Shown here: positions 1-43,378 of the stretch, piece after piece | Layout: each line of letters starts with the position of its first letter | Numbering within the stretch: position 1 is the stretch's first letter | Assembly: GCA_020631485.1 (NCBI GenBank) | Contig: JAHDHC010000011.1 | Location: forward strand, 1,762-45,139 | Reading direction: 5' to 3' | Length of the DNA: 43,378 nt | Source of the DNA: Candidatus Altimarinota bacterium | GTDB lineage: Bacteria; Patescibacteriota; Gracilibacteria; BD1-5; UBA6164 | The notes under the pieces: model-generated | The model's database searches: none | The model's input: the letters and a program-made list of their open reading frames with translations, nothing else | Told to the model about the DNA's origin: nothing | Made by a program: the position numbers and the translations under genes

Positions 1-136
1 TTGGTTTGCGGGGGATAGAGTTAATCACTGCTAAAATGAAACTCACGCCTATACTCCCTTTTCCCTTTCGGTACGCTGTTCTGCAAGCGCTCATTGCTTT
101 GGCGATTACCCCGTCTTCCTTTTTTTGTTCAGACAT
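1..136 (-). CDS. Hypothetical protein, 5' part only (runs off the window)
   Basis: Forty-five codons are visible, starting at ATG 136-134 and running off the left edge. The start is supported by AGGTG four bases upstream on the minus strand. The visible protein begins MSEQKKEDGVIAKAMSACR, then a basic stretch and a short hydrophobic segment. I recognise no family. It has four glycines, all GGN and none UGA, and is richer in GC than most of the window. It is divergently oriented to the gene at 412, with which it shares a 275-base intergenic region. That it belongs to a transferred segment is an inference. Confidence 0.55.
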   Translation of the reverse strand, partial: MSEQKKEDGVIAKAMSACRTAYRKGKGSIGVSFILAVINSIPRKP

Positions 137-313
137 ATGTCACCTCTGTGTGAATGAAAAAATGAATGAATTATACAATAAGTAAAATAATTAATTAGTC
201 AACAAAAAATAGGTTTTTTCTGTTTACTGTGAATTAAATAGTTTATATAAGTCATCCTACAGTCGATATTATAATGCAAAAAGTACTTTTATAAGAGTAT
301 TCTCATACAACTT

Positions 314-341
314 TTGACAAGGATCAATATAACATTATTGT
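314..341 (+). promoter_or_regulatory. Probable sigma-70-type promoter for the gene at 412
   Basis: TTGACA at 314-319 is followed after 16 bases by TATTGT at 336-341, about 70 bases before the start codon at 412. The leader holds a possible hairpin (CCAGT with ACTGG, around 354-380) and an AGGAGG Shine-Dalgarno site around 401-406. The TTGACA match is perfect and the -10 element is weak. Confidence 0.45.
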
Positions 342-411
342 ACTTATACCTCACCAGTTTCCAAAATAGTGACTGGAGCAATGGGGAATCCAACATTCAC
401 AGGAGGCTCAG

Positions 412-1053
412 ATGAGCACAATAAATGAAGTTTTGACCGATGCATTACTAAGCATAAGTAATCAATGTAATCAAAAAGATGCTGATGAACGCTTACTTCT
501 ATCTAAGCATCTGGGAGAGATATCAGCCCTCACTAAGAGACTAGCTGATGCTGAAGACGAAGCACTATCTGCTTTGGAAGATGTTGATGTTTGGGAAGCT
601 CGCTACGTCACTGAATTTAATTCTCATCAGAAACTCAGTGAAACACACAAAGATCTTTTGGACGCGCAATCATACATCATTGCTGAACGCGATAGCCTCC
701 GAAGTGATCTCGAAGAAGTGTGTAAGGCTCTTGGAATGCCTGCAGACTCAGATATCTCTGCAGTCTTACAAGTTACTAAACAGTTGTGTAAAGATTTAGA
801 AAATGCGCGAGCTCGCGAAAATCGATACTGCTCAATGCTTGGTTTGCCGCTTGGATCAATCAGTTCAGAAATAATTGCTGAGATTTCAGACCTAACTGAC
901 AAGGAAATAGAACTTGACCGGCTCTCTGCCTCACGTAAGAAAAAGTCTAGCAGTAAAAAAATGGTAGCCAAGAAGAAGGCGAAAAAATCTTCAAGCGTTA
1001 AAAATAAAAAAGCAACCAAAAAGCGAGCAACCAAAAAAGCGAGGAACAAATAA
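412..1053 (+). CDS. Coiled-coil protein with a histone H1-like lysine-rich tail, 213 aa
   Basis: No family is recognised beyond its architecture. The first ~170 residues are acidic and helical with leucine heptads, which suggests a coiled coil. The last ~40 residues are almost entirely Lys, Ser, Ala, Thr and Arg with KKAKK- and KKATKK-like repeats, as in histone H1-like bacterial proteins. A DNA- or RNA-binding role is therefore possible but inferred. The start is well supported by AGGAGG just upstream. All glycines are GGN, unlike most genes in this window, and residue 170 is one of only three CGG codons seen here. A strong terminator follows at 1113. Foreign origin is possible. Confidence 0.75.
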   Translation: MSTINEVLTDALLSISNQCNQKDADERLLLSKHLGEISALTKRLADAEDEALSALEDVDVWEARYVTEFNSHQKLSETHKDLLDAQSYIIAERDSLRSDLEEVCKALGMPADSDISAVLQVTKQLCKDLENARARENRYCSMLGLPLGSISSEIIAEISDLTDKEIELDRLSASRKKKSSSKKMVAKKKAKKSSSVKNKKATKKRATKKARNK

Positions 1054-1112
1054 TAAGTCGTAGATAATTATCATCAATCCTATGGATAGTGATTGATTAC
1101 CCAGACAAACGC

Positions 1113-1136
1113 AAAGCCCCAGGATGGGGCTTTTGT
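1113..1136 (+). terminator. Rho-independent terminator
   Basis: GCCCC, a five-base AGGAT loop, GGGGC, then TTTTG. This is a GC stem followed by a T run, 60 bases after the stop of the gene at 412. Confidence 0.8.
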
Positions 1137-1141
1137 TATAT

Positions 1142-4100
1142 TTACTTTCCTAAGAGTTCTTTCCAGAAATTGATATCCTGTATCTTTTCCCATGAATCTT
1201 TAATCAGGACTTTAAACTCTTCAAAGTCTTCTGGAGAATAATCAACAGGGGTATAGGCATACTGTCCATCTTTTCCCTCTACAAAATCAAGCGCGAGCTC
1301 TCAGACAGAATAGTGTGTAGAAAAATCTGCATCATTTTCTGCGAGGAGCTTGTAGAAAAGAAGCTGACGATAATACTTCCCTTCTCGCATATCATCTTTT
1401 TTATTGCCGTATCTATCTATTCACTTTATTTTTCAAAGCGTTTTTATAGAACCTGTTTTATAGTCTACAAGAGCCACATATTCTTGGAGAGACATTCAGA
1501 GTTGAGCTCCTTTCCCTCACCCTTGCATCCCCTCTCCTTTAGAGGAAGGAGAAAGGCAAGAAGTGATGAGCTTTATCTTGTCGATTTTCCCAGTTATGGG
1601 AATTCAGTCAAAAACTATGTTTTTTGGACGAAAGTTATACTCCACTTCCAGTACTTCTTCACTTGTGTCTTGAAAATTTTCAAAATAGCCGGTAAGTCCA
1701 TCAATTCCCTTTTTTGTGAGTCTGAGTTTTTCCTCTGCAGTCAGTAACTGACTTGAGAGCAGAGCTTGAAATCTCTCAAGCATCTGATCAAGCTCTATAG
1801 GCGTTTTATTTATCTTTTTATTGCTAAACTCTTCGAGTACTTTGTGATACACGTTCCCAAAAATAGTAAACTCATTTCCCGTAAATGGGTATTTGTATAC
1901 AACATTTTGAAGAAATATAAAAGGGTCTTCAAGGAAGCTATTGAGATCAGTTGGACTGAGTTTATAGTTTTCTAAAAAGTCTTGGATATAGTCTATTTCT
2001 TCAGATGAAGTATGTATAAGCTTATTTGGCACGAGCACATGCTTTATATTGTCAGCAAGTAATGACTCATCAAGCTGTTTTGCTCAGAGCTCAGGTTTTA
2101 CTCAGATCTCAATCAAAAATGGACTATCGATGTATGGCTTGTTTCAGGCCCCTGCTGGTCTTGAAAAAGTGAGCGTTTTTTTGGCTCTCGTTATTGCGAC
2201 AAAAAAAAGTCTTCTATCCTCTTGGAGTGCTACTTCTTTTTCAGCCGATTTTTTATCTTTTTCATCCATTCATGCAAACTGGAGTCACTCTCAGCTGATT
2301 CAAAGAGGGAGTTTGAGCTTGTCAATCATCCTTTTTGATTCCCAATTTCCTCCATAAAGTCATGGGATAAAAACATGATCATATTCGAGTCATTTCGAAG
2401 CATGTGCTGTCAGGATTTCTATATCTGCATGTGATTTTTTGAGTACTTGTCGTGGTATGATGATCCTATACTTTTGATGCATCTGGAACTTTTCCAAAAC
2501 ATGAGAAATCCTAACTTCAGGATTCTTTTTTTGCAGATCCTTTACTTTGTTAAAAAAGGTATATATGTCTTCCAGATCCGAAAAATTCCCATAATTTTCT
2601 ATATATGCAATCAGTCCAATACGATCGATCATTTTTGAGATCAATAATCACATATTTCAAGTTTTGGCTTCGCTATTGAGCTCGATTAAAAGATCTCGAA
2701 AACTCAAAAGTTTCTTATAATCACGAAACTTAGTTTCCTGTCTGGTAGCAAAACTGAAGCTCTCTTCTTGTTCTCTGTACTGCTCTGCATAATCTATATC
2801 TATATTTTGAAATATTTCCCAGAAACTGAGCTTGAAACCATCACGAGAATAGTTCTTTTTATAGAGATCTCTATTGAGGGTGATGATGTCTATATTTTCT
2901 ACATCGATGATCTGTGATCTGAGTATATCTATAAGTTTTATGTCATCACTATGTGGATCGTGCACAAGCTGTATAAAATCGAGAAGAAACTGGACATAGG
3001 CATTTTCCAAAATATTTGTTTTGAGTTTTGATTCTACCTCGAGTCAAGAGATCTGAAAGAAATCAGTCCACTCTGCTACTTCTCTATTGCTTCTCACGAT
3101 TACAGCAAAGTTTTGCTTTTCTTTTTCTTGTTTTTGGAGTTCTTTGATAGATTCTACAACATAGCTTTTTTCTGAGAGTTCATCAGGGTGGATGAGATAT
3201 GTATTTTCATCAAGCAGGGCATATTCTGAACATGCTATGAGTTTTTTATCTAAGAAATCCAACCTGTTGACGAGTCTTTCAGAGTTATTTTCTATGAGTT
3301 TTGAGGAGAGATCAAGAATAGACTGACTAGATCTATAGTTCTTTTGCAACACTATAAACTGTGTAGTTGGGTACTTTGTATAAAAGTCCAGCATATTTTC
3401 GATATTTGCCCCCTGAAATCTGTAGATTGACTGATCGTCATCTCCTACGACCATGATGTTTTTTTGCTCACCAACAGAGAGTATCATATCCATGATTTCA
3501 TTTTGAGGATTGTTGGTATCTTGGTACTCATCAATCATCAAAAACTGAAACTTTTCTGCATAGTACATACTTAGTTCCTCATCTATTCTCATTTTTTCGA
3601 CGACAAAGTTTATCATATCTGAAAAATCATAGAGTCTTTGTGATTTAAGGTATTGGCTATACTCCAGATATATCTGTTGGAGTTCGTTGAGTTTTCAGAT
3701 ATGTTTTTTATAGCTTTCAGTATCTTTGAGTGTACGTTTCTTGAGATCACGGATCCTTTTATTGGTCTTGAGAGCTTCGAGTTTCTGATCGTATTCTTCT
3801 CGTTGTTCAGCTATGATACGACCAAATTTTTCTGGGCTAATTCATTCACCTTTTAGTTTTCAAATCCTATCTTTTATATCACGCAGATACATCTGCCTAT
3901 CATGCGCGTTAAATAAATACTTGAGCCTATCCTCTGCTATGGCTGATTCTAAAATAGTACTGAGTGCTTGAAGTGCATCGATATCATCAATCGTATCAGA
4001 AGCTTTAAACTCAGAAAATTTTTCTGGAAAACTCATGATAACATCTTGAGCAAAGGCATGAATCGTTGTGATCTTTATCTTGTAAGCATCAGTCCCGATA

Positions 4101-4339
4101 AACTGTGCGAGTCTTTTTTTTATAGCAATTACTCCAGCTTCTGTAAAGGTCGTAATCAATATATTTTCAGGATCAGCAATACCTGATTGTATAATATTGG
4201 CTGTCCTCATACCAATAATCTGCGTCTTCCCCGTTCATGGACCAGCCACTACCATAATAGGGCCATACATCTCTCCTACAACCTTTTTCTGCTCATCATT
4301 GAGCATCTCATAGTTTTTTTTAAAATCAAATTCTTGCAT
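1142..4339 (-). CDS. UvrD/Rep-family helicase with C-terminal PD-(D/E)XK (RecB-like) nuclease domain, 1065 aa
   Basis: An ATP-dependent superfamily 1A helicase fused to a nuclease, expected to act in double-strand break processing or recombinational repair. Walker A is GPGTGKT at residues 33-39, with Gly35 encoded by UGA. Later come DEYQDT (Walker B), GDDDQSIYRFQG (motif III) and other UvrD motifs. The last ~200 residues hold GKIDKI and VDYKTG, the RecB-type nuclease motifs. The frame from ATG 4339 to TAA 1142 is open only when UGA is read as Gly. Between the two nuclease motifs lies an in-frame run of about 18-20 residues encoded by a palindromic repeat (1511-1555). Whether the nuclease still folds is unknown. 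Overall architecture resembles AddB-like or CPR 'UvrD-PDDEXK' proteins; the exact ortholog is uncertain. Confidence 0.9.
1511..1555. repeat. Palindromic repeat (CCCTCTCC-type) inside the helicase-nuclease gene
   Basis: CCCTCACCC, then CCCCTCTCC, TTTAGA and GGAAGGAGA form an imperfect palindrome related to the repeats that border the DUF559 cassette in recG. It keeps the reading frame of the host gene and adds a Ser/Pro/Gly-rich peptide between two nuclease motifs. Confidence 0.7.
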
Positions 4340-4534
4340 AAATATGTTTTCCCCTCTTCATCACAGAAGTAGGATATCTTAATGGATATTTTATATACTC
4401 ATACTATAGTATTTCGAGTTTTAGGCAATAGAAAGTATGGTAAATGCTGCGCATGCTTGGAAACAATATTTCTCAGTAAAGTTTGACTTTTTATAAAAAA
4501 TTATCAAAATATAAAAAATTTAATAATACAAAAT

Positions 4535-5059
4535 ATGAACACAGGAGTAACATGGTGAGAGAGTCCATATAGAGATCAAGAATCTCAAATACTTGAATTT
4601 GTAACATCATTTTCATATCCAGAAAAAGAAGATAAAGTACCATGAGATCTTAAAAAAAGACCCTATTCTCGTTTTGTGTGAGATTTTGTAGCAAATAATT
4701 GAGTACTTGAAGTCTTTAATAGTATTCTTCCATGAGTAGATATTTGTCCTTTGTATCAAATACTTCTCGATACTGCACGAGCAGCTGTGCGTGAAAATAA
4801 AACAAAAAATTCTTGTGAATGAAAAATATGGAAAAAATGCGAGAAAACCGATAAATATGGTCTTACTATTCATATAAGAAATATTGGAAGAGAAACAGAT
4901 TTAGAGTATTCGTTCCCAGATGAGCAATCTGCCCTGCACATATGATTCTTCGTAGAAAAAATATATTGGGAAGTGAAAGCAATGGCACGAAAAACAAAAA
5001 AGAAAACTCCAGAAGAAACTGTGAGTGAAACTCGTGATTATCTCAATGAGATCGTATAA
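4535..5059 (+). CDS. Hypothetical protein, 174 aa
   Basis: Continuous from ATG 4535 to TAA 5057-5059 with several UGA-Gly codons, beginning MNTGVTWGESPYRDQESQ. It has no signal peptide or membrane segment. The middle has Cys at the IC, NSC and KKC positions, which could bind metal or form disulfides, and the C-terminus carries a basic ARKTKKKTP segment. No family is recognised. An AT-rich 195-base gap separates it from the divergent helicase gene, and a strong hairpin terminator follows. A longer frame on the opposite strand here is a shadow. Confidence 0.7.
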
Positions 5060-5080
5060 TAACTAGTGAAGAAATGTTTG

Positions 5081-5111
5081 AAAAATAGTCTAATATACTT
5101 AGACTATTTTT
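5081..5111 (+). terminator. Perfect 13-bp hairpin terminator abutting lgt
   Basis: AAAAATAGTCTAA (5081-5093), loop TATAC, TTAGACTATTTTT (5099-5111). It ends the 4535 gene. The T run ends one base before the lgt start codon, so lgt must use read-through or a promoter that lies inside or close to the hairpin. Confidence 0.8.
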
Positions 5112-5112
5112 T

Positions 5113-5919
5113 ATGAAAATATTTGAACTAGACATTTTTTGACTCACTATAGCTCCGACCTACTATGGACTCATGTACGCACTTGGGTTCATGTTTGCGT
5201 ACTGGATCATCGCTAAGAGAAAGCAGTTTTCGAAAGTTCTCGTAGATGATCTTTTTCTCTATGTTTTTTTTGGGGTTATTCTATGAGGAAGACTTGGATA
5301 TATAGTGTTTTACAATTTCTCAAGCTATCTTCAAGATCCACTTGGAATACTCAGAGTCTGGGAATGAGGTATGAGCTTCCATGGTTGAGTCATATGAGTC
5401 ATCATTGCCGTACTCATTTTTGCGCAGCAAAAAAAGCTCAATTTTTGGAAAGTGATAGATGAAATAGCACTCACAGTCCCTATTGGTTTAGGACTTGGAA
5501 GAGTTGGAAACTATCTCAATGGAGAACTTCTATGATTTCCATGATACACTGGACCATTTGCTGTAAATGGAAGGTTTCCTTCACCACTTCTCGAAGCATT
5601 TCTCGAATGATGTGTCATACTCCTTATACTCTGGTTTGTGGTGTATAGATCATCTCAAAAATCACTCTCATCAGAGGATAATAGTTGAACCTGAGCAATG
5701 ATCACCGGAACTTGATCATTTCCATGACAACTCTCAGCACTCTTTCTCATGCTCTACTGATTTTTTCGCCTCATAGTCGAACTCTTTTTTAGAGTACCAG
5801 ACCCGCAACTCGGCTATATACTCTGGTATCTCTCCATGGGAGCTATACTGAGTATCGTGATGATAGTAGTGGGAATAATTATTTATATAATGCAAAAGAA
5901 AAATAATGAGACTCAATAA
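5113..5919 (+). CDS. lgt: Phosphatidylglycerol:prolipoprotein diacylglyceryl transferase, 268 aa
   Basis: Transfers diacylglycerol from phosphatidylglycerol to the lipobox Cys of prolipoproteins in the cytoplasmic membrane. Several membrane helices are visible. The family motif MSFHGGVIG is at residues 87-95, with the second Gly of HGG read from UGA, and the signature GRVGNYLNGE starts at about residue 129. Length is normal for Lgt. The ATG directly follows a terminator hairpin and has no room for a Shine-Dalgarno site. The gene overlaps the rhomboid gene by 14 bases, so the two are probably co-translated. A candidate substrate with the lipobox LVAC is encoded at 25000. Confidence 0.95.
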
Positions 5920-6463
5920 TAGTATCAATAAACTCACTATCTCAAACATGCTGATACTTATATCAGCTGTGTTTACCGTATTTGCAACGATAAATAGTAA
6001 TTATTATAGATACGGGATGAATGATATGTTTCTCCGTGCTGGGGAGTATCACATATATGCGATGCAGTTTTTTAGTAGTCAGTTTCTGCATTGAGGTCTC
6101 CTACATCTGACAATGAATGCACTATTTATCTACATATTTTGAAATGCTGTTGAGCATATAACAGGTATCAAAAAATACATACTATTTTTTGTGTTTTCCG
6201 CATGAATAATCGGTCTCTCTATCACACTCTTGTGATCCTGAAATACCATAGGAATGAGTGGTTTTGCTATGTCTGTTGTTGCCTACTACACGCTCCAGCT
6301 CAAATCTGTAAATCACCCAGATTATAAATGATGAATCACTGCAATCGTCGTAAATATCGCTATAGGACTCACACCAGGAATAAGCCTACTTGGACATCTC
6401 TTTTGAGCTATTGCTTGAGTCGTGTATTATTATCTTCTAAAAATCTGGAACAAACTTTCCTAA
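5906..6463 (+). CDS. Rhomboid family intramembrane serine protease, 185 aa
   Basis: Cleaves transmembrane substrates within the bilayer. Six hydrophobic segments are visible. The order HLTMN (loop/TM2), GMSGF with catalytic Ser118, and GHLFG with catalytic His164 matches the bacterial rhomboid core. Several glycines are UGA, and the frame runs cleanly to TAA 6461. The start overlaps the end of lgt by 14 bases. No extra domains are present. The substrate cannot be told from sequence. Confidence 0.9.
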
Positions 6464-6476
6464 TACAAACTCAGTG

Positions 6477-6770
6477 CTATCCCCCCATTATAATTTCTTC
6501 TGAACCTTTTCTACAATCTGGAAAGGTCTGTAGACAATCATCTAAAATAAGCGGATTCTGACTATCTATTAGGTAGTTTTCCTCAGACTCTTTCATAGAA
6601 TCTATCAATTGTTGAACTCCGCTTGGATTTCAATGATTTCGTTGTAATCAAGCGATAATCGAATGTATCTCTTCACTTATATCAATATCTCAATTTTTTT
6701 GATGACGTGTGTTATCATCTCAAACAAGTAAAGTAGCACTCAGTGCTGCACAAACTGCTATTTTTTTCAT
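6477..6770 (-). CDS. Small exported hypothetical protein, 97 aa
   Basis: Begins MKKIAVCAALSATLLVG, a short signal-like hydrophobic segment, then a polar region with two Cys near the end (DDCLQTFPDC). It contains four UGA-Gly codons before TAG 6477. No family is recognised. Its stop lies 13 bases from the convergent rhomboid stop. Upstream on the same strand is the truncated priA gene, 39 bases away. Confidence 0.7.
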
Positions 6771-6809
6771 GTATCCATAATTTTGATTTAATAATTATAT
6801 ATTATATAT

Positions 6810-7745
6810 TTATTTGTATTCGTCAAGCAAGGTAATAAGTCATATTTCCTGTGTAATAGCTTTGTGCATGGTAGTGATGCTCGGAGTTCCACTTCATAAG
6901 AGGAATGGGATATTGAGCTGCTGAGATATCTGAGATGCTACTTCTCTCGCATCATATCTCGGGTTTGTATCTGACTTATAGCTTCTGTCGTGCTCCTCGT
7001 CAATTATAATAATTCAGAGACTTTTGTATGGGTAAAATAGTGCTGATCTCGTACCTATGATGATTTTTGCATCTCAAGCGTGGATACTCAGCCGCATCTT
7101 AGTCTTTTTCGCATCAGATACGCTTGAGTTTAGGATCAAGACATCTTTTCAAAATGTCTTTGAAATAGTTTCAGCGATTTGTGAACTGAGAATAATCTCA
7201 GGAACAAGGAGAAGTGATTGCTTATCTTCACTCAGATATTTTTTGATAAGCTCAATATATATACGAGTTTTTCCACTGCCTGTAACTCCATAAAATAGAT
7301 TTATCTTGTGGGGAGATTCCTGTATCTCAGTATATTTTTCCATCTGTACTGAACTGAGCCTGAGATCAGAAGCTGAGAGATAGTTTTTTGCTGCCCCTCA
7401 CAAAACAAGTGTTTCTTTTTTTATTTTTTCTCTCAGATTTCTCGGGAGAAACAGAGAAAGACTGCTATGCATAAGAGAAAAATAGTGTTTTGAAACATAG
7501 TGGAGAAGCATGATTTGATAGGGATATAAAAAAATATCTGCATACTTCACAGTTATAATCCCCTTTATCTCTCAAGCTATCTCAGGATGAGCTACATCTA
7601 CTTCTAAGACTATCGCATCTATAGATTGCTTCCCATAAGGAATTACTACGACATATCATGGAGATATTTCCTGTCATCATGATACAGAATAAGTGATTCA
7701 GCTATCACTAAAACTTCTTGATAATGGACATACGCTTATATACAT
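6810..7745 (-). CDS. priA: PriA-like primosomal helicase, N-terminal half only, 311 aa
   Basis: PriA restarts collapsed replication forks; family members are usually 700 residues or more. Here the N-terminal DNA-binding region is present (PGYVVVIPYGKQ), followed by GVTGSGKTRIY (Walker A), VPEI, GTRSALF, DEEHD (Walker B) and GSGTPS (motif III). The protein then stops at TAA 6810 about 25 residues later. Helicase motifs IV-VI and the zinc-binding cysteines are absent, and only 39 bases separate the stop from the next gene. The start at 7745 is one base after the dnaX stop. One CGG codon (7094-7092) falls where other PriA proteins have Trp. It could be a functional reduced PriA or a truncated remnant. 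Confidence 0.85.
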
Positions 7746-7746
7746 A

Positions 7747-9210
7747 TTAGCAGAGTTTTACCGTTTTTCAGTCGATTCACATTTTTTCGAGTCATTTGAT
7801 CAAATCGAGAATATTGTCTCAGGTATTGAGAGCTTTGAGTGTGAAATTGTTTTGCAAAACTATTTCTAGAGAATCTTCCAATAAACGAAAATTTCGTGCT
7901 TGCTTGAGAGAAATTATAAGTGCTCATTTTACCTTCATGCTTCTCAAGATTTCTATATATTTTTCTTTATCAAAGTCTCCAGAATTATTTGCCTGAGTTT
8001 CTTGAGATATGGTTTGCGTATCGTGAGTTTCTTCTAAAGTTCCTCAAAAGATATCATCCACATCATCATGTGAAAGAGTGTTTTTGTCAGTTATGGTTTC
8101 CTGCATGGTAGGAGCTGTAACTTGTTCTGGAGCATCAAAGCTAGGTAAAGATGGTGAAACTTGTGGGATTTCTCTTTCTTTTTCGACTACTTTTGGGATA
8201 TATTCTCTGTAGATTCAGAGTATTTGTGAAAGCATAGAGAGTGTCGTAACTTCTGGATCATAACAATATTTCATCTCTCAGAGTCCTTTATTGAGTTGCG
8301 TAAGTATATGAATCCTCTCTTGTATCTGGGGAGCATCAAGATTTTCAAGGGCTTGGATCTTGGCATGATCTAAGAGCTCTGAGTAAAAAAGCTGCATATT
8401 TTTTCATTCATTTGAGAGTTGAGAGAGATCTTGCATAACACTCAAATCTGTTTGGAGAAGTTTGTCGTAGATGGAAGTGATAGTTTCCTCTGTTGAGAGT
8501 CAAAGTTTCTCAATGAGTCGTTCATACTCTATCTTGTTGTCTTCAATCATCTGTTCAAAAAGACTTATGGCATTCCTCAGCGCTCATCATGACGATTTTG
8601 CGATATATCAAAGAGATGATTTATCTATAGAAACTCACTCTAAGTCTGCGATTTCTTGAAGACGTGATTCTATATCTTTTATACTGATACTCTTAAAATC
8701 ATACCTCTGACAACGAGAAATAATAGTTTCAGGAACTTTGTGTGTTTCTGTGGTTGCAAGTATGAATTTAACATGTTTTGGTGGTTCTTCAAGGATTTTT
8801 AGCAGCGCATTAAATGCTCACTTTGAGAGCATATGTACCTCGTCTATGATATAGACTTTGTATTGTGCTGTAGTTGGCTGAAACTGGGCTCTTTCTATAA
8901 TTTCACGGATATTATCAACTCAGGTATGACTTGCTGCATCGATTTCGATTATGTCGATGAGACTTTCTTGTCAAAATGCCTTACAGTTTTCACATGTATG
9001 ACAAGGGTTTCCGTCTCTAAGATCTGTACAGTTGAGTCATGCCGCAAGAATCCTAGCAGTTGTAGTCTTCCCTGTCCCCCTCGGTCAACACAAAAGATAG
9101 CTTGAGACTATTTTATCTTCAGCTAATGCTTTTTGGAGTGTTTTTTTTATAAATGCTTGTCATACAAGACTCTCAAAGTCTTTCGGACGGTATTTTAGAT
9201 AGAGGCTCAT
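7747..9210 (-). CDS. dnaX: DNA polymerase III subunit gamma/tau, 487 aa
   Basis: Clamp-loader ATPase of the replisome. It begins [18 protein letters not shown], the typical DnaX opening. Walker A is GPRGTGKT at residues 42-49, with Gly42 read from UGA. A zinc module with Cys at LNC, NPC and ENC follows, then DEVHML (Walker B) and a sensor region ending SRCQRYDF. The C-terminal ~200 residues are less conserved. I saw no obvious programmed-frameshift signal. It is co-directional and almost contiguous with priA (one base between stop and start). Confidence 0.95.
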
Positions 9211-9249
9211 GGGATTGTCTAATATTTTTAGGAATTATACTAATTGTGA

Positions 9250-10005
9250 TTATTTTCTTAAGTTATGTACAAGCATACATAGGAAGTCTATACTTTTATC
9301 GTAGTTGAGATTATAGTAGTCTATTCAGAGATCTATATTTTTATAATATTCAGCTCGATTATCCCAGTAATATTCTTCTGAAGATATATTCCAAACTGCT
9401 TCTCAGAGTTTTTCTTGTAAAAACCATTTTTCGAGAAGTCGAGCTACTCTCCCATTACTATCCATAAAGGGGTGAATGTGCACAAATACTAAATGAATCA
9501 TAGAAGCATAATAAAAAATTTCTTCTAAACATAAATCTTTTCCAATCAACTCCTGAATATCATTGAAAAGTTTCGACATTTCTTCTCCTACATATTCATG
9601 CTCTACGGCCATGTATACAAGTCCATCTTTTCAAAACACTCAGACTGATTCTTTTCTATATTTTCCTCTTTTAGATTGTATCAATAGAGTTTTTGAAGCA
9701 ATATCGTGAGACTTTAAAAAATTTTCTTCATTTAAAACACTATCTTTTACAAAAATATAAGCAGAAAGGAGGTCATCAATCTCTTGTACTTCTTTTGAAG
9801 AGCTTTTAGAAAATTCTTTTGCATTCATGAATGAATTTAGATCAAGTGTATTTCATTCTATCTTTGCTGAGAAAACAGAAGAAGCTCAAAAAACATAGTC
9901 AAAATCTGTCTCTTTATTTTCTAGATTTTTCATATCAAAATTTTGAAAAACATCAAGTGTTTTTTCTCTGTAATTCTGAAGGTATGTGTTTTTTAAAATC
10001 TTCAT
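9250..10005 (-). CDS. Fic/DOC family protein with N-terminal inhibitory motif, 251 aa
   Basis: Fic enzymes usually transfer AMP from ATP to target hydroxyls. The catalytic motif reads HPFMDSNGRVAR starting at His178; the canonical form has GNGR after an acidic residue, and here a Ser replaces the first Gly. Residues 46-51 (SAKIEG) followed by Asn match the inhibitory (S/T)xxxE(G/N) helix of N-terminally self-inhibited (class II) Fic proteins, with the Gly from UGA. The start at 10005 is preferred over the internal Met at 9828 because it supplies this motif. No antitoxin gene lies beside it. CGA in GRVAR supports CGA meaning Arg. Confidence 0.9.
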
Positions 10006-10118
10006 ATTTTCTATGTATTATATATATCATTGTAACAAAAAATATAAAAATGAAAAGTGTGATAAAGTGGTATTTTTTTTAAAAAAAACTATCATATCTT
10101 CATAATTAATGATTATTT

Positions 10119-11213
10119 ATGAAAAAAGTTATCTACATACTTGTAGTGAGTGGAATGTTAATGTGTCCAGCTCATAGTTCTGCCAATACACTTATCCAGA
10201 GGGAAATCCTAGGAAATATGGCAGAAATCATAGAGTTTGAAACTGATTCGCCTGATTATGATCTGAAGATATGAATCGATCAAAATGATGGCTCGAGCTT
10301 GCGTGAGATTATGGAGTCAGTCTGAGGGATTAGTGGTGTGACAGGAGTATTTCAGTGTCCAAAAGACTACTCAGCCTGTGGGTGAAAGAATCATACTATC
10401 AATGAAAGATACGTCAACTGAGTCAAATATAGTGTCTATGAATCCACTGGTGAAAGAGTCGTATTTTGATGGGATGGTCTCTATAAGTCTTTTATTTTTC
10501 AAACTGATAAAATCAATCCTGATAGAGAGACCGATATCTTTGAATGACTCGCAAATCATCCACTCTTGCTCCTTAGCTGAGAACCTATGACAGACTCATA
10601 CTGGGAAAAAGGATTGATCGATGAAAAAATGAGACAAAAATGAACGAGAAACTTTATCTGTTCAGATAAGGAGTCCACAAAAATATATTTCTGACTCGTC
10701 CATGCAGTAAACATAGATACTCTTGCAAAAGTTATCCAAGAGATTGGATGCTATAATGCGATCAATCTCGATGCCGGCTATTCGACAGCAATGCTCCACA
10801 ATGGTGGATACCTAGCTGGGCCTGGAAGAGAAATACTCGACTGAGTTTTTATAGTCCCTAAAAACATCGAGACTTCTACAATCGAAAACTCAGCTCAGAA
10901 AATATCTGAAAATATACATACAAAGCTCAGAAAATACTCAAGACAAAAACAAATAGAAGTACTCCAAAAACTTATTTTAAAAATCTCTGATTATAATCAA
11001 AATATCTACGACACTCGTAGTGAAAATATTTACGAGCAAAATTCTGATTGATTCTGAATCGTAGTAGGAAGACGCACACATCTTTCAAAACTTGCAACTG
11101 AAAAAGTATATCTCCTGAATAAGCTTAATTCTCTTTTTTATACAAAAATCAAAGAACATCAGGCTCATATAGAAAAGATCAAAAAAACTCCAGTTTTTGA
11201 TCTGAAGTTTTAG
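10119..11213 (+). CDS. Exported phosphodiester glycosidase (NAGPA-like) domain protein, 364 aa
   Basis: A signal-like N-terminus (MKKVIYILVVSGMLMC) precedes a domain containing NLDAGYSTAMLHNGG, which matches the NLDGGxS motif of phosphodiester glycosidase/NAGPA (DUF2233-type) proteins. These act on sugar phosphodiesters or related exopolysaccharide links. The C-terminal ~120 residues are Lys-rich and helical with no recognised domain. The gene is divergent from fic and convergent with murE, whose stop lies 12 bases beyond. Confidence 0.8.
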
Positions 11214-11225
11214 GCTGTACTTATC

Positions 11226-12542
11226 TTATCCAAGCATTTTATTGTCATCGATATCTTTGAGGACGGACTCCACAAAAGTCCTATCGTGCCACTCTTTTGG
11301 TCCATTGTTGGTCATAAGAACATGTTCGTCTCCTTTTCCGGCAAGAAGTAGCGTATCTCATTTTTTTGCTGTAAGAAGAGCTGTTCTAATAGCTTCTGCT
11401 CTATCTGAGATAATCCAGAAGTCATCTCATTCTTTTCTCTCGATTCCTGGAAGCACATCTTTTATGATATTTTCTGTGAGCTCCGTATAATCGTCATCCT
11501 GTGTTAAAAATACTATATCAGAGTTTTCAGATACGATTCTCCCCATAACTGGTCTTTTTGATTTATCTCTATCTCCTGTTGCTCAAAATACAGTTATAAG
11601 TTTTCCGTCTCATTTATGTTCTGCGAGTATCCCAAGTACTTTATCAAGTGCATCTGCCGTATGTGCATAGTCTATATAGATCCTAAATCCTTCGTTATTG
11701 TCTACTGATTCGAGTCTTCCAGGAACTGGACGAATGTTTTCTACGATTTTGTGGATTTTTTCTGATTTTATTCAGAGTGCTGTAAATACTCACACTGCAG
11801 CTGTTATGTTGTAGATGTTGAAGTCTCACATCAAGCGCGTATCTATCTCTAAGTTTTCTCATGGGATAGCCACATGAAATCTAGTACCATCAGGGAGATT
11901 TACTACGTCACGTGCTTTGAGGTTTGCACTGTTAGAATATACTCAGTAGGTTATCAGTGAGTCATATGTTTCTTCTGTAAAAAGCTCTTGATACTCAGAA
12001 TCAATATTTACAATTGCTGTTTTTTTCACTCCATGTTTTCTTCTGCTACGAATAAGACTCTTAAAAAGTTTAAGCTTCGTGTTTACATAGTTTTCCATAG
12101 TTTTATGTAGATCTAGGTGATCTTGTGTTATATTTGTCAGAACAGCTATGTCATAATCAAGCCCCCAATTTCTACTCATGAGAATACCATGTGATGCTGT
12201 TTCAATTACTGCATAGTTACATCCTGCATTTTTTGCTTGTTTAAAAAGTTTTTGGAGTGTAAACACGTCTGGAGAAGTCATTTTTGTTTCGTTTTGAAAT
12301 TCTTCCCCATCGATGATGTAGTTTACTGTCGTAAACATAAAGACTTTTTCACCTGCTTCTACCAATCATTTTCAGATGATATTTGAAGTAGTTGTCTTTC
12401 CATTTGTTCCAGTAACTCATATGATAGTCATTCATTTTGATGGAAAACCATATAGCATGTTTGCTGCTATAGCTCTAAGCTTGTGGTAAAACAAACGAAG
12501 AGGGTTATCAAGCGCTATTGATTTTTTTATATTTTGTATCAT
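11226..12542 (-). CDS. murE: UDP-N-acetylmuramyl-tripeptide synthetase (MurE-like), 438 aa
   Basis: Adds the third amino acid to UDP-MurNAc-dipeptide in the cytoplasm. Walker A is GVTGTNGKTTT at residues 42-52, followed by TSPD, ETASHG, TNITQDHLD and YAHT, all Mur ligase motifs. The protein starts just before the P-loop, so the usual N-terminal UDP-binding domain is missing. An in-frame upstream ATG at 12629, overlapping the DUF4012 gene, would add 29 residues but not restore the domain. Where MurE has DNPR (meso-DAP type) this has DDDYTE, so the amino-acid substrate cannot be predicted. It lies 14 bases after DUF4012, probably in one operon with ftsH. Confidence 0.85.
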
Positions 12543-12556
12543 AGGTGTGATTGTTA

Positions 12557-14659
12557 TTATTTTGAATTCTCTGCTAATGTATACTCAAAATCCTGACGAA
12601 TTCAAGTAAACTTGAAACTTTCAGTTCATAAATGAAAATCAAAGTTATAATCGTGAATTCCAGGTTGTTTGTAGAATTTATACTCGTAGTTTCTACATTC
12701 AGGATTTTTGAGGATATAGCTCAAGACATGATAATTCGACTCAAATCTTGGAGTATCGATGTAGAGCTCGACTACTTTTGTTGTGGGATATTCACGGATA
12801 GTGAGATTTTTATTTGTTATTTGTGCTTCTTTTGGCACTACAACTCGGATAAATTGTTTATTCGGTCCGAGTCATTGGATAAAAAGATTTCCTTCTACAT
12901 CTATATCATATTTTTCAAATATGCTAATGGCATCGCGTTCATTAGCTAAACTAAAATTGTGTCTGAGTTTCATGTTGAGACGAGTTTGAATATCACAGTT
13001 ATCTTTTATTGTGACATATTTACTAAAGCTTCTTTGAAGATATCTATCTGATTTATTTCAAGAAAGTGACGTAAATACAGGATAATTAAAATCAAATCAT
13101 GTACTAAAATCAATTGCCCCATCTAACTCAAAGGTATTGAGTACAGTTTGTGCTTGTGTATCAAAACTATAAAAGAAGATATCACGTGATCTCATTGCAT
13201 CCACAAAAACACTCATGTACTTTTTTATATCTTCTTCTTGCTTGAGGTAGTCCATATATTCATCAATAAAGTCAAACAATATATTTTTTGGAGAATCAAG
13301 TGTCGCTTCACGGCTCTTTTTGGATTCAACAAGGCTCGACATCACAAGTGAGAAGTTTTTATCTGTAATAGTCATTCAAAGAGTCTTTGAATCAAAATCT
13401 CAGCTTTTACTGAGTAAGTCTTTTGCAAGATTTATATTTGTATAGATGATCCCATCGATAGAAATATTTCATCTTGCGAGTATCTCTTTGATTTTTTCTG
13501 AGCTCTTTCCAACTCATATGTAGTAGTTTGCGTCACGAAGTCAAAAAGTTTGAGTGAGTCTATCAATTCATTCTGGTGCTGGCTCTCTGAAAGGATCTTT
13601 ATTTATCTCCCATTCGAGTGCATAAATATCTTTTTTTTCAAAACTCTCAACTTTTCATCAAAATACTTCTATAAATCATACACTCCCCATAAATCATCCC
13701 TGAGGACGTATTTCATCTGAGTTTTGAAATACTATCATGTATTTTTTTCTTTCCTTATGTCCAAACATTGATAAAACAGTATCATAGTTTTTTTCCAAAA
13801 AATCTCACTTTTCTACAAGTTCAGATATTGTATCTTTGAGAAAAACAAGTTTTTCATTGAGATCATTTTCTCATAAATCTACTATCTGAGAATAATATGA
13901 ATTCGCTTCTCGGAGGTCTTTTAGAGCCTCGAGGAAATTTCACTGAGAATTATCAAAAAAATGGGAAAATAAGATATCTCAAATCTCTTTTGTTTCAGTC
14001 AAAAGTATGAGATCAAAACCTATCCTTGAAAATTTTTCAAAAGACTCAGTTAGGTATCTTCCTCATTGTATCAATCTGTAGGCATCGTTTATACTGGAAG
14101 TGTGGAGAAAAGAAATCGGCTTAAATAGATAATATGTCACAAGAAAACTACTTCTGGATTCAGAGATATGTTCGTTTACTTTTTTGTAATCGGGAAAATC
14201 AGTTTTCACCTGACTCAGAGTTTCATATGAATAGGTAAGATATTTTTCCAGTACGTCTTTGTATAAAAAGATTCAGAGAAAAAATGAAAAACACAAAAAA
14301 AACAAAAAATATATATTTCCGATACGCTTTTCATTAAAAAAATGTGTCTTTGGAGGTGTTATACGTATTTTTTGTAATTCAGCTGTTATCTGTGCGGCAC
14401 TATCCTGAAATGACTTTTGTTTTTGGAGTGAAATGTCTTTTGAGAAATATGATTTTTTCCCAACAGCATCTATTGATTTTCATTCATGAATCTCAAGAAC
14501 GATTTTTTTATCTCAACGAACATCAATATTGCCTTTTCCTGTTTCTATATCTTTAAAACTCTCTGATGCTTCTCAGATAAGTTCGTATTCTTGCGGTACA
14601 TGGAGATCTGAAATATCGAGTGATTCTTCGAGATTTTTTCGTATGTCTTTGAGTTTCAT
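12557..14659 (-). CDS. DUF4012 domain membrane protein, 700 aa
   Basis: A cytoplasmic N-terminal segment of ~120 residues is followed by one strongly hydrophobic helix (around IYFLFFLCFSFFLGIFL) and a large presumably extracytoplasmic region. That region carries FQNSDEIRPQGGFMGSVG, the signature of DUF4012 proteins, which often sit with cell-envelope and polysaccharide genes. Many glycines are UGA. It ends at TAA 12557, past an in-frame UGA at 12626 that would stop it under the standard code. The gene is 25 bases downstream of ftsH and 14 bases upstream of murE. Function is unknown; an envelope role is inferred. Confidence 0.85.
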
Positions 14660-14684
14660 GAATATGTGTGAATAAAATCAGCTC

Positions 14685-16565
14685 TTATGTAAAATATGCG
14701 TTGAATTCTTCTCTATCAATTTCTTCTTTTTCTATAAGATCAAGTGACATTTTTTCATGAAGTTTTTTATTTTTTGTAATAATCTCTTTTGCTACATTAT
14801 AAGCACCATCAAGGATTTCTTTTACCTTTGCATCAATTGCTTCAGCTGTTTTGTTTGAGTACTCTACCTTACTTCATTCAGCTCATAAGTGATTTCCAAT
14901 AACTGCATCTCATGCAAAGTTTTCAGCTCAGATATCTTCATACATACCATATCTTGTGACCATTCATCTAGCTATTTTTGTCGCTCTTTCTATATCGTTA
15001 CTTGCTCATGTAGTTATATTTTCTTTTCCAAAAAACACTTCTTCTGCCACTCTTCATCCATAAAGAGTTGCAAGCTCATCGAGAAATTTTGCTTTTGATA
15101 CGAGGACTTCATCTTTTTCAGGTAAGAACCATGTAACTCCAAGAGCTCATCATCTAGAGACGATAGACACCTTGTGTACAGGGTCTGTATTTGGAAGAAG
15201 TTTTCATACGATGGCATGTCCTACTTCGTGATATGCTGTGATTTCTTTTTCTTTTTGATTCATGACAAATGACTTCTTTCTCAGTCACATAACTATTCTC
15301 TCAAATGCGTTTTGAATCCTCTCGCTTGATATATTTTTTTCATTGTTTCTTGCAGCAATAATTGCTGCTTCGTTTATAAGATTCCCAAGATCCGCTCCAC
15401 TAAAACCTACAGTACTTGAGGCAAAATGAGCAAAATTTACATCTTTATTTATGGTCTTCCCTCTTGCGTGTACTTCAAGGATTTTTTCTCTGTCATTGAG
15501 ATTTGGAAGATTTACTGTGATTTTCCTATCAAATCTTCCCGGTCTGAGGAGTGCTTTATCTAGGACATCAGATCTATTTGTTGCTCATATCACGATGATA
15601 TTTGTATCATTATCAAATCAATCCATTTCTGTAAGAATCTGGTTGAGTGTTTGTTCTCTTTCGTCGTGTCCTCAGCCAAGTCATGGTCATCTCTTTTTTC
15701 AAATCGCATCTATTTCATCTATAAATATGATAGCTGGTGCCATCTTTTTTGCATTTTCAAATAGGTCTCTCACTCTTGACGCTCATACTCATACAAACAT
15801 CTCCACAAACTCTGAACCGGAAATACTCAGAAATGGTACCTTACTTTCTCAGGCTACGGCTCTTGCAAGAAGCGTTTTTCATGTCCCTGGAGGACCAACC
15901 AGAAGTATTCACTTTGGTATTTTTGCTCACATGAGCTTGTACTTACGAGGATTTTTCAAGAAATCTACGAGCTCAAAAAGCTCTTCTTTTTCTTCATCAG
16001 CACCTGCTACGTCTTTGAAAGTGATTTTATCTTTTTCTTGATCAAAGAGTTTTGCACGACTCTTTCAAAACGTGATAGCATTGTTTGCCATACCTCACAT
16101 TCTATTTATGAGAATAATCGCTATTATAAAAAAGAGTATAAATCATATGATAGTTGGGAGCATTTGAGCCCAAAACTTACTTGATGTGTTGTCTTTGATC
16201 GTGATTTGAGTTTCTATTTCTGGATTTTTGAGTCATAAGTCTTTTAAAGAATCATTGGCCGGAAGAAATACTATATCTCTTCTCGTCTTTTCCAGTCCGT
16301 TTTCTGTAACAGTTGATCCGCTCTCAGTCGCTATCGCTTTTGTTGCATCTATGAGAATCTCACTGTAGAGTCAATCTGAGTAATTTTTTTCAAATATATT
16401 GAGCGCTACTTCCTCGTCACTATACTGTGTATTTCATACCATTTCTTTGAGTCACATAGCAAAGAGTATACTCAAGACAAATAGTATAATCACTCACTTT
16501 ATCCCGTTTCCATTTTTGTTCATGAGTGTTTTTTTATCTCCTTTCTTTCCTTTTTTCGCTGTCAT
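14685..16565 (-). CDS. ftsH: ATP-dependent zinc metalloprotease FtsH, 626 aa
   Basis: Membrane AAA+ protease that degrades unneeded membrane and regulatory proteins. The order is an N-terminal helix, a short periplasmic region, a second helix (around [15 protein letters not shown]), then the AAA domain with Walker A GPPGTGKT at residues 224-231 (last Gly is UGA), DEIDAIG (Walker B) and RPGRFDR (SRH). The zinc motif HEVGH is at residues 446-450. The start at ATG 16565 gives a basic N-terminus; ATG 16523 in the same frame is the alternative, with AAGGAG about 14 bases upstream. First gene of the ftsH-DUF4012-murE group. Confidence 0.95.
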
Positions 16566-16838
16566 TTATCTTTTTAGGTGTTAAGTTTAATTAGGTTTGT
16601 ATAGTATAGAAAAATAGTGGAAAATCAAAAAAATAAAAGAGAGAAAATACTCATACATTACTTGTTCTGTTTTTGTATACGCACCACTGTTAAAATGTGC
16701 AAAAATATATACTTATTTTTTAACAATTTATTTTTCTTCTTTCATAATTCATACATTTATTTTATCTGTTATTTTGTCTTAGATAAGGCATTTTTAAAAA
16801 TAAATAAGATATATTTCATACAAGTCAAATACAATAAT

Positions 16839-16868
16839 TTGGCACATCTTGAACCTTTAAGATATAAT
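16839..16868 (+). promoter_or_regulatory. Strong sigma-70-type promoter for the structured RNA
   Basis: TTGGCA at 16839-16844, an 18-base spacer, and TATAAT at 16863-16868 (perfect -10). No start codon with an open frame follows, and the downstream sequence is rich in hairpins, so this most likely drives a non-coding RNA. Confidence 0.7.
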
Positions 16869-16874
16869 AAATGT

Positions 16875-17391
16875 ACAAATTAATTATTTTAATTAGTTTG
16901 TCTGTTCATTAACAGGAATTATTCTTTCCAAGAATGGTGCCTATAAAAATCTAATAGGTGGCCTCGACGTTCATGTAAATGAACAAAAAATAGTCTTTTT
17001 TAGACTACAAAAATAAAAACAAAATTAGGTGAAAATATTTTTAGTATTCACTTGAATAACTTTTTTCAAAAAGATTTGAAGACAGAACATTCAAGTGGAT
17101 AAGAGAAATCAAAAAACACCTCAAAAAAACAAAAAATTATTGAAACAAGATTTCAAAAATAAAAATAAAAAAGAATCGTGAATGCTTTTCAAAATCACGT
17201 AAGGAAGGTCTAATTCAGATGTACAATAAACAATTTGTTTTATTATATATCACTGCAGAGATAAAGATTAATCTCTCAAATCTGATCCTTTCTCCCTCGG
17301 ACTCCACGCAATACGCACTTTGTCCTTGATGTGAGAAAAGGACTATAATATTAACTTAAGCCCCTATTACCCAATATGCTTAAGTTTTTTT
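16875..17391 (+). ncRNA. Candidate structured non-coding RNA, ~515 nt, family not identified
   Basis: This 946-base gap between ftsH and nrnA has no credible gene. It has a good promoter, a string of local hairpins and a terminator. Hairpins include CCTAT/ATAGG (16940-16958), GTTCAT/ATGAAC closed by a GTAA (GNRA) loop (16969-16984), TAGTC/GACTA near 16995, CACTTGAAT/ATTCAAGTG (17049-17097), CGTGA/TCACG around 17178-17200, GAGAT/ATCTC near 17260 and GTCCTT/AAGGAC near 17315-17342. I looked for RNase P (GAGGAAAGUC), SRP, 6S and tmRNA signatures. Only a weak tmRNA-like AAAAAATAGTC and CTCGACG were found, with no Ala-Ala tag end and no T-arm. So the family stays open. Confidence 0.55.
17353..17391 (+). 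terminator. Terminator of the structured RNA
   Basis: AACTTAAGC (17353-17361), a 16-base loop, GCTTAAGTT (17378-17386) and a run of seven T. Confidence 0.75.
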
Positions 17392-17441
17392 ATTGTCTTA
17401 AATTTCTGCAAAAAATAATTTTATATATACTATTTTTGTAA

Positions 17442-17482
17442 GACCTCACCCTTGAATCCCCTCTCTTCAAAAGTGAGAGACA
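17442..17482. repeat. Diverged CCCTCTC-type palindromic repeat upstream of nrnA
   Basis: CCTCACCCTTGAATCCCCTC begins like the repeat at 1513 (CCTCACCCTTGCATCCCCTC), then TCTTCAAAAGTGAGAGA closes a weaker palindrome. It lies 29 bases before the nrnA start codon. Confidence 0.55.
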
Positions 17483-17511
17483 GAGTATCTATCCTTTATT
17501 ACAAATAATAT

Positions 17512-18510
17512 ATGCAAAAAAATATACAAAAGCTTTGAGAATTAAAAAATCTGATCGAGTCTTCTCAGAAAATACTTCTAGTCAACCATATACGTATGGA
17601 TGGAGATGCTTTGGGATCTCTAGGATGATTATATTTGCTACTCAAAAAACTTTGAAAGAAAGTTTATGCTATAAACGATGAACCAATCCCTGAAGCTTTT
17701 CACTTTCTGTGAAACACAGAAATTATTAAACCTGAAATGGAGACAGAAGAGAAAGAGTGGGATCTTATAATCAGTCTTGATGCTGCAAGTTGATCACAAC
17801 TGTGAGATGTTTATAAAGAGTTTTTTGCTATCTTTGATACCCACCCATTTGTAGTCATCGACCATCACATAACAAATAATTGATTTTGAACACTCAACAT
17901 CATCGATCCTCAGTATTCGTCTACTTGTGAACTCGTATTTGATATCATATCCGAGCTCTGATATTCTGAACAAATAGATTCAGAAATCGCAACCTATTTA
18001 CTTATGTGAATCAATACTGATACCAATATATTTTATAACTCCAACACGACGTACAATACCTTTAAGGTGGCGTCTGAGCTCTTCAGACTTTGAGGAAATC
18101 AGAGACAAATTACAAATGAGCTATTTAAGAAAAAAGGTCTCGCGCAAGCAAAGCTCTGGTGAGAAGCTCTGAGTCACATAGAATCTCACTTTGAATGACA
18201 GGTTGTTTGAAGCTACATCACCCAAGAGATATTTGAAAAAACTGAGACAGATAATCACCACACTTCAGGGCTACTCAACGAATTTCTTGCAAATATAGAC
18301 TGAGCAAAAATATCATATCTCCTCTACGAACTCCCAGACTGATCTATAAAATGAAGCCTCAGGAGTTTTAAAAAGATTCACAATGTATCACAAATAGCTC
18401 AAATCTTCTGAGGCTGAGGGCATATTCAAGCTGCAGGATTCACTCGAACTTGAGTAAATATACAGCAAGCCCAGCAAGAATTACTTGACGAAATACAAAA
18501 ATACTTATAA
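17512..18510 (+). CDS. nrnA: DHH/DHHA1 phosphoesterase, NrnA-like oligoribonuclease, 332 aa
   Basis: Hydrolyses short RNA oligonucleotides and often phosphoadenosine phosphate or cyclic dinucleotide products. An early NHIRMDGDALGS matches the family's first metal motif (HxxPDGDAxGS, with Met for Pro). DHH is at residues 117-119 (VIDHHIT), and the DHHA1 domain ends with GGGGHIQAAGF, partly UGA-encoded. Length is typical. It lies downstream of the structured RNA and a palindromic repeat. The next small gene starts 40 bases after its stop. Confidence 0.9.
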
Positions 18511-18550
18511 TATACTTTTATATGAGATATTAAAATTAAGCAAAATAATC

Positions 18551-18862
18551 ATGAGTACAGTTTTACAAACTTTAGAACAAGTATTAGGATCAGCAAAAAG
18601 ACTTAGTAATTTGGATATCAATCTTCCAGACAATATATCTCGTCTTGTTGAAGATCTTCTTCAAAAGAGACCTCCACTTGAAAATCGTATTTTAATATCA
18701 TCACATAAGTCTGCAATTGTGAAGCTTGACACTTCTCATATTCACCATGAGGTTGAAAAGTTCAGGACACTTTCTCTCGAAGTAATTGATGCATATGAAC
18801 AATACCTCACAAGCAGAGATGAAAGAGATACTGCAAGAAGAAGAAACGAGTATCAAAGCTAA
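18551..18862 (+). CDS. Hypothetical protein, 103 aa
   Basis: Starts MSTVLQTLEQVLGSAK at ATG 18551; an upstream in-frame ATG at 18485 would overlap the nrnA end and adds an unlikely leader. Mostly helical and charged, soluble, ending in an Arg/Glu-rich tail. It has one glycine (GGA) and no UGA. No family is recognised. Probably in one transcript with nrnA and the 74-residue gene after it. Confidence 0.65.
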   Translation: MSTVLQTLEQVLGSAKRLSNLDINLPDNISRLVEDLLQKRPPLENRILISSHKSAIVKLDTSHIHHEVEKFRTLSLEVIDAYEQYLTSRDERDTARRRNEYQS

Positions 18863-18922
18863 AAAATAAAAAAAATACTACTAGTACGAAAGATAAATTT
18901 CAGGGATAATTATTTAAAAATT

Positions 18923-19147
18923 ATGGAAAAATCATATACACAGACACCAGAATGATATGCAGAACTACACACGATTTGAATAGAAAAAATCGGATGAAAA
19001 GAAACAATTTCTGAGCTTATAACATCACATTTTAATCAAATGCTCAATGCGATATATGAACATTATATAAAAAGTCGTTGAAGTTTTCAAGATACTTCAA
19101 GGGCTGCAATTTCAAAAGCAGTAGAGCCAAAAGATCTCAGTCAGTAA
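18923..19147 (+). CDS. Small hypothetical protein, 74 aa
   Basis: Visible only under code 25, with four UGA-Gly codons: begins MEKSYTQTPEGYAELHTIG and ends at TAA 19145. Soluble, no recognised domain. A hairpin terminator overlaps its stop codon, which supports this being the end of a real transcript. Confidence 0.65.
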
Positions 19148-19172
19148 ATACACCATATTGGTGTATTTTTAT
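19146..19172 (+). terminator. Hairpin terminator
   Basis: AAATACACCA, loop TAT, TGGTGTATTT and further T residues; the stem starts within the stop codon of the 74-residue gene. Confidence 0.75.
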
Positions 19173-19176
19173 TTCT

Positions 19177-19245
19177 CTTCAAACATCTCTATCTACATCT
19201 TATCTATATCTTCTCTGATGTAGAAATAAGCTCGAGAGAGATATA
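19177..19245 (-). pseudogene. Remnant copy of the recG 3' end
   Basis: On the plus strand, CTTCAAACATC, TCTATATCTTCTCTGAT and AGCTCGAGA occur in the same order here and at 20201-20257, which encodes the last ~20 residues of RecG. The copy carries a 15-base insertion and several changes and is not in an open frame. It sits on the far side of the 294-residue secreted-protein gene, so that gene is bracketed by two copies of the recG tail. Confidence 0.6.
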
Positions 19246-19308
19246 TTGACATTATCTGGAGAAATCGTAGTATCTTGACTATACTAATAATACTAAGGTC
19301 TGATAAAT

Positions 19309-20193
19309 ATGAAAAAAATCACTCTTCTTGCAATAGCTCTTTTCCTTTCTTTCTCATCTCCTAATTCTCATGCTGAAATATCAGGAGCTACTGAGCAAAA
19401 AATAAATACTGCACTTGAAGTCTTTTTTCAGTCATTTGAATCAACAGAAAGTGTAGAAAAAAATCTTGAAAAGTATAAGTCTCTAAATACCAAGATAGAT
19501 CTCTTACTCACAAGAAAAAGTGGAAGAGAAAAGGAAATCTTGCAATACATAAAACTCAAAGCAATAGAGCGTCGTGAAGAGATTTACAAGGATTATATTC
19601 CAGATGATATTATCATTTTTGAAACACATTGAACTTGATTACAGGCGTGATATTCTGAGAGTAGTGGAGATTTTTTCCTACAATATGACAATAAAAACCT
19701 CATTAAAATATCTTTAACAAACGATATGGGCTGAGTAGTATGAGATTTGTGAGAATACACAAGTATGATAGATAAGGCTCATAACTACTTTTCTCATATA
19801 GACATAGAAGCACGCAAAAATTTTACAAATGAAGAAGAAGATTTTATAGTACTCAGAGACAAGAATCTATTTTTCTATAACCATATAGTTGTAAATGTAG
19901 AAACTGGCCGTTCATACATCGTAGGAAAACAATTATCTGATGTAATAATATATGACTCCTACATCTTGTGAATACTTAACGCTTATACGAGTAATATCAT
20001 AATAACCGTATATGATAAAGAAAGCTGAGAAAAGCTGTGAGCGAGTAATACACTTTTTGTCGTTAACACTGAAGTATCATTTGAATGAGCAGATGGTGAA
20101 TTCATATACTTTTCTGTAATTTATCAGTGAGAGAAAACTACAAATCTAAAGCTTGATTTAGAAAATTGGGAACTTACTGAGCTTTTAGATTAA
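19309..20193 (+). CDS. Exported hypothetical protein, 294 aa
   Basis: Signal peptide of ~22 residues (MKKITLLAIALFLSFSSPNS then HA|E). A helical, charged segment follows (residues ~25-100), then a region that alternates short strands. About a dozen glycines are UGA. No family is recognised. Its TAA (20191-20193) overlaps the convergent recG stop (20192-20190) by two bases. A decayed copy of the recG tail lies upstream of its start, which suggests the gene arrived by insertion or local duplication next to recG. Confidence 0.75.
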
Positions 20194-22745
20194 GATTTGT
20201 CTTCAAACATCCCTTCTATATCTTCTCTGATTTGAGAAATGAGCTCGAGATCTCTGAGGTCTGCAACTTTGAGATCAGGGACTCAGGATTGTCTGAGCCC
20301 ATATACTTCTCCAGGTCATCTGATCTCAAGATCTATTTCTGAGAGCTCGAATCCATTGTTTGTCTTTTCCATTGCTTTCAATCTATCTGTATAGTTTCAG
20401 GCGCTTGGAAATAGATAACAATACGACTGGTGTTCTCCCCTCCCCACTCTTCCTCGAAACTGATGAAGTTGTGAGAGCCCAAATCTTTCCGCTCACTCGA
20501 TGCACATGATCGAAGCATTCGGAATATCAACCCCAACTTCGATTACTGAAGTACTTGAGAGCACTTGGATCTTATTGTCTTTAAAATCTGACATAATTTG
20601 TTCTTTTTCTTTTGCCTTCATCTTCCCATGTACAAGTCAAACTTTGAATGGAGCAAATATTTCGATTAAAGATTCATATGTAGAAATAGCATTTGCAAGA
20701 TCAATTTTTTCAGATTCTTCCACAAGTGGTGAAACCCAAAAAGCCTGTCGTCACTTCTCGAGCTGGCTTCTGATAAAGTTCTCTATGTCTCTTCTGTTGT
20801 TTTCTGTTTTTGCAACTTTTGTAAATATCTCTTTTCTTCATTTTGGATATTCTGAGATGATCGATAGGTCTTGATCACCATACAGTGTCAGAGCAAGAGT
20901 ACGTGGTATTGGAGTTGCTGTCATATTGAGACTATGTGGTATGAGTCCACTACGATTTCAAAGACCATTTTCTAGAACTTCTCTTTGTTTTACCCCAAAC
21001 CTATGCTGTTCGTCGATAATTACGTATCACAAATTGTGAAACAGCACATCTTCTTGTACCAGAGCATGCGTTCCAATAATGACATCGAGGTTCCCTGAAA
21101 CAAGCCTTTCCTTGATAGCTTTTTTGTTTTTCGCACTGACACTTCATACAAGCAGTTCTGAACTGATACCAAACTCAAACAACAGATTTTGCATCCCTGA
21201 AAAGTGCTGACGAGCGAGTATTTCTGTCGGAGCCATGATCGCAACTTGGATACGTGATGTGTGTAATGCTCAAGACTTAGCTACTATAGTCTCATTACCT
21301 CACCCTAGTTTTATACTAGCCTCTCCATTCTCATCACCTCACCCTAACCCTCTCCTTAGAGGAGAGGGGATATAAGGATAGATTTTTTCAAATATTTTCG
21401 ATATATCCTCATAAGCATCCGCACTTTTTATTCTTTCGACGTTGATTCAAGATCAGTTAATTACTTCATCCCTTAAAGCATCATATTCTTTTTGATTATC
21501 GTGGATTTTTCCATCGAGTTCTACTACAAGTTTTATCTCATCACAATAAAAATCTGCAATATATCTCCCAATCGGATGTTGTCTACGAAATTTCAATCAT
21601 TCAAACTGCCTATTTCTTAAAACTTCCCACAATATTTTTTCTGAATCTGTTCAAAAGCTTCTCAAAGTCTTTGATAAATCTTTTACATAACTTGGGACAG
21701 TTTTATATAAAGTTCTCATTCCTTCTTCTCCCTCTCCTCTAAGGAGAGGGTTGGGGTGAGGTTCTTGTTGAGGGTTGGGGGTGAGTTCTTGCTGACTTAA
21801 ATCAGAATCTTCTCCACTTTTGAGTATGGCATGAATTGCTGAAATCAGGGCAACAATAGTCTTTCCAGTTCAAACATCTCACTCTACAAGTCGTTGCATC
21901 GCGTGAGTTTTCTCCATATCTTTCAGCACTTGAAACAAGACAATTTTTTGATGATTTGTGAGTTCAAATGGGAGTTTTGTAAGAAGATCTTTTATAAACT
22001 CTACATCCATAGGGATTGCAATACTCTTCCCTTCACTATGAGCAAAATTCTCATATTTTTTTGAAATTGCTCAGAAATTTATATCGTAGAGTTCTTCATA
22101 TGCGAGTCTGTATTTTGCCAATTCAATGTCATGCATATTTTTAGGGAAATGCACTTTATAGATAGCTTCTTTTTTTGAGATAAATGCATATTTTTCCATG
22201 ATATTATCAGGAAGTGTCTCTGAGTAGCCTTGTATATATTTTTCTAATAACTTTATCTTGGGCTGTAGCCATTTACTCGGAATATAGTTTATATCAGAAT
22301 ATACTGGAACTATTTCTCATCACACTTTTGAAAGATCCGTTTCTGTATCTGGGCTCTGAAAAGTAACGGTTCAAAATGCATATCTTACCTTTCAGGTTAT
22401 AAGTATCTTTTTTCCAATATATGCCTGCATCTGACTTGCAAAGTATTTTCTATTGAACCATACAGCTTCTGCCATAAATCCATTTTCATCTTCAAATACT
22501 GCCTTTGAAAGGAGTTTATTTCCTGCTGTTTTTTTAGTATCAAGTGATAAAAGCTTAACTAAACAGGTATTTTTTTCTTTTACATTGATCAAAGAAAAGT
22601 TTTGCAATACTTCTGTCCTATCTTCATAATCTCTTGGATAATGCTCTAATAGGTCTCATACTGTTAAAAAACCAGCCTTGGCCAAAGCCTTTATATAGTT
22701 ATCAGTAGTTCTGAGAGTAGATTTTGTTAATGGTGTTGAGAGCAT
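20190..22745 (-). CDS. recG: ATP-dependent DNA helicase RecG carrying an in-frame DUF559 nuclease insert, 851 aa
   Basis: RecG remodels stalled forks and Holliday junctions. The wedge domain comes first, then Walker A GDVGTGKT (residues 289-296; the first two Gly are UGA), the insert (about residues 312-493), [10 protein letters not shown] (motif Ia), GTHALVQ, DEQHRFG (motif II, with Gln), [12 protein letters not shown] (motif III), [17 protein letters not shown] and [12 protein letters not shown]. Without the insert the length is about 670, normal for RecG. The insert encodes a DUF559-type endonuclease fold flanked by palindromes that are translated as Pro/Leu/Arg/Gly-rich linkers. No stop or frameshift is present, so the whole protein can be made as one chain. 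Start is ATG 22745, next to a perfect inverted repeat. Confidence 0.92.
21337..21369. repeat. Terminal palindromic repeat of the DUF559 cassette (3' side in recG)
   Basis: CCTCACCCTAA then CCCTCTCC (21348-21355), TTAGA, GGAGAGGG (21361-21368). A second arm copy, CCTCACCCTAG, lies at about 21298. Its reverse complement closely matches the repeat at 21730. Confidence 0.85.
21730..21785. repeat. Terminal palindromic repeat of the DUF559 cassette (5' side in recG)
   Basis: CCCTCTCC (21730-21737), TCTAA, GGAGAGGG (21743-21750), then TTGGGGTGAGG and a second TTGGGGGTGAG arm. Inverted relative to the repeat at 21337. Confidence 0.85.
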
Positions 22746-22782
22746 AATTATTTTTTATATACAAAGTATATAAAAAATAATT
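22746..22782. repeat. Perfect 17-bp inverted repeat at the recG start
   Basis: AATTATTTTTTATATAC (22746-22762), AAA, GTATATAAAAAATAATT (22766-22782). The left arm directly touches the recG start codon on the minus strand. It could be an operator, an RNA hairpin that limits translation, or a terminator for transcripts entering from the right. Confidence 0.7.
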
Positions 22783-22856
22783 GATTTTACAATCAAAACT
22801 TGCAATCAAAAATCATAAGATATGATATACACTATATATTTTATCTTTTGATGTAA

Positions 22857-23543
22857 ATGGAAACACTTTTTTGAGGAGCTGAGATAGAACTTGATGCCGA
22901 AGAAGAAATAAAGTTTGAACAATTTCTTGCACTTTTTATGGAGAAAAATTCTCAGATCAACCTCAGTGCGATCAGGGCAGAAGATGATATCATAGAAAAA
23001 CATTTTATAGACTCTATATATGTAAATATTTTTACAGAATTATATGGGAACGTACTTGATCTCTGAACTGGCTGAGGTTTCCCACTTATCCCACTTGCTA
23101 TAACAAATCCTGATGTTGAGTTTGTAGGACTTGATAGTGTTGGAAAAAAAATGAGAGCTGTAAACGAATTCATAGATTCTTTATGACTCACAAACGCTAC
23201 AACGATCATCGATAGAGCTGAAGTCCTAGGTCAAGACCCAAACTATCGAGAACAGTTTGATTTTGTAGTCAGCAGAGCAACAGCATACCTCCCAACACTT
23301 TTAGAATATGCGATTCCTCTCCTAAAAGTAGATGGCTACTTTATAGCATATAAGCTCGATGACAAAGAAGAACTCAAATCAGCCAAAAAAGCACTTTCTC
23401 GACTCAGCGCGAGTATTGAAGTAGTAAAAAACTACAGTATCCAGTGACAAGCTCGTACTCTTGTATTTATCAAGAAAAATGCTCCAACGCAAAAGAAATA
23501 CCCCAGACACACAGGACTTCCACTAAAGGAGCCGATCCAGTAA
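22857..23543 (+). CDS. rsmG: 16S rRNA (guanine-527-N7) methyltransferase RsmG/GidB, 228 aa
   Basis: SAM-dependent methyltransferase for the 530 loop of 16S rRNA. NLSAIRAEDDIIEKHFIDS and DLGTGGGFPLIPLAI (from Asp68) are classic RsmG motifs; the glycines of the SAM loop mix UGA and GGN codons. VSRATA and the Lys-rich C-terminus also fit. Length is normal. It is divergent from recG across 111 bases. Confidence 0.95.
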
Positions 23544-23604
23544 AAATTGACTTTCTGCATATAGTCTTAAAATCATAACTACATTAGTAATAATTTTATA
23601 AAAT

Positions 23605-24075
23605 ATGTGATTCAAAGACACACTCAAAAATGCAAGAAATAGCAAAAAAGGTAGAATAATTTTTATAGTAATTCTCATCATCATCATGGCAATAATTGCC
23701 TATCTTTTTGAGAAAGTTAGATGGTTTATGATTGGGATGATTGTACTTATGCTCTGAGCACTTGGGATGCAGATGTATGACTATGATTTTGATCTCGGTA
23801 AACTTATGGAAACAAAATCATTCTCTGAATCAAGAGTGGACACTGCAACAGACTCTGACTGAAATACCTATAGTGTCATAACTGGGACCTGTAATAAAAA
23901 TGATTTTGATCTCAACTGTGACAACTTCGCGACACAAGAAGAAGCACAAAATCAGTACGATACTTGTGCTCAATCTATCCAAGCAGACAACCCTACAATC
24001 GACGTAAAGAAACTCGATATATATGGTCTCGATGGAGACAACGATGGAATAGTGTGTGAAGCTCTTCCAGGGTAA
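23605..24075 (+). CDS. Membrane-anchored Excalibur calcium-binding domain protein, 156 aa
   Basis: Two N-terminal membrane helices (around [18 protein letters not shown] and [14 protein letters not shown]) are followed by a linker and a C-terminal Excalibur domain. The domain shows [14 protein letters not shown] and [11 protein letters not shown], the conserved Cys pair and the DxDxDG calcium loop. Such domains are usually extracellular. The stop (TAA 24073) is 17 bases before the next gene, which also encodes an exported protein. Confidence 0.85.
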
Positions 24076-24092
24076 TCTCACAAGTATAGAAT

Positions 24093-24929
24093 ATGAAATC
24101 GATATCAACTACATCATTCATTGTATTTCTCATATTTTTTGTATGAAATATAGCTCAGGCTCAATACACACAATGTGAAGATTCTTTTTGAGACACTTTT
24201 AGTATCCCCTGTGAATGTTTATATAAAAATCATGATTGATATTCTGAAAAGAAGCTTGAAGTTGCCAATAGATTGTTACTTTTGTTAGAAAACCAATCTC
24301 AGAAATTTCAGAAAAATGCTTATCCAAAAGTAAGAAATATACTCATGAATAAGATAGGCTTATACAATCAGAAAAAGATCATTTACACTAAAAAACGTAA
24401 AGAAGAGTTTTTTTGAGTTGCAAATTATCTTATGTGTGAAATAGATAATCAATATCATTTAAAAACGTATCTAGAAAGATTTCCTGATTCACCAAGGTCA
24501 ATATCTAAGATTAATACTACAAATTGAACTCCAGCTAATTATAAAAAGCTAGACATAAAAGATGAACTAGGGATTGTTGTTTATAAGAAAGATAATCCAA
24601 ATGCAGTTTATCTACATGACTATATTATCAAAAATATATCGACCAATACAAGCATAAGTTTGTCTAATCAGACAATGATAGTAAATATTCAAAAATGAAC
24701 GAACGGTATTTATCTACTCAGTATTTGAGCAAATGGTTTTAGTACTCTATCAGTTATCCAAGAAAGTGATGATAGCATAAAAATTAGTGATATACTAACT
24801 GGTTGGCCAGAACAGCTGTCAATCAACAATTTTGAGCTTCTCAATAACAAAAAAATAAAAGTTTTTTATTGATACTCATCTCAAAGCATGGAAAAAATAA
24901 TCGGTATATCAGAAATACTCAGTGAGTAA
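24093..24929 (+). CDS. Exported hypothetical protein, 278 aa
   Basis: Signal peptide MKSISTTSFIVFLIFFVG then AQA|Q. Just after it is a Cys-rich stretch (QCEDSFGDTFSIPCEC). The middle is helical and Lys-rich; the C-terminal half looks beta-rich with ISTNTSISLSNQT and several UGA-Gly codons. No family is recognised. Likely co-transcribed with the Excalibur gene. Confidence 0.75.
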
Positions 24930-24999
24930 AATACTATTTTTGATTGACAATTATTATTTTTTTGTTATATTAAAATTTTTAAGAATAATATACTAAAAT

Positions 25000-25386
25000 A
25001 TGAAGACTCTCAATTGAGCTATTTTATGACTCAGCTCTATGTGACTCGTAGCATGTTCCTGATCTGAAGATTTTAAATCATCTGAGCAAATTAGGGACTT
25101 AACTGGTGAAAAAGTATGCGCTATCATGCCTGATGATACGGTTAGAAGATATTATATCAATGCTAATACATCTGAAATTAATGGTGCCTATATTTTAGGT
25201 CCAGATGAATGTAATTATGAATTAAGTAGTGATTCAATTAATATTGATAACCCAGTTTGCTCAATAGATAGATCAACTGGCAAAAGTGCTACCTATGGTA
25301 GCCTTGAATCAAGCGCACTTAATTTAGCTCAGTTCTTGTATAACTGAAAATGTGCTCATGCACTTGAGTCCATAGACACTATTTAA
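25000..25386 (+). CDS. Putative lipoprotein, 128 aa
   Basis: The N-terminus MKTLNGAILGLSSMGLVACS holds a lipobox LVAC, so it is a likely Lgt substrate. The mature part is acidic with four further Cys, which could form disulfides. Three glycines in the leader are UGA. No family is recognised. A clear terminator follows the stop. Confidence 0.8.
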
Positions 25387-25389
25387 ATA

Positions 25390-25410
25390 AAAAGTCCTTT
25401 TGGACTTTTT
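25390..25410. terminator. Convergent terminator between the lipoprotein gene and der
   Basis: AAAAGTCC, loop TTTT, GGACTTTT. Symmetric, so it can serve both the plus-strand lipoprotein and the minus-strand der transcripts; its right edge overlaps the der stop codon. Confidence 0.8.
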
Positions 25411-26833
25411 ATTTTACCTTTCCTGCGTGCTTCCCTCTTCCTCTATATTCGAGAATCATAGGAGTTCCATTGAATCAGAAATTGTCTCTGATCTTGTTCT
25501 CGAGATATCTCTTGTAAGAGAAATGAAAATGATCTGGGTTTGATACTGTGAAGACAAATTTTGGAGGATTGACTGTTACTTGACTTCAGTAATAAATCTT
25601 TGGGGTATGGGATTTTTTATTTCCAGTTGGAGGATGCTTGTAGATAACTTGCTCTAGGAAGTTATTTACGATGCTGGTTTTTACTCTCTTGAAACGCTCA
25701 GCATGTATTTCTACTGCTCTTTTGAGTATCTCATCAACTCTTTTTTTATCTATCGCTGAAGTAAATATAACTGAGACCCATGGGAGAAAGTCTATCTTTT
25801 CTTGGAGATATTGTATGTATCTTTCCATCATCTTACTTTTTTCTTTTTCCTGACTCGCTTCATCGACTTCTCCAGGAGATACCTTAGATCATGTACGAGT
25901 AGTTTTTTCGAGGACTTTGTCCCATTTATTTACGATGATTATAAGTCATTTTTTTTCTTCTATGACTCTTGATATGATCGAGAGATCTTGTTGGACTATT
26001 CCATCGAAACCATCAACTACTACTCAGACTATATCTGCTCTCTTGAGAGCTCTTTCAGAACGCATAACTGACCAATTCTCGACATTTCTCGTACCTATTT
26101 TACTGAGTCTTCTGATTCAGGCTGTATCTATGAGTGTGAACTCATTTTCTCCATGCTGAAACTTCGTATCTATACTGTCTCTTGTGGTTCAGGACTGATC
26201 CTTGACCATGACTCTATCTTTTCCTACTATAGCATTTATCAGACTTGATTTTCCTACGTTTGGTCTTCAAAGCAATGCGAGTTTTATCGCTCATTCTTGT
26301 TCTTCCTCTATCTTATAATTGAGTCATCTCTTTGTAAGGTATTTGGCTACAAACCTTTTTACTTCTGCGATTCATTTATTATGAGAAGTGGATACTGGAA
26401 AAAACTCTAGTTCTCATTTTCACGCTTCTGAATATGCCTGCATAGTCATATCTTCGTTATCAGCCTTATTTGCTACTACAACGAAATTATCAGCTTTATG
26501 TTTGCGAATCAAGCTCGATATACGTATATCTAGATCTGTAAAACGATCGTACTCTATAAGCCAGATGAGTAAATCACTCTCAGCTATCGCTTGTTCTGTT
26601 CTTGTGACTATATCCTCAGCTACTTCATCTTCTTTTGATCAGAAGTCTAAACCACCTGAGTCAGCTAATATATAATTTAGATCATGTTTTTCATCAAAAT
26701 ATTCATATTCGCTTATGTCTCTTGTAGTCCCAGCAGTATCATCTACTATTGCGATTTTATGTCCTGTAAACATATTGAAAAAACTCGACTTCCCCACATT
26801 TGGGCGCCCAATAATTGTTACTCTTGCAAGCAT
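25409..26833 (-). CDS. der: Ribosome-assembly GTPase Der (EngA), 474 aa
   Basis: Two tandem GTPase domains plus a KH-like C-terminus, acting in 50S subunit maturation. The first P-loop is GRPNVGKS at residues 9-16, with DDTAGTTRD (switch) and ADSGG. The second P-loop is [16 protein letters not shown] with its first Gly from UGA, followed by DQSGTTRDSID and NKWD. The C-terminus ends in a basic [11 protein letters not shown]. Length matches the family. Confidence 0.95.
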
Positions 26834-26991
26834 ATTTTATTTGATAATATCATTTCATAATTCCTTCTCTCGTTGGCATCGCTCTTGAGATCTTCTCTAT
26901 ATCGAGAAATGGTGAAGAAATTCTCATGAAAAATAAAGTACCATGAGTATATATTTTTTTTTATTTTTGCAATATAAAAAAGCGAGTTGTA

Positions 26992-27465
26992 TTACTTTCT
27001 AAAAAATTCTATCGATTCGAGGTATCTAATATTTCCTTCTTCATCTTCTGTGTAATGTATAAAGAGTCTAAAACTCGCTAACTGCACTGAAAACATATCT
27101 CTCAAGATTCTGATTGCATTTTTCAGATTATTTCTGTTTTAGCAACTCTATGTATTTCTTGCAAAATTTTTTTCTTTAATAATTCAGAATGTTCTAGGTA
27201 ATTTCTTTCAATAAAATCTACATCATCTATTCAACAGTCATGAAACATATTTAAGTTTTGTTGAAAAATAGACGAAATAAAATCATTGATCTGAAATTTT
27301 ATGGATTCAAGTAAAACAACTTTATATATATTGTTTTTGTGATATCTTTTGTTTCTTAATAACTCCATTAGCAAATTTTTTGGCATCGATCTTAGCCATC
27401 TTACTAAGCTCTGTGTCCATTTCATCTATTGTAAGATATGTTTTTCCTTGTTTTGTAACTGACAT
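26992..27465 (-). pseudogene. Frameshifted hypothetical gene
   Basis: Three overlapping reading frames on the minus strand together give one plausible protein: MSVTKQGKTYLTIDEMD onward, then after a shift near 27330 the frame with NNIYKVVLLESIKFQINDF, then after a second shift near 27105 the frame with ILRDMFSVQLASF, ending at TAA 26992. The parts are ~47, ~90 and ~42 residues. The segment before it (26834-26991) holds nothing recognisable. Either the gene is decayed, or these are sequencing errors at short A/T runs. No family is recognised. Confidence 0.5.
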
Positions 27466-27514
27466 ATAATTTGCTTAAAATTATTATTATACAACTAAAT
27501 ATATCCAGTAAAGT

Positions 27515-27542
27515 AAAAAAGTCACAAGTTTGTGACTTTTTT
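27515..27542. terminator. Bidirectional hairpin terminator
   Basis: AAAAAAGTCACAA, loop GT, TTGTGACTTTTTT; a 13-bp stem with A and T runs on the two sides. It lies just beyond the corA stop. Confidence 0.8.
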
Positions 27543-28452
27543 ATATCTTCCCTTTTTTTCTTAATAGGAGATATATAGCTCACATACATAAGAGGGTTAT
27601 GATGATAATTGAGTATATAAAATATGGTTTTTCTTGGTATGGAAGGCCTATATTCATCCCGTAAAAGCTGGTAATGAGAGTAAGTGGGAGAAGAAAAGCT
27701 GAAAAGATCGTGAGGAGTTTCACTGTAAAGTTGGTATTGATATCTACTATGGTCTTAAATGCATCTTCTACAGAGTCTATATGCTCTTCTAGAACTGCTA
27801 TATCCGTTACGATTTGCTCGAGCTTGTCTTCGAGATCCTCAAAATACACTTCTATCTTCCCCTTAAAAAGGGTATTTACTCTTTCTTCTAAAGTCTTGAG
27901 CACAGGGATTTGAGGCTTAAACATATGCTTGAGGACTACAATATTTCTCTTCTTAACCATTATTGTTTTCACAAGTGAAGAGGATGTTTGATCAAATACT
28001 TTATTTTCAATCGCTCGTATATCTATTTGTACGTTTTTACTAACTCGAAACATCTTTTCAAGCATTGCTTGAATAAGCTCATAGAGTATAAAACCTGAGC
28101 TTGTTTTTATATCAATATTTTCTGACTTCGTGTCCTGTACATATCATTCAAAAATCTTATCTAGATGATCAACTCCATGGTCTCTCAGTGTTATGATAAA
28201 ATCAGCACCCAAAAAGATGTTGAACTCGTTGAGCTCATACATTCTCTTTTTAGGATTATACTTTGGAAAATGAAGTATCGCAAAAATATAGCTTCAATAG
28301 CTATCAATCCTTGCTTTTTGATTTCATTCGAGACAGGCTTCTATATCGAGTTCATGGAAATCGTAGTTTTCAAGAAGTGAATGTATCTCTTTTTCATTGA
28401 GTCACACTCCATCTATCCACTTCACTCAGTTTATGTCTAGTTTTCTATACAT
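27541..28452 (-). CDS. corA: CorA-family divalent metal (Mg2+) transporter, 303 aa
   Basis: A long N-terminal cytoplasmic domain with helical segments (TLEERVNTLFKGKIEVYFED onward) leads to two C-terminal membrane helices. The signature YGMNIG follows the first helix, as in CorA ion-entry loops. The frame reaches TAA 27541 only after a UGA read as Gly. ATG 28452 has AAGGAG only one base upstream, which is unusually close. Metal preference cannot be read from sequence. Confidence 0.92.
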
Positions 28453-28514
28453 ACTCCTTTAGTTATATATCAGAATTATAGCATACTCTAAAGCAAAACA
28501 CAACACTCCATATT

Positions 28515-28540
28515 TCTCTCTCTACCTCGAGGGAGAGGGT
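28515..28540. repeat. Short CCTC...GAGG palindrome
   Basis: CTCTCTCTACCTC followed by GAGGGAGAGG; a short relative of the CCCTCTCC repeats at 1511, 21337 and 21730, lying between corA and mltG. Confidence 0.45.
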
Positions 28541-28547
28541 AAGTTTT

Positions 28548-29645
28548 TTATCTTAGATATCTCGATTTATTTGCTTCATGTTGAGCATTTGTCTCAGCAT
28601 AATAGATCTTTCCATCAGGTGCATGGAGATAAAAGTAGTCATTACTTTCTTTTGAGAGAATTGTCGATTTTATAGTTCATACATAAGGATTTGCAATAGC
28701 TGTTTTAGGAAGTCACACCATCTGACGAGTATTGTAGTCTGTCTTATCATAGAGCTTCTCGAGAACAAAACTCGGAGTACATTCTGCTGAACTAATTTCG
28801 TATGGATAACACACTGTCGCATCAGCTCAAATTTGCCAATCTTCTTCATATCTCTTTTTCAATACTCCTGCTACTTTTTCAGCTTCATCGACCTCTCTTG
28901 TTGCTGGACTTGCTATTTCACGCTCTACGATAGATGCTATGATAATATTTTCTGCAACAACTTGTGTAAGATTGTCTCAAAACACATCTAAAAGTTCTCG
29001 GTCTTTCATAACTTTGTTATCAAAGTTCCTGAGCATTTTCCTTGCTAAGCTCTCATGTGAATAGGTATTTTTATTGAGCATATAGGTATCTGGATAGAGA
29101 AATCATTCGAGACTGATTGCTCATCTGAGAAAAGGAAAATCTGACTGAAGCGATTGTACTGTTGCTTCTGATTGGGCATAAGCTGTAAACTCTCATGAAG
29201 ATATAAGAGCTTGTGGAATACTGCCTGAGCTATCGTACAAACATCATTTATCACTCGCTCCTGATTTCATCTGGAACGGCTGAGAAAGACATATATCTAT
29301 ATCAAATATATTTTGTCACTCTTTAAGGACAAAGCTCATATCTCACTCTATAATAGGAGAGTTTAGGTTATCAAAGATATTTTCTACTGTAAGTGGCTCA
29401 TTTATGTAAAATTTTCAAGCTTCAAACTTCGGATTCCCATCTCTCAGTTTAAAATAGACCTTTACGTACTTCTCTGGTAATCCAAGTTCATTTATAAAAA
29501 ATGAACTTGGAGTAGTATCCTTGGGGATTTCTATTGTATTATCTTCTACTTGTATTTCCTGACTCAGAAAGTTTTGATATCCACTATATTGCGTATATCA
29601 AAACAATCCTATCGCAATGAGTATGATAAGTAATATTTTTTTCAT
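28548..29645 (-). CDS. mltG: Endolytic murein transglycosylase MltG (YceG-like), 365 aa
   Basis: Cleaves nascent glycan strands to end peptidoglycan synthesis. One N-terminal membrane helix (MKKILLIILIAIGLFG) is followed by a LysM-like region and the YceG domain. Motifs include LEGFLYPDTY, ASIVEREI with the presumed catalytic Glu, ADATVCYP, YNTRQMVGLPKTAIANP and YYAETNAQHEANK. The family usually has YNTY and GLPPGPI, so the loop is slightly altered. Together with murE it shows that a peptidoglycan pathway is present. Confidence 0.92.
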
Positions 29646-29722
29646 ATTTTTCCTTCATATATTTTAAAAATTTGCAGTATTATAGATACTTTTAAAAAGA
29701 TACAAAGTATTTTTTATCGCAC

Positions 29723-31021
29723 TTATCTTACAAACATTTTTAGATTTACTCCATTTGTTGTACTTCCTGTACATCAACCATTTGTTACCATATAACATAC
29801 TGTATTCACTCATCCATTGGCTGCGTTATTTGTGATAAATCTCGGTACAGCTCCACCTGGGAAACATCAGATTCATTTCTGATTTATGTCTCATCATGTA
29901 CATGCCGCACTTGAATGTGCTGGACTTGTATAAAGAGTGTTACAGTTTGGTGTATTTCAAACTTCATGATTATATTCGCATGTTTCTGGTACAAACACAT
30001 TTGAAACGGGATCTCCGTCTTCATTTTCTCAGACAAGCATATAGCTTCATCCTCATCTTATAGCTCAAATAGTAGTATCTGGAAATTTAAATGATTTATT
30101 TGTAGCTGTATATGGGATAAAAGATGTAGAACTATCCCAAGAATCATTTCAACGTGTATCATATTTTTCCATATCTGTATCATCTCACTGTAATACAAGG
30201 GTCCATCCTCAACCATCAGTTGTCATCTCACATGGAAGTTTTACAGTTTCTTCAAGCGTTTTAATCCAATACGCCCCATCAGTTCATTGAGTATAGGGAT
30301 GATCGGCGAGTAATTCTTTACAAGTTTTATTTCCTCTCCCTGCAAGATATACATACATAGGATACAAAAGTGTAGAATCATTTCATGTTATGACATCTGA
30401 ATTATTTGTGTGAAGCGTGTAGTCAGTACCAGTTCCATCAAGCATTATTTCTCATGCTGAAGTAACTGATCCAATTTCTTGTATTGGAGTAAAATCTGCA
30501 TCGGTTATAACTCAGAGATTGTTTCATGAAGCTGTAGGAACTCTATCGGCATACAGCTGAGCACGTGTCTGTGGAGTTATACTTGCTGTGAGATCTGCTC
30601 ACTCTTCGAGCCATCACATTACTTGGAAAAATTTTCTATCTTTTGTAAGCGTATAAGTAAAATAGCTATCATCCTTGGGGTCTTTTCCTCATTTTTCATA
30701 CTCTATAGACTCAAGCGTGCTTGATCATGCATATCATTGATATCAGATAAGGTACTCAGTCCCTCAAACCTCGGTCTTTATCTCTACCTGCGCTTCAGGT
30801 ATTGGAAGACTGTTTCAGGTAGTTGCGTAGAGTGAGAGGCTGTCTGATATATTTTTGAGTTGCGTGAGTCTATTTGTGTCTCTGACTCATATCAAATAAC
30901 TTGAGTAACTCACAAATCAGATCGTAGCTAAAATAGCGAGAATCGTCACTACTACAATTAGCTCTACTAGAGTAAATCAATTATTTTTCAAATTTTTATG
31001 CATTTTTCCAGATTGCTTCAT
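29723..31021 (-). CDS. Type IV pilin-like protein with a fibrinogen-like C-terminal region, 432 aa
   Basis: Class III signal KNNG|FTLVELIVVVTILAI: cleavage after Gly15, which is encoded by UGA, with Glu at mature position 5. A prepilin helix and a repeat-poor middle follow. The C-terminal ~190 residues contain CKELL, GAYWI, LPCEM and TDGGGWTLVLQ, as in the start of fibrinogen-related (FReD) domains, plus several more Cys that could form disulfides. This suggests a surface pseudopilin or adhesin that binds sugars or host proteins; that role is inferred. An internal Met seven residues in is an alternative start. It is 27 bases upstream of nothing else on this strand; dnaN stops 28 bases before it. 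Confidence 0.85.
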
Positions 31022-31048
31022 ATTATGTATTTAATAAAATAAACTATT

Positions 31049-32173
31049 TTATATTTTCAGTGGCATTATTATATGTCTGTAGTCTCATCTTTGTTTTTTT
31101 CCATCTTCAGAGATAGGGACTATAAGGATCTGTGACAGTGGAGATTCAAAACTCATACTCACATGACTTGTCTCGATGACGTTGAGAACATCGAGCAAAA
31201 AGGTAGAATTAATCCCTATTACGTTATCTTCTCATTCGATAGATGCGACAAGTGGGAGAACTCATTCTCATATCTGTGTTTCAAGCGTATCAAAAACCAG
31301 TCCTGATTCGGCTGAGAGACTCATCTTTATAGAAAAATTGTTTTCACGACTTATGAGATTTATTTTTCTGAGTGCTGCTATGAGGTCAGAAGTATTCACC
31401 ACTGCCTTGGAATTAAACATATCAGGGAAAAATCCTGAATATTCTGGAAATTTCCCGTTGAGGAGACGCGAATACACCTTTGTATTTTTCGTATAAAATG
31501 CGATTTGATTGTCTCATGATACTATTTGTATATCTGCACTATCTTGAAACATTCTTGATATAGCATTACAAGTTTTTGAAGGGATGATTTGAGAAAAATC
31601 TACTCAGAGATCTTTTTCATGAACGATTTTGTACTCAGAGAGTCTCAGACTATCTGTTGAGGCAAAAATGATATCTTTTCCTTTTACACGAAAATACAAT
31701 CCTGCAAGAGTCGGACGTATGTTTCCTTCTGCTGCTGAAAAAAGCGTCTTTTCAATTGATTTTTTGAGTATGTTTCCTGTTATGTTGAAACTGAGTTCTT
31801 CTTGGATCGGTGGAACGAGTGGGAATTCTGAAGCCTCAATTCCCTTTATCTTTATAGATCCACTGTCTGATTTGAGTTGTAGGCTATCATCAGAAAATAA
31901 CTCGATATTGAGAGTGTCATCTTGTAAAAGTCATACATAGCTTGAAAATATCTTACTCGGCACCGAAAAGCTTCATTCTTCTGAGACAACGACTCATTCA
32001 GATACAGTATATTCTATAGCCATCTCGAGATTATTTGAGACAAATTTAATGTCTAGTGCTCATGCAGTTATGAGTATGTTTTCCAATATCGGGGTAGTAG
32101 TAATACTTGCAGTAGCATGACTTACTGCTTCGAGTGCCGTTTTTAATTCTTGGGTTGTAACTTGAAATTTCAT
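31049..32173 (-). CDS. dnaN: DNA polymerase III beta sliding clamp, 374 aa
   Basis: Ring-forming processivity factor. It begins MKFQVTTQELKTALEAVSH, with three repeated clamp domains visible, PTLAGLYFRVKG in domain 2, LLNGKFPEYSGFFPD, and VNTSDLIAALRK in domain 3. It ends YRHIIMPLKI, the usual DnaN C-terminus (most have MPMRL/I). Many glycines are UGA. It is divergent from the site-2 protease gene. Confidence 0.95.
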
Positions 32174-32222
32174 AAAATCAGATTTGTAAATATTTTTTCT
32201 ACTTGTAATATAGTATCGTTTG

Positions 32223-32251
32223 AAAAAAAGACAACAGATAGGTCTTTTTTT
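32223..32251 (+). terminator. Terminator-like hairpin in the dnaN/rseP divergent region
   Basis: AAAAAAAGAC, loop of nine, GTCTTTTTTT. It sits between two divergent genes and 31 bases before the rseP start, where an ordinary gene-end terminator is not expected, so it may be an attenuator or end a short transcript. Confidence 0.5.
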
Positions 32252-32282
32252 ATGTTAAAAACTATTTTATAAATAGATACTT

Positions 32283-33602
32283 ATGATTTTTGTATGAATA
32301 ATCTGTTCACTTATAATTTTTTCTGTGATAGTTTTGATTCATGAATACGGGCATTTTAAAACTGCGCGTGTTTTTGGAGTTCGCGTTGAAGAATTTGGTC
32401 TTTGAATCCCTCCAAGAGCAAAAAAAATATATCAAGATAAAAAATGAACACTCTATTCTCTCAACTGGCTTCCACTCTGAGGTTTTGTCAAACTCAGTTG
32501 AGAGCAAGCTCGTAGTTTCCTCATATTTGACTCAGAAAATAAAAAAATAAAACACGAAAAACTCTTAGAAATCATACAAAGTTGAGAAGATATATTTGAT
32601 AAAAGTGGAAAACAGCTTGAGGCTGGCACACGAGAAGAAATAGAAAAGATCCTTTTAGAAGATCTATCGGATCATAATCTCTGACAAAAACCAGCTTGGC
32701 AGCAGTCTATCATCATCCTTGCGGGAGTATTTATGAACTTTCTCTTATCAACCGTCATATTTAGCTTGTTGTTTTTCTTTTGAGTACAGCCGATTTGAAT
32801 CAACAATCAACTCGAAACAGAGAGAAAAATACTCCTCATACCTACGACATCGCAAGCTCTCGAGCTCTGACTCATACAAAAAGAAGCTTGAGTGAGAATC
32901 TCCCCTATCGGAGAAAGTATCGCTCAAAAATCAGGACTTATGCCAAACGATGTAGTGATGGAGATAGATAATCAAGAACTCATCTCTCCCCAAAATATGA
33001 TGGATATCGTATGATCTAATCCTTGAAAACAACTGAGTTTTTCAGTCACAAGAGGAGATGAAACCCTAAAACTCACTATAACACCATCAAGTGATTGAAA
33101 AATATGAGCATATCTGTGAGAAAATATAAGAGTAGATCAGGATTTTAGATATAAGTTTTGAGCTATAAAATCAATTCAGTATTGAATAAGTGAAACCTAT
33201 AATCAGACTTTACTCACGTTTCAAGCACTTTGATCACTTATCAGAAAGATATTTGCTCCAGAAACAAAGACTGAGAGAACAGAAGCTATACAGCAAGTGA
33301 GTGGACCTATATGAATCGTTGACTTCATAAGCGGAGCATTAGAAAATGGAATAGTATTTCTCATAATAATCTGAGCAATTATATCAATTAACCTTGCTGT
33401 TTTCAATCTACTTCCCATTCCTGCTCTTGATTGAGGAAGATTTGTGCTCATTGTCCTCAATGCTTGTGTTGTAAAAATATTTTGAAAAAGAGCTATCGGA
33501 CATGGACTTGAGTCAATGATTCATGTATGATTTTTTGTATTTCTTATACTCTTGAGTATACTTATAGCATACAATGATATATTAAAAATTAGTTCAAATT
33601 AA
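32283..33602 (+). CDS. rseP: Site-2 (RseP/M50) membrane metalloprotease, 439 aa
   Basis: Cleaves membrane-bound regulators within the bilayer. The zinc motif HEYGH is at residues 20-24 in the first helix. A PDZ domain with ISPIGESIAQKSGLMPNDVV and the LDG motif (PIPALDGGRF, first Gly from UGA) follow, with further membrane helices between. Roughly 40 residues between the first helix and the PDZ look like an insertion relative to RseP (NKKIKHEKLLEIIQ region). The HD gene starts six bases after its stop, so the two are co-transcribed. Confidence 0.93.
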
Positions 33603-33608
33603 AACATT

Positions 33609-34190
33609 ATGGATATTATACAAGCCTCAAAAAACTACGTCGAAAAGCTCATACAACCTCTCGAATGACTTGACTATCACAGATACAATCATACTCAAGA
33701 AGTATACGATCGAGTAGTATATCTTGCAGAAAAAGAAGGAATCAGGGGAGAAGATCTCGAAGTATTGCAACTTGCAAGTATATTTCATGATAGTGGCTAT
33801 ATTGTAAGTTATGACAATAACGAAGACTTTTGAGCGAAGATTGCTGAGAATTTTCTTGTGACTCACGGGTATTCAAAAACAAAAATCATCATTATCAAGA
33901 GTCTTATTCTCGCAACAAAGCACAGTTATCTCGATCCCAAAAATATACTCGAAATGATCATAAAAGATGCAGATATGGATAATCAATGAAAAGATGATTA
34001 TGTAGAGAAAATGGAGCATCTCAAAACAGAGAGAGAAATCTCAGAGTGAGAAAAGATCAGCGAACAAGAATGGATTCTCAGATGCAAAAATATGCTAAAA
34101 AACACGAGATTTTACACAGAAACCCAACAAACTGAGAGAGATGAAACAAAACAAAAAAATTTAGCCTCTCTCGAATCTCAGCTTCACTAG
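33609..34190 (+). CDS. HD-domain phosphohydrolase, 193 aa
   Basis: HD motifs are present in order: YHRYNHTQEVYDRV (first His), SIFHDSGYI (HD pair), ATKHSYLD and KDADMDNQG (final Asp). Such proteins hydrolyse phosphates or nucleotides with two metals. The substrate is unknown. It lies between rseP (6 bases upstream) and tgt (3 bases downstream) in one operon. Confidence 0.88.
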
Positions 34191-34193
34191 ACT

Positions 34194-35378
34194 ATGTTCG
34201 AATACAAAAAACTCTCCCAAGATGGGAATGCACGTATCTGAAGGTTCGCAACAGAGCACGGAGATATAGAAACTCCTGTTTTTATGCCAGTTGGAACGAA
34301 ATGAACAGTAAAGTGAATCACTCATAGCGAACTAGATGATATGTGAGCCCAGATCATTCTCAATAATACTTATCACCTCTATCTCAAACCATGAGATGAA
34401 GTTGTAAAACAGTTTTGATGAGCCCACAAGTTTCAAAGCTACCATAAGCCTATTCTCACTGATAGTGGGTGATTTCAAGTTTTTTCCCTTGGAAAATGAC
34501 ACATCAACCCTGCTCTTTCTTGAGAGGAGAGTGGGAAAAATGGAATCCCACTTGTAAAAATCACTGAACAGTGAGTTCATTTCAGAAGTTATCATGATGG
34601 AAGTAGACATTTTTTTGATGCAGAAAGGGTTATGGATATACAGTCAAACATATGAGCTGATATCATAATGGCATTTGACGAATGTGCACCTGGAGATAGT
34701 TCTAAGTCATATGCTCGAGCAGCGATGGATCGTACGCACAGATGGGCAGAAAGATGTGTTGCACAGTGGAAGAAAAATAATGCTCTGAGGGCCAAAAATG
34801 GCCAATATCTCCAAGCTCTCTTCCCTATATGTCAGTGAGTTATGTATGATGATTTACGAGAAGAAAGTGCTAAGTTTATATCAAAGCTCGATTGCCCATG
34901 ACTTGCTATTGGTTGACTCTCAGTTTGAGAATCAAAAGAAGATATGTATAGGACACTTGATGTGGTAAACAAGCATCTTGATAGCAATAAACCTAGATAT
35001 CTTATGTGAGTTGGAACTCCTCAAGATCTTGTGGAAGGGATATATAGAGGAGTAGATATGTTTGACTGTGTGCTCCCAACAAGAATCGGGAGGCATGGAA
35101 GAGCCTTTAGCAGTCACTGAGATATCAATCTCAAAAATGCGAAACATAAACTCTCAAATAAGGCTATAGACGATGAGTGTGATTGCAAAGCATGTGCCAA
35201 CTATTCTCGCGGCTACTTGCATCATCTCATAAAGGAAAAAGAGATGCAATGAATGTCTCTTGTAAGCTATCACAACCTCAGATTTTTACTTAAGCTCTGT
35301 GAAGATGCAAAAGCAGCGATTCGTGCAGGGACATACAAACAATTTAGAGAAGATTTTTATAAAAAACAAGAAACATAA
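34194..35378 (+). CDS. tgt: Queuine tRNA-ribosyltransferase (tRNA-guanine transglycosylase), 394 aa
   Basis: Exchanges G34 for a 7-deazaguanine in GUN-anticodon tRNAs. TDSGGFQVFSLG contains the active-site Asp and a UGA Gly; [18 protein letters not shown] with the second Asp, and the zinc site CDCKACANY with His are all seen. Length is normal. It starts three bases after the HD gene stop, and a hairpin terminator follows its stop. Confidence 0.95.
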
Positions 35379-35402
35379 TAGATCAAAACCTTCACAATTC
35401 AT

Positions 35403-35430
35403 AAAAAGTCATTTTAATAATTGACTTTTT
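35403..35430 (+). terminator. Hairpin terminator after tgt
   Basis: AAAAAGTCA, ten-base loop, TGACTTTTT with more T residues after it. Confidence 0.75.
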
Positions 35431-35478
35431 AATTTTTTATTTTATATTTTTATAACTTTTAATAATTTTCTCTAAAAC

Positions 35479-38400
35479 ATGAAAAAATTTCTTTCAAATA
35501 CTCTTGATTCCCTTTCGTCTAGTGCAAACAAAATAGGTTACTCAAAAGTGATTCAGAGCCATCTAAAAAAGTTCAGACATTTACCACTTGCTATAATCCT
35601 CGGATTGTGATGAAATCAAGCACTCGCACAACAAGCTGTTGATTCACAAGAATGACTCTCAAAACCAATATCTTCAGAAAGTATAGATAAAACAAGTATA
35701 AAATCATTTCTCAGTGAAGAACAGAAAGAAGAAGCTAGAAACATGCTTGTAAAAAATGTAACTAGTAACAATTTCTCCCTCGTGGCAGAATTTACAGGTG
35801 CAGCATTTAGTTTTGAACAAATGCTCCAAAAAGAAAGCTTTCAAGACTTTATGATCCAAAGAGTATTTGAATTTCAAGTAGAAAACTGACTCCAGTGGCT
35901 TGATGGACAAGTTGGTCCAGAAACACTCGGAGCGATGAAACAGCTCAAAGAAAATACTTCTGAAAGTGAAAGAATTGGAACAAAAAACATAGAAAAAATT
36001 ACCCTCAAAGCATGAAAAAAAGAGAGTGCAGATATGGCTTGATCTAAACCAGAAAACAATAATACTCAAGTTGTCACTACAGGAGAAAACTCTAAAGAAA
36101 CTAAAGTAATCGCTAGAACAGTAAAACAATTTTCTAAAGAGAGTACAAATAAAATATGTTCATTTATGAACATTACTCACAATGAAGATCGCGTGCAGTG
36201 TCTCGATGCTCTTAGTGCTCTCTACCAAGAGGCTGCTTACTTCCCTGATTACATCACGGATATATTTGCAAGTCGCCCTGATGTATTTAAAAATGATATA
36301 AATATACCAACACAACCTTTGTTATCTTATGTGCATGCAAACATACAGTTATATACAAAAAATCAACAAGTACATGACTATCTTTCAAGTGATTGAGAGA
36401 GAAAATGAGTTGTAGAAGTAGATAGAGAAAAATTCATTACCGATATTCATAGATGGGTAGAGAATTATCTCAAATATAGTCACCCAGATGAAAAAATTGC
36501 TATATCACTTGTAGAGGCACTCGGAGGAAAAATTGGTGAAGTAATCGATAACTCAACTGGTACAGATGGGATAGTAAATATGCCTCAACAATACAAAACA
36601 TATACCTGATGGGCACCAGCTGCAAAAAAATTCTTTGATAGACTACAATGAGATATATATGAAGATGCAGATGGTTCACAGATTACGATATTCTGAGATA
36701 ATTCTGAAACAACTGAAACAGCAAAACTTAATAGAACTATTGATAGTCTCTACTGATGACTCAGCGTATGAGATATCAAAGATACGTTGTGATTAGATCA
36801 AGAGACTCATTCAGTGAGCCCGGAAGAATACAATAATGCAAATCTTGTATTTGCAGCACTTACAAACACTGAGAATGGGAAAAAGGCTCTTGCAACAGAA
36901 GCAGAAGGATATGGAAGTAGTTCTCAAATATGAATTACATTCAAAAAAGATGTAAGAGTTATTGATAGTAAGAAACCACAAGATGGAAGATTAATTGTAG
37001 GAGAATACGAAAACTATATAACACAGATTTATCAAGACTGACATATTACTCTTGATGAAAACACAAGTATAGAAGAAGTACTTTCGAGCTTGTCAGAATG
37101 ATCAAGCATTGCATATAATTTCGCTATGGATGATATATGAGTACCAAACACTTGAGTCATCTCACATGGAGCAATCGTATGATGAGACAATCCTGACATG
37201 ACCCTTATGGGCACAGCTGATAATCCAATGAAGATCGTCCAATGATGATACACATATGAAATCGTTTTATGAGAAAACGGAACATATAGTATCAAAAAAC
37301 ATAAATGAAATATACTCCAACACTATAGAGTAAAGCAAGTGAAGGTAAAAGACAAATTCGGTGTATCATACCAGTACACGACTTCTGCTCCAGTAAGTCT
37401 TGATATAAAGCAATTATTTAGTGTTTGAGCAAGTTACAAAGACTGAGTTGCAAGTGGAAATATGAGCACAGAATATATCAAAACACTATGAGACCGTTTA
37501 TTTCAAGCAATAGGAGTACAATCAAGATTAGATACGCAAGAGTGAATAGCTGCACTTTTAAAGCTCTATCTTCCACACTGAACAAGTGTATCATTTTCAT
37601 CAGGAGAAAATATCTCAATCAAATCACCAAGTTTAGATATTTGAAGTTTCAAACTTAGTGGGCAACTTGGAATATACAGAGGAAAATGAACTCCATCAGT
37701 GAGCCTAGAACTTAACCCAATCGAAAATTGGTCTGAAGATAAGATACGTGATGAGTATGTAAAAAAATTCAAAGAAATCTCAGAAGATACTAAACGTTTA
37801 GATGCAATAATAAAGAGATTCCAGTCATTATGAGGAGAAGTAAATGAGCAAAATATAAGAGCAAAACTTGCCAATGTCATTGACCTGATAATCATCCAAG
37901 AGTTTGAGTCAGTATGATATAATGTCAATCCTAAAGTAAATCTCGTATTCGATAAAGTAAATAGAGACTATGTTTTTCACTCTCTTGATTCTTTAATATA
38001 CAACATCGCTTCAATTTTTTCACTTGATGTTACGAAGATAGAGAGATGATTTGAAGCTCGTTGAGTTCCACATACTCGTTTTATGGAAAACAAAGATGCA
38101 AAAGAATATTTACTCAATTCTCAATGATTAAGTATTGATAATGTAAAAAATCATTTGGCACCAATGATAGGTATCAATAGCGAAAAAATACAATTATTTT
38201 CACAAGAAGCAGAAACTCAAACAGAAATATCATGACAAGAAATGGTCCCTGGTGACATATCAGAAATAAGTTTAAATTTTTCTAGAGACTTTCAATATGC
38301 AAAAGTTGTTTTTCATACCGATAAAAGTTGAAACTCTAGAAGTACTCAGACAATATCACCAAAAGAGGAAATAACCCCATTTATAGCTATAGAAAATATA

Positions 38401-39852
38401 CTAGCCCCAGAAGCTTCAGCGCAACTCGAATCCTATTCATATGATCAGAAACTCAAGGGGTTTGATGAAGCAGATGGAGACATTGTAGATGAATATATCG
38501 ATTTCTACACCCAAAAAATTTGAAGTTTTGTTGAGAGAGTAAGAGAAATATTCTCTTGAAATGTATCATGAAAAGATTTAAAATTACATATTCTATGACA
38601 GATATTTTGGGAAACAAATAAAAACATGGCGAGTAGACATGAAGGACTTTTAGAAACTATCTGAAACAATAAAGAAATGCTCTTAAAAAATCTATTTGTA
38701 AGAGCGAATGCTTCAAAAAAGCATGCTTCAGAATACAGCATTTGAAAAGAAAGATATGAAAAAGGGTTAGAACTATATATGAGTGACTTAGAAGAAAATT
38801 GAATCCGAGAGGAAACCTACACAACTGATGTTCCAATGCTTCTCAATATACACGCCATCAACTGAACTATTCAGGAATACATAATCCCTGCAGGTTATCA
38901 ACTTAAGGGTTACAATCAAATAGAGTTTGATGGAATAACTATCATGTGAAATTTTGATTGTTGAGGAAACATGATAACTCTTGAACCTTTATATCCGAAC
39001 AAATGAATAGAAGATACAGATATAGCAGTTTCTCTCACTCGAACAGAAGTTATAAGTCATTCACAGTTTGTAGAGCAGCAAACAACTGTCAGTATTGCAC
39101 AAGCACTTGCTGCTCCAGTGTTTGAGAAACAAGTATATGGAGATCACATATATCAAGCAACAGGCGAAGAGATGGTAGAAATATGAGACTATTCTCTCTA
39201 CACAAATCCTACTACTTTGACTCTTCCTTCAGGAGATATTGTAGAGATCACTCACGTTCCTAGGCCTAAAAATGTAAATAATGATATGACTGATGAACAA
39301 ATACAACATGCAGTTGTAAATTATCTACACTACCATCCACGGATCACTCAAAATATCCAAAATGCAGTAAATAATTGATGATTTTATCGCAATGAAGATA
39401 TTGAAAGTCTCAAGCAAGAAGCTTATAAAATTGCTATAAAAGAACTCGAATCACTTCGTGAGTATTTCAAAGAAGAAATCATCGAGAGACATTGATATGC
39501 AGATGGATACCAACTATATAATGATATTGATACGTTAATAGATTTATGAGATGGGCACAATAAGCATACTTTTATGGAATGAGTTGCAGAACAAAATACA
39601 AATTCAAAATATATAGACACAAGAGCAGAAATCAATTATATATTTGATATGAGTGATATCATAGAAAAAAGAAGACAGAGAAATGAACCTGAACTTTTAC
39701 AAGAAGAATGCGAGCAAATTCTGGAGCAACTAGAAAGAGCTGAGAATGAAAACTGTTTTGAGGACGATCCATATGATCGTAACATCCATACTGAAGATGA
39801 AATTGATCAGTTTGGTACAAAAATCCCTTTGAGTACTGGAAAAAGAATATAA
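35479..39852 (+). CDS. Giant exported hypothetical protein with a peptidoglycan-binding-like motif, 1457 aa
   Basis: A single open frame of 1458 codons under code 25. The N-terminus has a long basic lead (residues 1-34) and a hydrophobic run ending GNQALA|QQ at residue 50, an extended signal peptide. Residues ~128-155 read VFEFQVENGLQWLDGQ and VGPETLGAMKQ, close to peptidoglycan-binding domain 1. The remaining ~1300 residues have no recognised domain; some stretches look beta-rich, and the C-terminus is acidic and helical. Cys are few. One codon (1288) is CGG. It is bordered by a terminator before it and by the Rel-like gene 14 bases after it. A cell-wall-bound surface protein is likely but inferred. 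Confidence 0.85.
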
Positions 39853-39866
39853 CAATAATATAACTA

Positions 39867-41534
39867 ATGTCGATGAACCAAGACACTCTCTGATTTACAA
39901 ATAATACCGAGCAAATACCAAGCAGGGGGATTAATAGATTCTGGGAAGATTCTTGATCAGTCGTAACTCAGGCTATGAGATGACACAATCTTTCCCCTGA
40001 GGCTTATGAAAGATTACTCAATGAGAGAGTAAAAGATCAGCTTCAAAAGATCAATCTGGTATATAGACTTGTAAAAACAGTACTTGAAAAAGAATATAGT
40101 GATACAGCTCAAGAAATCTTTGATACACTCCTAAAAGACTTATGAGGTCATTTTGAATACATACTCAACGAGCAAGAAGAAAAATGTAGAAATATAGATT
40201 TTTCTCTCGAAAATGAATACGAATTCCGAAACAGTCAAATTTCAGAAATAATTGATAGTATAGTCAGATATTTTCTCACAAAGGCAAAATATATAGAAAA
40301 TATCTGAGAAATACTCACAGAAGATCTCATTGCTGAAGTATTTAGTCGTCAAACAGCTGATGAAGTTATTTCTGATAACTCTCTCTCAAAAACTACTAGC
40401 TGATCACAAAACTTTCAAAGATGAATGTATTTTGATAGACCAGAGAAAAGAGACATCGAAGAGCTTGATGAACTCTGTGAAGAAATATTTTTTAGTAGAG
40501 AATGACAAAAATCTGGACTCAATGCATGAGAGATTCGTAGAAGACTCAATACTCTCAAACTTGCCTATGGTCTAGCGAAGTGGAAATTCTCATGAATCGA
40601 GAGAAAAACATGAGGAAGATACTTCGAACACCTACGTGGTGTAGCGCAGATCATTCTTGATCTCCATGAGGGCAGAACTTTTCGACAAGTTATTATTGCG
40701 ATACTTCACGATGTTGTGGAGGATACAAATATCAGTATAGAGACTATTCGAGTTTTATTTGGAGAAGAGATAGCACTATCAGTATATATCGTGACGAAAA
40801 AATCGTCACTCGACTTTGTAGATCCGATAAACAAAAAAGATGAGGAAGCAAAAAGATATTTACTTGAAAATTCTAAAATCTTAAATAAAAATGGGCTTCT
40901 CAAAGACTACATATGCTCTATCTTGAGAAATACAAAATGAATCACTATAAAGTCTTGAAAACTCAATGATAATGATATCAATATACTTGTTCGCAAAGGC
41001 TTAGATATACAAAAGATACAAGATATCGCGCTATTTTACAGCTTAGAAAGCAAATATAAAAAAGAAAGAAATGAAGAATATGGATATCGATATAGATCAC
41101 AAGAATCAACAGATACATTTGCTCTCAAGGCTAATGAAGAGCTCGGATTTGAGATTGATTCAGAAACGCTGAGTATATGCGCAGAAGATAGTTTTGTCAT
41201 AAAGTGCGGAGATATCATCCACAATCTCTCAAATATGTGGGAAAAAGATAGCGTGGAACACTATATAAAAAAGACAAAACAAGCAATAGAAAACATACTT
41301 CCTCAAGTAGTCACTCGTCTCCCACTGAATCCAGATAATCCAGGTCTCGCTATGAAAGTCACAGAAGTCATTGAAGATAATCTAGATAAAATGGGAAGTT
41401 TCCTCATACATACAAATGATGAGTTGATTGAAACTGGGTGAGAAAAAGCCATACGAACAAAGACTCGAGAACAAGCAAATGTGATAGCGAGAATGACACA
41501 AGATTTTGAAAACACTTTACTCGCAGTAGCATAA
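39867..41534 (+). CDS. RelA/SpoT-type HD domain protein without a synthetase domain, 555 aa
   Basis: A ~250-residue helical N-terminal region precedes HLRGVAQIILDLHEG (first His), AILHDVVEDTN (HD pair and ED), FGEEIALSVYIVTKK (resembling LVxGVTK) and, after a ~160-residue insert, KCGDIIHNLSNM (resembling LADRLHNM). This is the ppGpp hydrolase fold of Rel/Spo proteins. I see no alarmone synthetase, TGS or ACT domain after it. It could hydrolyse (p)ppGpp or a related nucleotide. The gene is 14 bases after the giant protein gene and ends in a strong terminator. Confidence 0.8.
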
Positions 41535-41565
41535 AAAAATACTCTCAAATTTGAGAGTATTTTTT
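41534..41565. terminator. Perfect 16-bp convergent terminator
   Basis: AAAAAATACTCTCAAA followed directly by TTTGAGAGTATTTTTT; serves the Rel-like gene (plus) and hisS (minus), and begins within the stop codon of the former. Confidence 0.85.
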
Positions 41566-41566
41566 G

Positions 41567-42910
41567 TTATTTAGTATCTTCATCTGGAGCTTCTCACATG
41601 ACGAGATCTCGTACTGGATCATAAAAATCAAGCTTATCTTCTCATATGTGTCCGATAACATAGTCGAGTATATCTTCTTTTTTTACTTCTTCTTGTGTCC
41701 CGTCTATCATATTTCTCACTTGAAATATACCATTTCGAGCTTCCATAATTCCTACCATCACGACGAACTTCGCTCAGATCCTATTTGCTTTTTTCATCTG
41801 TGTCCCAAGTGAAGGAGTTCCGAGAGATACGAGAGTATTAATCCCTTTATCTCTCGCTTCAAGGCTCAGTGGAAGTACGAGCTTCTTTGCTTCTTCTCAG
41901 AGTTGGATGAAGTAGAGATCAATTTCGTCTTTGTTTTTTATACGTACTCATTTATCCTGTAGTGCTTCTATAAGCCTTTCTGCTCATATTCCCATTCATA
42001 CCCCTGGTACTTCTTCTTTATAGCCCATAGCCTTTGAGAGACCGTTATATCTCCCTCATCCTCCATAGCTATTTTGACTTTTTCATGAATCATCTACAAA
42101 CTCCCAAACCGTGTGCGTATAATAATCGAGTCACCTTACGAGTTTGTGATCCTCTTCATATGGGACATTGAGTATTTCTAAGTATTCTTTTACTTTTTCG
42201 TAGTGTTCACGGCTCTTTTTCTTGAGGAACTTCGTGATTTGTGGAGCTTCATTGGCGAGAATAATCTCATCTTCGATTTTAGTATCAAGAAGCCTCAGTG
42301 GGTTTGTTTCAAGCTTCCTAAGACCATCTTCACTTAAAAGATGTTTTTTATTTTCATAAAAATTTTTGAGTTCTTCGACATATTTTTCTCTATCTTTTGA
42401 GGTTCATACTGAGTTTATCACTACTTTGAAATCTCAGGCTAGTCCGATAGCACTTATAGTTTTGTATCACACATATATAAGCTGCGCATCTAAAACTGGA
42501 TCTTCTTCTCCGATGATCTCAGCACCGAGTTGATGGTGTTGTCTATATCTTCCTTTTTGAGGTCTATCATAGCGAAAATGTGGCTCTATGTAGTACAAGA
42601 AAACAGGTTGAGGTTGGCTCTGCATATCGTCTTGAAGATAGGCTCTCATAACCGGAGCTGTAGTTTCAGGCTTCATCACAAGTTCCCTTCCCTTTTTATC
42701 TATGACATTGTACATTTCTTTATCAACGATATCTGTTCCTGCACCAATTGTACGAGTAAATATGTCTTTTGACTCTAGGATAGGTGTCGAGATTCTTCTA
42801 AAACCATTCTTACGAAACTCATGACGAAATACCTTTTTTAGAAATGTAAAATAGTTGTGGTAATCTGGAAGTATATCTTGCATTCCTCTGACACGTGGTG
42901 GTATTTCCAT
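41567..42910 (-). CDS. hisS: Histidyl-tRNA synthetase, 447 aa
   Basis: Charges tRNA-His. Class II motifs are present: PRVRGMQDILPD at the start, KPETTAPVMRAY, HFRYDRPQKGRYRQHHQLGAE (motif 2), and GGGRYNGLSKAMG with VGMGMGAERLIEAL (motif 3). It has an anticodon-binding domain at the C-terminus. The frame is continued by UGA-Gly at 42464 and beyond. Length is normal. Confidence 0.95.
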
Positions 42911-43033
42911 GGTAGTATTTTATGACGATTAATTTTTTTGAACGACTTGCATTATTGTACTCCAAAACTCGTTTTTTTCAACAATTAAAATTGCTTTTTT
43001 CATACTAAGTCTTAAAATTTTGAATGTTTTTTT

Positions 43034-43110
43034 AAGGATGTAGCTTAACTAGAAGAGTGACTGCCCTCCGAAAGCAGTAGGCCTAGGTGCAATTCCTAGC
43101 ATCCTTGCCA
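43034..43110 (+). tRNA. tRNA with CCG anticodon (reads CGG); Arg or reassigned Trp
   Basis: Acceptor AAGGATG/CATCCTT (7 bp), discriminator G and encoded CCA; T-stem CTAGG/CCTAG perfect; anticodon stem ACTGC/GCAGT with a 9-base span that reads as loop CTCCGAA plus a C-A pair, giving anticodon CCG at 43068-43070. A1-U72 and G73 match bacterial tRNA-Trp, and the loop differs from the Trp loop CTCCAAA by one base. The D-loop (AACTAGAA) lacks GG and the T-loop (TGCAATT) lacks T55, so the usual elbow contacts are missing. It may be a divergent or partly decayed tRNA. Confidence 0.75.
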
Positions 43111-43111
43111 A
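43090..43111. repeat. tRNA 3'-end direct repeat, copy 1
   Basis: CAATTCCTAGCATCCTTGCC plus AA: the last 21 bases of the tRNA gene and one more. An identical 22-base copy lies at 43204-43225. Confidence 0.85.
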
Positions 43112-43203
43112 TAAAAATACAGGAATTGCATGGAGATTCCAGCTTTGCTGGAAAGAAGATCCTTTAGAATCTTCTGAATCGGTGGCTCACCGCGTAGCGG
43201 GAC
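43112..43203 (+). other. Insert between the two tRNA 3'-end copies
   Basis: Ninety-two bases, more GC-rich than its surroundings, holding three hairpins: CCAGC/GCTGG, AGAAGAT/ATCTTCT and CCGCGTAGCGG. It is too short to code for an integrase. It resembles a small element or remnant between attachment-like repeats. Confidence 0.5.
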
Positions 43204-43225
43204 CAATTCCTAGCATCCTTGCCAA
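43204..43225. repeat. tRNA 3'-end direct repeat, copy 2
   Basis: Exact 22-base copy of 43090-43111, as expected of an att-type duplication or a tandem partial duplication of the tRNA end. Confidence 0.85.
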
Positions 43226-43234
43226 ATATAATTC

Positions 43235-43270
43235 AAAACAGTTTAAGTATGTACATACTTAAACTGTTTT
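43235..43270. terminator. Perfect 18-bp inverted repeat terminator
   Basis: AAAACAGTTTAAGTATGT (43235-43252) followed by its exact complement ACATACTTAAACTGTTTT (43253-43270). Ends the tRNA transcript and, from the other side, the partial gene at 43281. Confidence 0.8.
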
Positions 43271-43280
43271 TATACCTGCA

Positions 43281-43378
43281 CTAAAAGTCTCAGTATAGTT
43301 TCTCTATCTCTTTTAAAGCATCTGTCACCATACAATAAGTATCAGCTTTGAGAGCTTCCTCTAGTGTAAAAAACTGCA
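43281..43378 (-). CDS. Hypothetical protein, C-terminal end only (runs off the window)
   Basis: The last 32 codons are visible and end at TAG 43281. They read FFTLEEALKADTYCMVTDAL then a short helical tail with one UGA-Gly. Too short to assign to a family. The stop is 11 bases from the convergent terminator. Confidence 0.5.

Follow-up and report, generated by a model that had tools for sequence, protein, structure and literature searches.

DUF559 nucleases appear to have been inserted repeatedly, in frame, into one loop of RecG and into other basic genes of Gracilibacteria

The recG gene of a Candidatus Altimarinota bacterium is read, without interruption, through a nuclease domain lodged within its helicase core. 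Within the stretch of 43,378 nucleotides that we analyzed (contig JAHDHC010000011.1; hereafter the window), this locus raises the question of whether RecG has recruited a nuclease or hosts a copy of an element that enters genes and is translated along with them. Judging from the comparison of sequences, we consider it probable that the insert is a copy of a non-splicing, host-translated, in-frame mobile nuclease element, made up of a DUF559 domain and inverted palindromes. DUF559 indeed appears to have been inserted repeatedly, with the frame intact, in one loop of RecG and in other basic genes of Gracilibacteria. Below, G numbers designate genomes (G000 is that of the window) and L numbers designate loci.

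The insert in RecG of the window

The RecG protein of the window is the sole full-length RecG match in G000, and RecG profile models align with it in two stretches, the second of which begins at residue 484 (features in Table 1). Its segment spanning Walker A (GDVGTGKT) through motif Ia, both included, is 226 residues long, against 39 to 47 (mode 44) in relatives with an empty site. DUF559 (PF04480) is the only Pfam domain above cut-off within the insert, with 107.4 bits for a gathering cut-off of 20.6. When TGA is read as glycine, which concerns 25 codons of recG, including four within the DUF559 domain, the frame is open across the whole insert. These results bear out a first-pass annotation, which had placed a DUF559 insert of about 182 residues between Walker A and motif Ia and had seen it introduce neither a stop nor a frameshift.

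The same annotation had described the insert as bounded by two palindromes that are translated as linkers. Both palindromes fit the pattern CCCTCTCC-N5-GGAGAGGG exactly and do encode linker residues, but they are not the boundaries of the insert: they sit inside inverted arms of 43 nucleotides, and more repeat copies extend outside the arms. A search of the window for this pattern with up to 3 mismatches returned 3 matches, the third with 3 mismatches, compared with 0.02 in shuffled sequences. The repeat in the UvrD-family helicase, at window positions 1500 to 1560, is of the CCTCACCC...CCCTCTCC kind. The RecG copy of the window has an ATG of its own, 3' of the first palindrome. A target-site duplication was looked for at the recG insertion site, and nothing clean was found.

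Table 1. Features of the recG locus and a related repeat, in window coordinates
Feature	Position	Strand	Basis
recG ORF, host gene, 851 aa, code 25	20190..22745	-	ORF reading and RecG model matches
Extra in-frame stretch absent from empty RecG alleles, about E311-S496, net ~182 aa	21258..21815	-	Comparison to alleles with an empty site
DUF559 nuclease domain, RecG residues 353-456	21378..21689	-	Pfam E 4.5e-31; AF2-predicted fold, best match 3hrl
Palindrome, upstream end (recG sense), translated within PLLRGEG	21730..21750		CCCTCTCCTCTAAGGAGAGGG, exact pattern fit
Palindrome, downstream end (recG sense), translated within SPLRRGLGG	21348..21368		CCCTCTCCTTAGAGGAGAGGG, exact pattern fit
Inverted repeat arm, upstream end, 43 nt, 88% complementary to the other arm	21720..21762		Repeat comparison
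Inverted repeat arm, downstream end, 43 nt	21336..21378		Repeat comparison
Outer repeat in N-terminal linker, two tandem copies, 79% identical	21746..21793		Repeat comparison
Outer repeat in C-terminal linker, two copies, 80% identical	21278..21346		Repeat comparison
Decayed nuclease-less repeat copy, in frame in UvrD-family helicase (ORF 1142-4339, minus)	1500..1560	-	CLSPSSKGEGMQGGGKGAQLG; by eye

An AF2 model of the RecG fusion, obtained with 38 aligned RecGs (mean pLDDT 80, pTM 0.66), predicts a confident RecG and a folded nuclease at about residues 351 to 457. Between the two lie linkers (313 to 347 and 460 to 495) with pLDDT below 50, which are predicted to be unstructured. The nuclease domain modeled alone (pLDDT 84.5) is predicted to have a Vsr-like nuclease fold. 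Its best Foldseek match is the DUF559-type protein 3hrl (E 7e-7), which is also the sole strong match in a sequence search of the PDB; two chains of the Toxoplasma mitoribosome come next, and the fourth match is 3r3p, the catalytic domain of I-Bth0305I (E 2.5e-3, TM 0.61-0.63 by query). Weaker matches include PvuRts1I, Vsr (1vsr, E 0.19) and TnsA (E 0.34).

Empty and filled sites across the order

We searched RecG in 77 genomes of the order to which the window belongs. The insertion site is visible in 72 of them, a count that includes six RecG loci read separately, all six empty, and it is out of view in G036, G039, G044, G050 and G067. Fourteen genomes carry DUF559 at the site and 56 have an empty site; of the two others, G069 has two inverted palindromes separated by a short spacer, with no nuclease, and G020 has a short unrelated extension. 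Since 14 separate genomes carry DUF559 at this loop, a misassembly is unlikely. The search for empty sites had been proposed at first pass, and with 56 of 72 sites empty and sister species that differ, conservation of the insert throughout the clade is ruled out. On a tree of the host RecG computed with the insert omitted (63 rows, 13 of them filled; the filled allele of G055 ends at the end of a contig and is absent), 10 changes of the filled state are required, and starred branches force 7 or more of them. G054, which is filled, and G051, which is empty, are sisters (98, starred), as are the repeat-only G069 and the empty G070 (99, starred). Furthermore, the genus g9 has three different RecG inserts (G052, G054 and G055) as well as three empty alleles (G051, G053 and G056), and the allele of G054 retains, 5' of another cassette, a stretch that matches the beginning of the G052 element exactly.

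The order contains 119 DUF559 matches, distributed over 45 of the 77 genomes; 18, mostly partial or weak, were left out, and the remaining 101 correspond to 100 distinct domains. Thirty-four of these are internal and in frame within a host gene, five are apparently N-terminal fusions to a downstream gene and 61 are free. Besides the 14 copies in the main loop of RecG, one lies in a second RecG loop (G007), four lie at a fixed loop of MnmA, after ATGHYAR, four at a fixed loop of MiaB, after GQNVNSYGK..LWN, and two in a NOP2/Sun-family methylase, and one each is found in RecQ, TsaD, RarA, a NadD-like protein, an NMNAT-like protein, Elp3, LeuRS, IleRS and PriA. This makes eleven in-frame places in addition to the main RecG, MnmA and MiaB loops, and 13 gene kinds overall. 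The identity of the hosts is backed by NCBIfam, except for the NMNAT-like host (L144), which was read by eye. Compared as sequences, the genomes thus show in-frame insertion, empty sites, recurrence at fixed loops and more than one nuclease lineage at a single site. The empty sites in sister species, the different lineages at the same loop and the 13 gene kinds sustain the earlier description of the insert as a selfish-looking in-frame element.

An ATG at most 35 codons upstream of the core is present in 10 of the 34 internal copies, that of the window included, compared with 57 of the 61 free copies; when GTG and TTG are counted too, the figure for internal copies rises to 25 of 34, which a stretch of 35 codons can give by chance. 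The motifs [VIA]DF and E[ILV]DGxxH, which are of catalytic type, are kept in all 34 internal copies. Because these motifs are kept and an own ATG is rare, the internal copies look active and most of them seem to depend on translation of the host. Twenty-five of the 61 free copies fit the motif pattern, but it was written from the internal copies, so that 34/34 against 25/61 is no measure of decay. As for gene breakage, 7 of the 57 free copies with enough flanking sequence have at least 100 open codons on both sides on one strand, and no split host gene was recognized by eye in these seven, five seemingly lying between two different neighboring genes and two apparently flanked by spurious frames.

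In-frame insertion in a loop is not, as such, unique to the DUF559 element, given that unrelated domains are also inserted in these genomes. By eye, the second loop of RecG in G049 (L090), where G007 (L098) has its DUF559, is occupied in frame by a stretch resembling a GNAT acetyltransferase. LeuRS of G049 (L146) contains a NUDIX-like stretch (by eye) as well as DUF559, and IleRS of G007 (L152) combines DUF559 with a stretch that by eye resembles an alpha/beta-hydrolase and with a domain that NCBIfam shows to be phosphoglycerate-mutase-like. Both genomes seem to tolerate whole enzymes within synthetases.

Palindromes and nuclease lineages

The first-pass annotation had suggested searching for DUF559 genes flanked by palindromes, and such genes proved frequent. 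Hairpins were called as strict perfect stems within about 130 nucleotides of DUF559, with windows shifted along the same loci as controls. A hairpin accompanies 74 of the 100 domains on one side or more, two-sided hairpins are seen at 46 and a matching pair at 34, compared with at most 29, 0 and 0 in 550 control windows; a perfect hairpin is thus missing on either side in 26 of the 100, and 54 do not have one on both. The 34 internal copies have a hairpin on at least one side in 25 cases and on both sides in 14, and several others have imperfect stems. Paired hairpins are often reverse complements of each other, as in CTCCCTTTGGAAAAGGGAG and CTCCCTTTTCCAAAGGGAG, and, by eye, the termini CCCCCTATC...GATAGGGGG and CCTCACCC...GGGTGAGG recur.

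It had also been suggested that the ends of the element are adapted to stay open in frame, a proposal that did not hold. Of the 39 hairpins at in-frame copies, 34 have arms made only of pyrimidines, but so do 74 of the 81 at other copies. Hairpins open in all six frames number 13 of 39 at in-frame copies, 14 of 81 at the other copies, 20 of 54 among controls and 31 of 120 after shuffling. Fully open hairpins being overall no commoner than shuffled ones, we rejected stop-free palindromes as a coding adaptation. The feature that marks the in-frame copies is the rarity of an own ATG, although the copy of the window has one.

A tree of the 100 DUF559 domains was built from 126 columns; 50 of its 97 inner branches are open. 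RecG inserts need 10 changes on this tree, of which at least 3 are forced by starred branches. Several of them pair with copies in recQ (86), miaB (90), leuS (92) and priA (91), and in one starred set (96) four recG copies are mixed with copies in leuS, priA and tsaD. The recG inserts L034, L035, L050 and L068, which come from four genera, form one starred set, and two DUF559 subfamilies occupy the same recG loop. The recG label is nonetheless somewhat clustered, an equally low value being reached in 5 of 500 shuffles, so that descent with loss may account for part of the pattern. Clade C comprises 36 rows (support 99), with 33 free and 3 N-terminal copies. Group A, a label for the rows that are left of a starred set of 58 after clade C and not a supported single clade, has 22 of its 22 copies internal and none free among the copies read in the order. 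The other 42 rows are mixed by subclade.

Palindrome type goes with nuclease lineage. The distance between palindrome arms correlates with that on the DUF559 tree (Mantel r 0.34, 0 of 5000 permutations, 72 rows), and a CTCTCC arm is present in 13 of the 14 group A copies with a hairpin compared with 1 of 60 others. In whole genomes, CTCTCC palindromes number 400 (0 for the reversed control), of which the 18 genomes that contain group A account for 314 (median 12 versus 0, p 6e-7), and CTCCCTT palindromes number 248 (5 for the reversed control) and are commoner in genomes with clade C (p 2e-7); these p values, like those that follow, treat genomes as independent and ignore kinship. As clade C and group A co-occur, a weaker link also joins each palindrome type to the opposite clade (p 0.0015 and 0.0016). 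In genomes that lack the other clade, the links of group A and of clade C give p 0.02 and p 0.01, and that between CTCTCC and clade C gives p 0.50. Six genomes have 4 to 15 CTCTCC palindromes and no group A among the copies read. By sequence comparison, then, the family shows paired terminal hairpins at about half of its copies, a linkage between palindrome and lineage, catalytic-type motifs and a rare own ATG.

Palindromes also occur without a nuclease. G000 contains 20 CCTCTCC palindromes, of which two are the RecG pair and 18 lie away from the RecG cassette. Fifteen of the 20 are inside genes, and all 15 are in frame by reading: two in RecG, three in LeuRS, two in Mfd and one each in SufS, RNase HII, a CAP-like protein (no NCBIfam match), IleRS, ThrRS, QueA, ObgE and ProRS. 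The five others look intergenic, and two of these (L020 and L021) adjoin tRNA-like sequence, by eye. In G068, a free DUF559 element of 434 to 448 bp is multicopy and lies within a larger repeated unit (L188, L190, L193, L194 and L195). Several of its copies are located between CCCTCCCCCTGCGGGTA and TACCCGCAGGGGGAGGG, with a possible TA target-site duplication at some copies in the middle of a palindrome; no empty allele of this multicopy element was seen.

Outside the order, we scanned species genomes for the best 80 of 419 relatives, a set defined by closeness to group A rather than sampled at random, and read 30 further loci from other Patescibacteria; nine Gracilibacteria/Absconditabacteria loci were excluded from the hairpin test and four copies had too little flank. 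Among these best 80 of 419 relatives, copies of other phyla have hairpins on both sides in 32 of 70 cases versus 2 of 375 controls (matching pair, 23 versus 0), with flanked examples in Cyanobacteria, Chloroflexi, Armatimonadota, Bacteroidota, Spirochaetota, Verrucomicrobiota and Brevundimonas. For the other Patescibacteria, the figures are 22 of 29 versus 1 of 164 (matching pair, 13 versus 0). Ten of about fifteen long ORFs with an internal DUF559 were searched for identity: eight match restriction-modification families (MmeI/Eco57I, HsdM/N6 methylase and type ISP), one matches DUF1156 and one an aminotransferase. The searched internal loci of other phyla (L211, L214, L215, L241, L246, L263, L266 and L271) are mostly restriction-modification proteins. 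In the Fimbriimonadales KatS3mg016 and HRbin15 (L226 and L227), DUF559 lies in ORFs of 748 and 1335 aa, and no hairpin was detected.

Origin and meaning of the element

That the element moves is what we infer, and the support is comparative throughout. The alternative raised at first pass, a domesticated fusion in which RecG recruited the nuclease once as a useful domain that many lineages then lost, would suit a DNA-repair protein, the preservation of the catalytic-type motifs in every internal copy and the single starred set formed by RecG inserts of four genera. We judge it very improbable, and unsupported for RecG, in view of the patchy, polyphyletic inserts from two subfamilies, the three different inserts beside three empty sites in genus g9, the paired hairpins at the insert ends and the similar cassettes in tRNA-modification enzymes, tRNA synthetases and an RNA methylase. 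Even less credible is an excision of the insert by protein or RNA splicing, that is, an unrecognized intein or intron. Although the end arms are complementary over 43 nucleotides and could pair, the earlier observation that neither is visible was upheld: the Rfam search of recG gave a single match, of E 0.18 and far under the family threshold, hence no known intron; no junction residues were conserved by eye in the 13 RecG inserts with both junctions visible; and all RecG inserts have an open frame, which RNA splicing would not require.

A more serious contender, though still unlikely in our opinion, is strict homing, in which the nuclease cuts conserved recG (or mnmA, or miaB) and spreads only between homologous alleles by horizontal transfer, in the manner of an intein. 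The resemblance to the homing endonuclease I-Bth0305I, the starred set of L034, L035, L050 and L068 and the fixed insertion points beside conserved motifs (14 in recG, 4 in mnmA and 4 in miaB) speak for it; these points, however, lie in length-variable loops, where tolerance alone would lead one to expect them. Against strict homing, several recG inserts have their closest kin in other genes, members of two subfamilies are found in the one recG loop, and palindromes without a nuclease turn up in many different genes, all of which suggests that there are jumps to new genes as well. Conversely, the palindromes could be an independent repeat, like REP or the Rickettsia palindromic elements, moved by another enzyme and carrying DUF559 as a passenger, as the 18 CCTCTCC palindromes of G000 away from the RecG cassette and the genomes with such palindromes and no group A among the copies read might suggest. 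We find this quite improbable, given that the type of palindrome tracks the lineage of the nuclease in group A and in clade C taken separately, and that DUF559 of other phyla, within the best 80 of 419 relatives, has flanking palindromes of the same style.

Our working model of an in-frame mobile nuclease element is the following. The element would enter protein-coding genes with the frame preserved, and the host ribosome would translate through it without any splicing, so that RecG would gain a nuclease bead on two floppy Pro/Gly-rich linkers and would presumably retain its activity. DUF559 would be the enzyme that moves the element, recognizing and cutting cognate palindromes or a site near the loop-coding sequence, after which repair would copy the cassette in, as in homing; nuclease-less palindromes may spread likewise. 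The free copies of G068 located mid-palindrome suggest that palindromes may serve as landing sites. Copies would survive only where the host protein tolerates them, which would explain why the surviving insertions are in loops and in frame; the preference for loops may mean simply that tolerated insertions are the ones that survive, or that the loops contain a homing target, or both may apply.

Parts of this picture recall known systems. Inteins with a homing endonuclease place a nuclease in frame in conserved proteins, with a patchy distribution and recurrence at fixed points. The DUF559 insert shares these traits, but it has neither a splicing domain nor constant junction residues, lies in length-variable loops and would stay in the mature protein. 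In the REPIN/RAYT system, palindromes in inverted pairs are linked to an enzyme and many copies lack it. Inverted palindrome pairs, enzyme-less ones included, are found here too, as in the repeat-only RecG allele of G069; the enzyme is, however, a DUF559 nuclease and not the RAYT (HUH) transposase, and 15 of the 20 palindromes of G000 are genic. Rickettsia palindromic elements, for which the papers of Ogata are reportedly the original reports, resemble by their description the palindromes of G000, lying in frame within functional genes as do all 15 genic ones. According to the accessible portions of two articles, they insert in frame in unrelated genes and are translated with the host, and no enzyme is named there (PMC10969869, PMC3733652); here, the palindrome has a nuclease-bearing form and its type is linked to the nuclease lineage.

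A DUF559 gene has been assigned to the EDxHD family, as far as the available text of the source goes (PMC9403480), and EDxHD homing endonucleases such as I-Bth0305I are described, in the part of the article available, as extended multi-domain proteins (PMC3943268). The predicted structure of the DUF559 of the window suggests a fold related to that of I-Bth0305I and Vsr, but, compared with the multi-domain enzymes of that partial account (PMC3943268), the insert has no intron match, intein or further Pfam domain. In-frame palindromes (Rickettsia), DUF559 with EDxHD and palindromes with an enzyme (REP/REPIN) are known separately, and we found no paper joining them or linking DUF559 to palindromic ends or in-frame insertion in the literature searched, outside of which lay most subscription papers and the bioRxiv preprints; two papers that mention both DUF559 and palindromes deal, judging by their titles, with other subjects.

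We are nearly evenly divided on a broader proposal, in which DUF559 and its cognate inverted palindromes would constitute a widespread class of bacterial mobile elements. Group A would then live in frame in essential genes, having for the most part lost an ATG of its own and being produced chiefly or exclusively within host proteins; it would be a non-splicing counterpart of inteins and the missing type of enzyme for in-frame palindromic repeats. Since the repeats are accompanied here by a candidate enzyme, and palindrome type agrees with the lineage of that enzyme, the spread of in-frame repeats becomes directly testable. If our reading is true, a nuclease can persist as an unspliced additional domain of essential proteins, which would help to explain the DUF559 fusions and the PNPLPxGEG-type peptides seen in predicted proteins and would constitute a natural route for the in-frame insertion of domains.
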